From NCBI GenBank assembly GCA_026770025.1, contig JAMXDE010000012.1, positions 1,550,001-1,614,000 on the forward strand: 64,000 bases of DNA, written 5' to 3'. How positions within the stretch are numbered: position 1 is the stretch's first letter; every line of letters starts with the position of its first letter. The notes under the pieces are model-generated. The model saw only the letters and a program-made list of their open reading frames with translations. It made no database searches and was not told the DNA's origin. This DNA comes from Craspedostauros australis. Lineage: Eukaryota; Bacillariophyta; Bacillariophyceae; Mastogloiales; Achnanthaceae. The position numbers and the translations under genes are program-made. This document shows positions 1-64,000 of this stretch, in pieces.

Positions 1-344
1 TTCTGTGGCGCGTTGTTTGTCTCCAGAGACCCCAAAGTTGACACTCACACGTGGTGGGCGAACAAAAGAAATCCACGTCAACCGTTCACAGACCAACCCG
101 CGAGGCAAAGAACAAACAGGCGGTTCGCCTCTCCATGCGTCTCTCGTCGTCCCCAGTTCTTCCTCTTTGTGTCGTTTCGCTTTGTGAGATGGCCCAGTCG
201 GATGCAAGTAATACGCGCAGTTGCCGCAATTCGTCTCCAGTTGTGAGGGAGGAATGAAGTTTGTGATGAATTCTCACAACAGGGAGAGAGAGAGAGAACT
301 TCGTGCACAAACAACGGCAGAACACGCGGCTCGGCACTTCCTCT
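1..344. other. Non-coding flank of the inverted-repeat element
   Basis: No convincing gene is seen. The overlapping short open frames have no recognisable domain. A short (GA)n run lies near 283-298. The left arm of the inverted-repeat element starts at 345. The last bases before it (acttcctct) do not match the bases following the right arm (tgcaacaaa), so no target duplication is visible. Confidence 0.5.
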
Positions 345-1622
345 GGGGAACACGGTAATTTGTCCACTCACGACTCCATGAGCTCGTGATTGAGCTGAAT
401 CGAGTCGTGCTTTATGACGTAGTTCCCGTCAAGCGCTGAAGTTGCGCGCCGGGCGTGCCTGATCCCCGCTCTCGCCCGATCCTCAATCTCGTGCTTGGTT
501 AGTTGTGAGGTTCGCTTGTGCAAACGAGTGTCATTTTCGTGTCGTTTGGCGGACGGGCGTGATGCCGAAAACAAGTTTCAGAGTACTGCGACATGTTACA
601 TTGTGTCAATTCGGACAAATGTGTTCTTCATTTTTGGACAAGTCGCGATTTCGTGTCGCATACACATAATATGCTAGCTATTTCGATTATGTTTGAAATG
701 TCCTACCACCAATGAAAAATAGTGTGTAGAAATATACGTAGCACAAGTACCAAGTTTGGCTTTGTTTGAGTTTGTGTGTCGGGGGACACAGGGGGGACAG
801 AGGGGGGACAGAGGGGTACACAGGGGGGACAGAGGGGTACACAGGGGGGACAGAGGGGGGACACAGGGGGTACACAGGGGGGACACAGGGGGGACAGAGG
901 GGGGACACAGGGGGGACATTTTGGATGTGATCCAACGGCGAAGTTCTGTCTTGTCGTGTTGCTTGGGTTTCGTTCCACAGAAGCCATTCGTCACGCATCT
1001 GTGCGCATGGCAAACAACAACCACGATAATGGCGAATGAATCTGCCTGTGTTTACAATACTTAGTGGCACAAAACGTCCGAATGTCTATGCGACATCCCA
1101 TGGACACAAAGGCTTCGCATCAACTTCCAAGGCTAGTACATAATGTAGATCACCTGTACTACACAGAAAAAGTACAAGCCACATCATACATGTTTGTCAT
1201 AGTCTTCACAGCATGCATTTAATTAATCCATAAAATATAGTATCTAATGAAGGGAATAAGTGCCTGATTTAGTCGTAGATATGTGCATCATCCATCTGTT
1301 GGCTCCAATTCCTTGCGTTGTGGGTCGTATTCTGACCAAACCTTCATCGGAAAGGATAAATATCCTACATTATAACAAGATCAGTGCATTGAGGGCATTC
1401 CAATGGGTATAATACCAGCTTGCAAACATCTAGATCCATCTGGAAGAGACGCTGGTAACCAAATCTGTGAATCGTACGATACCGCACGGCACGCATCACA
1501 CTGTACATTCTTCTTCATATCTATGCATTCCACAGACCATTTGGAGCAATCCAACCATCCATATCACTCCAATCACACTCCAAAGAGTACATACATAGAG
1601 TGTGGAGTCCTAGATCCGTCAA
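345..1622 (+). repeat. Left inverted arm (1278 bp)
   Basis: This is the reverse complement of 4177-5454. Starting 25 bases inside the terminus, CACGACTC (369-376) and GAGTCGTG (402-409) form a subterminal inverted pair around a GAGCTC-containing segment, a possible binding or hairpin site. The arm contains the G-rich minisatellite at 780-917. Open frames inside it are repeat-driven or lack any family signal. Confidence 0.85.
780..917 (+). repeat. G-rich minisatellite in left arm
   Basis: Tandem 8-10 bp units of the form GGGGGGACACA, GGGGGGACAGA and GGGGTACACA run for about 138 bp. Runs of four to six G separated by three to five bases occur throughout, which fits the general pattern for G-quadruplex formation. 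The mirror copy is at 4882-5019 on the other strand. Proline-, cysteine- or glycine-rich open frames here are by-products of the repeat. Confidence 0.85.
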
Positions 1623-1822
1623 GGAGGGATCCAATTCTATGGATGCGAATATCACGCAATACTGCACAAAAAGCATCACGGTAGACAACGTTCTAAGCAT
1701 ATGTCAACATACAATGTTGGTATTATTGCATTCAAAGAAGCGTATCGCTTCGGATATACTCAAATGGGTGTGGTTGTGAAGTTTGAAGTCTTAGATCTGT
1801 CATGAAGGGATTGCTGTCTACA

Positions 1823-1890
1823 GATGCTGGTATGTCACAATGCTGAACGGTGATCAGATGCTGGTATGTCACAATGCTGAACGGTGATCA
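1823..1890 (+). repeat. 34-bp perfect tandem duplication
   Basis: The unit at 1823-1856, beginning GATGCTGGTATGTCACAATG, is repeated exactly at 1857-1890. It lies in the element core just inside the left arm. Related diverged stretches (a 'tcctagatc' or 'tcttagatc' box followed by 'aaggga/aggagg') near 1608-1640 and 1789-1830 suggest older, longer repeats here. Confidence 0.8.
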
Positions 1891-2235
1891 TGTTGTTGTA
1901 CAGCGTTCTGAGAATATGTGCCTATGGCATGTCGACCATATTCCAATCCAATGCTTTGATGACTCCGAACACACTCCATAGAGCACGGATATGCAGCTTG
2001 ATGCTGTGAATGCATCAGGAAGGCGTATCGAGATGCGCTCAGGTGATCCACGCGTCATGACACCGCTCAGTGCCACCTGCCATCACTATCCGTAGAATTG
2101 GATCACTTCCAAATGGATACACTATTTCAAACTTCATGGCTGTAGCTTTTGCAATCTACTTGGAGTGGTGCGGTTGATAGCATCTCTCAAGAAGGCTGGC
2201 CAAATCCATAGATAGGCAGAAGACTGTACAGCGCC

Positions 2236-3975
2236 ATGCCCACCGCACAGGCCTGTCCCACGCAGAAATCCGTGATATCAGCATTCATAGAATTGGGTCC
2301 CTCCGTGACAGATCTAGGGCGGCAGCTCTATGCAATGGCTGACAGAACAGTTGGACCGGGTCAGGAAGTGGTCAATGGGTATGAATACAGAGGGCGTATC
2401 ATCGTCCCAAGCTCGGGGCCGGGACTGGCACAATCTGAGGTGCCAAGCTTGGAGTTTCCCGATCTGATCGGCCAAGTGTCGCAGACCAAATCTTGGGCAA
2501 TCCAGGTTCATGATATCATGGGCGACATACTCACATTCACAGAAGCAATGTGATCTGGATTGCTCGTGGAGTGCAGTGACGGTTCAGTCACAGCTTGTAG
2601 AGGCGCAGATGGCGCAGGCATACACTCCAAGCATGGTGACAAAGCAGCCAGGCTGTGGATAACCCACCGCACACTGGCCACCAACAAGGTCATGCAATCG
2701 CACCAAGTGGAGCTGGCAGGCATTTACGGGGTCCTCGTCATGCTAGAGGTGATATGCGAGGCATGCCAAGTCACCCAAGGCAAAGCTGTGCCAGAGTGCA
2801 ATACCGTGGGTGCTCTCAAGGATCTCGGCCGGGCTTGGAATTTATCCCCAGGGTCCGCAGATGCAGACCTGCAGAGAGCAGTCCACAATCAAAGTCATAA
2901 GCTCCTGATCGAGGTGCAAGGGCGGCACATAAAAGGGCACCAAGACAGCAGCAGGGCATGGGCAGAGCTAGACGACTGGGCCCACCTCAACGTGGAGGCA
3001 GATCGACTTGCAGGGGCGGTGCGCGCTTCCCTGTCAGAGGAGTGCGTTTACAGCGGCCATATCTGAGGGGAGCGAGCGTCATTCCACCGCCAATCCAAGC
3101 TGATGTCCATAGGATAGGACAACGTATCGGGGGAGCAAGCCACTCAATAGGCAATTGGTATTCTTCAGGCACAAAAGGTGTTCAGCAGCAGCGACCAGAT
3201 ACAGTGGGAAGCCATTGCAGGGGAGTTACGAGGCCCCGACCATTCCAAAAGGATTATATCATTCAAACTCATTGCAGGAGAGGCCGTGACAGGAAAATGC
3301 ATGCAACGGTGGGGCCTGCGCAGCTCCAATATATGTCCCAGTTGTGGAGAACAGGAGAGCAGCGCGCACTTTTGGGAGTGCAAGGACCCTTCCAGGGTGA
3401 GAGCGGCGGCAAGGCCTGCGGCTGACACCCGCAACTGGATGAATCGATATACAACCAGCCCAGGCGTCTCGCAAGCGAGAGCTTCAGCTCTGTGCAGTCA
3501 GGTCAGCGGCACAGTCTTTCTGCGACCAACAGACATGGGACCAGGAATGAGATCCGCAGTGAGCAGTCAGGCATCTGTGGGGTCCATGGCCCTGCGGAAG
3601 GGATTGCTATCCAAAGAATGGAGCGTCTTGCAAGAAACATTCCTGAGTCATCATGATACCAAACGAACGGCCAACAAGTGGTCCACACGCTTATTTCAAC
3701 GCATTTGGGAAATCGCATGGGAGCAGTGGCAGCTTCGGAATGAAGCGCTGTTTCAGCAAGAGGAATCGGCCGAAGCCAGAATGGAGCAGGCTCTAAGACA
3801 GCTATCAGCTTCAGTCCGGCTTCACCTCAAAGACACCCATACCAACAGCGAGAGGGTTGTCAGAACAGCTCCAGGAAGTACGGCTCCGGTGCAACAAATT
3901 GCGGCCTGGTTGGAGCAAGCAGCGCGAATGCTCGCGGAGCCAGCCGCCTATGGCACGCCGAGCCGATGGATATGA
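2236..3975 (+). pseudogene. Decayed LINE-like reverse transcriptase tail (RNase H + zinc-binding domain)
   Basis: One reading frame runs through this stretch but is broken by four in-frame stops: TGA near 2551 and 3064, and TAG near 3115 and 3151. From about 2560 it resembles an RNase H domain: CSDGS (first acidic residue), QVELAG (glutamate), ECNTVGAL where the usual third Asp-Asn site reads Cys-Asn, HIKGHQD, then LNVEADRLAG (last Asp). From about 3300 a C-x2-C-x7-H-x3-C cluster matches the zinc-binding tail that follows RNase H in many non-LTR reverse transcriptases. No polymerase palm motif (YxDD) or endonuclease is seen, so this is a 3'-terminal fragment captured between the arms. A homologous, uninterrupted tail lies at 62725-64000. 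The link to LINE-like elements is inferred from domain order. Confidence 0.65.
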
Positions 3976-4176
3976 TAAAAGCAGCAGGTCCCGAGTGACA
4001 AGGGGAGCGTTTGACGGATTAAGGAGGGCCGCAGGCCCAGAATCAATATGCATATCAACTACGTACTATGGAGTCTGGGCTCCCTTTCCACATGGTGGGA
4101 AATTGAAAGGAGGAGGAGAGAAGTGCCGACGGCACAGATGCCAGAGAGGTGATCCAATCCTTGCGGTATTCATTAA

Positions 4177-5454
4177 TTGATGGATCTAGGACTCCACACT
4201 CTATGTATGTACTCTTTGGAGTGTGATTGGAGTGATATGGATGGTTGGATTGCTCCAAATGGTCTGTGGAATGCATAGATATGAAGAAGAATGTACAGTG
4301 TGATGCGTGCCGTGCGGTATCGTACGATTCACAGATTTGGTTACCAGCGTCTCTTCCAGATGGATCTAGATGTTTGCAAGCTGGTAGTATACCCATTGGA
4401 ATGCCCTCAATGCACTGATCTTGTTATAATGTAGGATATTTATCCTTTCCGATGAAGGTTTGGTCAGAATACGACCCACAACGCAAGGAATTGGAGCCAA
4501 CAGATGGATGATGCACATATCTACGACTAAATCAGGCACTTATTCCCTTCATTAGATACTATATTTTATGGATTAATTAAATGCATGCTGTGAAGACTAT
4601 GACAAACATGTATGATGTGGCTTGTACTTTTTCTGTGTAGTACAGGTGATCTACATTATGTACTAGCCTTGGAAGTTGATGCGAAGCCTTTGTGTCCATG
4701 GGATGTCGCATAGACATTCGGACGTTTTGTGCCACTAAGTATTGTAAACACAGGCAGATTCATTCGCCATTATCGTGGTTGTTGTTTGCCATGCGCACAG
4801 ATGCGTGACGAATGGCTTCTGTGGAACGAAACCCAAGCAACACGACAAGACAGAACTTCGCCGTTGGATCACATCCAAAATGTCCCCCCTGTGTCCCCCC
4901 TCTGTCCCCCCTGTGTCCCCCCTGTGTACCCCCTGTGTCCCCCCTCTGTCCCCCCTGTGTACCCCTCTGTCCCCCCTGTGTACCCCTCTGTCCCCCCTCT
5001 GTCCCCCCTGTGTCCCCCGACACACAAACTCAAACAAAGCCAAACTTGGTACTTGTGCTACGTATATTTCTACACACTATTTTTCATTGGTGGTAGGACA
5101 TTTCAAACATAATCGAAATAGCTAGCATATTATGTGTATGCGACACGAAATCGCGACTTGTCCAAAAATGAAGAACACATTTGTCCGAATTGACACAATG
5201 TAACATGTCGCAGTACTCTGAAACTTGTTTTCGGCATCACGCCCGTCCGCCAAACGACACGAAAATGACACTCGTTTGCACAAGCGAACCTCACAACTAA
5301 CCAAGCACGAGATTGAGGATCGGGCGAGAGCGGGGATCAGGCACGCCCGGCGCGCAACTTCAGCGCTTGACGGGAACTACGTCATAAAGCACGACTCGAT
5401 TCAGCTCAATCACGAGCTCATGGAGTCGTGAGTGGACAAATTACCGTGTTCCCC
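4177..5454 (-). repeat. Right inverted arm (1278 bp)
   Basis: Mirror image of 345-1622. Position p in the left arm pairs with 5799 minus p here, with no insertions or deletions detected. The outer terminus ends ...ATTACCGTGTTCCCC before unrelated flanking DNA. The G-rich minisatellite appears as C-rich units at 4882-5019. Confidence 0.85.
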
Positions 5455-5699
5455 TGCAACAAACCCGCAAATCCAAACAGCCAATTCGCAATCGCCAAAA
5501 ATTCATGCCGACAAGCAACGGTTATCCAAGACTCGTCATTCATGAATACGAAGCGTACAGACTAATCTAGAGTCTTGCCTCTCGAGATGGAAACCTTGAT
5601 CGCTATTCCACTCAGGCCATCAAGGATCGTTGAAGATCATACGTATCATAGTATAGTTGGAATAAATAGCGTGTGAAAGATTATCACTCCATGCTTCCA

Positions 5700-7049
5700 T
5701 CAATCTACCGCATTGACTGAGGAATCAGTGCCTCCAGAGATCACATCCTTGGCCACCAACAATGCCATTTCAAAGTCCGCCACAAGATCGTCACGATCTT
5801 CCATTCCGATGCTAACACGAAGCAACCCTGGGGGACTGACGACGCGTCCCTCCGGTTCGATGCTTGCTCTGTGTTCAATCAAAGTCTCCGTCCCACCGAG
5901 GCTCGTTGCTCTCCGCACTGTTTGCAACGCAGCGGCGAAAGCGGTTGCCCACACTGCATCTTCCAACTCGATGCTCAACACGCCTCCAAATCCTTTCGGC
6001 ATCTGCTGCTTGGCTAGGTCGTGGTTTGGATTGGATGCCAGCCCAGGATAGTGCACACGCTTGATCATTTCGCTCGCTTCCAGCTTGGATGCGCAGTACA
6101 AGGCAGTTTGGGACATGCGTTCGGCACGGATGTGCAGAGTCCGCAAGCCACGCAGGACGAGCCACGAATCGAAAGGTGACGCCACGCCACCCACCGCAAC
6201 TTGCGTTTCCTGCAACAACGGGGCAAGGCGCCTGCCGTTCTCTGTGAACGGCGAAGCTGTCGCTACTCCCACCAGGGCATCGGAATGGCCTCCGAGCGAT
6301 TTGGTCGCAGAATGCATCACCAGGTCAGGTCCGAACTGATGAAATGAATGCATGATGTAGGATGCATGGTGCGTGGGGTGTATATCATGTGGCACGAGTA
6401 GTCGTATGGATGGCACATGCAGTATGGGAATGTCATTCCACGTATGTGGCGTTGCAAGAGGCTTGTCAGTGGCATGCTGGAGAAGCTTAGATCCAGATTC
6501 CTTTCAAGAGCGTCGTGTTTGGACAATTCATCGATTCACTCTGCGAATCCGCGAATCTGCAAAGGCCGCACACTCACAAACACTCACATCATGCTGCACC
6601 TACTCGTACCTTCAGCGTTTGCATCAATACTGGCGGGATCAACGTGGAATCCACAGCGATGGTCGTCTTGGGAGACATAGATCGCACCAAATCGCAGATG
6701 CGTTGGATATCCAAAACATCGAGCATGGGATTCGATGGTGATTCCATCCAAACGATCGTGTCTTCCTCAGGATCGCTCTTTCTCACAGCATCAAGCACGC
6801 TTTGCGGTTCCAACATGTCCACCTGCTCCATTCGCACGCCATGACGCGAGAACACGTCCAAGCCAAGCGTCATCAGCCCATGGTAGCAGCTCCTGCCAGC
6901 AATCAGACGGACCGGCGACTTGTGAGCCAGCAGGATTGAGGCAACAGCCATCATGCCCGACGAGAATGCATACGTCGTCGGCTGTGCGTGACCATTTCCG
7001 TCTGCATTGACAGTGGCGCAAATGCTATCGCCGGTTGCATCAAGTAGCC
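5700..7049 (-). pseudogene. Trans-sulfuration PLP enzyme, 3' exons (cystathionine gamma-synthase/lyase family), split by a Copia insertion
   Basis: Two exons, 6610-7049 and 5700-6335, are separated by a 274-bp intron (GTACGAG...CAG). They encode the catalytic and C-terminal parts of a Cys/Met-metabolism PLP enzyme. Family signatures include AFSSGMMAV near the start, IVWMESPSNPMLDV, and MHSATKSLGGHSD with the Schiff-base lysine, which aligns across the splice junction. The 5' exon lies 8.8 kb away at 15876-16271, with a full Copia element between. If the element and one copy of TAGCC are ignored, the frame is continuous and would give 488 residues, normal for the family. The enzyme would make or cleave cystathionine in methionine/cysteine metabolism; the sequence alone does not separate synthase from lyase. 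The allele is probably inactive unless a second, uninserted copy exists. Confidence 0.85.
7045..7049. repeat. Target-site duplication (TAGCC), left copy
   Basis: TAGCC directly precedes the left LTR and recurs directly after the right LTR at 15876-15880. Five bases is the usual Copia duplication length. Confidence 0.85.
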
Positions 7050-7591
7050 AGTTAGTATTCCGTGTCTTCTGCACGTTGTCAGGAGGATGGTTTGTCCTTC
7101 AACCGGTTTTGACGCCGTTTGATGTTGAGAACAAAGCTGAATCAGACGATGATGTAACTGTAGTAGACTTGAAGGTAAACTGGTAAGATTGTTTCTGATT
7201 GCTTGTTTTATGTGTTAAGCTTACTGTTGACAGGACGATCGAGTAAAAGGGCAGGATTCATGCTATCGTGCTTGAGCCGTTTGTGTTGTACAGCAACATG
7301 TCGTGATGGTTCTGCACATACCCAGCTGTTCAGTAGCCCCATCTGTAGAGCAGTACTTGATCCACGGGTGTGGATATGCTTCAAGATGCCTGCAGGATTC
7401 GCAAGATGGTTAGCTGAACAGGTGGCGCGGTTGCATGAGCTGGAGGATGAGCAGAGCATGGATTGTGGTTCAACTATACACCATGCGCGCGGTAGCCTTT
7501 CATGGCAGTATCGGGTTCGGATACCGGGTACCGTGTACGCAACGCGGACGATTGAGTCCCGAGTGGATCCCGGACCAAGTCTGTCCCAACT
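7050..7591 (-). repeat. 3' LTR of the Copia element
   Basis: 542 bp, the same length as the other LTR. It starts AGTTAGTATTCC and ends GTCCCAACT on the plus strand, giving AGTT/AACT terminal inversion. A visible difference from the other copy is A versus G in AGTTAGTRTTCC. Confidence 0.93.
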
Positions 7592-7605
7592 CTCCCTCTC
7601 GGCGT
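7592..7605 (-). other. Probable polypurine tract
   Basis: Directly upstream of the 3' LTR on the minus strand is GCCGAGAGGGAG, a purine-rich stretch at the place expected for plus-strand DNA priming. Position and composition are the only evidence. Confidence 0.5.
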
Positions 7606-7673
7606 AGTGCGAAGCATGTCCCTGGAGTAAAAACCTCCATCGTTCGATCAACAGTTCACAATTTGTGATGCCC

Positions 7674-10600
7674 TCACCACCCCATGAGCATACGGCGTAG
7701 ATGCTCGAATGCGTCCCGCGCGAGGCCCTTGGTGAAGATTTCGGCAATTTGGTTGGGTGTCGGCACGTGAAGGATCCGAATGAAACCCTCCTTGACCCAG
7801 TGCCAGAAGAAGTGCCACTTGGTTAGGAAGTGCTTGGTTCGTGCCGTGACCTTGTGATTCGTTGCCAGGGAGATACACGCCTCGTTGTCCTCAAACACGG
7901 TGCATTGGATGTTGGTTTGCAGCGATTGGTTGAGGCTGGTTGATGCTTTCACTTCGTTGATAAGTTGTTGCATCGGGATGAGGGCGCGCATAGCGAGAGA
8001 CAGCGCGGCGTACTCCGATTCCATTGTGGATAAGGCGATTTCCGTCTGCAGCTTCGATTTCCACACAAGTGGGCAGCCGCCGAGGATGATGACATACCCT
8101 GTGCGGGAACGTACTGCATTTGGGGAGTCGTCGGCCTCGCGCTTGTACAGGCCTGCGAAATCGGCATCAACGTAACACTCCAGGTTGAGTCGACCCGTCG
8201 GGCGCACGATGGTTCCCATGGTGTTGGTGTGACGAAGGTAGCGCACTATCATTTTGATTGCCTTTGCGTGTGGCTGGTGAGGGTCGTTGCTGAATCGCGC
8301 CACTTGAGAGACGGCGAAAGCCAGGTCGGGGCGTGTATTCGTGGTCAGGTATAGTAGCATGCCAACGACGGAGCGGTAGTTCCATGCCTCCTTCATCGGG
8401 GGTTGGTCTATTGATGCTCCAAGGGCAAGTTGTGTCGTAGGTGTCACGTTGGGTTTGCAGTTCTGCATGCCTGTAGCGTCGATGATTTTGTTGATGAGGC
8501 CGGTTTGTTTGAGGTGGATGGTGTTGTTCTTGGGGTCTCTGTGTAGCGATATTCCCAGAAATTCCGTGAAGGTGCCTTCTCGTGTGAGATCAAATCCGCG
8601 CTTACGCATGGACTCAATGAATGCGTCCGCTTCTTCTTCCGTGCGCGCAGCGATGCCGGCATCGTCCACATAGAGGACGATCATCATTCCATCGCGCATG
8701 AACAGGCACCGTTCTTGATCACACGCGTGGAATCCTTCCGCGAGGAGAGCACGTACAAGGTGTTGGTACCATAGCTTGGGAGCTATAGTTAACCCGTAGA
8801 GGCTTTTGATCAGCTTGAGGCATGTATCGGGTCCGTTGGTTGATCGGAATCCGCGTGGAAGGTGTAGGTATACCGGACGATGGATGTCGGCTTGTACGAA
8901 GGCGTTTGAGAAATCAATTGACGTCGTGACCCAGCGAAGCAAAATGGAAAGGATGAGAAAGACGCGAACAGAGGACCAGGCAACGACCGGAGCGTAAGTT
9001 GCTTCCGTTTCAGTCATCATGTCGCCTCTGCAGCACCACCGTCCCTTATACTTCTTTACCGTGCCGTCGGGCATCCGCTTGCGCCGAAACACCCACGTGC
9101 CAGGGAAGATGCGATCAGTAGCGGTGGATTTTGGCACCTCAATCCACGTCCCCTTTTTGGTAAGGTCATGAATTTCTTTGTGTGCGGCTGCCATCCATTC
9201 TTGTTTGTTGTCGTCGTTCATCGCCTCGCTGAAGGAGAGGGTGTCGGGATCGGCCTTGGATGCCTTGTAGCTGACGTGTCGATCCGAGATGCTGAGATCG
9301 CCCCCGGTCGTGAAGAAGTTGAGCAAGTCGTACGTGATGAAGGCTCGGTGGTCGGTGTGGTCGTCGCCATCGTGCTCAAGGGTTGCTGCCATCGCGTAGT
9401 GTTCGTCGGTTTCGTCATTCTCATGTTGTTGTGAAAAATGAGCGTTTGTTGGAGCTGGGGCACGGTGTTCGGCCGGTTCGAATTCGCTTGGCGGAGCCAT
9501 GATTGTCGGTGGCACCTCCGGCACGACGCCGAGTTGGATGTGCAGGTGCAGTATGCCGATTTCAAAACGCTCGTCGTGCGTAATGAGGTGCCAAGCGAAG
9601 CCCGCTCGTCGCATGAAGTCCTGCACTCGCTCGTCTTCGTCCGGTGGTCGTAGGCCATTTTCCATGGCGGCGATGGCCCGTTCCAGAGTGTATCGCTGGC
9701 CTTGAGTTCTTGGTATGAAGCCGAAGTATGAAACGGGGAGGTGGTATTCGCCTGTTTCGAGCATTTCTTCGACGGCATCGACGAATCGGCGAATAGCGTA
9801 GTAAACGCACTGGCTCCTTGCGGCTTCCGTCGGGAATCGAAATTGCACTACATGGTCGAAGTAATGGCCGATGTGTCGAGTGATGTTGACATGGTGTGGC
9901 CAAAGGTGGCCGATGTCGATGGGGCGCATTGTGGTGCCTGGAAGTGGGTCGTCGTCCTCCGAGGACGAGTCGGAGTGATTGCTCATCATGAGGATGTGGT
10001 GCTCGTTGGTTGGCGTTCCTTTGCTAGCTTCCGCTTCTTCTTGTTCCTTGCGCATCCTGGCTCGGATTTCGAGTTGCTGGATGCGAAGCATCCTTTCCAT
10101 CTCGAGGTCGCCCTGCGCCCAACGTCGTTCCTCCCAGGTCAATTCGGTGGTGTCGAGTGTCGCCAGATTTCGGAGCATGGAGTCAGCGTCGCGCACCAGA
10201 TCGTGGGCCTTCTGTGTTACCATTTCATTTGTGTGGGTTGTGTAGCGCTGAAGGGTCGCGCGGCAGGTCTGGAGAGCGTGCTTTATGTCTTCCATGGCTT
10301 GGTCCTTGCTAGGTTCACTTGTTGCGATGGTGGTTACGTTTGCGCTGGTTTCGGATGGTTGTGTGACGTCGTCGGCCCAAACCACTTTTCCGCCCAAGGT
10401 GTCGTAGGTGAGGCGCTCAACGGTCCGTCGCTCTCGTGGTGTGCGTTTGTTGATGCGTTCAGAGCGGCGCAGTGGAGGTGTCTTTACTTTCTTCGTCGTG
10501 GGTTGCTCTGTCTGTGCGGTGATGGGTTTGCGCAGCGGTGAAGTCGGAGGAGAGTCGATTGGTGGTTGTATGTCGTCGTCACTGTTGTCGTTGATAACTC

Positions 10601-13600
10601 CCTCTGTTGGCGGCAACGGTTCAGCGTGACTTGCTGGGTCTTCTCTGGCTCCCTCTGTCGACGGCATTGGTGGTATCGGCTTGTTGATATCGGTGGTTGT
10701 TGGCGAGCGGCTGATTTGCTGAGGTGGTTGCACTTGGTCGATTGGGGTGGCATCGGTTTTCGTGTGTGATGTTACGGGTTGCCTCAAAATGTGAGTTGGT
10801 GAATTTTGTTCACTCACAATCGGGGTTCTTGTGTTTGGCGTTTCTGGCAACAATTTTGCTGGCGGATCGTCGTCGTGTGAGGGAAGAAATCGCTGATGAT
10901 CGGCTTCATCCTCTCGCTCGATGTCCCGCTCTTCCATAGCAATGACATCATCGTCATCGAACGGTATTTGATACGTAGTGTCGCCAAACATGTGCGTCCA
11001 TTCTGTTGAATTGTAGTCTGGGAGATCAACCGGATCAGTCGCTATCGTCGCGAACCAATCGTCAAACACAACGTGAAATTGTGGTGTGATCGATCCTGTC
11101 CTCGGCGAGAGGACCAGCGGAACTGTGGACGCGTGACGAGCGGAGAGTCCCATGTTCACATAGCGCTCCCCACGTGGTTCCCATCTTGGTATCTTGCGGC
11201 CGTCGCCGAGCGCCTTGTTCAAGACGTAGACGGGGCTGCCCCACACATGTAGGTTGTGCAGCTGCTTCAGGGGCATGCGCGTGCGCGAGAGAATATCCAA
11301 AGGCGTGAGTCCTGTTGCTGCGTTTGGTACGCGATTGTGTACGTAAGCGGCATGGACGACGGCCATGGGCCAGTGTTGGGCATCGAACATCGTAGGCCAA
11401 TGAATGCTTTGATGCATCATCATTGTTCGTGCCATGGAGATGATCGTGCGGATGCTGCGCTCGGCCACTCCGTTGTGATGGTGAGCGCCGACTCCAGCGA
11501 AGCGGTGCACTTGATGGAACTGTTTGAGGTGTTCGGCGTAATCTGGCGATGTGAAGGTGGTGGCGTTGTCCGAGAGGTACGAGCGCACAGGCACACCCAC
11601 ATCACGGCACATGGACTCGAAGCGTTCCTTGGCTTCCAACATAGCGTGGGTCGTGAGGGATGCGACTGGCTCCACGTGTATGTAGCCAGATGCGTGGTCC
11701 ACAAACATTGCTCCACCCTTGTACATCTCCGACGCATCGGACTTGCCTCTTCCTGTGAAGAGGCGGCCCAAGGTGCGTCCCACGAAGTGGTCCACGGAGA
11801 CTTGTTGGCCCGGGAAGAGGTGATCCGTTTTGATCACTCCTTGTCGGTCTTGGACGGCGTGTTGTGTTGTGCCTGGTGTCGTCCTGCGATGCTGTTTGCC
11901 GAATTGGCACGCCGCACACAGTGGGCATTCTCGAACGCGGGCGGCGGCTGTTTGCATCTTCCGTGATACCTCAGTGTTGACGAGGGCGCCGGATCGAAGC
12001 AAGAACTGCACTCGTCTGAAGGAGAGGTGCCCGAGGCGATAATGCCACTTGAGCAGTTCCTTTTGCGGTTGAGTCAGATTTTGGTTCTGTTGTGCTACGG
12101 AGGTGATGGTTGTAGTGAGCGCCGCTGGGAGTTCGGTGAGATCGCCAGTGCGGTATGCACGTGAGGTCGGAAGGTTGTTCGATTTCTTGTTGTGAGCGAT
12201 GATGGGACCTCGTTCGTTGTTTCCAGGGATTCCGCTCAGCTGGATGTTGTTTGCTTCCACGACAATATTTTCCCCTTTGTATTCACTGAGGAGGCATGCG
12301 GTGCTGATGAGCTTGACCGAGGACTCCGGCACATAGAAGGCTGGAAGGGATAAGGATCGAGGGTTGCCGCTGACGTCTAGGATGGACCATTCCACCCTGC
12401 CTTTCGTCTTGACTTTGGTGCAGCGAAGAAACCCGTTGAGGAAGGTTGGCGAGGTTGGAGCGGAGGTAGGACCCACGAAGTCGTTGATATCGTTGGTCAC
12501 GCAGATGGAGGCGCCGGTGTCCCATACCACATCGAAAGAGCCGTCTTGAGGGATGATGCCTTCCACCTTGTGTGGTGCGGCGAAGGCATGTTGGAAACCG
12601 AAGGTTGTTGCGAGGGTGTGATAGGCGTTGGTGATCAGACTAACGCCTGTATTTCCATGGAGCTGCGCTTCGCGTGTGTTACCGTTGTGGCGGAGACTCT
12701 GATGTTCGCTTGGGTCTGTGTGAGATCCCCGCTTGAAGCGAGTGGGAGTCCTTAAGTGGTAGAGGTCACAGTGATGTTTCGTGTGCCGGTTCGGTGGACG
12801 AGCGGGATTCATTTTGTTTCGCGCGCGACAGGAGTTTTGGTGTTTTCGGAACCGGCGAGCGCGGCGAGTTTCGTGTTGGTGGTTCGCACATGGGGCGTGA
12901 CGTGGGACGTGGTGTTTCGCGTTGGAGCGCTTGTGAAGGAGAAAACGTCTGAAGTCGCCGTTGCCGAATAGAGAGTCGTAGAGATCGTTCGAGGGCGTTG
13001 CCGGGTAGTGATAGAAGCGTGATCTTGCTCTATTTGACTTGTTTTGTTTCTTCCTCCACGTGTTGACCTGGCGGATGGTTCGCATTGGAGTTGGCTGGTA
13101 CTGGCGTGGGACGTTGGTGTGAAGGGCGAATAGCACAATGGCTGTTGTCATCCACATCATGATACTCACCACATGCCATCCGCACTCGATGCCGAGTAGG
13201 GTGATTTGTGCTGCACAAAGGAGGAGAAAAGTACCGGTGATGATGTTGATGGTTTCGACGGTGGTGAACAGGTTCCACACGGCGGTCCACCAGGTGCGTT
13301 CGTTTGCGTGAGCTTCGGCGGAGAGGCAGGTCCATGCTGCATGGTCGATTTCAAGCTGTGGACTGTTTGGCTTATGCTTGAAGTCGTCGATGTGGCCGGC
13401 TGTGCCGTGGGAGATGCGCCAATGGCGGCACTTCGCGCACCAGTGGAAGGTCTTGTTGTTCATGAGCTTTTGTTGTGGCTCACCCTTCCGTGGGGGTGTT
13501 GTGATCCAAGGGTCCTTCTTTTGTTGTGTTTTCTTGTTGGTCTGTTTGCCCTTGGCGTTCATGCGTTTGCCTCCTTTGTTCTGTTCCAGAAGACGAGCTT

Positions 13601-14978
13601 CCTTTGTCGTCGAGGAGTGGTTTGCATGCATGCGCGGGGTGTTGCGGTCACGGGAGTGCCTGTTGGCATGCCAGGAGTTTCCCTGGAGTTCGTCAAGATA
13701 AGCATCCTCAGCCACGCTGCAGATGTCCATCCAGGTGAGGTCCTCACGGAGCAGGTGGGGCTCCGCTCGCTCGTAGGTCTTGAGGGACTTGTCTTCGATC
13801 AGTCGTCTGAGTCGATCGCTGATGTCGAGAATTCGATGACGGTATCGTTCTCCTGACGTGGTTCTGCCTCCTGCCATGGAGAAGTTGTCTGTCATGGTAC
13901 GGAGGAGCGAGATCTCGAACTGGTCGGCATCTTGAAGTTCCTTGCACATGATGCGGAGAGCGTCAGCCATTGCTTGGATGTTCTCTCCCTGAAACTTCTG
14001 GGGCGTGGTCTTTCTGACCTTCTCTTGGAGCCGTGCGTACTTGTCTAGCGAGCTTGACGTGATGCTCTTGATGAGCTCGGTGAAAATCACGTTGAAGTCT
14101 TGTTGGTACTTCGGCTTGATGCGGTTCATCAGGCGGTCTTCGAGGTCAGGGTCAAGGCTGTCGCGGAGGAATCGAGCAGCAGATGCGTTGTTCTGCTTGT
14201 CGTATCGATCCCACAAGTGGCGGTAGACATCATGGTGGTCAGTGGCTTGGCCGATGGTGGTGCTGCCTGGGGCGTCGAGGACGCACACCATCTCGTCGGG
14301 GTGTTCGTTACTCCTCATGTAGGTCATCGAGATGAGGCCTGCGGTGGACATGTGATCCTTGAGGAGGCGCAGCATGCGCTGACGGTTGTCCCCGATTCGG
14401 AAGCGAGGGCGGATGCCTTTCTCTCGCTCCGGTTGGTTCTTGGAGTCCGAACTGTTGTGGAGGACGCGCTGCTGTTGGGAGCTGTCGTAGGACGTGGCTG
14501 CGTCTTCCGCAAGGCCAGTCCATTCGACGTTCGGTTTCCCTCCCGTCCAGGGCACCCAGTGACGACCAGCCTTGGTGAGGCCACCCATGATGGGTTTCTC
14601 CGGCTTGTCCTCGCTCTCGTACGCTACGTACGTGGTTTCGGGTCCGATGGGATCTTCGTCGGCGTCAAAAGGGAAGCCACCTCCAGTGGATCCAGTTTGG
14701 TTGCCTACGTTCCCTTCGCGTCCTGTGGTTCCCTCGGCTTCGCCGAGGTTCGGTGGGTTGTTGGCGTCCCCATCGTTGTCTTGGGCGGTTTCGCCCTCTC
14801 CCTGCCCGGCTGCCGTTTGGTCTCTTTGCTGAGGAGGGATGGGTGCAGCTCCTCGCGAGATTCGGGATTCGTTGAGATCTCGAAGGGCTTGAGCGGCTTG
14901 TTGATTGAGCCGTTCCACGAAGGCCTCCAGCCTGCGTTCTTCGCTGCTGATGCTCGTGTCTTCTCCTTGGGCGCTCAT
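7674..14978 (-). CDS. Copia gag-pol polyprotein (2434 aa)
   Basis: A single uninterrupted frame. Residues about 200-450 are Gag-like, followed by a lysine-rich stretch and an atypical Cys/His cluster (CAKC...H...H, about 514-530) in place of a classical zinc knuckle. Two hydrophobic segments follow (about 578-597 and 603-619). Protease: DTGAS at about 820. Pre-integrase HHCC: about 978-1025 (HYRLGH, then CPLCAAC). Integrase: Asp 1063, Asp 1137 (LSDNATTF) and Glu 1173 (NGVAERS), the last two 35 apart. A long spacer (about 1310-1920) holds a Pro/Asp-rich linker, a coiled coil (about 1610-1652) and a compact domain of unknown identity (about 1690-1820). Reverse transcriptase: about 1925-2165, catalytic YVDD near 2103. 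RNase H: about 2265-2420, with DADFAG, STMESEYAAL and EDNEACISLA. It copies the element's RNA and inserts the product. All key catalytic residues are present, so it may be active. Confidence 0.95.
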   Translation of the reverse strand: MSAQGEDTSISSEERRLEAFVERLNQQAAQALRDLNESRISRGAAPIPPQQRDQTAAGQGEGETAQDNDGDANNPPNLGEAEGTTGREGNVGNQTGSTGGGFPFDADEDPIGPETTYVAYESEDKPEKPIMGGLTKAGRHWVPWTGGKPNVEWTGLAEDAATSYDSSQQQRVLHNSSDSKNQPEREKGIRPRFRIGDNRQRMLRLLKDHMSTAGLISMTYMRSNEHPDEMVCVLDAPGSTTIGQATDHHDVYRHLWDRYDKQNNASAARFLRDSLDPDLEDRLMNRIKPKYQQDFNVIFTELIKSITSSSLDKYARLQEKVRKTTPQKFQGENIQAMADALRIMCKELQDADQFEISLLRTMTDNFSMAGGRTTSGERYRHRILDISDRLRRLIEDKSLKTYERAEPHLLREDLTWMDICSVAEDAYLDELQGNSWHANRHSRDRNTPRMHANHSSTTKEARLLEQNKGGKRMNAKGKQTNKKTQQKKDPWITTPPRKGEPQQKLMNNKTFHWCAKCRHWRISHGTAGHIDDFKHKPNSPQLEIDHAAWTCLSAEAHANERTWWTAVWNLFTTVETINIITGTFLLLCAAQITLLGIECGWHVVSIMMWMTTAIVLFALHTNVPRQYQPTPMRTIRQVNTWRKKQNKSNRARSRFYHYPATPSNDLYDSLFGNGDFRRFLLHKRSNAKHHVPRHAPCANHQHETRRARRFRKHQNSCRARNKMNPARPPNRHTKHHCDLYHLRTPTRFKRGSHTDPSEHQSLRHNGNTREAQLHGNTGVSLITNAYHTLATTFGFQHAFAAPHKVEGIIPQDGSFDVVWDTGASICVTNDINDFVGPTSAPTSPTFLNGFLRCTKVKTKGRVEWSILDVSGNPRSLSLPAFYVPESSVKLISTACLLSEYKGENIVVEANNIQLSGIPGNNERGPIIAHNKKSNNLPTSRAYRTGDLTELPAALTTTITSVAQQNQNLTQPQKELLKWHYRLGHLSFRRVQFLLRSGALVNTEVSRKMQTAAARVRECPLCAACQFGKQHRRTTPGTTQHAVQDRQGVIKTDHLFPGQQVSVDHFVGRTLGRLFTGRGKSDASEMYKGGAMFVDHASGYIHVEPVASLTTHAMLEAKERFESMCRDVGVPVRSYLSDNATTFTSPDYAEHLKQFHQVHRFAGVGAHHHNGVAERSIRTIISMARTMMMHQSIHWPTMFDAQHWPMAVVHAAYVHNRVPNAATGLTPLDILSRTRMPLKQLHNLHVWGSPVYVLNKALGDGRKIPRWEPRGERYVNMGLSARHASTVPLVLSPRTGSITPQFHVVFDDWFATIATDPVDLPDYNSTEWTHMFGDTTYQIPFDDDDVIAMEERDIEREDEADHQRFLPSHDDDPPAKLLPETPNTRTPIVSEQNSPTHILRQPVTSHTKTDATPIDQVQPPQQISRSPTTTDINKPIPPMPSTEGAREDPASHAEPLPPTEGVINDNSDDDIQPPIDSPPTSPLRKPITAQTEQPTTKKVKTPPLRRSERINKRTPRERRTVERLTYDTLGGKVVWADDVTQPSETSANVTTIATSEPSKDQAMEDIKHALQTCRATLQRYTTHTNEMVTQKAHDLVRDADSMLRNLATLDTTELTWEERRWAQGDLEMERMLRIQQLEIRARMRKEQEEAEASKGTPTNEHHILMMSNHSDSSSEDDDPLPGTTMRPIDIGHLWPHHVNITRHIGHYFDHVVQFRFPTEAARSQCVYYAIRRFVDAVEEMLETGEYHLPVSYFGFIPRTQGQRYTLERAIAAMENGLRPPDEDERVQDFMRRAGFAWHLITHDERFEIGILHLHIQLGVVPEVPPTIMAPPSEFEPAEHRAPAPTNAHFSQQHENDETDEHYAMAATLEHDGDDHTDHRAFITYDLLNFFTTGGDLSISDRHVSYKASKADPDTLSFSEAMNDDNKQEWMAAAHKEIHDLTKKGTWIEVPKSTATDRIFPGTWVFRRKRMPDGTVKKYKGRWCCRGDMMTETEATYAPVVAWSSVRVFLILSILLRWVTTSIDFSNAFVQADIHRPVYLHLPRGFRSTNGPDTCLKLIKSLYGLTIAPKLWYQHLVRALLAEGFHACDQERCLFMRDGMMIVLYVDDAGIAARTEEEADAFIESMRKRGFDLTREGTFTEFLGISLHRDPKNNTIHLKQTGLINKIIDATGMQNCKPNVTPTTQLALGASIDQPPMKEAWNYRSVVGMLLYLTTNTRPDLAFAVSQVARFSNDPHQPHAKAIKMIVRYLRHTNTMGTIVRPTGRLNLECYVDADFAGLYKREADDSPNAVRSRTGYVIILGGCPLVWKSKLQTEIALSTMESEYAALSLAMRALIPMQQLINEVKASTSLNQSLQTNIQCTVFEDNEACISLATNHKVTARTKHFLTKWHFFWHWVKEGFIRILHVPTPNQIAEIFTKGLARDAFEHLRRMLMGW

Positions 14979-15311
14979 GGTGAGGCGGCGGAGGTGTCGA
15001 AGTCGTTGGGCTTCGCTTGGTGTCGACAGTTGTCTCAGGTCTTGCTGCTCTTCCTCCCTTCGATGGCGAAGGTGTGCACGGAGGTCTTGGCAGGAGTGTT
15101 CTTGAGACGTACACCTGGTTTTGCAGGTGTTGGTTGGATGCGCTTGCTTAGCAAGGGCTTGGTTTGGTGAGTTGCCTTCGGGCTAACTTCATAGATTGCT
15201 AGCCAGGATCGTTGGTCCTGAGAGGCTTGGAGCCTTTGGGCTCAGTGTCGTTGGACACAGCGGTCTGCGCACTTGAGGAAGTCTCTTTGAGAGTGAGGAA
15301 GGTGGATGTAA

Positions 15312-15333
15312 GCGAGAACCACTCGCAGCTACC
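15312..15333 (-). other. Probable primer-binding region with stem-loop
   Basis: Immediately downstream of the 5' LTR on the minus strand the sequence is GGTAGCTGCGAGTGG, in the usual position of the tRNA primer site, and T+GGTAGC recalls the initiator-Met type used by many Copia elements. It overlaps a perfect 5-bp stem GCGAG-TGGTT-CTCGC (15312-15326). Primer identity is inferred and not settled. Confidence 0.4.
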
Positions 15334-15875
15334 AGTTAGTGTTCCGTGTCTTCTGCACGTTGTCAGGAGGATGGTTTGTCCTTCAACCGGTTTTGACGCC
15401 GTTTGATGTTGAGAACAAAGCTGAATCAGACGATGATGTAACTGTAGTAGACTTGAAGGTAAACTGGTAAGATTGTTTCTGATTGCTTGTTTTATGTGTT
15501 AAGCTTACTGTTGACAGGACGATCGAGTAAAAGGGCAGGATTCATGCTATCGTGCTTGAGCCGTTTGTGTTGTACAGCAACATGTCGTGATGGTTCTGCA
15601 CATACCCAGCTGTTCAGTAGCCCCATCTGTAGAGCAGTACTTGATCCACGGGTGTGGATATGCTTCAAGATGCCTGCAGGATTCGCAAGATGGTTAGCTG
15701 AACAGGTGGCGCGGTTGCATGAGCTGGAGGATGAGCAGAGCATGGATTGTGGTTCAACTATACACCATGCGCGCGGTAGCCTTTCATGGCAGTATCGGGT
15801 TCGGATACCGGGTACCGTGTACGCAACGCGGACGATTGAGTCCCGAGTGGATCCCGGACCAAGTCTGTCCCAACT
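15334..15875 (-). repeat. 5' LTR of the Copia element
   Basis: The second 542-bp LTR, followed on the plus strand by the target duplication at 15876-15880. It should hold the element's promoter. Open frames crossing it are shared with the other LTR and are not separate genes. Confidence 0.93.
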
Positions 15876-16271
15876 TAGCCCGTGTGTTTCAAGTGAGAAG
15901 ATCGCCTTCTCCAGCTCCAATCTGGTGGGGTTGTCAATTCTCGTGTAGATTGAATGAGACGGCTCAAAATTGCCATCCGCAGGGCGTTCGTACGTGGACG
16001 CAAGCACGAGCGGTGCCGCAAGCGCTGCATTCAATCCTCTTGGCAGACCAGAGTGTGCGGTGATCGTGTCCAACGAAGTTGGCTTGTACGCCGTTCCATC
16101 CTTCTCTCCGCCTCGACGAGTGAGCGCAAGTTGTTGCGCGCGCTGACCAGCCTCGGCGGCTGTCAGCGAATTCGAGGACAGCATTCGTCTTATTGCGGCG
16201 ACATCTGTCCGTGAGCGCCCACGCGAAATGCCATTGGGGACGATCCTTGTTGACATCAAAGACCGCAGCAT
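15876..16271 (-). pseudogene. Trans-sulfuration PLP enzyme, 5' exon
   Basis: First coding exon of the gene continued at 5700-7049. It starts at ATG 16271. The first 35 or so residues are rich in Arg/Ser/Leu with almost no acids (MLRSLMSTRIVPNGISRGRS), resembling an organelle presequence, most simply mitochondrial. The enzyme proper begins with SLDTITAHSGLPR and APLVLASTY, then SIYTRIDNPTRLELE, all typical of the Cys/Met PLP family (the 'Y-R-NP' region). The exon is cut inside the codons for ETHGL by the Copia insertion, and translation running into the LTR would add unrelated residues. Confidence 0.85.
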
Positions 16272-16903
16272 GGTTGTTGTGGGGATAATGAGTCAAATGA
16301 ATCAGTGCCTGGATGATGAATGATTTGAGAATGACACCTTTCCCTTGAGGTCAAATCGACCCAAACATGGAATGTGTGGGAGAACGAAGTGTTCCGCAGA
16401 TGCTGCGCCCCATTCTCACGCCACCTCCTGACTCACAAACCGAGAAGATTTGTGGGAGGAAACGGGGTTCGCAATCATCCCGAGGTTCAGAACACACCAA
16501 AGATCGTAAGACTACTCCACCCAAACCAACAAGGACATGGAATGAAACATGTGACAAGCAATGGCGGTGACGATTTCGGCCATAGCAGCGGACCTGGATG
16601 TATCGGATAATCCTTTGATCATCCCGCGAGCGTAGAATCAGTTACACCTCTCTTGGACGCCATCCTCGTGGACGCTTCTACAGTTTCAGTCCAGATCACA
16701 GCTGAAGCTTCGGCCGCGGTCCTGGCTGAAGGCATCACATTCATGGCGGAGGCTCTTGTGGCTGAAGCAGCAACAGCCATGGCAAATCTTGCAGCGGTCG
16801 CCACCACGGTTCCTGTGACTGCATGCATAGATCTGTCAACGCTCTCTGCTTGCATGCAATAACTGTGATATTATTTACTCGTACGTCAGCTAACTGTGCA
16901 TGC
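16272..16903. other. Intergenic stretch, no supported gene
   Basis: This lies between the start of the trans-sulfuration gene and the stop of the peroxiredoxin gene. Alanine/threonine-rich frames on both strands around 16619-16862 mirror each other and show no domain, so neither is called. The stretch probably holds the promoter of the first gene and the 3' UTR of the second. Confidence 0.4.
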
Positions 16904-17971
16904 TCACATCTTTGCCAGAACTGCTGGCGCCCACGTGTTGGATGACTCTTCGGCGGACGAGAAGTAATGCGTGACGACACCATCCTCGGCAATCAAAGAG
17001 AAACGCTTAGTGCGTGGCATCATCGGGGTCTCCATGACAAGTCCAAGCGCCTTGGTCAATTCGGCGTTGGAATCAGCGAGGAACATGATTCCAGCATCGG
17101 CACCACCAGATTCTCGGCCCCATGCCTGCGTATGGTTGTCGACGCATCGGTGTTTGTGCGAGCATTCATGTATAGTCGATTTGGATGTTTGCATTGAAGA
17201 GGATGTGAATTCGTAGAGTACGTCGAGTAGTTTCGATTCAAGGATCGCGGTGCATGGAGAGAAGATGCAGAATCAAATGCGTTTTGTCGAAAAAGGAAAC
17301 GAACATGAGGGATCGGAACATCATGGTTGAGATGTGGATGAAGTCATCAAGAATGGCGCAATAAGAACATCCGCCACCTCCGCTATCAGCAAAGATTCCT
17401 TGTGTTGTGATCTCTTCCATCATCGTTTGTGGTTGACCCAGGCTCTGGTGGCGCCAGCAACAGTTTGTATGATATGACATTCAACAACAGCAGTCACTTC
17501 AAAGCGGTCATCGTCAAGGGCAATTGGTCGTCGCCCAGTAAGAGCAAGATGAACACACACAACACACAGAGTACGTAGTTGGGGATGACTCACTCCCATG
17601 ACGAAAGGATCGTTGGTTGCGATGCAGATGGTGAGATCGACACCCTTGGCCTTGAGTTCATCCTGTGCCTTCATGAAGGATGGGAGGTGGGACTTGGAGC
17701 AGCCTGGGGTGAAGGCACCTGGCACACCGAAGATGGCGACCTTCTTTCCGGCGATCAGCTCGGCGATGTCATAGTCCTTGTTCTGGAAATCAGCCAGGCC
17801 CTCTGTGAGGGTGACGGAAGGGATCTTGTCTCCTGCTTTGACTTCAGTCATCTCGGATTCGACGCTGGCTGCAAGGTGTGGACGGAAGGTTGGGCGCTGG
17901 GGGGAGCTGGTCACGAAAGCGGAGGCGAACGAAAGAAATGCGAGGAAGAGGGTCAGTTGACGGAGGGCCAT
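16904..17971 (-). CDS. Plastid-targeted peroxiredoxin (PRX5/type II), two exons
   Basis: Exon 1 is 17594-17971 and exon 2 is 16904-17125, with an intron GTGAGT...CAG of 468 bp, giving 199 residues. The start MALRQLTLFLAFLSFASAFV is a signal peptide ending at an ASA|F site, the diatom complex-plastid import motif, followed by a Ser/Pro-rich transit-like stretch. The mature part has GDKIPSVTL, then FGVPGAFTPGCSKSHLP with the peroxidatic Cys in the PxxxTxxC context of type II peroxiredoxins. The splice joins FVMG to AWGRES, restoring the family's FVM-AWG motif. The C-terminal half includes DSNAELTKALGL and TKRFSLIAEDG. It would reduce peroxides in the plastid using thioredoxin or glutaredoxin. 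Family assignment and splice phase agree fully. Confidence 0.92.
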
Positions 17972-18925
17972 TGCGAACGTGAGCGTGTTGTGCAGTGCTC
18001 TGTGGTGCGCTGTGTTCGAGCGTGTGACGGAAAGTTCGGTTGAGATACAGGATTGTGTTGGAACCAAATCGAAACGATGGGACCTTCGTGGATCGTTGTC
18101 TTTTGTTAGCGATGTCCACCAGCGCATGTCCGCTGAGGCCATTTGGATCTTTCCCTCTCCTGGTTGCGACAAGGGTGTTGTGCGAAGTCGTTCCAGCGTG
18201 TTCTCTGCACAGCGAAAGGAATGACGCAGATCAATCGTTTGGCCTGATGGGAAAGATATCACGATGACGTCACTGATAGCACGATCGGTTTCAGTCCCAA
18301 TTTATCCACTTTGTATGATATACTATATATGAGGTATCTATACATATGGACTCCACGACGAATCCACTCTTCTTCCCGTCTCCTCTCTTCCTTCTGTGGC
18401 TCAACCATAGCTGACAAGCCGCTCATGAGAACGGTCCGCATTCGATGGGAAGTGATGATGTGTGCACGAAGAGTTCTGCATTCGACAAAACCGCAGCAGC
18501 ACGTGTACGCGTATGGGAGGGAGAGGCAGCCTCATCTCCTTGCTTCCGTGGCAGTTCGCACACTACTATTCTGAAGCAAATTGGCTGACTGTTTTGTGAT
18601 GCGGCGCTTCGTTCCTTGAGATGGCACAGCAAACATCATCATTCGGGTCAATACTCTATCATTTTCCCCTTGGCGGCACATTAAATTGTACACTATGGGC
18701 TATTGTGAAGAAAAAGAACATATAATAGATGCGGAGCTGGCGAGATGAGAATGGACTTGTGGCTTCCTTGCAACCCATGTCTCAATCCATCCATGCTGCC
18801 CGGCATTGGTTCGAATGAATTATGAGTCGCGATTCATGCGCTGATCGATTCTGAAGAGGCACGCCGAGATAGTGTGTGCTTCTTTGCTGATGTTGCGTCG
18901 TCGACCGCGTCTTCCCAATACGGCC
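17972..18925. other. Intergenic stretch, no supported gene
   Basis: This contains the upstream region of the peroxiredoxin gene and the downstream region of the RING gene. An AT-rich segment with TATATA-type sequence lies at 18315-18350. No open frame shows a recognisable domain. Confidence 0.4.
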
Positions 18926-19642
18926 TCACCGCAGCGTGAAGAGACAGAACAGATCTTCCCGTTCCTCCAGCATGCTCCTTGGGTTCAACCACCGCATTGT
19001 GTTGGAAAGCACCGATTGCCTCCCTTGGAGAACACCAGGCGCATCTGCGTCTTCAAACTGCGAAGCAGGTTGCCTGCAGCACGGACACTCCGAGCGGGAT
19101 CGCAGCCATTGTTGGAGACACGACTGATGGAACAGAGACTGGCAGCAGTTGCTGAACTTGACGACGTCCGTGGATGCGCTCGTCAATTCGTCGAGACAAA
19201 TGACACAACAGACGCTGCTGCTACTTTCGTGCGCCTGCGGCATGGTGTGAGGTTGTGGATGGTTGTTGATGTGCACTTTCCGCCTTCGCGTCTTTCCATT
19301 GCTGTCCAAGTGCATGTTGGATCCGGACCTTGCCGTGTGGATCAAGGATGACATGTGAATGCCATCATGGCCATCGATGAGTGCGTCTTCATCATCAAAC
19401 ACCCACCCGTAATCCTCGAGGTTGCCGGGTCGGAAGCACCATCGACAGACGGACCCCACGGCCATCAGCAAGGTTTCGAGAATGATGAAACCGACCATGA
19501 TGGCGAGAACAGAACCGCAGAAGGAGATGTGGACGTTATGCCCTCCGTCATCTTGTGGTTGATGCTGCGGGAAGGAATAAGTCGAGCGGGATGGAATCTG
19601 CTGCTCCGCTTGGCGGAACAACGACGGGAGGAATGCGCTCAT
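18926..19642 (-). CDS. Membrane-anchored RING-type zinc finger protein
   Basis: About 238 residues from ATG 19642 (MSAFLPSL). The frame stays open upstream to 19807, but the extra 55 residues are His/Thr-rich and look like 5' UTR. A hydrophobic span at about residues 39-63 (VLAIMVGFIILETLLMAVG) is a likely transmembrane helix. Near the C-terminus a RING motif reads C-x2-C (CVICLDEL), then NCCQSLFHQSCLQQWL and CPCC. The His expected three residues before the FH pair in RING-H2 is Ser, with a Cys-Cys pair preceding it, so zinc site geometry may differ. The likely role is an E3 ubiquitin ligase on a membrane; the membrane and target are unknown. It is divergent from the ankyrin gene. Confidence 0.75.
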   Translation of the reverse strand: MSAFLPSLFRQAEQQIPSRSTYSFPQHQPQDDGGHNVHISFCGSVLAIMVGFIILETLLMAVGSVCRWCFRPGNLEDYGWVFDDEDALIDGHDGIHMSSLIHTARSGSNMHLDSNGKTRRRKVHINNHPQPHTMPQAHESSSSVCCVICLDELTSASTDVVKFSNCCQSLFHQSCLQQWLRSRSECPCCRQPASQFEDADAPGVLQGRQSVLSNTMRWLNPRSMLEEREDLFCLFTLR

Positions 19643-21041
19643 TCTCACAGTGTTCGTGTAGGTGTTTGTGTTCGTTGTGCGATGATCAGAGAGAAGGTGG
19701 TTGTTGGCTCGAAACCAGAGAAGCTTGATGTGCTGCCTGTGACGATGGCTGTCGAATTCTTGAGAATGTGATGTGTGATGCGTGATGTGCGAGCGTCGTG
19801 TGCACAATGGTGATGTCGATGTTGATGGTCAAGATAGAAACGATGTCAGCTGCAAGATTGCTTGGAAGCACACCAATGGTTTGCTCAATCTATGTGCGGT
19901 GGTATTGGTTTGGAGGCAGAGTGGCGAAGAGAAGGATGTTGGATGCAACGGCAACGCGCAGAGCTGACGAAGAAGCACACGACACCAGTGATAGCGTCAA
20001 CGAGAACATCAACGAGAACAGTGGGGGAGACAGAACGGCACAAAGAACACAATCGACCCATCTCTGTGCCTCTGAGCGCGAAGAATGCTGGCATCAACGC
20101 GAAATGAAAAGGACCCTCTCTCTGTGCTGGACACGCACAGAAAGAACATCGCTGCAGACATGGTCGTGGAGGGAGTGAGAAAGGCGAAGCGAAGCAACCC
20201 GAACAAGGACACAACGCACACGCGATGCTTCTCGTGTTTGCGTGCAGCCAGGGCTGTCGTGGGAATCAAGCATCTTGCTTGACCAATCAAAACCAAGAAA
20301 ATAGGTCCAAACAAGACCCGACTCGACGAGGTGATATCTCGCTTGTAACAATGGCACACGAGAGAAATTCCTCCTCAGATCAAAAAGGCCCAAACGTGTT
20401 CATCGTCTTACGCGACATCTCACGACCAACCGCTCGATGCGACCAGGTGAGCGAGGTTATTGTTTCCACCTTGAAGATGCACTCAGGAGAGTGGCGAGAT
20501 GCACGAAAAAAGGATCTTCAACCTCGCCCACCTCTCTGTGTCATGTGTCCTGTCATGTTCTGTCATGCCTTCGATCATCGTCCTCCCCGCAGCTTCGTGG
20601 CAACAGCGAGAAAGACAACACAAACTCTCATTTCTGACTACAGCAGAGCATTATTGTACGACTACTTTCCATCACTGAATACCTGACCACGCCAAGGTGA
20701 GCCTTGTGCATCTTCCTCCACGCCTTCGTGAGCGACGGTCCTCGTTCGTTGTGATAGAGTGTGTTTCGGAAAGATCTGCAGAGAGAACAACAGGGTGACG
20801 ATTGTCTGTTGCATGGGCGTTGTCTTGCCTTGCCTTACATTTGCTGACATCAACCTAACTCATGCCTTCAATCCCAACCATACTCGTACATAATTCTCGC
20901 ATACTCTGCCCACGAAGCGAACAAAAACGATTACGACGCAGGCACAGTGTAGTGCAACGCAGTATATCGCAGTGTATCGCAGTATATCGCAGTACGATAC
21001 CATAACATCGCATAGCATACCACAGCACGAAGGATTGCGAC
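19643..21041. other. Divergent intergenic region between RING and ankyrin genes
   Basis: No supported gene lies in 1.4 kb. The several open frames at 19798-20690 have no domain and overlap one another. Just before the ankyrin ATG, 20956-20996 holds a tandem 10-bp unit close to GTATATCGCA. The region probably carries both promoters. Confidence 0.45.
20956..20996 (+). repeat. 10-bp tandem repeat upstream of the ankyrin gene
   Basis: Four imperfect copies of GCAGTATATC/GCAGTGTATC, ending about 45 bases before the ankyrin start codon. They are in phase with one DNA helical turn. Confidence 0.6.
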
Positions 21042-22739
21042 ATGCTCCACGAACAGCATCATTCTCCGCTGCACGAGGCGTGCAGAACAGGCAAGCTTTG
21101 GAAAGTTCATGAACTGCTTTCGAAGGAGACGGAAGCTGTCGATGTCAACGAGAAGGATCGAAATGGAGCGACGCCATTGCATGAGGCGTGCCAAGGCGGG
21201 CACATCTGCGTGGTGGAACATCTGGTGGAGTCACACGACCTCCATGTGAACGTCAACGCGCAAGACGATGATGGCAAAACGCCGCTTCAGTATGCCTACG
21301 AAGCAGGCTTCACTGCGATAACCCTGTTCCTCATTCGATCCGATCAGGTGGACGTTGATGTCAACATTCAGGACGACAGTGGCAGAATGCTGCTGCATTT
21401 CGCATGCCAGGACGGAGACTGCGGTGTGCTGAGCCACGCGATCCAATACAACTCCTCCAGCATCGCCGTAGATGTCAATATTCAAGATGCCGACGGCAAG
21501 ACTCCGCTCCATATTGCATGCGCGTACGGACAGGGCTTGGCGGTGGAGTGCCTGATCGGATCGGATACATCCTGCGTAGATTTCAACCTCCGTGACAACA
21601 ACGGCAGCACGCCCTTGCACATCGCCTGCAGGTATGGATGCGGAACCATCGTGCAACGTCTCACCCAATTAAAACGGAAGGAGATCGACGTCAATATTCA
21701 GGACAAGTACGGAGACACGCCTCTTCATTTCGCGTGCCAGCATGGACACGCCATGTCAGTTCAATGTCTCGTCGAATCAAACGACATCGCTGCCGATCCC
21801 AGCATCCGCAATGCAAGCGGGCGCACTGCCTTTCACCTTGCCTGTCGCTGGGGACATCTGGACGTGGCCCGATACTTGATCGAGACAGACCACGTCGGCG
21901 TTGATGCAAACGCGCAGGATAACGATGGAAACACGCCGTTCCATCTGGCGTGCGCAAATATGCATCGGCGGTTGGTTGCATACCTCACGCGGTCATACAA
22001 AGCTTGTGTCGATACCAACATTCAGAACAATAACGGCGACACGAGTTATCATGTCGCCTGCAAACACGGCTACTTCCTGCGCGTTAATGACGACATCTGG
22101 CTCACGAAGCTTTTCGTCCAGCTCCAAACGAGGGTCGTCGCACAGAGGAACATCAACCGATCCACGGTCATCTCGCGCGGCGATGTCATCGATCAGCTCA
22201 TCCAATCGGCCCAGCATCCTGCGAACGTCCAGAACAATATCGGCAACACCCCGCTGCACTACGGCCACAAGGTGGACAATATCCACGCCCTGCAACGCTA
22301 CGCGCATTCCGAGCAAGTCGATGCCACCATACCAAATCGTGAGGGCAACACCATGCTTCACAAGGTATGCGAGGGACGCAACAAGGACATGTTCGATTTC
22401 CTCATCCAACCGCACAACGTGAAGATCGACGTCAATCTCCGAAACAAGCAGGGCGACACAGCGCTGCATCGCGCCGCGAAGACGATGCGCCTTGTCATGG
22501 TGCAACGCTTATTGAAACTTCAAGGCATCGATCCAAATTTGCAGAACAACGACGGCGAGACGCCCTTACATTGTGCTTGCAGGAAGGGAGGCCGCGACAT
22601 CGTCATGGCGATGGTCACATCAAAGATTGGAGTGGACGCGAGTATTCCCAATGATTCCGGCCAGAGGCCCTTGGATCTCGCGATCGATGAGGGTCACCAC
22701 GGCATCGTGTCCTATCTTACTGGTACGGAAACTGGATGA
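21042..22739 (+). CDS. Ankyrin-repeat protein (565 aa)
   Basis: A single exon starting ATGCTCCACGAACAG. Nearly the whole protein is ankyrin repeats, roughly fifteen, each with the helix signature D-x-x-G-x-T-P-L-H-x-A-C and a preceding VDVNIQD-type loop. Many central repeats are 36 residues apart, not the canonical 33, for example between about residues 135 and 320. A less regular stretch at about 345-390 interrupts the array. No other domain, signal peptide or membrane span is seen. Ankyrin arrays bind protein partners, so a scaffold role is inferred without a known partner. The gene is convergent with the LRR gene, with only 194 bp between their stops. Confidence 0.85.
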   Translation: MLHEQHHSPLHEACRTGKLWKVHELLSKETEAVDVNEKDRNGATPLHEACQGGHICVVEHLVESHDLHVNVNAQDDDGKTPLQYAYEAGFTAITLFLIRSDQVDVDVNIQDDSGRMLLHFACQDGDCGVLSHAIQYNSSSIAVDVNIQDADGKTPLHIACAYGQGLAVECLIGSDTSCVDFNLRDNNGSTPLHIACRYGCGTIVQRLTQLKRKEIDVNIQDKYGDTPLHFACQHGHAMSVQCLVESNDIAADPSIRNASGRTAFHLACRWGHLDVARYLIETDHVGVDANAQDNDGNTPFHLACANMHRRLVAYLTRSYKACVDTNIQNNNGDTSYHVACKHGYFLRVNDDIWLTKLFVQLQTRVVAQRNINRSTVISRGDVIDQLIQSAQHPANVQNNIGNTPLHYGHKVDNIHALQRYAHSEQVDATIPNREGNTMLHKVCEGRNKDMFDFLIQPHNVKIDVNLRNKQGDTALHRAAKTMRLVMVQRLLKLQGIDPNLQNNDGETPLHCACRKGGRDIVMAMVTSKIGVDASIPNDSGQRPLDLAIDEGHHGIVSYLTGTETG

Positions 22740-22933
22740 AGGGATTCCTGTCCCTGTACAACGAGTGTGGAGGAAGGTACATCGAACTGCGAAAAGCTTC
22801 ACGTCAGTTTTGGTCAACCATACTACCTATTGTATTATGACAATGTGTCATCGAATTGTTGGTTTCTAGTATTGTCGCATTCCTCCAGACTACTCGTCTC
22901 GTGACGAGCATGGACCTGACATGGCGTCCTTGT

Positions 22934-25900
22934 TCAGAAGCATTCTGTGCAGCACGAGCATGGCACACGATCATTCGCTCCGCAATCAGCCGATAGGTAC
23001 ACGAAGCGGAAGGCCGAGCCATCCGTGAGATCGCAGATTGCGCTGTTCAGTTCTCCGCCGAGGCTTGGGTTGTTCTGCAATTCCAGAACTTTCAAACTGG
23101 CCAGGGTGGCCACTTCCGCAGGGATGGTGCCTGTAAAATTGTTGTCATCAAGCCGCAACTGCGTCAAGGCAGTCAACTGTCCCAATCCGGTGGGGATTTT
23201 ATTGGAGAATGAGTTACGGGAGAGGTGAAGCTCTTCCAGAAACTCCAGAGCATTGAGCTCTGGTGGAATCATTCCGGTGAGACCTTCGTCAACTCGGTTG
23301 GTCAGATGGAGGTATCGGAGCTGTGACATGTCCCCGATGTATGTCGGGAGCGATCCTCTCAGCCGACAATTGCTGCCTGTGACGGGAGAGCAGATGGTTG
23401 CCCGAAATTAAAACCGGAGTGAATGATTAACAAAGCCATTTAGGAAAACAGGGTCAGAACAAGAAGTCAAAGGCAGACCTGGAGCCGGAGATGGAGGGGA
23501 GAAGGCACACATGAACGAACAGGTATCAGCAGTAGGATGGGTGGTTCGATGGTGGTAGCACACGGAACTTACATTGGATGCTCTGCAAATTTTTGCGACT
23601 ACCTGCCCGCAAGAAGTTCTCAACGATCCACACGAAGTCGTTGTTGTCAGCTTCGTTTTGCTGCACAGTTGACGTACGCAAGTATAATGTATGGTGGAAA
23701 ATCGATTGAGAATGGAATGTAGAACAACCGAATGGATACATGCATGCAACGGCAGAGCAGGAGAGTTACAAGAAGAAGCAACGCAGATGTGAGTATTCTA
23801 CGCTGTTGTGGCGGAGTGCATGAAATGCAGCGCTGTTAATCCCACCTGCCGCGCACGCACAAGTTCATGAACAGACACATCACATCGCGCGCGGGAGTTG
23901 TATCAACTTACGAGATTCATGGTTTGCAGAGAATCCAAGGAGACAGGAAAAGCTGGTACCGTCCCGTTCAGCGAGTTGCCTTGCACTTCGAATCGGACCA
24001 GGCGATCGAGAGTATTTAAGCGCCCTGGCAGGGTGCCAGACAGTCTGTTGTTGGAGAGCTGGATGGATTGCATGATCCCAAAGATGGCCAACTTCGACGG
24101 TATGGGACCAGATAAATCATTGTCATTCAGAATCAGGTACTCCAGCCGTCGCAAGGCTGCAACTTCCGTCGGGATACTCCCGCTGACTCTTGAGTTGGAG
24201 ATGTCAATATAGTAGAGGTTGGACAAACGCGTGAATGCCTCTGGTGGAAGGGTGCCGGTCAAGTCGGCGCAATTGACTGCATTCATCAATGTGTGTGTGC
24301 GTGTATCAATTTGTACCATACGAGTATGGTGCCATTGTTGATGCCGTGTAAACATTTCATGTTTCATCAAAGAAGCGACGGAACGGTGCAAAAGCTGTCA
24401 GTATCGATCAAAGGTTGCGAGGGTGGTACTTATTGGTACGCCTGAGCAACGCCCCTGCGCTGCTTCAATTGGCAGGGAGACGGTCAAGCGAATCGCCAGA
24501 ATCGACTGTCGTTTGCGCTTACCACTGAGGACTTCGAAGATGCTGCCGCGAATGGAGTCTAGAATGGTCTCGATGTTGCCGGAAAGCTTGCCGCAATTGC
24601 GTTGAGACTGAAGCACAGCGTAGTATGTGGTTGGCGATGGGTTGGTGATCACAATGTGCCAAGCAGACGCGGGATAGGTGTACAAGTGGGTTTGCAGCGA
24701 ATGGAGTGATGTCAGGATTTGGCTTCACTTCGTTACATTTCAAACGGTGGCACTCGAACGAATGCTGAATTCATTTCACTCGCTTCCACGCCTGTCACAT
24801 TCAATCTTGGGCCCAATCGAACACTCAGCAAACATGCTGACGACTTACCAGTTGGACGCGACGTAAATTTCGATTCTCGTAGTTGAAGGTGGGGATACTA
24901 CCGCTCAATCGATTTCCCTCCAAAAATAAGGCGATCAGATCTGGCAATTTCGGGACCTTGGGAGGGATAATGCCCGTAAGGTCATTGTCAGACAGTAAGA
25001 TCCACTCGAGATTGTTCAAGTTTCCGGCCGCCTGTGGGATCTTGCCGGTGATCTTGTTGTCCCGTAGATCGATAACAGCGAGGCTCAAGAATCTAATCTC
25101 CTCTGGGATGGTCCCAGTGAGATTGTTGCTTGTCAAGGTGAGCCAGACGTCTGAAGTAGCAATGGGACAGACGAACCCGAACGTGTTGTCTTCGATGTTC
25201 GGATCAGGAACGTTCCATTCACAGATCGGTCGCGGCGTGAGGAATCCCATCGAGTCGATCCATCCGTCACCCCCGAGAGAAAAGTAGAGCAAGGTCACGA
25301 TGTACCTATCCCTCAAGTCGAAGGACCGCAAGGTGGACGAGAAGTCTCTGTCCTCGTTGATGATCCAGTTCAGGGCTGCACTTTGCGGTGTGTCTTCTTC
25401 GAGCACCAAATTTCCGGACACGCCGAATGCAAGCAGTTGCGCTTCTTCTTCAAACATATCAAAGGCCGCCGGAGCGCTCACGGGGGGCAACGTCGTGTCG
25501 CCGAATGGCGTCATGGATGTGGGTCGCGAAGTTGGCGCAGAAGTGGGTTGGTTCGACGGACTCTCCGTCGGCGCCTTGGTTGGCATTTCTGTCGGCACCT
25601 CCGTAGGCACTTGCACAGGCGACAGCAATTGTCCTGAATCCGGGTTGCCGTCGCTGCCAGACGACTGACCCAGGAAAATGCCCGCGAGGACACCGGCAAC
25701 GGCAATCACGAGGCAGCTCAGCACGGCGATGATTCGCCTGTTCTTCGTGGTTCGTTGCGAGATCGCGTCTTTGACCTTGATCTCCATGTCCCGATCGCCC
25801 TGCTCAACGTCATTGTCGCGAGCGTACATTGCGGCGTCACCGTTCGCCGGTTTCCGATTCCCTATCGGATCATCGGTATCATGAACTTCCTGAACCTCGT

Positions 25901-27371
25901 GAACAACTTCGCCGGCAACAACATTGGTGAGGATGTCGCGTTGCACCTCCCTGCGGATTTCAGCCGCCATGAGATTACGCTCCTGATCGAGCTCCGATCG
26001 GAGCTGATGACGAAAGTCTTGCAGACCCGCCAATTCGTCTTCTTCAACCGCGCGTGCTGCCACAAGGACCGTGCCTCCGTCCGGGGTTGTTGCGAGGCTT
26101 GGATCGTCCCCATTGTAATTGCTGTTGCCGTAGTTGTCGTCTGCCGCATCGAGATCGGATTGTAAATCGTAGTCGTCGTCACGTTGGTGGCTGTGGGAAT
26201 CGATTCCTGCGATCGCGTGTGCACCGACGGTAGTATGGATATCGATGTTGGTCATGATGTCGTCATCGTTGCTGTGTGGAGTGGCCGCCGTGTCCGCAAC
26301 CGTGGCACTTTCGTCCTCCACGTTGCCCCCGTTATGCTGGTCTGTGGCTGTGCTCCTTGAACTCGATAAAGATGGCTTTGGGGCACCATTGTTGATGCCT
26401 TGTGGGGAAAATCCGCCTCCATTGGCCGTGGATGCTGACCCATATCCCTTTTCCAGTCCCAACGTCTTGGTCGCCGACATCGAGGTGCTTGCAGTGGCAA
26501 CAACAGCAGGCTCCAGTCGCATGCCCGCCTTCTCGTCGGAAGCACCATCGGCCTTTTTCTGAAACTCCATGGAAGACCTCGTGACCGTTCCCACGGCGGA
26601 TTTGCGACCATTGTCTTCATCCAGCAGACTGTTGATCCAAACTTGGTTGCTGGTTGAATCCTTCTTTGGGTCCTGCTTTGCGGAAGTCTTTGCCGGTCCG
26701 CGGACGGAAACAGCGCCGACCAATTGTGATGGAGCGGCGGAAGAGCGTCCTTGCAGTTGACCTTCGACCTTTCGAGCGTACTTCGCCGCTGCATCGTCTG
26801 AAGTCACTTGCGTTGCCCCGGGAGTGCTCGCCCGGGCATCCCTCTCGACGCGCTTCGCCAATTCGTCATGCCGCTGCTGCCTTGCTGCATCGACAGCAGC
26901 CGCGGGACTTGACGTGGAGCTTCCGAAGGACCGCTTCAGTTTGGATTGCACCTTGTCGTCCAACCCGGCGACGGAGTGCGCGCCAACTCCGGCCGGCTTT
27001 GTTGCCATGCGTTCCATCAAAACGCGCCGCCTTTGATGGGCGCTTGGATGTTGGATCTCTTCACCTGGCTGCTGCGCATCCATGGTCTGTTGTGGGGCGC
27101 TGTGACGAGTTTCCTTGGTGTACTTCTGATTGATTGCGTCGAAGATCTCACCTGCGTCGTCGTTGTTGCTCTCGCTGCGCTCGCTTTTGTCTTCCTGTTC
27201 GTCCGTTTTGTGGTCTCCTGGTGCAGGTTCTGTGGTTGCCTTTTCGCCGTGGGAGGTCACATTCTGCCCATCAGATGCAGCGTTCTCGTCGCCTGCACCC
27301 ACGTGAGCATCATCGCCATCCTCCTTCCCTTGCTTGCGAGCAACGTCGTTCTCATCCGTGATCTCACTCAT
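22934..27371 (-). CDS. LRR membrane protein with PT-rich stalk (5 exons, about 1167 aa)
   Basis: Exons 24849-27371, 24523-24607, 23912-24276, 23573-23660 and 22934-23376; introns are 196-251 bp with GTAAG(T/C) donors and CAG acceptors, and the phases fit. The start chosen is MSEITDEN at 27371; upstream frame to 27467 is probably leader. Residues 1-540 are hydrophilic and disordered (Ser, Asp, Gln-rich). A transmembrane helix lies at about 545-567 (IIAVLSCLVIAVAGVLAGIF), followed by a stalk at about 582-610 with PTEVPTEMPTKAPTE repeats. LRRs run from about residue 750 to near the end, with LxxLxLxxNxLTGxIPxE spacing, and a Cys-rich end (CSCCTECF). The predicted arrangement is type II: a cytoplasmic disordered N-terminus and an extracellular LRR domain. 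LRRs of this type resemble the extracellular plant RLK/RLP class. The ligand is unknown. Confidence 0.85.
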
Positions 27372-28061
27372 CGTTCCTTCCTCCAGTTCACCGCAAGATC
27401 GGGGGTATGCACAAGCGCGCTGGATCGATGTCTGTCTTCTTTGGCTTTCGCGGATGTGTGAACGCACAACTCAACTTCTTGATCAATGCAAGTCAAGCCA
27501 AGTCACAGCGGGAAGCTTGCGGGCAGAGTATGGCATGTACGAGTATTCTATGTGTGATGACCCAGTTCTTGCACATCTCGCACCATCACGATGTCCCATG
27601 CCGCATGCGCATCCGTGGCATGCTCCATGGCACGCTGACATGGCAGACGCCTGAAGAGAGGAACAACTTCATCTTGCATCCATTTTGTGCTTGGATGTTT
27701 GCATTCGGTCATGTTTTCGCCTTCGCGCAGATCATGATGACTTGAGCTCTTCCCCTTCCATCCAAGGAGCGCTAGGTACATTATTAGCCCTTTTATTGTC
27801 GTGACAAAGACAGGATTGCTGATTGGTAGCAGTCCCGTGTTCAATCGTAGCGTGCTTTTCTACGTTGTCATGTCTAGAGATCACGTTTTCGGATGTGTTT
27901 CGGCAATTCCACAGGTAAAGCAACTTTCCACGCTGTTCCTGTTCAGTCTCTCTCTCTATTTCTATGTTCTCTATTACTCTATTTCTCTATTTCTCTATTG
28001 GCATTGATGCTCAATTGAGACGGGGTGTGCCAAAAAGGTCATGATGATTCATCAATCACGT
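27372..28061. other. Intergenic stretch, no supported gene
   Basis: This separates the LRR gene start from the helicase stop. Around 27940-28000 there is a pyrimidine-rich run of 'ctctatt' units. No domain-bearing frame is found. Confidence 0.45.
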
Positions 28062-31000
28062 TCAAGGACCTTTCGCGTACGGATTGAAAATCTTCTTGCG
28101 GTTCGTCTCTGGTGTCGTCATCGAGGCTGGCATTGAGACTGGTGTCGACGGTGCATTTGTTTCGTCGCCGCCTACTTGGGTGATCGCAGGTGGCCGGATC
28201 CTTGCGTCCACGAGAGCGGCGATGCTGTTGGGACTGCCCGCTGGTCGTGCTGCAATTACCCTTGCAGTTGCTGCCATCATCTTCTCGATTGCCGCGGCTT
28301 GCGAGCTTGCCCTGCGTCCGTCGACTGCTGGCTGGGAACTGCCTGGTCCTGGACTTGCAGTTTCCGTCGCAACGGTTGTGGATATGGCAGTTGCTGCTGC
28401 GGCGGCGGCAACGGCGCTAGTTGCAGTTGCGACGATTCCATGTTCACCACCATTCGGTGTTGGTCTGCTTGCCGGTTGGGTGCTTCCACTTTGATCCGAC
28501 TCCCATTGATCGCGGATTTTCTTGCAGTGCCTGGGGGCGCGATCAAAGAATGCGGCGATTGCTTTGCGTAGTCCTGCGTACCCACCGACGATTGGATTGG
28601 CGCCCTGACCAAAGTTTTGGCGTGGCGATAGCGTCCGGATGGACGAGCGCATCCATTTCGGAAGCGCCTGGTGTTGGCTGCAGATGCCTCCGTTGGGAGA
28701 GCCGTCGTCGCAGAAGCGGTGGTCGAGAAGGATGATGGCGCCGTAATCTGCACCATGACGGATGCATCGTCCGAGCGCCTGCGCGACCGCCCGGTATGCT
28801 TGTTGCGCGTACCATTGACTGCCAGAGAGGAGGGCGAGGTTTTTGCAGACATTCCTCTGTTCGTTGTTGTACGCTTGCTTGGCTGAGATGGACCGATCAT
28901 TCCTGTTGGGGTACGGGATACCAACGCAGATCACGCATCGTGCGTAATCGTCGTTGAACGAGATGCCTTCGGACATCTTGCCGCGGTACACAGCCAGCAG
29001 GATGCACTCGCCGGTCTGCTCGATGGACCTCGAATACTCATCCCGGGATTTTTCAAAATCGTCCTGACTCCCCGTCGGTTCGACGATCACACATCTTTTT
29101 GCGTCCTGAAAGCGTCCCCAAACATTGGACAACCCCGTGGCGCGACGGTTGTATTGACTGTTGCCGTTTCTTCTGCGAAATCGATTCCTGTTGCTGTATC
29201 CATCGAATCTGTTGTTTTCGAAACCAGGTTCGTTTGGATTCCAACACCTCACGCATTGTTTGAGAACGCTGTACGATGGCAGAAATATGAGCACACCGCC
29301 TCTGGGGATACTTTCAATGATGGTTGCGATGGATTGGCCCAGACGTTCGTAGTATCCAGGCTGTCTGTAGTTAGAATACGTAAACGCCAACCGCGAACCA
29401 TCTGGGAAATGACCAACGCCAACCGCCAGCAACTGATTATGTTTGTCGATGACATGGTTGGCTTCCAACGGTGGAGGGGTCAGTTGCAAACGATGTAGCC
29501 AATTTTCTCGTTGCGCGTTCGTGTGTGGGGGTGATGCTGGCAGGCCATTGGCCACTCCGCTTTCGTGTTTGACTCCATTCGGCACCGCAGCACCTGCTCG
29601 TCTTGCGGGTGATGACATTGTGCGCTCGTCTCTTCCTCCAGGAGCACCAGCTCTTTGAGCATATTGCGGAGTGGCAGTTTGAACACCTGGAGCAGCACCA
29701 CGCCTGTGATGACGTATTAAATCCAGTTCTGCGCAAAGAGATGGTATCGGCGCCAAAGAGCCGCTGGCTAGGATCACTGATCGGCATTGAGCTGCCAAGG
29801 GTCGCATCAGAATCCCGGGTGACAGCAATCGGAAGACCAACCGCGATTCCCACTGCGGTCGCGATCCGTCGCAGAATAGGCCATGTGCAACGGCCGCCTG
29901 GGTTGGGTTCTTTCGTTTGCAGAGCTCGCAGATAGGAACCACTCTGGTCGGATTGGCTTCCGTGCGTGGGCTGATGAATGGGATTTGTCGGAGAGACTTC
30001 CCTTGGTACTTAGTCTGTCGCTTTCCGCGGTGAGGCTTCCTGTTGTGCGCAACCCATTCCGCTTCAGACATGCAGGCGTAGTCCATGTTCACCGTTGCCT
30101 TCATCTCGTATAGCATGTAGTAATGTCTGTTTTGGTGAAAGAGATGAACGGTGTGATGATGTTTGATGGCGGAAGTTGATGGAGCAAGCCCAAACGTTGT
30201 GAGTTGATGGATGTGATTTGTGTTGGTAGTATCCAAGAAGGGCGAGCAACAAACAATAAGGACAAGGTCATGAGCTCCCCTCTCGTACCATACACAATCA
30301 CCGATCAAGCGCCATCATCGAGCAACCATTGACTTACTGTGGATTCTTCACGGCGAGATCGAACCTGGAAATCAACTTGGAGAGCATTTCGACAGTGTTG
30401 TTCACTCCAGCATCTTCTTTGCCACTGTATGACGCCAGTTCCAATGCGATGATGCTGAGGTCCCGCTGTAACCCTGTGACAATCTGCGGAGTCACTCCGA
30501 GCTCTGTCATGAAGGGCATGCACCCGATGGCTCTCCCATTCACCCCGATGCCTGTTGGGCCACAGAAGGCGACCTCCTCTGAGTGATTGTCTGGGAGCCT
30601 CCGTTCCTGGTGGAGATTCAGAGCTTTCTGACGTTCTGCTCTCAGCCAACCAGTGTCCGAGGCAGCATGATCAACAAGAATGATGCGACGCAGTTCCGTC
30701 AGATGTGAACAAGGCATCATGATGCAAAAGATGGTGACAACGCTCAATGCCAGGCTTGGGCAAGGCAATGGAGTACACAGTTGTATCAGCAGAGCAACGC
30801 ATGATGGGTCGGTGAACCGAATATTACGGCGCAATAGTGTGGCGCGTTTCCACCATGATTTGGCACAACGACGCAGACATTCATGTATTCAGATTCGTTC
30901 ATTCGTTCATACATCCATCCATGCCTTCTTTATCACACGTTCCAACTTACGAGCACTTCCTTGAAATTTCTTTCGCAGACCCCTCATGTGCCAAACGACC

Positions 31001-34000
31001 TTCTCCACGAACACCAACAAGGTATGCGCTGACTGCTTCATTCCGTCTTGCTTTGCAGTATCCTGACCATCTAGTTCGTTCTGCCCAGGTCCAGCATTGC
31101 GAATACCGGTAACGAAAGCTCTGCCCGCGCTCGCCTTGTTTGCGTGGAACGATAAGAAACGGACCAATCCGCACAGTTCGATTTCGCCGAATTCTCCGCT
31201 GCCGCTTTCGCAGAGCAAGTCTTCGATGTTGTGCGCTTCGTCCAGGACGACGACGTTTCCCGGCAAGCTGACAGCAGATCGTTTGCGAATTACTGGATCC
31301 AGGAGGTAGTTGTACGGGGCAAAGATAAGTTCGGCGTGGGGTATGAGTCCTCGGGATACGTAGTATGGACACGGCGCGTGATCCGAGTACGCTTCAGAGA
31401 GATCGATGCTGTTGGGCGCAGACTGGTTCTGGATCGAATTTACAGCTTCGCCATTGCCAAGCTGAGCGGTCGTATCGGCTTGCTTGCGCAATATTGTCAA
31501 CGTTAGCGGGTCTTTCTTCGTATTCAATATCTTGGCCTTGGTTTGGTCCAACGACCATCCCGTTGTGTTGGTTCCGTTGACTCCGATGATGACATCACCT
31601 GGCTCCACATACACCGAGTTCTTCTGCACTGCCCCCTGTGGCTGGACCTTCTCGACGACGCAAGTCTTCTTGTCCACATCGAACGACATGGTGATGCCGA
31701 GCTTTCCGCCGTCTCTGTAGAAGGCAATGTCCTTCTCCAGGTACGGGTTCTTTCCAAATGTGACGAGATCCTCGATGTCGTGCACGCCCACCTTCGACTT
31801 CTCTCCGCCCAAGGAGCAGCAACTAATCTTCTCCACTTCCATCGCAAAACGCGATCGCACCAATTCGGCAGTTCGTTTGCTCGTCAGCTGTCGGAAATGG
31901 CTACATGTGGGTCCGTCCTTGCTGCCACTCTTTCTGTCTGCCGCATCCTCAGCATCATCTTCGTACGACGGCGGTGCACGTTGTCCTGACCCAGTATAGC
32001 CAACTTCATCGGTGTCATACATATCGCGATTCACGGAGTGCTCTGCTCTGATGATAGACCCAGCCCTCGGGTTGTCGTCGTCATAAAGCAGCTGTTTGTT
32101 TTTCCAGATCTCCTTCCGGTCCGACTCGGTTCGATTTTTGCGTCCAACGCAGGCCTGCGTTAACTCTTGCCCCTTTTTGTTGCCATTCTTCAAATCTCTG
32201 TAATCAATGCAAGTCATGTAGCAGAGAGGTTAGCGAGCTGTGTGGACACATGTTCTGGGCGAGTACAGCTGGACGGCACAGCACAAAATGCGAGACGACA
32301 GGAACAGGAGCCAATAGTGTGAAAGGAACGTACCGATTGATGCAAAGACGATCACGACTTCCCATGACCGTCATGCGCGGTCTGTACGGCGTCTTCCGAA
32401 GGCTGGATACCATCTGTGCCACTTGCGAATGTGTGCGGGAGCAGTAGATGATGACAGGATTCAACCGTTCCGTCACGTCTTTGTCACTGTCACCGAATTG
32501 TTGGCGGCGTGCCGTCTCTTGCGTTCCTGGTGACGAAACTGCCGGTGAACCCTGCGGTCGTGGCTTTGACGTGTTGGGTGAAGCAGCCGTATCTGCATGC
32601 TCCTGGATTGATGGCAGCTCTGGTTCTCTGTCAGTCACTGCCTGGAACGACGCAGCAGTATCGCCAGCAGGTTTTCCGTTCGCGGTAATGTCCATTTGCG
32701 TCGCTTCTGCATCTCGCGAAGCCCGTGCCTGCTTTTGGGCTCTAAGTTTCTTCGCTATTTCCTTGCGCTCCACCTGGAAGAAGTGGCGCTGCCATGCCAG
32801 TACCGTGCACAAGATGGCAGCGGATTTGCCCGTCCCCGTCGGGCTCTCCAGCACCACGTGCTTCTTCGTCTTCAATCCTTTCAGGATGTGGATCGCCATC
32901 TGTCGCTGGGGTTGCATCATCTTCGGATACGGCCATCCGATTTGAATTCGGTTCATGACGAGCGACTTGTGAATCTTCAGCGAGTCGATGTCGCCGTCCG
33001 TCGGGAGGACTTCCGCAGGTTGGTTTTTCTTTGTGGAGGGGTCGTTGTCGTCGCCCTTGACCAAGAGGGCGAGATTCTCGTCGAATATTTCCATGATCTT
33101 TTTCTGAGCTGGTTGCCGCTTGGACCTGCTCTTGTGAGGTAATGGTGGCCCCTCATTGTTCGACCGCTGATTGCTGAATTCATCGACTGGATTAGGCAAA
33201 GCGCTGTCATGGGAACCACCGCGTGATTTTGTGGAAGGACGACTTCTGATCCGAACCATGCCCGCTTCCTGCGGTGCCGAATGCCGTGGTGGTTGCTTCT
33301 GGTTCGCCTGCACGTGCCATTGTTGCCGTTGTCGATGTTGCTGTTGCTGCAGCTGATGTTGGCGGTGCTGTGATTGCCGCGCCTGACTCATCTGTTGCAT
33401 GGACATATTGATGGCGTCCAGAAGTTCCACCTCGTCCCAGTGTTCGGTCTTCTGGGTCTTTGGTTTCTCTTTGCAATGCTCCTCCCACGTTTGGCATTGA
33501 CTTGCGGGCTTGTCGCATACGACGCAGTAGCATTTGGCACAGTGGAGCTTTGGATCATCGTCAAAGCTGTGGACCCCGCAGTCTGGACGTTTGTGTATGT
33601 AATCGATGTTGGGATTGGTCATTGTGGATTTCGTGACTTCCACCTGCGAGGCCAGAGGGTACAGATCGTCTATCCCTACATCTGCGTCTGCGTCTTCTGC
33701 TGTTGATCCTGTGGCTGGGTTGGATGATGGGAGCATTGACTGCCCGGATGATGGATACAACGACGATGGGTCTTCTACAATGATACACTCCAAGTCGTCA
33801 TCGGAGCTGTCGTTGTCGGCATTGTCGTCATTGATGCCATTGATGCCATTGATATCATTGATGCCCAGCATTGTGTTCGGGATGATGGGGTCTGAGCCGT
33901 TCGACCCTGAATGAGGATACGACAGTCCGAGAGCACCATCGATACCATCGATACCATCGATACCATCCCCACTGCGATGACGCTGTCGCTTGGGTGGAGG

Positions 34001-34060
34001 AGGGCGGATACCAAGACAAACGCAGCTTGCCTGGCTGTCTTCATCCTCGGGGTCGCCCAT
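28062..34060 (-). CDS. BRIP1: FANCJ/BRIP1-like Fe-S DNA helicase with embedded PDZ domain (4 exons, about 1778 aa)
   Basis: Exons 32334-34060, 30951-32197, 30338-30635 and 28062-30126; all introns are GT-AG and phases agree, but the third exon's acceptor (30636) is the least certain. The start chosen is MGDPEDEDSQ. Residues 1-370 are disordered, with a Cys/His cluster near 180-215. Q-motif and Walker A (ESPTGTGKSAAILC) lie near 390-410, motif Ia IIYCSRTHSQ near 545, and possible Fe-S cysteines in LCIN, TQAC, PTCSH and CPYY. The DEAH box VVLDEAHNIED is near 895, with helicase domain 2 from about 1140 and motif VI QALGRCIRHG near 1540. A PDZ domain (about 728-803, carboxylate loop KLGITM, then GDVIIGVNGTNT) sits between EDLVTFGK and CPYYVSR. 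The family unwinds 5'-3' and acts in interstrand crosslink repair and G-quadruplex resolution. The C-terminal 200 residues are low-complexity, ending KIFNPYAKGP. Confidence 0.88.
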
Positions 34061-34827
34061 TCTCCGTGTTCTGTACAGTGTCTCGGTTGTTGCTCTTCTC
34101 TGCTCGCAGCGAGTTTGTGTCCAACACTGCCTTTCGCATGAACTCTTTTCGAGCAGTGTACAAGCATTACTCGGGAAGATTGTGCTGATCGCATGTGCAG
34201 CGCTCGCATGGATTACCATGCACGATGATGTCTGTGAGTGTGAGTGTGAGTGTGAGTGTGGGTGTGGGTGTGAGCATGGGTGGAGGACAGGACAGGAAGG
34301 CATCTGTTTCTCTCGGCGCGGTGTGGTTGGCGCACACAACAATGCAGCGCAGCACATCACTGTGGCGAAAATCTGTGGAGTTCCCGATTTTGGCGCCACC
34401 TTTTAGCGGTGGCAAGCGACTGTCGCTTCTGTGTCCCAGTCGTGTCCGACTATATTGTGCAACGCCTGTGACGTCACTCAGCATGACATTCTTCCAATCG
34501 AGTCATGTATAAGTTGAGACACGGACGTTGAGTCGCGAAGCAATTGGTCAACGGACCAAAACACTTGACAAAATGACCACAGAGAGGGAAAGGGGAAAGC
34601 GATCGGTTTTGCATGTTTTTGCCTACACTTCGCTCACGTCTCCACGCACCTGAGGTTGATGATCGACCAAGGTCTCCCATTCATCATCCAACACAGTATT
34701 GTGGAGTGATCCTTTGTATAATACCTACTCTACTCTGTTGGATCGCATCCAACGACATATAGCACAAGCAAATCCTGAAGTGTCAAGTGGAAAGAAGCAT
34801 TGCGTCGCAAGATATCGAATTGTCGAG
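34061..34827. other. Divergent promoter region between helicase and kinase-like gene 1
   Basis: The helicase is transcribed leftwards and the kinase-like gene rightwards from this 767-bp stretch. It contains the GAGTGT repeat at 34233-34274 and a TATAATA at 34717-34723, about 105 bases before the kinase ATG. The helicase frame stays open without an ATG-supported domain up to 34399, which is interpreted as leader. Confidence 0.5.
34233..34274 (+). repeat. GAGTGT microsatellite
   Basis: Seven imperfect copies of GTGAGT/GTGGGT lie upstream of the helicase start. On the minus strand it would read as a His-Ser/His-Pro run in the untranslated leader. Confidence 0.8.
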
Positions 34828-36744
34828 ATGGTGGTCCAAAGAAGAGCCGCAAGCCATCGCGCTCGGCCTGCAGGCATCGATCCTCCAGCTCCATTCGGAT
34901 CACCTTCTGCCTCCGTTGAAGTCAGCATGGGCAATAACGCCAATGCGAATGCAAATGTGGGAGGAAGAAAGTTCGCGGAGCAACGCAACAAGTACTCCTC
35001 TGCTGCGAGGAAGTCTCCGTCCATGGTACTCTTCTGGCCATGCATGGTGCTGCTCTTCATCGCAGCGGCATTCTTCGGAGCCCTGGATGATGCTTACTAC
35101 ATGATCTTTGGCGGTTCTGACCAGAAGTACGCGGCATATCATCGAGGGCGCCACGAGCCATCTGTGCCGTCTTCGGCATCTCATGGACATCACGGACCGC
35201 AGTCGGTATCGGTGGCTGCCAACCTTGGCTCCGCTTTGAGCTGGGCCGGTGTCGAGCAGGAGGACGATGGCCAGGACAACCCCTTCGAGCACTTTCCTGA
35301 GTACGCCTCGGTTCGCACCCTGGCACAACCCATCGACAGGGACCTTGTGATCTCCAGAGAATCCTTGGATTTCGAGACCTACGTCCCAAGCCGCCCGCGT
35401 TCCATGGCCGTGTACTTCACAAGCGCGACGCGTTCGCACTTCCATTCGATCGAGCTGCTGGACCCCAACGATGATCCCACGCATCATCAGGGCGTGCAGC
35501 TGCCGCACGATCACAAATTCAAGGGATTTCCCGAGACTGAGGAACAACGCAAATTCCAAAAGGAAACGCTGGCCAACTCCCGCAAGTACAAAAAGGCGCT
35601 GCCGGATCCATTCGAGACAGACGAGTGCGCCATGCAGTACGAGTGGCAGGGCGGATACAATCCGACGTGCAACCTCGTGCTGGAGCAGGACATGACGTTG
35701 GTGTTCGATCCGCACTACAAGCATTTGCCCAATTATCCGATGGAGGTTCCCAGTCATCCATTGGAGGAAATTGTGGATGATGAGGGCGAAGACGATGAAG
35801 ACGATACGAACGGACACCGCCGTCTAGCGGAAGAGCATCACAAACGCCATCATTCCTTCCATCATCCCATCAAATACTTGGCTGGCGGGTACTACCGAGA
35901 CGTCTGGAGGATGATCACCCCCTTGGCCGACGAAGAGAATGATGGCCACGACGGTCGTTCCGTCCTCAAGACCCTACGATACATGCACGACTACACCAAA
36001 CGTAACTTCGACCGTCATCGTCGCGATGCTGTGGCCATGGAACGCCTGACGGGATCCGAATACATCATGGACATCTACGCATTCTGCGCCAACTCGGGCA
36101 TGTTCGAATTCGCAGACGGCGGATCCTTGGACGATGCCATCTTCGGTGGCAAAGACGGCGGCGGATGGAGCAGCAAGGAGCGGCTGGTGGTTTCGCATCA
36201 GGCGGCGTCGGGTGTTGCCGCGGTGCACACGACCGATTCCAAGACCATGGCCGCCATCTCGCACACGGATATCTCGGCGTCGCAATTCGTGTACTTGAAC
36301 AAGCTGGGGATGTTCAAGCTGAATGACTTCAATCGCGCCCGTTTCATCCTGAAGGATCGCGAGACTGGGAAACCGTGTCCCTTCGCTGTGGCCAGCAACA
36401 AGGGCAAGTTCCGCGCGCCGGAAGAGTACGTGAAGCCGCATGTGGAGACGGAGAAGATCGACGTGTTCAGTTTGGGCAACATCCTGTACATCATCCTGAC
36501 GGAGACATTTCCGTTTGAGAAGCTCAGCGAGGACGATGCGCAGGAAGAAGTGCGCAAGGGAGGGCGGCCGCACATATCGAAGGAGCTACTAGAGTCGACG
36601 GATCCATTCCTACAGGCGCTGGTCAAGGCCATAAACATGTGCTGGCGACAGGATCCCAAGGAGCGATCGTCGGCCACAGAAGTGGTCGACCATTTGGATA
36701 AGTCCTTGAAGAAGCTAGGCGTCGCAGCCAAGGGAGAGAGGTAG
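34828..36744 (+). CDS. Single-pass membrane kinase-like protein 1
   Basis: About 638 residues from the first ATG (MVVQRRAASH); MGNNANAN at 34927 is an alternative. A transmembrane helix at about 64-86 (MVLFWPCMVLLFIAAAFFG) follows a short basic N-terminus, giving type II topology. The middle contains HKFKGFPETEEQRK and an ETDECAMQYEWQ...PTCNLVLEQDM segment also present in the next gene. The kinase domain runs from about 390: glycine-loop position LAGGYYRDVW, SVLKTLRY lysine, catalytic loop SHTDISASQF (Asp kept, Arg of HRD replaced), metal-binding loop LNDFNRARF (DFN for DFG), FRAPEEYV and DVFSLGNILY. Catalytic Lys and both Asp are present, so activity is possible; the Gly to Asn change is unusual. 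The extracytoplasmic or luminal placement of the kinase domain is inferred from topology. Substrate unknown. It is intronless and tandem with its paralogue. Confidence 0.8.
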   Translation: MVVQRRAASHRARPAGIDPPAPFGSPSASVEVSMGNNANANANVGGRKFAEQRNKYSSAARKSPSMVLFWPCMVLLFIAAAFFGALDDAYYMIFGGSDQKYAAYHRGRHEPSVPSSASHGHHGPQSVSVAANLGSALSWAGVEQEDDGQDNPFEHFPEYASVRTLAQPIDRDLVISRESLDFETYVPSRPRSMAVYFTSATRSHFHSIELLDPNDDPTHHQGVQLPHDHKFKGFPETEEQRKFQKETLANSRKYKKALPDPFETDECAMQYEWQGGYNPTCNLVLEQDMTLVFDPHYKHLPNYPMEVPSHPLEEIVDDEGEDDEDDTNGHRRLAEEHHKRHHSFHHPIKYLAGGYYRDVWRMITPLADEENDGHDGRSVLKTLRYMHDYTKRNFDRHRRDAVAMERLTGSEYIMDIYAFCANSGMFEFADGGSLDDAIFGGKDGGGWSSKERLVVSHQAASGVAAVHTTDSKTMAAISHTDISASQFVYLNKLGMFKLNDFNRARFILKDRETGKPCPFAVASNKGKFRAPEEYVKPHVETEKIDVFSLGNILYIILTETFPFEKLSEDDAQEEVRKGGRPHISKELLESTDPFLQALVKAINMCWRQDPKERSSATEVVDHLDKSLKKLGVAAKGER

Positions 36745-37721
36745 GCAACCACGGCGTCAATTGGTTGACTGATGGAGTGAAGGAGTGAAGGGCTGATAGA
36801 TTACGTACTTGTAGACTATTATACGATAGATTGCGGAATTTGATTGATCTGGAGATTGAGTTAGCAGTCGTTCCAGGACTAAAGTGTAAAACAGTGGGAT
36901 GATCAACTCGCGCTCTCTCTGTCTCCCCAGAGAGAGACATTAGAGGATTTCGTGTTGGTCGTCGTGCTTTTGCGAGGGCTCCGCTCTGCACTCTCATCCA
37001 ATCACTATTCGGTTACTTACCTACTGATACGGCTACAAGTGCTGCGCTCCAGTCGATTCGGCTCCAGAATAGCACATCTGTTTGACGCCCTTTGTTGAAG
37101 TCTCCCAAGAGCGGAGAGAGAGGGAGGACGCATTTATGATTATTTATCCTGGAGTACTGTGCAAACTTCAAGCCTGCTGCTCCGTGAGGACAAGAGAGTG
37201 TGCTGAATACCGTGGATCTCTGTGCTGATTGTCCGTCGGCACGTGCCAAATTGTGGAGGAATGGCATGACACCAAAAAATGTGACCAGCTAACTGATCCG
37301 TTGGGCACGAGCACAGAGAGCGCGTTGTTGTGACGTGTGGATGGAGAAAGGTGAGCAGAAGCCGCGTCTCCTTTCGGCAGTCTTACCAAACCACACCGAA
37401 CTCTCTCTCTCTCTTTCGCTCTTTGCGGGGGTCGCAGGTTGGAGTACGAGCGCCACACCATTCTAATAAGCTTGCGGAAGCGACGTCATACTGGAGCGCA
37501 TCCGTCTCGTTAGTGTATTCATACGACGCATAACAGTCTCAATACAAGTGCGAGCACGAGTCTGAGAAGACAGAGAAGCAGGATAGAGTAGCGCTTCTCG
37601 GTCTGTCCCCGTTGTGTTCAGCCAGCTTTACATTCATCCATCGATCCCACCTTTCTATCAGCATTGTGCACATACTCTACATATCAATCAGGTTGAGTGG
37701 TGCAAGGCAAGACGAGCGACC
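36745..37721. other. Intergenic stretch between the two kinase-like genes
   Basis: No supported gene. It contains CT/GA-rich imperfect palindromes at 36909-36940 (CTCTCTCTG...CAGAGAGAG) and a (CT)n run near 37402-37415. The frame of the next gene is open upstream from 37614, but the residues encoded there show no family similarity and are read as leader. Confidence 0.5.
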
Positions 37722-39509
37722 ATGGAGACTTTGAAACACAGACAAGCGACGGGCGCCAGCAGCGATGGGACGCGCAGTCAACGAGGGCTGCACTACGAGT
37801 ACTCGCGTGGGACAGACAACGGCAGTGACAATGGCAACAGAGATCTCCCTGCTGGATCCGCCAACGATGATGCCATCTCCGGTGCGAAGTCCAGGAATCG
37901 ACATCCGCAAAAACGACCGCGGAAACGATCATCTTTGCTTCGGTCCGTCTGGCTGGTCACATTGTTGCTCTGCGCAACCTGGCTCATCCTCCTGAGCAGA
38001 TGGACGACGTCGGAGACCATCCAAGGGCGGGATCGGCATCACAGAAACAACTTCGGGCTGATACCGGCCACTGAACTGTATCAAACCGAGACCGCCGTCA
38101 GGGATCGATCCTTCAACCAACCGAGGCAGTTCTTCCAACCACTGCAGCGGTCCGTGAAGCCCGACCGGCGCTATCGACCCACACTGACCCAACCAAAGCA
38201 ACAGGGCGGTTCGCATGTGAATGCGTACACGCCGCTGCAGCGACCACGTGTTGTGGGCATGTACTTCAATGCGCCGACGGTGTCAAATGTAACCTCGGTC
38301 ATCACCGGGGCTGAGCCGATCGATCCCAACCTCATCCGTCGCCCTGCTGTCTTCCGCCGCATCTCCTTCCACGGATTCCCCGACACTAAGGAAGCGCGCA
38401 AGGCACAGAAGGCTTTGGCAGACTCAGACGATTACTGGTGGAGCATGCAGGATGCCGTCGAGACCGAGGATTGCGAATTGCAGCATGAATGGCAGAAGCA
38501 TTCCATCCCCACCTGCAACATGGTCATGGAGCAGGATCTCACGCAGGTCATGGTCGATGACGATGACAGTCACAATTGGCCCATCAGGTACTTGGCGAAT
38601 GGCTATTGGAGAGACGTGTGGCGCGTCCAGGCGGATGCTCGAGACTTGGACGACTATCACGGGCGATCCGTCCTCAAGGTCATGCGATATGAACACGATT
38701 ACACTGATCGCAACTACGATCGCCATCGTCGTGACGCCCTCGCCATGGAACGCCTCACCAAATCCGAGCACATCATGGACATTTACGCATTCTGTGGCAA
38801 CTCCGGTCTGTTCGAATTCGCCAATGGCGGCAGCCTCTACGACGCCATCTTTCAGTACAGAAAAGATGAATACGACAATTGGTCCACTCGAGATCGTCTC
38901 AAATACGCGCGTCAGGCAACCTTGGGATTGGTCGCCATGCACAACATCGATCAAGAAGGTGTGCCCAGCATGGCGCACACCGACATCACGACCGCGCAGT
39001 TCGTTTGGGTGCAGCAACGTCGCATTTACAAGCTCAACGACTTCAACCGAGCGCGGTTCATCACGATCAACCGCGAAACAGGCAAGACCTGCCCTTTCAG
39101 AATCGGCAACAATCCGGGTCGCTTCCGTGCGCCGGAGGAGTACATCGAACCGCACAAGGAAACCGAGAAGATCGATGTCTACAGCTTGGGCAATGTATTG
39201 TACTGCATATTAACGGGATTGTGGCCCTTTGACATCGAAGGCATGAGCAGCAACGACGTTGCGAAGAGCGTCAGCAAGGGAGGACGACCCAAGATCCCGG
39301 AACAGTACACCAACACAACAGATCCCTTCACACGGATCCTGTTGGACGCGATGAAAATGGCGTGGCGCCAAGATGTCGAGAAACGCGCGTCCGCTCTTGA
39401 GATGTTGCAGTTCATGGAACGCGAAGTACTCGCAGTGGCTGAAACACAAAAGACGGCGGGAAACGAAGGCAGCAAGCCCGACGGTGGTACGGAACATACC
39501 CGTACGTAA
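37722..39509 (+). CDS. Single-pass membrane kinase-like protein 2
   Basis: 595 residues from METLKHRQ, with a good context (GACCATGG). A very basic stretch (RNRHPQKRPRKRSSLLR, about 58-74) precedes the transmembrane helix at about 75-93 (SVWLVTLLLCATWLILLSRW), again implying type II orientation. The luminal part shares with gene 1 the FHGFPDTKEARKAQK and VETEDCELQHEWQ...PTCNMVMEQDL blocks. The kinase-like domain has LANGYWRDVW, VLKVMRYEHDY, DRHRRDALAMERL, HTDITTAQF, LNDFNRARF, FRAPEEYIEPH and DVYSLGNVLY, which closely match gene 1. A local duplication is the simplest origin, since the catalytic domains are highly similar while the N-terminal regions have diverged. Both keep Lys and the two Asp but have DFN and HTD. 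Confidence 0.82.
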   Translation: METLKHRQATGASSDGTRSQRGLHYEYSRGTDNGSDNGNRDLPAGSANDDAISGAKSRNRHPQKRPRKRSSLLRSVWLVTLLLCATWLILLSRWTTSETIQGRDRHHRNNFGLIPATELYQTETAVRDRSFNQPRQFFQPLQRSVKPDRRYRPTLTQPKQQGGSHVNAYTPLQRPRVVGMYFNAPTVSNVTSVITGAEPIDPNLIRRPAVFRRISFHGFPDTKEARKAQKALADSDDYWWSMQDAVETEDCELQHEWQKHSIPTCNMVMEQDLTQVMVDDDDSHNWPIRYLANGYWRDVWRVQADARDLDDYHGRSVLKVMRYEHDYTDRNYDRHRRDALAMERLTKSEHIMDIYAFCGNSGLFEFANGGSLYDAIFQYRKDEYDNWSTRDRLKYARQATLGLVAMHNIDQEGVPSMAHTDITTAQFVWVQQRRIYKLNDFNRARFITINRETGKTCPFRIGNNPGRFRAPEEYIEPHKETEKIDVYSLGNVLYCILTGLWPFDIEGMSSNDVAKSVSKGGRPKIPEQYTNTTDPFTRILLDAMKMAWRQDVEKRASALEMLQFMEREVLAVAETQKTAGNEGSKPDGGTEHTRT

Positions 39510-40043
39510 GCTGTAGAGTAAAATGTTCATCCAGCGTTCACAAAATGCTCGTACTATGCGTAGGGTATTCATCCTCAACGGACTGACCCGCTCTGTCAGA
39601 AAGTGCGGTGTCTTGGCTTGGATTGTGATGCGAAAGTAGTGCAGTTCCATGTTGATGAAATCACATGGTTTGACGATCGAACGTCCTCGGGAAAGATGGA
39701 GTGTGGTACTTCCCTATTGCTAAGATTGGACCTATTCACTGATTTTCCAAAGATGTCCTCAAGGGAGTTTACAACCGCGTCACTCTCCAGACTGCTTGAA
39801 TGAGTGCAGTAGAACTTGATTGATTCGATTCTCCCAATTTGTTTCCAATGGAGTACTCTCTGCACTTGTGCTCTCTATTCCCCACTTTTCTACACACATC
39901 AATGCCAATGTCTCTCCCATCACCTACCATGTGGACCTTGCCTTCGCGTGCGCAGCTCTGCATCTATGTTTTCATGCTCACGTGCGTATGCCGTCATGAG
40001 CTGCGTTGATCTGTCCTTGGCCTTGGCTTTGTTTCACTTGCTC
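39510..40043. other. Intergenic stretch, convergent 3' ends
   Basis: This lies between the stops of kinase-like gene 2 (plus) and the oxidoreductase (minus). Short open frames at 39603-39803 and around 39816-40040 have no domain. No RNA gene is recognised. Confidence 0.45.
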
Positions 40044-41027
40044 CTACAAACCAACAGCCCGTCTCTTACTCTTCAGCCATGGCTCACACACCAGGTGCCC
40101 AGCCAAACGTTTGGAGTCCAAGACTTCCTGCGCCTTGGGCACCTTGGTGAGCGGGATGCGATCCAGCACATACGGTTTGATCGCGCCCTCCGCCAGGAGC
40201 TGCAGTAGATGCTTCAAATCCGCCTGGCACACGTCGAGCTTGGTATCCCATTGGTCAAACACATCGTAGCCGTGCGTGTAATGCAACCACTGCGTCGAGC
40301 TATTTTGCTTCGGCCAGCTCAATTGCATCGGCTTGCGTTCCTTCCATTCCCCAACAGGAATATCAGTATCCGCCACGCGATGTCCACAGACGATCAGATG
40401 TCCCGCCTTGGGGCGCAGTGCCTTCATATGCAACGTCGACACGTCTTCGCGATTGGCACCGTTCGTTGCCAACACAAGGTCCATCGATTCCTCCAAGCGA
40501 GTGATCCATTCGGATTCTTCCTGGTCCAACGGGATGGCGCCCAACGCAGCTAGAGTCTTCCAATGCTTCTTCTTTGCCGTGGCGTAGATGACTGCCGCAT
40601 TGGCATTGGTAGCGAGATCAATCATGGCCTTGCCAAGGTTATTCGACATGGCGCCGACGATCAGGACGGATTTTCCCTTCAGCGATGTGTTCTTGTATCG
40701 CGCGGTGCCTCTCTGGCCGAAATGCAGTACTTGGAAGGCGGTGAGGTAAGTCTCCGCCAGGCACACTACTTCGGCGGGATCCAGGCTCGGCGGGACGTTG
40801 ACTAGCGATGCGGGGTGCAATTTGATGAATCTTGCGTTGCCGCCGCATTTTGTCAATGCCATGACTGTCTGCCATCGCTTCAATCCGTACTCCATGGCGA
40901 CGGATGGTGAGATGTCAAAGATTCTGCCCACGATATCCACCCCAGGAGAAGCGGGGACCGTCGGCGCGTTCTGTCCAGGCCACTGCCCGCGTCGGATGAT
41001 GCAGTCTGTCTCAGACACAGTCGAAGC
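40044..41027 (-). CDS. MDR-type zinc-less alcohol dehydrogenase/quinone oxidoreductase, N-terminus missing
   Basis: The open frame encodes about 327 residues, beginning SETDCIIRRGQWPG after an in-frame TAG that overlaps a possible splice acceptor (CATAG|GCTTCG, 41027/41028). Family features are the substrate-domain motif SPGVDIVGRIFDI, then FIKLHPASLVNVPPSLDPAEVVCLAETYLTAFQ (given in two parts: FIKLHPASLVNVPPSLDP and AEVVCLAETYLTAFQ), and the nucleotide-binding loop VLIVGAMSNNLGKAMIDLA. No catalytic zinc ligands are apparent, so it resembles the quinone oxidoreductase group, which uses NADPH. About 30-40 residues usually found at the start are not present. They could be encoded by an upstream exon in 41040-41300, but none is convincing, or the gene may be truncated. 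Substrate unknown. Confidence 0.7.
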   Translation of the reverse strand, partial: ASTVSETDCIIRRGQWPGQNAPTVPASPGVDIVGRIFDISPSVAMEYGLKRWQTVMALTKCGGNARFIKLHPASLVNVPPSLDPAEVVCLAETYLTAFQVLHFGQRGTARYKNTSLKGKSVLIVGAMSNNLGKAMIDLATNANAAVIYATAKKKHWKTLAALGAIPLDQEESEWITRLEESMDLVLATNGANREDVSTLHMKALRPKAGHLIVCGHRVADTDIPVGEWKERKPMQLSWPKQNSSTQWLHYTHGYDVFDQWDTKLDVCQADLKHLLQLLAEGAIKPYVLDRIPLTKVPKAQEVLDSKRLAGHLVCEPWLKSKRRAVGL

Positions 41028-41040
41028 CTATGCCAATGGG

Positions 41041-41096
41041 TGAAAATGGATGGATGGATGAAAACGGATGAGTGAAAGTGGATGGATGGACGGGTT
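41041..41096 (+). repeat. GGAT-type microsatellite
   Basis: Repeated GGATGGATG with GAAAAC/GAAAGT interruptions, just upstream of the oxidoreductase frame. Confidence 0.65.
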
Positions 41097-41302
41097 TTGG
41101 TTTTTGCGGTGTTTCGTGCACGTCGTGTAACACAGAATGTGCCGTGGTACAGTAGGTGTCAGCATCGTGCATTGAATGAGAACAATGATACATCAATCGT
41201 TGCGTCATGAACAGCGATGAAGTTGGCAAAAATAAGCAAAGAATAGCAAAGAGGGTAGTAACAATACTCGACAACAATCATCGACAATCAGCGATGACAG
41301 AC

Positions 41303-43438
41303 CTATGGGGGATGAAAAGCACCGTAAAGTGCCTCACTCTGCTGCTCGATACTCGCTTGTTCATTGATCATTGCGCTCACCTCAACTTGGATCACCACAG
41401 TCGGCATCTCACCCTCTTCCGATGCCTTGGGTGGTGCGGAAAACTTCCAGGTGGAAATATCGGTCCTTGGCGATCGGTTGAACTCCGTGTACACAGAGGC
41501 GAGATGTTCCTCCGTCCCGTAGTCATAGTCGTACACTGACTGTGGTCCCTTGGATTCCAGGATCTTGGACGAGGGAACAGCGCTGTAAGTGTTGCTGTGA
41601 CTGGTCACCAGCGACGCCTGTTCCGCGTCATCGTCGGGGATGACTCTCGACCTCGGCAGCAAGCTCCCCACTTCTTCGAGGTCGGGAATGGATCCTTCAA
41701 ATCCAGTGTCCCGAGGCTTGTGCGACCAGCACGCCAGTTTCTTCAGAAGAACCTGACTCTTTTGCTTCAATTTCGTTTTCCTGGACACTGGTTGGTCTGA
41801 TTGGACAGGATCGCTATCCTGCGTCAACGCCGAGCGCGAAGTTGGTGTGGCCTTCTCATTTGCAGTCCTCGAGTGTGTGCCACGGCCCCGGTCAGTTGTA
41901 GTCGCCGGCTCGTCTTCATCCGATGCTGCCACCTCGCTAATTTCATCGCCCAGAGCACCCAAAGCCTGAAACGGCGCCTGTTGGTCGGGGTCATTATCGT
42001 ACGGCCTCGCTGTGCCGTTCTCCACATCAGTGCGGCCGGTCGAGACTTGGTTGGCCATGATACGGGATCTTGCCGCCCGCCGTCGAGAGGCATTCTCGAG
42101 ATACTGCCTTGCATGTCTCACAGGCACATCGTTTGTGGCGGGTCGAATTTGAGCTTGGCGGGTTTGATATTCCTCGCTATCATCTCGATCGTCGTCGGTA
42201 GATCCTTCTGTACTTTCATCGTATTCATCGCCATCGCCATCACTCTCGTCGGTTGTATCGCCATACGAGAACGAAGGCACCGGTTCTTTTCTCGGCGTGT
42301 GGGTCAGCCGGATCTCCGTGAAGTTGCTATCGGTGACCGACGTTTCTGTCGCAGAGTCTTGGTCTCTTTCATCATCCTCTTTGTATCGAGTTCGCACAGC
42401 TTCTGCGTCCGAGAATCGTGACACAGCATCTTCTCCGTCAGATTCTGTTTCGGATCCAGCCCACGGACTGTCCACTCCAGTCTTGCCGAAGATGATGGAG
42501 AAGGGATCGATGTACTTCGGCCGGGTGCTTTCATTGAGGTCGCTGTTTGCAAGATCAGCGGATCTCCTGCCCCGGCTCGACGGGCGAGCGTTACTTGCAC
42601 CGTCTGATAGAGGCACCAGTTGTGGCTGCTGCCGTTGGGTGTAGCGCACCTGTCGTTGCTGTGAGTAGTCTTCATCCAGACGAATATCGCGGGTGGGAGC
42701 CAGGATGATGTCTTCCGATTCTGTGTTCCTCAAATCTCCCTCCTTGCTGCCTTCCTTGATCCTCCGAGGAGACAGGCAAAGTGTCTTTCTTAGCAGGCCA
42801 CGTCTCTTGCCGTTCTTGGACTTCTTGTCGACGATGCTGTTCTCTGAGACTTGTTCAGAACGTGCGGAGCTTGCTGTCGTGCCGTTGTCAGTGATCGATG
42901 CTGTTGTCGAAGGGGTTTGTTGTGATTGCGAACCCCTCTCGCTGCCATCCGCCTTCTGGCTCCCGTCTCCGCTTCTCTTTGGCTGTTTCAACTGACGGCT
43001 GTTGTTCCTCTTGCCCCTGCTAAAAGGTCCCCAGCTCTTTGATGGCTTGCTGCTGTCGAGTGTTGCGTCCTCCGTGGGTCGTCTTGATGTGATAATGACG
43101 CGAGAGTCGCTGCCACGGAATGCCTGCACGGACGAGTCTGTGCCAATCTCCGATCTCCGGTGGGTGGTATCATCGCGTGCATCGTCGCTGTCCGTGGAGT
43201 CGGCATCGTCTTGCTGATCATTGTCGTCGTCATCCTCCATGAACCAAGAATCCCAGGCCGATGTGGTCTTCTGCTCCTTCTTCTCAGTCTCGATGACGCG
43301 CTTCAGCTCGCTCTGTCTCTTGCTTCGCCTGCTGTTCACCTGCTGCTGCTGTGGCTCCTGCTGCTGCGGAAGCCGGTCGTTGAGAAGGTATGCCCAAACT
43401 GGGTCAAGGAACGCTTCAGATTCTGCGTTGGTTGACAT
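41303..43438 (-). CDS. Disordered protein A (711 aa), DxxWAxLLxD family
   Basis: A single exon from MSTNAESEAF; the frame is open further upstream to 43825 but that portion has no ATG in good context near the motif. Residues 10-20 read FLDPVWAYLLND, a motif shared with four other proteins in the window. The remainder is hydrophilic and low-complexity: Gln-rich at 25-40, acidic SWFMEDDDDND near 70, many Ser/Asp clusters and basic patches such as SKNGKRRGLLRKTLCL. No folded domain, signal peptide or membrane span is seen. The C-terminus is EALYGAFHPP. The function is not known; composition suggests a regulatory or scaffold protein that depends on short linear motifs. Confidence 0.75.
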   Translation of the reverse strand: MSTNAESEAFLDPVWAYLLNDRLPQQQEPQQQQVNSRRSKRQSELKRVIETEKKEQKTTSAWDSWFMEDDDDNDQQDDADSTDSDDARDDTTHRRSEIGTDSSVQAFRGSDSRVIITSRRPTEDATLDSSKPSKSWGPFSRGKRNNSRQLKQPKRSGDGSQKADGSERGSQSQQTPSTTASITDNGTTASSARSEQVSENSIVDKKSKNGKRRGLLRKTLCLSPRRIKEGSKEGDLRNTESEDIILAPTRDIRLDEDYSQQRQVRYTQRQQPQLVPLSDGASNARPSSRGRRSADLANSDLNESTRPKYIDPFSIIFGKTGVDSPWAGSETESDGEDAVSRFSDAEAVRTRYKEDDERDQDSATETSVTDSNFTEIRLTHTPRKEPVPSFSYGDTTDESDGDGDEYDESTEGSTDDDRDDSEEYQTRQAQIRPATNDVPVRHARQYLENASRRRAARSRIMANQVSTGRTDVENGTARPYDNDPDQQAPFQALGALGDEISEVAASDEDEPATTTDRGRGTHSRTANEKATPTSRSALTQDSDPVQSDQPVSRKTKLKQKSQVLLKKLACWSHKPRDTGFEGSIPDLEEVGSLLPRSRVIPDDDAEQASLVTSHSNTYSAVPSSKILESKGPQSVYDYDYGTEEHLASVYTEFNRSPRTDISTWKFSAPPKASEEGEMPTVVIQVEVSAMINEQASIEQQSEALYGAFHPP

Positions 43439-44553
43439 GGTGCTCAAATGTCCATGGGTCGCTGCGAGATGAATGATAGCAGAGTGTTGGGGAGTGGAAC
43501 AGGAGGAGTGGAGTGAAGTGCACCCTGATGTACTTGAAATATGATGTGAAGTGCAAATCTCGGTGAGGTTCACCTCTTGTAAAAGATGCCTACTCGATTG
43601 CGCAATGGATGCGCAATGAAAGTTGAGGGACTTCGCTTTGGGTTGAATGTAGTCTCCGCCGGTTACTTTCCTTCTCGCCTCCCTTTGTGCCTGACTGTCG
43701 AGTTGCCCCTCTTGGTTGGATGGTGTTGAACAATGTCGAACGACGTTGGGGCGTGTGGTTGGTGTCGCTGTCTTCTCTGATTCAAACCTGTCGGTTGGAG
43801 TGCGGCACCTGTGAGTGTCGATCATGTGCGAAGTGCTGCTTTATTCTCGCGCATCCGCTTCCCCACTCGAGGCGATCGTTCGGATGTGGCAGTACCGCCG
43901 CAGCAACCAGCCAAAGTTTCAGAGAATCTCGGCGCAACCTTCCGCCAAATCGTCTGCAAATTGTTGCGGTTGGGTTGGTCGTCCGTGCGTTGGGCTATCA
44001 ATAACGTCAATATAACTGTTGTTTCGTGCACGAGCCGTTTCAACGCCAAACACATGAACTGTGTGTCGCGCACCTCGCGAGCGCATTATACACGACTCGC
44101 GATTTCGCTACTTCGGCGATGACGAGACCATCCATTCCGATTGTCGCGATGCGCGTGAGCGGGCGATCAATGGCCCCACGCTCATCAGACCAGATGCTCT
44201 CTCATGATTCTGTGTAACCAGTCAATCCATCTAGCTAGGCAGCGGAGGTGGTGGTGTGATACAATACATACTATGAACATGTGCACATAATAGGTACGAT
44301 CATGTATTGGCAGGAATGCTATTGGATGAATGTCTTTCTCTCTCTCTCTCTCTCTCTGGAGAGAGTATTGACGTGTGATAGGTGGCAGCTTGAGCTTCTT
44401 TGATCATGCATTGATCCTGCTTCGCTCTCTCTAGAGTGGAGTATGATAGTTCCTGTCGAGTAAACAGATCGGTATAGAGTAGAGCAAAAGGCCGTCAGTG
44501 TTGTGTGTTTGCCATCATTGCCAATGTGGCTGTTGCGACTGCGTCATGCTCCT
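43439..44553. other. Intergenic stretch with CT microsatellite
   Basis: Upstream region of disordered protein A and 3' flank of the aminotransferase. Short frames at 43687-44217 show no domain. The (CT)n run at 44338-44359 is followed by GAGAGAG, so it can pair with itself. Confidence 0.45.
44338..44367 (+). repeat. (CT)n microsatellite followed by GAGAGAG
   Basis: Eleven CT dinucleotides followed by G and GAGAGAG make a potential hairpin. Similar CT/GA arrangements lie at 36909-36940 and 52163-52203. Confidence 0.8.
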
Positions 44554-46374
44554 CTACTTGCAAAATTCGGAAGGTGGAGCAAATGGATCGCGGAGCCAAT
44601 CCTTGGTGGCATCGGTGCCCTTGTCTCCGACCATGACTTGTCGCAGCAAACCGAGGAGGGCAGATGTCACTGGACCTGCCAACTTCTGGCCGTGTGGGAA
44701 GACTCTCTCGAAGGCCTCCTCGCCTTCTCCAGTCGCAAGTCTGGCGATTGGCACAAGCTCGGCAGCTGTTCCGGTGCAGAAGGCTACGTGATAGAATAAT
44801 AGAATGGAGCATGTCGATGATGAACAAACCAAGGGTTGACGGTCAACGGCGGTGTCAACCATGGTAGAATGAGTGAGAGGAAGAGAAAGGAAAGAAAGTG
44901 CGGGTCAGTTGGGGAGAGAGCTGTGTTGTGCTCCATCTTTAGATGTATCACGCGCACCCCTGAACATTGATGCTGCCACAATCATGCAATGTTTCACGTC
45001 CGCATCGCAACATACTCTCATATCATCGAAGTCTTACCTTCAGTCGCATCCTTCAATTCCCCAACAGTGACATCCCGCGAGCAGACCGTGATGTTGTCCT
45101 GTCCTGTGCTCTCCTTGATGGCGGCCTTCAGGTCATGCTTGAACTCTTGCACCAACGTGATGACGGAGTCCCGCGTCACGCCTGGCAGGATCGTCTTGCG
45201 ATCCAGTGATGGCGTGACAATCTCGCCCGTCTTCATGACGAAGAAGACGTTGGCAGCGGACATCTCCTGCAGAATGGCCGTTTCCAATGAACCCTCCTTG
45301 AAAGTCTCCAGCTCAAGGAAGAGGTTGTCATGGAAGCCTTGCTTCTTGGCATCCAGGAGTGGTTTCAACGCAACGGCGTAGTTGCCGCTGCACTTGACAT
45401 TGCCAAGGCCTCCACGTGCTGCGCGGGAACGTCTGGTCTCGAGGTGGAGGTTGAGGCCGCCGGTGGCATTCTTGAAGTAATTACCCTGTGTAGCGAATGG
45501 AAAGGAAGGCGTAAATGCCAGTGAAGTGCACGCATGATATTGGGTGCGATCAGAGCATTGGAATTAGAACAGAGTGCGAGTAGGGCCAAAGAACTGAATT
45601 GAGAACAGAGCGTATTGCATGCGCAAGCGGCGCACAAGTCGCATCAGGATATACCATGCGCGTCAAAATGATGTACTCCTCAATCAGACAGCCACTGGTA
45701 TGCTCCAGGCGAGGGCACACGAAGCAATCCATCGTCCAATCATTCTTTCTGTTTGGTTCAATAGTGCAAAGCGCAGCTGCCTGCGCTCATCGTTTGCAGC
45801 AGAAATGAGGTATCACATCACCATGTGTGGGACGTACCGTCGGAGAAACGTAAAATAGCAGGCTGAACTCTGGGGACGGATACAATCCCAACTGTTGACC
45901 GCTGCCCATCAGCATGGGACGAACGTACAGCTTCATTCCCTCACCATTTGGCGGAATGACGTGAGAATTCTGCTGCAGGGCGTGCTGCACGCCTTTGAGG
46001 AAGAGCTCCTTGCTTGGCTTGGGGAGACACATCTGCTCGGCTCCGTTGGAGAATCGCTCGAAGTTTCGGTCGGGACGAAAGACGACGGCCGATCCATCCT
46101 TCTTGCGGTAGCACTTCAATCCCTCCCAGATCGTCGTACCATAGTTGAGCGAGGTCGTCGATGGGGTGAGCGGCAATGTCCTGTCCTTGTAGGAATACAA
46201 GGAATCGAAAATGCTGCCTGTATCGGACTCGAGATCGTAATGATCCTTCGTCCATTCATCCGTGGTCGTCAGGTGCAGGTAGCTGATCTCCTCGGGCAGG
46301 TTCAAGTTCCATGGCAGAGCATCGAACTCGATACCTTCCTTCGGATCCAAGAGCTTTGCTGGTTGTGGTGCCAT
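44554..46374 (-). CDS. BCAT: Branched-chain amino acid aminotransferase (3 exons, 404 aa)
   Basis: Exons 45838-46374, 45038-45485 and 44554-44783, with introns of 352 and 254 bp (GTACGT and GTAAGA donors, CAG and TAG acceptors) in consistent phases. Domain order matches class IV PLP aminotransferases. Exon 1 has SLNYGTTIWEGLKCYR, FRPDRNFERF and KLYVRPMLMGSG. The first junction gives YVSPT|GNYFK. Exon 2 has GNVKCSGNYAVAL with the PLP-binding lysine, then FELE-type metal (FLELETF) and SAANVFFV...TPSLDRKTILPGVTRDS. Exon 3 has AFCTGTAAELVPI and ends DPFAPPSEFCK. The enzyme exchanges amino groups between Leu/Ile/Val and 2-oxoglutarate. There is no obvious presequence (MAPQPAKLLDPKEG), so a cytosolic location is likely. 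It is divergent from disordered protein B. Confidence 0.93.
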
Positions 46375-47506
46375 GATCTACAAGGATCAGATGTGGGTCG
46401 CTGCTCTGCCCCGGCACGAGTAGCACGACTATCTGGACGGGTATGTATCCGTATTAGCCCTTCGGTGGGTGGATGATGTCTCTCGAATGATCGACTTGTG
46501 ATTATCAGCTCGGGAATCGAGGCACAGCCGAAGTCAATGGATCCTCTTCTGTCCTTTCCTTTCCTTTCCTTCTTCTATGTCGACAAAAGGGGCAATGAGA
46601 GCATCCTTGGGCTCCCACCAACACGACCACCATCCCCCACCACCGTTGCCGCTGTTGCCGTCGTCGATGGTCGTCATTGCTGATTTTCTCGTTTTTGGGT
46701 CCCCTGTGAAAACGCCAAAGATTGGTGTTTGATGTGATCGTGGTTGCCATTCTGCATCAGCATGCGGGTGGGTGGACAGACATCTGAAATCCACTCAGAT
46801 ACATCCGGTCATGAACTTTCGTGATTCATTCGCGGACTACGTCGCCATCTCCTCCGAGACGGACTTCCGATGGAATTCTTCGCAAAAACAAGCCCATCAC
46901 AACCGAAGTTCGCGCACTGAAATGTCGCACAAGACTGCCACGATAAATTTACAATGAACTTCAATGTAACGGTTACGGTTATTAATCAATACGTTGGCGC
47001 GGATACATGCGTTAGTTTCCAATTCAACCGTCGGTCCCCACCTAACAACGCAAATCCAACGCCCACATTATCGCGCGTGTTTATCACCTGATGCGCACCC
47101 AAACCATCCGTGGTGCTGTTTCGGTCGGAGATGCGCTGCTGTGATGGGGAACAGTGAGATCAGATTGGAGGATACATTGCGCACCACGACACAACACTCC
47201 AGAAAACAGCAGAGAGACAACGCACCAGCAAGTCAACAACACGGTGCAACAACGGCAGCACAACGACCCTCATCCAAAAGCGGCACCAACACAAACAAAT
47301 CGCCATCCAAAGCCAAATCAGAGAAAACGAGGTAAAAAGTAACAACAACAACAACAACAATAGCAAAGACGACGACGACGACGGCAACGTCGGCATCTGT
47401 CCAAACTGCGATTTCACGCACCCTTGTGCCATTGCAAAAATCAAAAGGACAGATATATCATAGCACCAACAAAGAGCCGTGGTGGCCGAGCTCACAATAG
47501 ACAACC
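46375..47506. other. Divergent intergenic region (aminotransferase / disordered protein B)
   Basis: No supported gene in 1.1 kb. It contains (AAC)n and (GAC)n runs at 47341-47384. Frames at 46994-47342 are Gln/Asn/Thr-rich products of these repeats. It likely carries both promoters. Confidence 0.45.
47341..47384 (+). repeat. (AAC)n followed by (GAC)n microsatellite
   Basis: About six AAC units followed closely by five GAC units, 120-165 bases before the start codon of disordered protein B. Confidence 0.8.
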
Positions 47507-50443
47507 ATGAGTGATCCACACTGGGATGATCTGAAGGCCGCTGATACGTTCAGCGGCAGGAGTGCCGATGCCACAGTCAGTGTCATGCCGCAGCAGTCCG
47601 GATCAATTTGTGATCCGTTGTGGGCATGCGTGCTGGATGACTACGATCTCAGATGGGACGTGGCGACAAGCTTCTCCAAAATGACATGGGATTCGAAGAC
47701 CACACTGTTCAGTGGTGGGTCACCAGAGGATCCCTCCGAGCGGCTTCGTCAACGCATCCGGGACTACGCTCAGAGCAACGCCCGTCCTGGTGGCAACGGC
47801 GACGATGGCGACGTTGATGGCAGCGCATCTGCCAAAATGTACCTGGAGAAGTACGATGGCAAGAAAGGCAGCACGAAGGGTGACAAACGCACCAAGGTAG
47901 ATGATGTAGAGGTTCACCGCGAGTGTGGCCGCAACATTGGCAAGAAAGATGGCGGCGAAGACATCAAACGCGTCGATCTCAGCTCGTTCCAAGACAAGGC
48001 AAACGCAACCGCTGCTCCCAGACATTCTGCAAGCCAAGAGCGCCACCCCAAGGCATCGACACAGGACTCAACATCGGCCGGCGGGTCAGCACAGCAAACG
48101 AATGCAAGCCAAGACGGAACCACCGCATCAAAGACCACGTCCCCAGCTCGCCCCAACTCCAAGCCTCCACGCTGTCGCTCCGGTCAGAAGAAACACGATG
48201 GCTCCCCGACGCGAAAGGGAGACGGTGCAACGAAGGGCAACAAGGTCGCCCCAAAGGGTTCTCCGAAATCGCCACAGACTCCGACCCAGGCCAATGACAA
48301 CGAAGCAGTCATCAGCTACTTCCTTGGAGAGGAAGAAGAGGAAGGCGATCGCCACACGAACCGCGTGAGGCGGAGCTTCCGCAGACGCAAGAAGCGGATC
48401 TCGAAACTGGAGCAGAACAGCGAAGACGGACAGCAGCAGAATCTGGCTGTCAGCCCGAGGTCTCGCAGAAAGAGATCGCGGCGGAAGATGTGCACACCGA
48501 AGTCCAAGGCGGATACAAAGGCCACACGAACTACGAGTAAGAGCGAGGAAGCCACTTCCAACGCGAGCATGAATGCAAGCACCAATACGAGCACAGGACA
48601 CGAATCTCCAAAATCAACAGACCCGCAAGCCGATGAAACTGTCGCGAAATCTGAACGATCAAGCTCAACCTCCCAGTTTGACGCTGTATCAAGTCACAAT
48701 TCCTCAGTGGATGCCGTGAAGCAACCGGGACCTACTGAAGACGCTAGGAAGGCCACAGGTGTGCTCGAAGGAGTCGTCGATCCAGTCTTGAAGACGGTGG
48801 CAGAAACGAAGGCGGCGGCATCAGCGTCCAAAGAACCGCCAGCGGCAATGACAATGGCCGATGCAGACGCAGACGCAGATACAACCAACGAAATCACTGT
48901 CATACTAACTGACCACGCTCTGCCACACGAAACTACCGATGCACAAATGGTTCGCGGAACCCAGGTGGACATCGACGATGCTCTCACGTCACATCCTCTT
49001 GCTGCTGTTGCCGTCGCCGAGCACGAGAGAGCAACACATGATGCCAAGGAACCAGCGTCTGCCCAGGATGTCAGCGACTGCCACAGCGATCTGATCGGCG
49101 AAACCATCGAGCACGCATCATCTGCCGCGATGGATTCAAGTGCTCGCGCATCCTCCAAGACTTCAGAATCCGAACTAGAACCAGCAAGTAGCCCACCGAC
49201 CACAGAGACAGATCAGGGAACGGAGCCTGCCCCCGTGGTTGACCTTGTTCCCAAAGAACACATTCGCATGGACCCGCCCGCCAAGGACCCACCGGCTACA
49301 AAGTCGATCTCTGCATTCCAAAGTCAGGAACCTAGCGATAGTAGCGCGCATATGGAGACCAAGGCCATCCCTGAGCTATGCGAGATCTCTGTCCACGAAA
49401 CGCCATCAGAACCAGCAACACCGGAGGAGGCACCAACACCGCCAAAGCAGAGTCAAGACGATGTGCCGAAACCACTGCCTGCCGCCTCGGTGATGACTGG
49501 CCCAGAAGTCATCGATCTCACCGACTACATTTTTGGTGACGATGCGCAAGGTGAAGTTCAGGAAGTCCAGCATCACAGCATGGACCCCAAGCAATTGGAT
49601 CCACCATCGTGTGAAGCCCCAACGGCCAACATTCCCGGCATCACACCGGTGGGGCATCGGATTGAATCGAGAGAAGAGAGCCTGCAAATCGCATCCTCCA
49701 CGAACCCAACTCAGCAAGAGGCTGTCATCGATGCCGTCAGAGCCGAAGCGCCAGTCCCCACTCCGCCAAGATGGGCCGAACCTATCGAAATCGCACACTA
49801 CGAACATGCTCATGGGCAACAACGGCAGCAGGAACCAAAGCAAGTTGTGACTATCTCCACATCGCAGTTGCCGGCGCAGTCATCGCCATCGCGCAGCATT
49901 GATATCATCACCATCGAAGACCCTGATCAGATATCCACCACATTTATGAAGCCTGAAGACAGACTGATGACCATTCACGACAGTATCATCCGCAGCAACA
50001 GAAGCACCAGCAATAGCAACAACAACAGCAGCGCTCAAAAGACACCAATCGACTTAAGACGAAGAAGGACCATCGATGTCACGAAGTCGGAAAGAAGTGT
50101 TTCCGCTGGACGACGTTTGACGAATCCACGTCACCACATCAACAACAACACTACCGACGCGCAACTGCAGCTCGGACGGGTCAACTCATCCGACACCATC
50201 AGCGAGATCACCATGCAATCCTATCGCACGTTGGATACGGTCGCCAAGATGAATCAGGAAATGAACTCCAGGTTGCGAAACATTCGTGCGCGGCGCATGG
50301 AGTTGGTGAGACAGCGAGAACAGCGAGTGGACAAAGCCACGGTTTCCGAGTACGCTGACATGATGACGGAATTGCGAATCCCCGAGAGCAGGACGTCGCG
50401 ATCGAGCGATGATCGTGTTTCTGTTGCCAGAGAGATTTACTGA
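47507..50443 (+). CDS. Disordered protein B (978 aa), DxxWAxxLDDY family
   Basis: A single exon from MSDPHWDDLK in a good context (ACCATGAG). The family motif ICDPLWACVLDDYD is at about 34-47. The rest is rich in Ser, Thr, Lys, Pro and acidic residues: a basic region at about 285-345 (RRSFRRRKKRISK, SRRKRSRRKM) that could act as nuclear localisation signals, then long Ala/Thr/Ser-rich acidic stretches. EVIDLTDYIF near residue 667 and IDIITIEDPD near 797 look like SUMO-interaction motifs. The last 80 residues are more regular and predicted helical (LRNIRARRMELVRQREQRV). No enzyme domain. Nuclear function is an inference from these motifs only. Confidence 0.75.
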   Translation: MSDPHWDDLKAADTFSGRSADATVSVMPQQSGSICDPLWACVLDDYDLRWDVATSFSKMTWDSKTTLFSGGSPEDPSERLRQRIRDYAQSNARPGGNGDDGDVDGSASAKMYLEKYDGKKGSTKGDKRTKVDDVEVHRECGRNIGKKDGGEDIKRVDLSSFQDKANATAAPRHSASQERHPKASTQDSTSAGGSAQQTNASQDGTTASKTTSPARPNSKPPRCRSGQKKHDGSPTRKGDGATKGNKVAPKGSPKSPQTPTQANDNEAVISYFLGEEEEEGDRHTNRVRRSFRRRKKRISKLEQNSEDGQQQNLAVSPRSRRKRSRRKMCTPKSKADTKATRTTSKSEEATSNASMNASTNTSTGHESPKSTDPQADETVAKSERSSSTSQFDAVSSHNSSVDAVKQPGPTEDARKATGVLEGVVDPVLKTVAETKAAASASKEPPAAMTMADADADADTTNEITVILTDHALPHETTDAQMVRGTQVDIDDALTSHPLAAVAVAEHERATHDAKEPASAQDVSDCHSDLIGETIEHASSAAMDSSARASSKTSESELEPASSPPTTETDQGTEPAPVVDLVPKEHIRMDPPAKDPPATKSISAFQSQEPSDSSAHMETKAIPELCEISVHETPSEPATPEEAPTPPKQSQDDVPKPLPAASVMTGPEVIDLTDYIFGDDAQGEVQEVQHHSMDPKQLDPPSCEAPTANIPGITPVGHRIESREESLQIASSTNPTQQEAVIDAVRAEAPVPTPPRWAEPIEIAHYEHAHGQQRQQEPKQVVTISTSQLPAQSSPSRSIDIITIEDPDQISTTFMKPEDRLMTIHDSIIRSNRSTSNSNNNSSAQKTPIDLRRRRTIDVTKSERSVSAGRRLTNPRHHINNNTTDAQLQLGRVNSSDTISEITMQSYRTLDTVAKMNQEMNSRLRNIRARRMELVRQREQRVDKATVSEYADMMTELRIPESRTSRSSDDRVSVAREIY

Positions 50444-50761
50444 TTATGAACCGGGGCGAATGTGGATGTGCGTGTATGTTTGTGCACGTGAGTCGGTGCA
50501 AGAACGGTTTCGGAGAGACAAGGCGCGGAGGACATGTACGTGTCGGCATTGAACGATGTACTTTGGTCGCACGGGGAAAGTAGTACGGCCGCAAACAAAC
50601 TCTCTAGAAAGTATAGTAGAGAGTACTCTACCGCAGTATACTCTGTTTCATCGTTGCAAGCAATAGAGTAGGTGCGGATTTCTTGGGAAGATTGTGAAGA
50701 TGGTCACAGGCTGTCCGAAGGAGAATTGTGTTGTCATTACATTGTATCTACACAGTTCTCT
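50444..50761. other. Short convergent intergenic stretch
   Basis: 318 bp between the stops of disordered protein B and the orphan protein. It contains an inverted CTCTC/GAGAG arrangement at 50600-50650, with AGAGTACTCTA at its centre, suitable for a hairpin. Confidence 0.4.
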
Positions 50762-51889
50762 CTACAGGTGAATAACTCGATCTTGAACCGTGAACCTACG
50801 AATGCCGACATCCAAATGTGATTTCAACATAGAACCCTCGTCGGACCTGTCATCATCCGGAATAGAATCAAGCGGGACAATCAGTTGTGAGGCTTTCACA
50901 ACGCCTGATTCAACAAGATACCGACACAGCTCCATTGCATGTGTGTGGCTACGAGTAGGCCTATCTTCTTCAATACCCTCGTCTGCCTTCTGCGTGAAAT
51001 GCGTCACCCACAAATTTATGTCAACGTCGCAGGCTTGAAACATCTCCAAACACCTTCGCGCAGATTCATTGAGGCCACCAAAGTTTGGAGACATGAGCGG
51101 TGTCTGGGCGATCGGGTCAAATCCAGAGTCGATTGGAAGCTTGATCCATACACTCCCCCCTGCGTCGTCAGACTGCTGCATCAGGACTCGCTTGAGCCTT
51201 TCGGACTCCTCCGTTTCCATCGGAGGGATCGTGTAGAGAGGGGTGAATTCATCCGGCAGCTGTGCTTGGTACCTAACTCGGTCTTGTGCAACTGCTGACG
51301 ATGGTTCTGTAGCTATCCCCGCATTCCTGTGCTGCTTGGCAATGTAGTTTGTGATGCTTTCCTCGTAGAAGACAGAGAGATGTGGCGGCATGACAGCACG
51401 CAAGGCCTTCATGTTGCGGAAGTCTCTCGGGTATTTGGGCTGCGAGAGCAACATCCCACGCACATTCTTTGGATGCTGCATCATAGCCTCTATCTTATCG
51501 AGAACGTCCGATTGGCTGGCGTGAGAATCCTTGTAGAAATGGATGGGAAGGAAAGGGCTCGAGGTTGGCCCTGTTGTGTCCACAAAGTACTCATAATGAA
51601 CGGATCCATCGCTGGCTGAAGACGCAAAGCGCAAAGCTGCAGCAGAAACCGCTGCTCTTTGAGGTGTACTTGTACTTATACTTACGCATGAACTCAGACG
51701 CTGAAGAGCGAATGGCGCTGGTGCCGAGGACAAAGATGAAGGCGATGAAGATGTTGATGATAACGATGAAACAGTAGCCCTTCCTTGTATATTTCGCAGC
51801 TGATGAAGCGACCGGGCCACGAAATGTTGACGAAGCTGCTTGGTATATCTACTGGTAATCCCATTCATGATGAGCGTCGTCTGGAGCAT
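50762..51889 (-). CDS. Orphan protein, probably mitochondrial (375 aa)
   Basis: I do not recognise the family. The first ATG is at 51889 (MLQTTLIMNG), and a second in better context is at 51868 (MNGITSRYTK). The upstream part of the frame starts with non-ATG codons. The first 90 residues are Arg/Ser/Ala/Leu-rich with almost no acids (RYTKQLRQHFVARSLHQLRN), a good mitochondrial presequence. The remaining 280 residues look folded, with mixed charge and regular hydrophobics: HYEYFVDTTGPTS, FLPIHFYKDSHAS, QSDVLDKIEAMMQHP and WIKLPIDSGFDPIAQTP. The C-terminal third is LEMFQACDVDINLWVTHFT and LCRYLVESGVVKASQLIVPL. No catalytic motif can be named. Confidence 0.7.
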   Translation of the reverse strand: MLQTTLIMNGITSRYTKQLRQHFVARSLHQLRNIQGRATVSSLSSTSSSPSSLSSAPAPFALQRLSSCVSISTSTPQRAAVSAAALRFASSASDGSVHYEYFVDTTGPTSSPFLPIHFYKDSHASQSDVLDKIEAMMQHPKNVRGMLLSQPKYPRDFRNMKALRAVMPPHLSVFYEESITNYIAKQHRNAGIATEPSSAVAQDRVRYQAQLPDEFTPLYTIPPMETEESERLKRVLMQQSDDAGGSVWIKLPIDSGFDPIAQTPLMSPNFGGLNESARRCLEMFQACDVDINLWVTHFTQKADEGIEEDRPTRSHTHAMELCRYLVESGVVKASQLIVPLDSIPDDDRSDEGSMLKSHLDVGIRRFTVQDRVIHL

Positions 51890-52495
51890 AGCGCAGTGCT
51901 CGAGACACTGCAGTACCACCTTATTGTACACTGCTCCACTCTTTGCTCAATTGTGAAGTGTGATGGATGGCGGATGGTGGATAGCGAATGATGGGCGACC
52001 TTGCCAACACTCGTTGTGCAGAACATCCCAAACCGACAGATGGTGTCTTCCGTGTCGATTCTCTCGCGCCAAAAACGGGACGACAGACAGACGACGATTT
52101 CAGCCTCACGTCCACAACTCTGCGGGCTACTCTTGCCCCGATAAAGTTGTACGAACTATTCTCTACTCTCTACTCTCTACTCTCTCTCTCTCCTGGGGAG
52201 AGTCGAAGATGTACCAGGTGCGCGAGCGCAACAGTAGGAAAGTCCCAAGAAGTTCGTCTCTTGAGATTAATATTAATCGTGGCTTTCTCGAGTGCACTTG
52301 TTTCCTCGCGTTGCAAAGCCATTTGCCTGAACACAGCGGGCGCTCCATTGCATACATTATACTCCGATATGCTTTGCTCACGTTTCCTTGACTCGTGTGG
52401 TATTTGTTTCACTCTCATGCAATGCGATGTGCTCGTAGAGTAATAGTTTCCTTGTCCCACCCCGTTCTGTACTGGCTGAGCTGGATTGCTGTGCC
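51890..52495. other. Intergenic stretch with CT-rich palindrome
   Basis: No supported gene. Frames at 51960-52443 overlap on both strands without any domain. CTCTACTCTCTACTCT repeats at 52160-52195 run into GGGGAGAG. Confidence 0.4.
52163..52203 (+). repeat. CTCTA/CTCTC repeat with inverted GAGAG
   Basis: Tandem CTACTCT units followed by (CT)n and TGGGGAGAG, again a potential intergenic hairpin. Confidence 0.65.
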
Positions 52496-53524
52496 TTAGT
52501 AGAATGATTGGGAATGCAACACATCGGGAAGTTCTCTGTGCTCGTCGATGATGTAGTTGATGTCGGAGTATTCCATTGCGCTGAAGCTGGCATTTGGCGT
52601 ATCACGATTGACGCTCCCGTCATTGCGAGTCTGCAGGATTGGCGAGTCGTCATACTCTTCCTCTTCTCCAGCTCCTTGATGACCACGATCGCTATCAATC
52701 TCTGATCTGCGAGGTCGGTTTATACCCATCTTGGCGCCAACGTCAAACAGGAATTGGCTCAGATCGCTAATGTTTCGTTTCACCTTGATGGGCTGGAACT
52801 GGAAGGAATCAGCAGCACTATACTCTCCGTCGTCGTGATTGTAATCGGTCTCGCCGTGCTTCGTTTCTTCCGATACTCGGCGGACGCAATCATCGTTCGA
52901 AATAAATGTGATGCCGTTGTTAGCAACCGCTGCTTCCTTCGGCGATTCATCATCTTTCAGCGAAGGAGGAATTCGGTTCTTAATGGATCGCTTGTCGAAC
53001 TGGTCCTTCGTGTTAATCTCGATAAGGGATCGCGCTCGCACCGCTGCACGGTACTGCTCGTCGGTGCCCACGAGGGTCGAATCGTCCTCCTGCTCTTGGC
53101 TTGAGATCTTCTGCAGCTCGTGTCGGAAGTCATCCATAATCGGAATAGATTGTTGAACATGACTTTGTTGTGCAGCTTGAGGCATCATCCGCTGCATGCG
53201 AGCGTCAACACCAGAGTGCTGCATACGAGATGCTGACGATTCCGCCTCTTTTGCCTGCACTGTTGGCTTCGATTTGGGCGCAGGATCCTTGAAAATTGGT
53301 CTGCGGTACTTGCGTGACCTGCGCTTGGTTCTCTTCTTGTCTGCTGGTGGTGGCGGCGGCGGCGTTGGTGTCATCAACGATGGGGATGGCGCTGCCAACA
53401 TGGAAGGCGACTGCTTGCGCCGACTGTGGCTTATCAGGGTATGCTGGTGCCGACTGTATTGAGTCTCGGTCGGAGCGTCGCCGAAAAGCATGGAGAAGAT
53501 GGCATCGGTGTCGGGAAGATCCAT
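52496..53524 (-). CDS. Disordered protein C (342 aa), motif variant with Phe
   Basis: A single exon from MDLPDTDAIFSMLFGDAP; the frame extends upstream to 53644 but the added residues look like leader. The N-terminal motif is at residues 6-16 (TDAIFSMLFGD), in which Phe occupies the Trp position of relatives A, B, D and E. The body is hydrophilic: a Pro run (PPPPPPADKKRTKRRSRKYR) at about 60-80 with a bipartite basic cluster, a Met/Gln-rich part and several Ser/Asp-rich stretches such as EEEEYDDSPI. It ends HREL...SQSFY. No folded domain. Placement in the family rests on the N-terminal motif and position in the cluster, so it is less secure than A, B and E. Confidence 0.65.
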   Translation of the reverse strand: MDLPDTDAIFSMLFGDAPTETQYSRHQHTLISHSRRKQSPSMLAAPSPSLMTPTPPPPPPADKKRTKRRSRKYRRPIFKDPAPKSKPTVQAKEAESSASRMQHSGVDARMQRMMPQAAQQSHVQQSIPIMDDFRHELQKISSQEQEDDSTLVGTDEQYRAAVRARSLIEINTKDQFDKRSIKNRIPPSLKDDESPKEAAVANNGITFISNDDCVRRVSEETKHGETDYNHDDGEYSAADSFQFQPIKVKRNISDLSQFLFDVGAKMGINRPRRSEIDSDRGHQGAGEEEEYDDSPILQTRNDGSVNRDTPNASFSAMEYSDINYIIDEHRELPDVLHSQSFY

Positions 53525-54952
53525 GTTTGCAGTGACTTGTATTGTGTATTCCGTTGCGCTGTGATGTAGTGTGTTGGGATGTCTGATTGTGTGCAATGAC
53601 TCTTTTGTGCTTGATGCGATTTCGGTTGGCTTTGAGGCTTTCACGCACTTGGCGTCAAGAGGAAGGTTAGAATGAGGCTTGTTTTGTGATCAGATGGAAC
53701 CCTCTGGTACATTCTGGTCGCAAAAAGTGCTATGTGATGTGATGAGATGAGATGGATCAGTCTTTATTCTTCTCTCGTACTGTCTTCGTCTTCGTCTCTT
53801 GCTCGGATGTGCGGAACGTTGCACCAATGCTGCAATCAATGGTGTTGCTATTGTCCGCCGAAGTTGACGCAGGGGACTCTTTGGTTCCTCGTGGTGGTGT
53901 AAGGACGTCGTTGCCCATCTCGAAGTTTCATCCACATGCAACGTTTCGAGTGACACGGACAGTCCCCTTTCCGATGATGCCCAATCCAGGATCAAACCTT
54001 CCGTTTCTTGGTGTCACATACTCACAAAATTGAACGTGACGAGCGTTGAACGCATGGAAACATGTTGCGCTATTGCTAAGTGAAGCTGGGCAGGCAGATC
54101 ATTTCTCACTCGTCGCCTATGCAATTTCTTCGCCCAACGCCTTTGCCCGGCACCAAAAATTAAAAAGTGAATTGGGAAATCGTCCGCCTGCTTGCCGATC
54201 ACGACAAAAATGTCGCATGCGACATGTCTTGCACACCCAGTGCGCCATGACCTTGTCGACACCTTTCCTCTCACGATTCTGACGCCTCCGCGCATCGCTG
54301 AATCCCCGGATTTGTCGCATCTGCCCTCACAACTACACCATCCAACCGTCCCAACATGGTCAACGGAAGTGTACTTATGGAAGTCCCTCTTCAACAGATT
54401 CATCAGCGCAATCGCAACGTCGACTCTGCATTGGAAGATGCGCATGACAGCAGGGTCAAGCAGAGTGAAGCAGAGCCAAGCACGGTCGACTTGAATGGTC
54501 CCGTCGCAGCGTCGCTGCTGAGGATGAGCAAAGAGAAAGAGGCCACTCCGATCCAACGGTGGACCGAAGTGTAAAACGAGGATGGCACCAAGATTTCAAC
54601 AACGATGAAACTGGTACCTTCCAACACCTGCAACTCACCACCGAGCAGACCGTGAGCACTCGACATCATCGCGATCCCATTTCTGCCCTCCTGCGCTCTT
54701 GTTAGTACATACTCCACACAGCGTGACATCATTTGAACTCATTCCGTTTGCCTCAAACAACCCACCTTACTCAACAAAACATGCTCCACGATCAAAAGGG
54801 CAACGATCAACGACAAACAAACACAACAACTGCTGATCCTCTGACTATCGCGGCTCCGATCTCGACACATTTGGTGACAGCTGTGAGCGATCCATTTCAC
54901 TCCACTCCACTTCAGGATAATGCAACAGAGCCAGAGGAGACCAATCAAGACC
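53525..54952. other. Divergent intergenic region (disordered proteins C and D)
   Basis: 1.4 kb. One frame, 54356-54574 plus (72 aa, MVNGSVLMEVPLQQIHQRN), has a natural-looking composition but no relatives I recognise and could be a small gene or first exon. A minus frame over the same bases weakens it. An upstream ATG in a separate frame occurs at 54781. The rest holds presumed promoters. Confidence 0.4.
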
Positions 54953-57538
54953 ATGGTGGGCTCGGTACCAAGTGAAGAGGCGGTGGCCTCCCTCGCTGGG
55001 AACAAGAGCACTGACGAAGTTGGCTGCGGCGAGCTCATGTGGTCTCTCTTCTTCGAAGACTACCCAACCAAAGCCTACAAGCCTCACGAGGACGACGAGA
55101 GATCACATGCATCGTCTGTCACCAACGCAACCTCCGCCACAGAGGAGTCCCTCACCTTCCGCAACCGTGCTGATCGTGAACGCTACATGGCGTGGCGGAA
55201 GCTGAGATCCATCCGGCTGCGACAAGGTTCGAGAGACGAGGATATGAGATTCGGACGTGACTCCAACCTCTACGCTGATTACCAACGCAGCGCCATCGCT
55301 GCCCAGGACAGCCTCCTCTTCGATACGGACGGATCGAAAGACACATTCGGCACCTCCATCGACGAGCAGTCCACCCGTACTGGGATGACAGGTTTTACGG
55401 GTCACACAGACCAGACTGGATACTACACCGGTCCCAGCGCCAAGCACACAGTCGTCACTGCGGACTTAGGGCAAGATTACTGTGCTGCCTCGATCCCAGG
55501 CGCTTCCACCAAGTCATCGTCACAATCCACAGCATGGCTGGCACGCAAGTATTTCGCTGACCGGAAGCCAAGCGACAGCAAGATGACTGCGGACACTTCT
55601 GCGAGACAGCACGAAAACATGGGCAATGACGATACATCCCACATGACAGAAGCAATCGAGGTGTATTCCATCAACGTATCCTTCTCCGGGAAGTTTGAAG
55701 CCCTCAACCCGGGGAGCACTCAGCTGCGCATCGCCGATGGAGGCCAGCTGGGAATGGAGATTCAAAACGAAGACGCTGGTGAAGACGTCAACGGCAATGT
55801 CAGCGAGAGTGCAGCAGAAACTAGCAACGTCACCGTGCAGAGCCGCTCATCCCACAGCAAAGGATCACGAAGCAACAGCGGAGGGCAGAGCACGCGTTCA
55901 TCAAAGCTCAAGAATATGAGAAACAAACTCCTCCTCAAGTTGCCTCCCACACCGAAGAACAAGATCGGGCATGGTCCCATCGCAACGCGGAGACACCCGC
56001 CAGCGGCAGATATCCTCACGGTTGGACGTGGTTTCAGTTTCGACGGGGTGACCGGAGCTCCCATGTCGGGCATGGCGATCGCGAAGATGGCATACAACTT
56101 GGGCAAGGCCAATGTCAACGCCACACCTCACCCTACCCATATCAGCGTCCAACAAGCTGTCCCAAACCAAGTACCCGTGGCTGAAGTTACCATCGTGTAC
56201 CCCGATAATGAGGAACTCAATGCTCCAATCTGTCCACCATCGTCTGACTCTGTGCGTTCAACCCGTTCCACTCGCTCCATTCGTTCAACATCATCGAGAA
56301 GAAGTCGCCGATCCCATCGTTCAGTCACATCCGCGTTGCCTTCTGTGAAAGAATCACCATCAGCCGCCAAACCGGTCGTAATCGAAGTCGTCCATGCCAA
56401 CAACAACGAGGATCAATCCATCGCTTCCCACAAGACACCGCCGCTCCAGCAGCAGCATGCTGGTATACAGTCGGCGTTCTCTCATGGGTCCTCCATTCGA
56501 AGCATCCGTTCAAAATCCGCGAGTGACAAATCCATATCTCGCAATTCATCTGCTGACAACGTTAGTATCGTGGCTGACATGCCGATTCCTGCTGAAAGCG
56601 CAGCATCTGGCAACGGGAAGAATCTCCGTGATGACGGAGATTTGATTACCAATCTTGCAGAGACGGCACTTGGAGATGAGACCAGTGTCCGTACTGGTCG
56701 TGAGAAGAGTATGGGTGGGAAGCCATCCAACGACAGCACCAATGACGATGTGTCACTCGTGGACACATCCTCCGCGAGATCGAGAGCGACGACCACGAGC
56801 AGCAAGAAAAGCCACAGAAGTCGGCACAGCGCTAGCAGCAGTGCGAAATCAGATGTCGCATCGCGCAACAGCATCAAGTCTAGAGCGACGCAGGCTTCCA
56901 GACAATCAAGAGCCAGCAAGGGAAGGCCACCATTACCTCTATCATCTCCATCGTTGCAGAAAGCTCATGCTGAGGCACACCCGGATTCGAGGGACGATCT
57001 TCCGAAACCCGATGGGATCGGCACAAGGAGCGGCGGGGAAAAGATATCCAACCCTGTCCACTTTTCCGTCGGTACAAGTAGCACTGCGTCGTTGTCCTTG
57101 GTCCCTTCGGCCGTATCCAGAAGCAAAGATGTTCGGGGAGAAGTTCGCGAGGATCCTTCGGCGACCACGCACGCTGACACGTCGATCAACCTCAGTGCCA
57201 TCATTGGGGACGTTGATGGCGAATCTTCCTTCGTCCCGAGTTTGTCGACAGATCGGTCATTCCACTCTGTGCCTCGGTCGATTGGCATCGGGAATGTTCT
57301 CTCCAGACTCCATAACTCTGACACGATGGCATCGACCGGTCTCTCCCGATCCAGATCGGGTCTCTCCGCGACAACGACCGAAACAAAATCGATGAAACAG
57401 AGCGTTGCGGAAAGCGTGTGGCAAGGAACATTCCACAAGGTCAACAAGAGTCAGGATGACGCAAACGATGCGGAGCTCGAAACGGGGAGTCCATCGACCT
57501 GGACACTGCTGAGACAGAACAAACAGAACCAAGCATAA
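54953..57538 (+). CDS. Disordered protein D (861 aa), ELMWSLFFEDY family member
   Basis: A single exon. Start ATG 54953 (MVGSVPSEEA) has the context GACCATGG; an in-frame ATG at 54920 is an alternative. The family motif GELMWSLFFEDYPT is at about 26-39. A short helical region, ADRERYMAWRKLRSIRLRQG (about 74-93), is followed by very long Ser/Arg/Thr/Asp-rich low complexity: 'SRSTRSIRSTSSRRSRRSH' type repeats near 440-465 and SKKSHRSRHSASSSAK near 615-630. These are typical of proteins phosphorylated on many Ser. No membrane span or folded domain. It is related to A, B and E through the motif alone. Function unknown. Confidence 0.75.
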   Translation: MVGSVPSEEAVASLAGNKSTDEVGCGELMWSLFFEDYPTKAYKPHEDDERSHASSVTNATSATEESLTFRNRADRERYMAWRKLRSIRLRQGSRDEDMRFGRDSNLYADYQRSAIAAQDSLLFDTDGSKDTFGTSIDEQSTRTGMTGFTGHTDQTGYYTGPSAKHTVVTADLGQDYCAASIPGASTKSSSQSTAWLARKYFADRKPSDSKMTADTSARQHENMGNDDTSHMTEAIEVYSINVSFSGKFEALNPGSTQLRIADGGQLGMEIQNEDAGEDVNGNVSESAAETSNVTVQSRSSHSKGSRSNSGGQSTRSSKLKNMRNKLLLKLPPTPKNKIGHGPIATRRHPPAADILTVGRGFSFDGVTGAPMSGMAIAKMAYNLGKANVNATPHPTHISVQQAVPNQVPVAEVTIVYPDNEELNAPICPPSSDSVRSTRSTRSIRSTSSRRSRRSHRSVTSALPSVKESPSAAKPVVIEVVHANNNEDQSIASHKTPPLQQQHAGIQSAFSHGSSIRSIRSKSASDKSISRNSSADNVSIVADMPIPAESAASGNGKNLRDDGDLITNLAETALGDETSVRTGREKSMGGKPSNDSTNDDVSLVDTSSARSRATTTSSKKSHRSRHSASSSAKSDVASRNSIKSRATQASRQSRASKGRPPLPLSSPSLQKAHAEAHPDSRDDLPKPDGIGTRSGGEKISNPVHFSVGTSSTASLSLVPSAVSRSKDVRGEVREDPSATTHADTSINLSAIIGDVDGESSFVPSLSTDRSFHSVPRSIGIGNVLSRLHNSDTMASTGLSRSRSGLSATTTETKSMKQSVAESVWQGTFHKVNKSQDDANDAELETGSPSTWTLLRQNKQNQA

Positions 57539-57872
57539 CACGGTGATCGAAGACGTTAGATAGCGCATTGCAAGTGCAATTGGAACAATAGGATTCTTCA
57601 TGACAACTCAACTCATCACTACTGGCAGCCCAGACAACACAGAATGATATGGCATGTCAGCATCGTTTTCCAAATAGAGTACTCCATTGTTTCGTTATCT
57701 TCATTCTTCATCGTCACTTAAAATTACTCGACCATAAATTGTTACTCGCCGCTTCGCAGCCAACGTAATCCTGCACAGCGGAAGCCATCGTCACGCAGCG
57801 AGAGAACTCTAGCTCCGCTCCACTTCCAACGAGTATGCGTATTTCCACAATCTCCCAGACAAACGACCTCTC
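57539..57872. other. Short convergent intergenic stretch
   Basis: 334 bp between the stop codons of disordered proteins D and E. No gene or repeat of note. Confidence 0.4.
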
Positions 57873-60800
57873 TCAGACCACACCACTGCTCTTGCTCTTC
57901 GTCTTCATCTTCATAATCTGGATGTGCTTCAGGGCAGCCTCGCGCTTCTTCTTGCGCTTCGACTTGTCGCTACCTTTGGCGGTGGGGATCTTCGACACCA
58001 AGCCAACGAACCTACCCATTCGTCCACTGCGAAGCTGCAGGTATCGTTGATGCAGACGGCTGGGACGTCGCTTGCTGCTGCTTGAGGTGCTCAACGTGTC
58101 AATCGCATCACTCGTTTCGGATTGGGTGAGCAAGGGCGAGTGGGCCGACAAGGGCTCTTCCATCGGATCCTGATCCTTGCACTTGTTGCTGCTGCTTCTG
58201 AGGGTGGGGATGCTGCTGTCCATCATCTTGAGGATCTTCGATCGCTGGACAGGTGGCGGCAATGGTGGCAGTGATGCTCTGGATCGCCTTGGCTTGGATG
58301 GAGCGGTTGGGATGGGAGAGTTCGACCTCGACATCGACGTTGCAAGCATGGCTGATTCTGCCATCTTGGACACAGCAGACTGCTCGCTGATGTGGGTATG
58401 GACCTGTTCAAGGAGGGTCTCTTGCTGGCTCAGCTCATCGGACAGATCGATGACGTTCGCATCATCAGCCGAAGCGAACTCGGCAGCGAAGAAACGGTCG
58501 AAGGACTCAGAGCTGACCATGTTGAGGTCATCAATCCCTTGAGTGTTTTGCGCCAACCCGTCATGTTGTTGTCGTTGTTGTTCTTGCTGCTGTGTCTGTG
58601 GTTGCTGTTTAACATCGGTGTTGTTGTCACCATCTTCATCTTCATTGTCTTCATCGCTGTCATCCAGCAGAATGGGTTGTTCGAATGTTCCGCACTCGGT
58701 TACGTCGTTGGTTGTGATGATGATGTTGTTGGTGGTGGTGTTTTCGCTATTGGGGGCGGTGATGGAAGTACTGTTGGTGTTGATGTTGACTTCGTCCTCC
58801 TTGTTTAGGACGGAGTGACGGCTGATCTCATGCGTCCCTCCTTGATCTCCTCCCGACACGACGAGGGAATTCAACACCGCACGATTCTGGTTGCGATTGT
58901 GGCCGTCCACATCATCGTGCTTGACAGGAGTACCATCACCATCTCCGTCAATGTTCTGACTCTCACTGTCACTTTTGTTATTTTTGTTGTTGTTGGTGGT
59001 GGCGGTGGCGTTGTCATTGTTTCTGCTGCTGTTGTTGGGACTGCTGTTGGGGGTGGGAACATCTTGGGTCTCGTTCGCGGTGGTTGGTGTGGCTTGGATC
59101 CTATGATCGAAGGGAATGTCGTTGTGATCCATTGTGTTTGTTGTTTGCGCCTCTTCTGTTACTGTTGCTGTAGTTGTTGCTGCTGTCGCTACTGGTGGTG
59201 GTGATGGAGGGACATCGTCAGAATCGGTGTCTGTCGATTGGTCGAAGGTGGTGGGGAAGGCATGGAAGAAGTTGGGTCCGTTCTCGATGGAGTTGAACGA
59301 TTGCTCCGTATCCATGCCCGTGTTTGTGATTGTGTTTGTGATGGTGTTCTTGTTTGTGTTGTTGGTCGTCTTCTCACCACTGGCCGCAATGCGTTCGTTT
59401 CCATCCTTTCCAGCATCTGCCGTCGATGGAGGCATGCCCATCCGCGGTGGTGGGTCATTGGAGTATCTATTCACAACAGCATGAGCCATTGCGACGACAT
59501 CTTTGCGACTGATCTTTGTCTTGGGTCTCGCGCTCACGCTTTCACTCACACCCTCATCTGAGTGAAGATTGGTGCGAGGGTCAGGCTTTGAGTTCGAGTT
59601 CGAGCTTGGGCCCGAGCTGACAGCTGCACGCTTTGCATCGACCCTTCTGCATCCTCGAGGTGCGTGCTTGTCCACCAGCTTGTTGGTCTCTTCTTGCCAG
59701 AGCTGCTCTGCGGCTGCATCGACCTCCTTCTTCTGCATCATCTCTATCTCATCCATGGGGTGCTCGCTCTCCTCATCATCATCCTCGGCGTCTCCCGTGG
59801 ACGAGGAGTCGTCTTGGTCGACGCGTTCATTCTCGAGCTCTGACTTGATGGTGTCAGCGATGCTGTTCACGGCCGCTTGGGACATCTTCTCCAGCTCTGT
59901 GTCCATCCCGGGGAGACACACAAGGGAGTCATCGTCATCATCGTTGTGGTTGTGGTTGTGCTTGTGCTTGTCTGCAGCACCGTGGTCGATATTGTCGATG
60001 GCATCGTCATCACCGATGTTCACGTCATCGTACTTCATGACATTGGACACGACGTTTTGATGGAAGGTGACGTTGAGTGGAGGACGGATGGATCCTCTGG
60101 ATGTCCTGCTGTTGGATCTTGGTCTGAGTGAGGACTTGGACGATGATCTTGTCATTGGTCTCGATCTGGATGTTGACGTTGCTCTTGATGGTGTTGATGG
60201 TGTTGAAGCTGTTGATGGTGTTGAAGCTGTTGATGCTGTTGGTGGTGTTGCAGATGTTGAGTCATGCATGGTTGCACGCGAGGAGGAGAAGGAGTTGTGA
60301 CGAGACACGGAGCGGGTGATGCTTCCGTTGGATGATCTGCCGGTTGATGGTTGGTCATCACGCTCCGAATCACGTTGATTGCGTTGTTGTTGTTCTTCCT
60401 GTTGTTTCTGTTGTTGTTCTTGTTGTTTGCGTTCACGTTGGCGGCGCTTGCTTTCGTATGCATCGAAGCTGGCGTATTCTCTCTCATTCGATTCACTTGT
60501 GCTGTTGTTGTTGCTGTTGTTATTGTCTTCTTTGACATTGGTTGAGTCTTTCTCGTTAGCGTGGCTTGTGTTGCCTGTCCTTGCCATCAATCCATCGATG
60601 CTCTCATGTTGATCAGCGCTGAAGTGGCTGTCGAGGACAACTGTGCTTGTGCTGTTTGTGTTGGTGCTGTTTGTGTTGATGTTATCGCGAATGACCGTTT
60701 CACATGATGGATTGGGGTCAAGATCGAGACCATCCTCACTGCTGTCGGTGCTGTCGGTGCTATCGACGCTGTCAATGCTGGAAGCTCTGTCAGTGATGTC

Positions 60801-61442
60801 AGTGCTGTCGACGCTGTCAGTGGTATTGACGCTGTCAGTGGTGTTGACGCTGTCAGTGGTGTTGACGCTTTCAAGGCTGTTGGTGGCAAGGTCGCTATCG
60901 CCTTCATCCGACGGTTGGCTGGTTTCGGCAGTATCGACGCTGCTGGAATCGTTGATGGATTCGAAGTTCCTGAGTGCGTTCTTGCTTCTGGTTCTGCTGT
61001 TGCTTCTGGTCCTGATTCTGCCGTTGGTGCGGCTGCCGCTTCTGGACCTGCTGCCACTCCTGCTTCTGCTCTTGCTGCATCTCAGCCGTCGCTGGCGACG
61101 TTCTTGCTTTCGTTCTTTCTGTATCTGCTGACGGCGAGATCGAGACAGACGTCCGGTTCTGGTGTTGCGGGGACCGGTGTCATCATCATAGTACGAATCG
61201 TAGTCTGTGTCGTACGGCAGCTCCTTGGTGACGACGGGATCGGTGACATCATCGACGAAGCATGCATTGAGAGCGCATGGATCATTATCGAGGTAGTCGT
61301 CGAGGAGGCATGCCCACAGTGCGTCGCACAAGTTTTGTTCGTTGTATGGATCGGTGATGCTGGTGTTGTGTTTGAGAGTGTGTGATGAAGATCCGTCGTT
61401 GACTCCGACCTCCGACTCGGATGCTGATACCATCAACGTCAT
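57873..61442 (-). CDS. Disordered protein E (1189 aa), DALWACLLDDY family
   Basis: A single exon from MTLMVSASES; open upstream to 61607 with a His/Pro-rich leader-like part. The family motif LCDALWACLLDDYLD is at about 36-50, the closest match to protein B. Next comes an Arg/Ser block (SRSRSGSRSRSGSR) like RS domains, then the six-residue repeat NTTDSV in tandem near 190-215, Asn/Ser/Thr/Asp-rich tracts and acidic runs (DDSDEDNEDEDGDN). NVIDLSDEL near residue 998 resembles a SUMO-interaction motif. The C-terminus is Lys-rich (KKKREAALKHIQIMKMKTKS). The protein is almost wholly low-complexity. A nuclear location is plausible from the RS and basic parts; the function is unknown. Confidence 0.72.
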   Translation of the reverse strand: MTLMVSASESEVGVNDGSSSHTLKHNTSITDPYNEQNLCDALWACLLDDYLDNDPCALNACFVDDVTDPVVTKELPYDTDYDSYYDDDTGPRNTRTGRLSRSRRQQIQKERKQERRQRRLRCSKSRSRSGSRSRSGSRTNGRIRTRSNSRTRSKNALRNFESINDSSSVDTAETSQPSDEGDSDLATNSLESVNTTDSVNTTDSVNTTDSVDSTDITDRASSIDSVDSTDSTDSSEDGLDLDPNPSCETVIRDNINTNSTNTNSTSTVVLDSHFSADQHESIDGLMARTGNTSHANEKDSTNVKEDNNNSNNNSTSESNEREYASFDAYESKRRQRERKQQEQQQKQQEEQQQRNQRDSERDDQPSTGRSSNGSITRSVSRHNSFSSSRATMHDSTSATPPTASTASTPSTASTPSTPSRATSTSRSRPMTRSSSKSSLRPRSNSRTSRGSIRPPLNVTFHQNVVSNVMKYDDVNIGDDDAIDNIDHGAADKHKHNHNHNDDDDDSLVCLPGMDTELEKMSQAAVNSIADTIKSELENERVDQDDSSSTGDAEDDDEESEHPMDEIEMMQKKEVDAAAEQLWQEETNKLVDKHAPRGCRRVDAKRAAVSSGPSSNSNSKPDPRTNLHSDEGVSESVSARPKTKISRKDVVAMAHAVVNRYSNDPPPRMGMPPSTADAGKDGNERIAASGEKTTNNTNKNTITNTITNTGMDTEQSFNSIENGPNFFHAFPTTFDQSTDTDSDDVPPSPPPVATAATTTATVTEEAQTTNTMDHNDIPFDHRIQATPTTANETQDVPTPNSSPNNSSRNNDNATATTNNNKNNKSDSESQNIDGDGDGTPVKHDDVDGHNRNQNRAVLNSLVVSGGDQGGTHEISRHSVLNKEDEVNINTNSTSITAPNSENTTTNNIIITTNDVTECGTFEQPILLDDSDEDNEDEDGDNNTDVKQQPQTQQQEQQRQQHDGLAQNTQGIDDLNMVSSESFDRFFAAEFASADDANVIDLSDELSQQETLLEQVHTHISEQSAVSKMAESAMLATSMSRSNSPIPTAPSKPRRSRASLPPLPPPVQRSKILKMMDSSIPTLRSSSNKCKDQDPMEEPLSAHSPLLTQSETSDAIDTLSTSSSSKRRPSRLHQRYLQLRSGRMGRFVGLVSKIPTAKGSDKSKRKKKREAALKHIQIMKMKTKSKSSGVV
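60808..60870 (-). repeat. 18-bp coding minisatellite (NTTDSV)
   Basis: Three to four nearly exact copies of GCTGTCAGTGGTGTTGAC lie inside disordered protein E, each encoding six residues. The array is flanked by diverged copies (TDSTD, SSIDSVDS) pointing to repeat growth in a serine/aspartate-rich tract. Confidence 0.85.
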
Positions 61443-62497
61443 GGTGACTGTTGTTGCCTGTCCTGTGTGGTGGATGTGAATGCCGATGTGAATGCCGATG
61501 GGGTGGAGGGTTGGTGTGAGTGTGGATGTTGAATGTGGATAGTGAAGAAGGCGAAAGAGGAAAGGAAGTGAAGGAGAAAGTCGTTGCTGATCGCATGCAA
61601 TGGTCACATGAAATCACAGCAATGATCACAATGGTTGCATCAGATGTATCGGTTGTGTTGAGTGCGACTGTTGGGGTTGGTGTGGTATGGTGTGGTGCAC
61701 AGCTCGTACGAATCTGCATGGACACAGGACAAGAAGCAACGGAATGTGATGTGGATTGACGTACTGTATGTACAATGGTCTCTGTCTCCAAGTCTCTGTC
61801 TCACTGTCCGCGTGTGCTTATCCGTACTATCAACGACTATCGCTTTGCTTCGATTGGGTCTTGGTGGATTTGATGTGCTCTTTGTTGTTCTGGTGTTGTT
61901 GTTGTTGCTGCTGTCGTTGGTGACTATTTGTGTGGTGATTGTTGATGATTGTTGGGGGGAGCTGAAATTTGTGTGACATTTCGTGAGAGTGTTTGTGAGG
62001 TGCAATTTTGTGACCGTTGGTCGTTAAATGTTTCGCTATGTGAGATGCGTTGGTATCTTTGTGTTCGTGTTTTCCACGATCGCCTTCTCATGTCATCGTA
62101 ACAAACTGTAACAAGTTGTGAGAAGCTGCACGAAGATGGTCAGGTCCAACGTAATCAGCATGCGATGGATGCGCCTTGTCACATCTCAAAGGTGCGCGAA
62201 CACAACATGAGGCAAGGAATGGACTGCACATCTTCTCTGCGACTGTGCACGAGTATGGGTAGTTGTGTGGTGGATTATGAAAGAGAGACAGGAGATGAGC
62301 TGCGCATTGATCAGTCATCTTTTTCTGTGTTTGGATGATGGCACAACATCACGTGGAAGCGACGGCGATGATTGGAGGGTACGGATGATCTGTTGGATGA
62401 CGAAAGAGTGTTGTCGGAAGAGTCGAATGATGGTTGAAGGGGTCCTTTTCTCTGTTGCATCGGCGCGTAGAGTGCTCCTCTCTACTCCACTCTCCTC
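61443..62497. other. Intergenic stretch, no supported gene
   Basis: Upstream of disordered protein E, rich in GT/CA and 'tgttgttgttgttg' runs near 61895-61910. Open frames at 61520-62318 are short, overlapping on both strands and lack domains. It ends at the 3' tail of the LINE-like element. Confidence 0.45.
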
Positions 62498-64000
62498 TAA
62501 TAATAATAATAACGCACTGATTATCCCCTCCCACGAGGGTCGCCTCGAAAGCTTTAACGTCGCCGGCATACAGCGAGCCCTCACGGGCCGACTGCGCTCG
62601 AACGACCTACCTAGACCTCTCACATCCGTGTCTACCATGGCTTGCCAACTCCACGGGCCATAAAACATACCGCACTGGGCACCCAGTTGTCACTGTGATG
62701 CACTTCACACTCATTTTTCTGTTGTCACGAAAGTCGTCGTCGCCGGGCCCTGCAACCTGTCGCATCCTGCCTTGCTCCGCCGCCTTTCCGCTTGCGATGT
62801 CGCTGGGCTTGGCCGTGCGTACGCCGCCGCAACCCTGCTTGCCTGGCCGCCCGTACATGCCGCACCCACAACATCTGATTCTCCGCCGATTGCGCTCGTA
62901 CCGCCGCCTCCGTTGTGTGAGTCAGCAGGCGAACGTCATCGCCGCCGATCCCTTGCACTCCTTGTCGCCACTCCTCTCGGACTGCGATCGCGGCCTCCTG
63001 CCATATCGTAGCTGCCGTGGCTGCCTGCACGTTGTCATGGAGCACCTTGTTGCGTGCCATCCACGCCTTCCATCGCACCTCCCACAGACCCACCATTGCC
63101 CTTGCGATCCAATTGGCCGGACGCCCTGGTTGGCCACTGATCTCCATCGTGCTTTCCTGGATTCGTTGCCACCTCGCTGACCATCGTCCTCGTACCATCA
63201 TACCCCACCCTATTTCTTGCTGTTCCATCATCGCCTGTTGCAACTGATAACCCACCTCCATTTGGACTTCCCGTCCCTCACTCCATGCCCAGACTTGCCT
63301 CACCATGGCTCTAACCATCGGGCCGTCTCCTCGCGCTGCCATCATCTCAGTCTCCCACTCCTTCATCGCCGCTCGCCGCACTGACACTGCCAACGGATGC
63401 TGGCACTGCATGACATGCTCCGTGGTCTCCTCCTGATCTTTGCATATTGGGCACCTATCGCCGCTCCAGAACTTCCACTTTCGCATATTGCGCCCGACTG
63501 GCCCGAAACTGCATGCATGCTTCGCCACCCATTTCCGGCGCGCCGGCTTCAGGAGAGCCATCGCGATCGCAGCCGCTGTAACATCCACCTTCTTTGCCTC
63601 GCCCTTCTGGATCCGGCCCACCTTGCGCTGCCACTGCACCGTCCTTTGTCCTTGGACATACTTGCGGATCATCGCCGTGGCATTCGTGCAGACCTTCCTG
63701 CCGTCGAGCCATATCGCCCACTCAGCCTCGTATCCCTCTTCGTCGGCATACTCTATTTCAGCCGAATGTGCTGCCCCCGCCGCCTTGTCAACATCGTCAT
63801 TCCATTCTGCAAACTCGTCCCTCGCCACTCCTCGATCTCGCTCCAGCTGATGACCGTACACATGCTGATACTCCAGAGTCACCGTCAGCCGCCTTTGGAT
63901 TCGTCGTATCTCGCGAATGACGTCGAAGTGCTGAACAGCCGTGCTGACGTCCCGCGTGTACTGCACCGCGTGGATTCCAGCCATCTTATTGTCGCAAGCG
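62498..64000 (-). mobile_element. 3' part of a LINE-like retrotransposon, truncated by the window edge
   Basis: On the minus strand the open frame (stop at 62725) is followed by about 210 bases of 3' UTR and then (TTA)5 at 62498-62512, before unrelated DNA. A simple-repeat tail marks the 3' end of several non-LTR retrotransposon clades. The 5' part, including any polymerase, lies beyond position 64000. Confidence 0.65.
62725..64000 (-). CDS. Reverse transcriptase C-terminal region: RNase H end plus zinc-binding tail (partial)
   Basis: The frame is open to the window edge, so the start is missing. The first visible residues, ACDNKMAGIHA, match the third catalytic Asp region of RNase H (D-N-x-x-A), followed by EYQHVYGHQ and, near FAEWNDDVDKAAG, the last Asp. 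Further on, KWVAKHACSFGPVGRNMRKW leads to a C-x2-C-x8-H-x3-C cluster (CPICKDQEETTEHVMQC), the zinc-binding tail after RNase H in LINE-type polymerases. The remainder, Trp/Arg-rich with WEVRWKAWMARNKVLHD, is also like the tail at 3600-3800 in the inverted-repeat element (WEIAWEQWQLRNEALF). No stop interrupts it, so it is younger than that copy. Confidence 0.75.
   Translation of the reverse strand, partial: ACDNKMAGIHAVQYTRDVSTAVQHFDVIREIRRIQRRLTVTLEYQHVYGHQLERDRGVARDEFAEWNDDVDKAAGAAHSAEIEYADEEGYEAEWAIWLDGRKVCTNATAMIRKYVQGQRTVQWQRKVGRIQKGEAKKVDVTAAAIAMALLKPARRKWVAKHACSFGPVGRNMRKWKFWSGDRCPICKDQEETTEHVMQCQHPLAVSVRRAAMKEWETEMMAARGDGPMVRAMVRQVWAWSEGREVQMEVGYQLQQAMMEQQEIGWGMMVRGRWSARWQRIQESTMEISGQPGRPANWIARAMVGLWEVRWKAWMARNKVLHDNVQAATAATIWQEAAIAVREEWRQGVQGIGGDDVRLLTHTTEAAVRAQSAENQMLWVRHVRAARQAGLRRRTHGQAQRHRKRKGGGARQDATGCRARRRRLS

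Follow-up and report, generated by a model that had tools for sequence, protein, structure and literature searches.

A PDZ domain inserted in the Fe-S region of a FANCJ-like helicase of the diatom Craspedostauros australis, a candidate docking module at the ssDNA gate

Introduction

Fe-S helicases are mostly linked to their partners via parts outside the motor. Excerpts of PMC12501782 describe RPA as an interaction partner that enhances unwinding by human FANCJ, and MLH1 as a direct interactor. In RTEL1, the harmonin homology domains are a protein-interaction module of an Fe-S helicase and are linked to RPA (PMC10853778, in excerpt). Residues of the Fe-S domain itself have been described in XPD, where Y192 and R196 grip the backbone of ssDNA near the pore according to passages of PMC9262607 and PMC11479942. 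In FANCJ, a passage of PMC4204437 describes the Fanconi mutation A349P, which adjoins C350, as uncoupling translocation from helicase activity.

Here, we have analysed a stretch of 64,000 nucleotides from the diatom Craspedostauros australis (contig JAMXDE010000012.1, positions 1550001-1614000; hereafter the window) and searched the genome to which it belongs (74.8 Mb, 90 contigs). We describe a FANCJ-like helicase gene, copy A, that carries a PDZ domain between the third and fourth cysteines of its Fe-S cluster. This PDZ-FANCJ architecture may have been entered earlier in eukaryotic domain-architecture databases; among open-access papers sought for PDZ domains in FANCJ, BRIP1 or DEAD_2 helicases, in diatoms or in stramenopiles, no title describes the arrangement. 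What is new is a PDZ-like insert at the same site in a second FANCJ-like gene, copy B, about 28 kb away.

Results

Gene model of copy A

Copy A is a minus-strand gene at window positions 34060-28062, with four modelled exons (34060-32334, 32197-30951, 30638-30338 and 30126-28062, stop included) that are separated by introns of 136, 312 and 211 bases and encode 1779 aa. Splice sites were picked by eye from GT/AG ends, reading frame and the match to the paralogue and to FANCJ, and the model is least secure at its start codon and at the beginning of exon 3. The protein has an Fe-S SF2 helicase core with DEAD_2 and Helicase_C_2, and alignment places its cluster cysteines at C573, C592, C674 and C852. 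Exon 1 (32334-34060) encodes the N-terminal region, Walker A (VLESPTGTGKS, from 32854) and C573, as assigned by coordinates and by DEAD_2, which scores 36.5 bits in the enclosing frame. Pfam, alignment and a PDB match assign to exon 2 (30951-32197) the cysteines C592, C674 and C852, the PDZ insert and motif II (LDEAHN, from 31245). The second RecA-like lobe is encoded by exon 4 (28062-30126), where Helicase_C_2 (PF13307) scores 144.6 bits in the enclosing frame and the protein ends in KKIFNPYAKGP.

Near the N-terminus of copy A lies a Cys/His-rich element, HCAKCYCVVCDKPASQCQTWEEHC and its neighbours (33437-33580, minus strand), which is perhaps metal-binding. No Pfam model matched it at E<=0.01, and a protein search of the diatom's own genome at the same threshold found HCAKCYCVVCDKPASQCQTWEEHC in copies A and B only, with the copy B element at C10:1549190-1549285 (locus L023). 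Between the second and third Fe-S cysteines, copy A has an acidic low-complexity insert of about 70-80 residues (window about 31920-32140, minus strand), and the corresponding insert of copy B is shorter. The end of copy A (28062-28100, minus strand) resembles a stretch in the C-terminal part of the diatom's own RTEL1 (L025), which reads KKRPNPYAKSP; this short shared motif may be a common docking signal.

Copy A is probably an orthologue of FANCJ

Among PDB sequences, exon 4 of copy A matched FANCJ at 140.8 bits versus 54.7 bits for yeast Rad3/XPD, and the best match of exon 2 was FANCJ 9ej9 (56.3 bits). The whole protein of the own RTEL1, however, also had human FANCJ as its best match, at 317.8 bits (nine PDB sequences listed, none of them named RTEL1). 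Since this score is even higher, a best hit alone is no proof of the orthology of copy A. In a tree of six sequences, with XPD represented in part, copies A and B grouped with human FANCJ at an ultrafast bootstrap of 74, and the branch of copy B was the longer (0.50 vs 0.32 for copy A). Copy A is 36.5% identical to human FANCJ over 598 aligned columns and 31.9% identical to the own RTEL1. The RTEL1 ARCH model PF23109 scored 84.9 bits in the own RTEL1, and it had no match in the four frames of copy A at E<=0.01 or in the frames examined of copy B at E<=1. An RTEL1 identity is thus not favoured, given that this model matches L025 and neither copy A nor copy B, and that the tree, at its support of 74, places both copies with human FANCJ. 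These comparisons suggest that copy A is FANCJ-like and probably the orthologue of FANCJ.

Searches of the own genome returned seven exon-level matches each for DEAD_2 and Helicase_C_2, which were assigned to five genes. Searches of viral contigs and genome contigs with two queries from copy A (A1 and A2) returned zero relatives, as is expected for a eukaryotic gene. A third query (A3) found six loci in the viral contigs that resemble phage DinG-type helicases by eye, and by eye none of the six has the PDZ insert.

The insert of copy A contains a genuine PDZ domain

A sequence-only reading of this DNA had proposed that a PDZ-like fold lies in frame, in one exon, between two helicase segments of a FANCJ-like protein. 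The motifs on which it drew (EDLVTFGK, KLGITM, GDVIIGVNG, LTLTILR and CPYYVSR) are indeed all on the minus strand, in a single frame and a single exon, and the profile check that it had asked for bears out the PDZ similarity. PF00595 matched copy A over model positions 6-81 of 81 with 48.6 bits (hmmscan; cut-off 23.2, E=1.1e-12), which places the PDZ domain at 31489-31716 on the minus strand. When the whole genome was searched in six frames at E<=0.001, this domain ranked first of 23 PDZ matches, with 52.3 bits. The PDZ segment alone retrieved 13 distinct PDB sequences at E<=0.001 (phmmer), all of them PDZ-containing chains, headed by p55 2ev8 (E=1.3e-5) and including syntenin-1, GRIP1 and PDZ fragments of metalloproteases. 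NCBIfam models gave partial matches to C-terminal processing proteases, the match to TIGR00225 (E=1.8e-6) being far below the whole-protein cut-off. AlphaFold2 with single-sequence input returned a pLDDT of 50.9, with strands only and zero helix, a model too poor to bear on the fold. By these profile and sequence matches, the PDZ domain is judged to be genuine and a chance match is excluded. The range proposed earlier, 31500-31760, covers the PDZ domain and its N-terminal linker, but the insert extends about 130 bases beyond it, to the codon before CPYY; the residues then given for the domain (728-803) denote the same segment, but lie about 10 below the 739-813 of the present model.

A recent copy of another PDZ gene was considered as the source of the domain and was rejected. 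At E<=0.01, the copy A insert matched nothing but itself among the proteins of the own genome, and the best score against the copy A PDZ among seven other PDZ loci (L002-L008, of the 22 other genome matches) was 16.8 bits. Four viral-contig loci that matched the PDZ query were dropped as well; judging from their translations, we take them to resemble PurM-type enzymes, and the shared VEPGDVII was taken as chance.

The PDZ domain lies between the third and fourth Fe-S cysteines

In the alignment of the genome's five Fe-S helicases, in which XPD is represented by its first exon only, 126 residues of copy A (N726-P851; 31372-31749, minus strand) separate GK725 of DIEDLVTFGK from C852 of CPYY. The earlier placement between EDLVTFGK and CPYYVSR falls in the interval from C674 to C852. 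The 126 residues comprise an N-terminal linker, the PDZ domain and a C-terminal linker, and they stand where relatives have four residues: KLKA in human FANCJ, NHKV in the own RTEL1, and likewise four in the own CHL1 and XPD. The insert is thus absent from these three paralogues of the same genome.

Immediately after the insert comes the motif C852-P-Y854-Y-V-S-R858-G (31348-31371, minus strand), which contains the fourth Fe-S cysteine and the sensor-pocket residues. From the alignments and the offset to XPD, C852, Y854 and R858 face XPD residues 190, 192 and 196 (the offset is that of the human XPD match range, and the printed alignment is that of yeast Rad3/XPD), so that the insert ends three residues before the equivalent of Y192 and seven before that of R196. 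The sensor-pocket tyrosine and arginine and the four Fe-S cysteines are conserved in copies A and B. P851, directly before the fourth cysteine, aligns with A349 of human FANCJ; the equivalent residue is proline in both copies, valine in the own RTEL1, threonine in CHL1 and tryptophan in XPD.

Copy B carries a PDZ-like insert at the same site

Copy B (L023), a FANCJ-like gene with 1780 modelled residues, shares contig and strand with copy A and lies immediately left of the window. Its modelled start is separated from the window edge by 92 bases and from the end of copy A by about 28 kb, and the modelled protein aligns with copy A from the N-terminal Cys/His element through the C-terminal lobe. 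Between HDIEDLVSFGK and CPYY, the site of the copy A insert, copy B has 114 residues that contain GDWIIKVNGNDT. These matched PF00595 over model positions 38-74 of 81 with 18.1 bits, below the cut-off of 23.2 (E=0.0035 with 24,736 models). Compared directly with the copy A PDZ, the copy B insert gave 26.9 bits by BLASTP (E=1e-5, 12/41 identical) and 11.6 bits by phmmer, where the best of 5000 shuffles reached 9.1; a genome search with the copy A insert at E<=0.01 did not recover it. The likeness of the two inserts is weak and resides in the second half of the PDZ domain and in their common position. The KLGI of copy A faces RRKL in the MAFFT alignment, or KLQM if shifted by two, and the loop glycine is absent from copy B under either alignment. 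The copy B insert appears to be a degenerate, PDZ-like remnant that falls short of a full PDZ domain by the cut-off, and from its sequence and position we conclude that the insert is older than the A/B duplication.

Over 598 core columns, copies A and B are 54.7% identical. The stretches flanking the insert have 51% identity from the third cysteine to GK (27/53) and 53% from CPYY past motif II (45/85), and higher values are found at Walker A (73%) and in the stretch before the first cysteine (77%). Identity is 20% in the PDZ core (15/75), 21% from the first to the third cysteine (16/75 aligned), 27% in the arch (35/130) and 28% in the N-terminal region (93/328). The PDZ domain is therefore among the fastest-diverging parts of the pair, but has others beside it. 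Its fast divergence against better-kept flanks might mean that an interaction module was altered after the duplication, and it is also compatible with relaxed constraint.

Other observations in the window and the genome

Copy A adjoins, in divergent orientation, an open frame of 693 aa (34663-36744, plus strand) that by eye is protein kinase-like with a hydrophobic segment. A large open reading frame at 24825-27470 (minus strand) has a hydrophobic stretch, PTEVPTEMPTKAPTESPS-type repeats and leucine-rich repeats, and is receptor-like by eye.

Model diatoms have few silicon transporter copies, and the 88 exon-level matches of PF03842 on many contigs of this genome are far beyond that; 28 of them span at least 500 of the 513 model positions and are stop-free. 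By these matches alone, the genome would be assigned to a silicifying alga, very likely a diatom. No match listed for this model is within the window. Four of the loci were compared (L034 at C11:710408-712021, L035, L036 and L037). Their DNA is 92.6-97.5% identical over 1.75-1.9 kb (3.5 kb for one pair), and three comparable frames encode proteins that are 96-100% identical, which looks like the recent dispersal of an intron-less unit.

Discussion

We argue that at the ssDNA gate of copy A the PDZ domain acts as a docking module and that copy B has probably lost the canonical groove, a reading to which we give a probability of roughly 60%. On this reading, a PDZ domain was inserted, on linkers, in the loop that joins the third cluster cysteine of a FANCJ-type helicase to the fourth, where it would fold in place, and a later duplication gave rise to the neighbouring genes A and B. 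Copy A keeps its carboxylate loop (KLGI) and, as we read it, helix alphaB starts with a hydrophobic residue, the leucine of WSLDQ. Since both are kept, we infer that its PDZ domain docks the C-terminus of a partner beside the pore through which ssDNA passes at the Fe-S domain. A hydrophobic residue at alphaB1 goes with a class II preference of PDZ domains, and by this one rule the ligand would most likely be of the form hydrophobic-x-hydrophobic-COOH. Through such docking, a partner from repair or replication would be tethered to the fork that is being unwound by FANCJ. In copy B, which is without the loop glycine, canonical binding would probably be gone. For two proteins of the genome examined as partners, the C-termini are EKMKV (RPA1, the large RPA subunit) and IFERC (MLH1). 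The M-K-V end of RPA1 would suit a class II groove; the lead is weak, with one of two ends fitting and hydrophobic-x-hydrophobic ends being common by chance.

Several other explanations of the insert have to be weighed. That the PDZ segment could be a retained intron, a pseudo-exon or an assembly artefact is next to impossible, and we have rejected it. Looser GT sites do exist within the insert (e.g. 31744), and of the 18 strict-donor GT/AG pairs that could excise the PDZ domain, two preserve the frame (acceptor 31409 with donor 32020 or 31966). All 18, however, start from one or the other of these donors, both upstream of the third Fe-S cysteine (31905), which would be lost with any such splicing. 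Besides the strong PDZ score of 48.6 bits, the insert fits the codon usage of the remaining gene best in its true frame out of six (GC3 0.71). A stronger argument than the count of splice pairs comes from the diverged paralogue, which has at the corresponding position a PDZ-like insert whose frame is open; since the insert predates the duplication, it is neither an intron nor an accident of assembly. It is also quite improbable that the insert is a tolerated, near-neutral insertion of a domain in a surface loop that drifts in both copies. Drift would agree with the low identity of the PDZ core (20%, against 51-77% in nearby stretches of the helicase core), and the stretch from the first to the third cysteine, with its long low-complexity insert, has diverged as far. 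Long drift should, however, have erased the domain, which in copy A is still recognized by PF00595, and in neither copy is the frame interrupted.

Possible, but on balance unlikely, is that the PDZ fold serves without peptide docking, as a rigid spacer, as a duplex-facing wedge on the Fe-S domain or as an internal regulator of the helicase. The insert directly precedes the residues whose counterparts grip ssDNA in XPD, copy B keeps it despite losing the loop glycine, and the proline at the A349 site of both copies indicates that the local path of the chain may differ from that of human FANCJ, all of which would suit a spacer; a spacer would hardly need the PDZ-typical loop and the high model scores of copy A. 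It is rather improbable, finally, that the Fe-S gate of this FANCJ is controlled by a ligand, such that a partner's C-terminus bound to the PDZ domain of copy A alters the entry of ssDNA into the pore and restricts unwinding to sites at which this partner is found; copy B, its switch lost, would then be unregulated or have another task. We thus prefer the docking of a partner's C-terminus on the PDZ domain of copy A. If docking took place next to the cluster and the gate for ssDNA, the binding of a partner would be coupled directly to unwinding, and the A/B pair offers an internal comparison, in one cell, of a groove that appears to be kept with one that appears to be worn.

Among known PDZ proteins, copy A is matched over the PDZ domain by p55/MPP1, syntenin-1 and C-terminal processing proteases, which are scaffolds or proteases, and none of the 13 matching PDB sequences is named as a helicase. 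XPD/Rad3 and CHL1/DDX11 (own L026 and L024; PDB 5fmf, 8rev and others) share with copy A the Fe-S core and the sensor-pocket tyrosine and arginine, but they are free of the insert and score lower to copy A. The own RTEL1 belongs to the same Fe-S helicase family, with the landmarks DMEDLVLMGK and CPFY, yet it has four residues in place of the insert and an ARCH domain of the RTEL1 type. The harmonin homology domains, as described in excerpts of PMC10853778, are a different domain from the PDZ of copy A and lie beside the helicase domain, outside the Fe-S region. Closest to copy A is human FANCJ/BRIP1 (9ej9, 9eja and 9ejb), with the helicase lobes, the Fe-S region and the ALGRCIRH and EANHV/I motifs in common. 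Human FANCJ is PDZ-free, has KLKA for the 126-aa insert and has alanine at 349, whereas copy A has proline at that site and, beyond human FANCJ, the N-terminal Cys/His element and the acidic low-complexity insert described above. A docking domain at this place would also be a natural experiment at the A349P spot of FANCJ, where the human mutation uncouples the motor.
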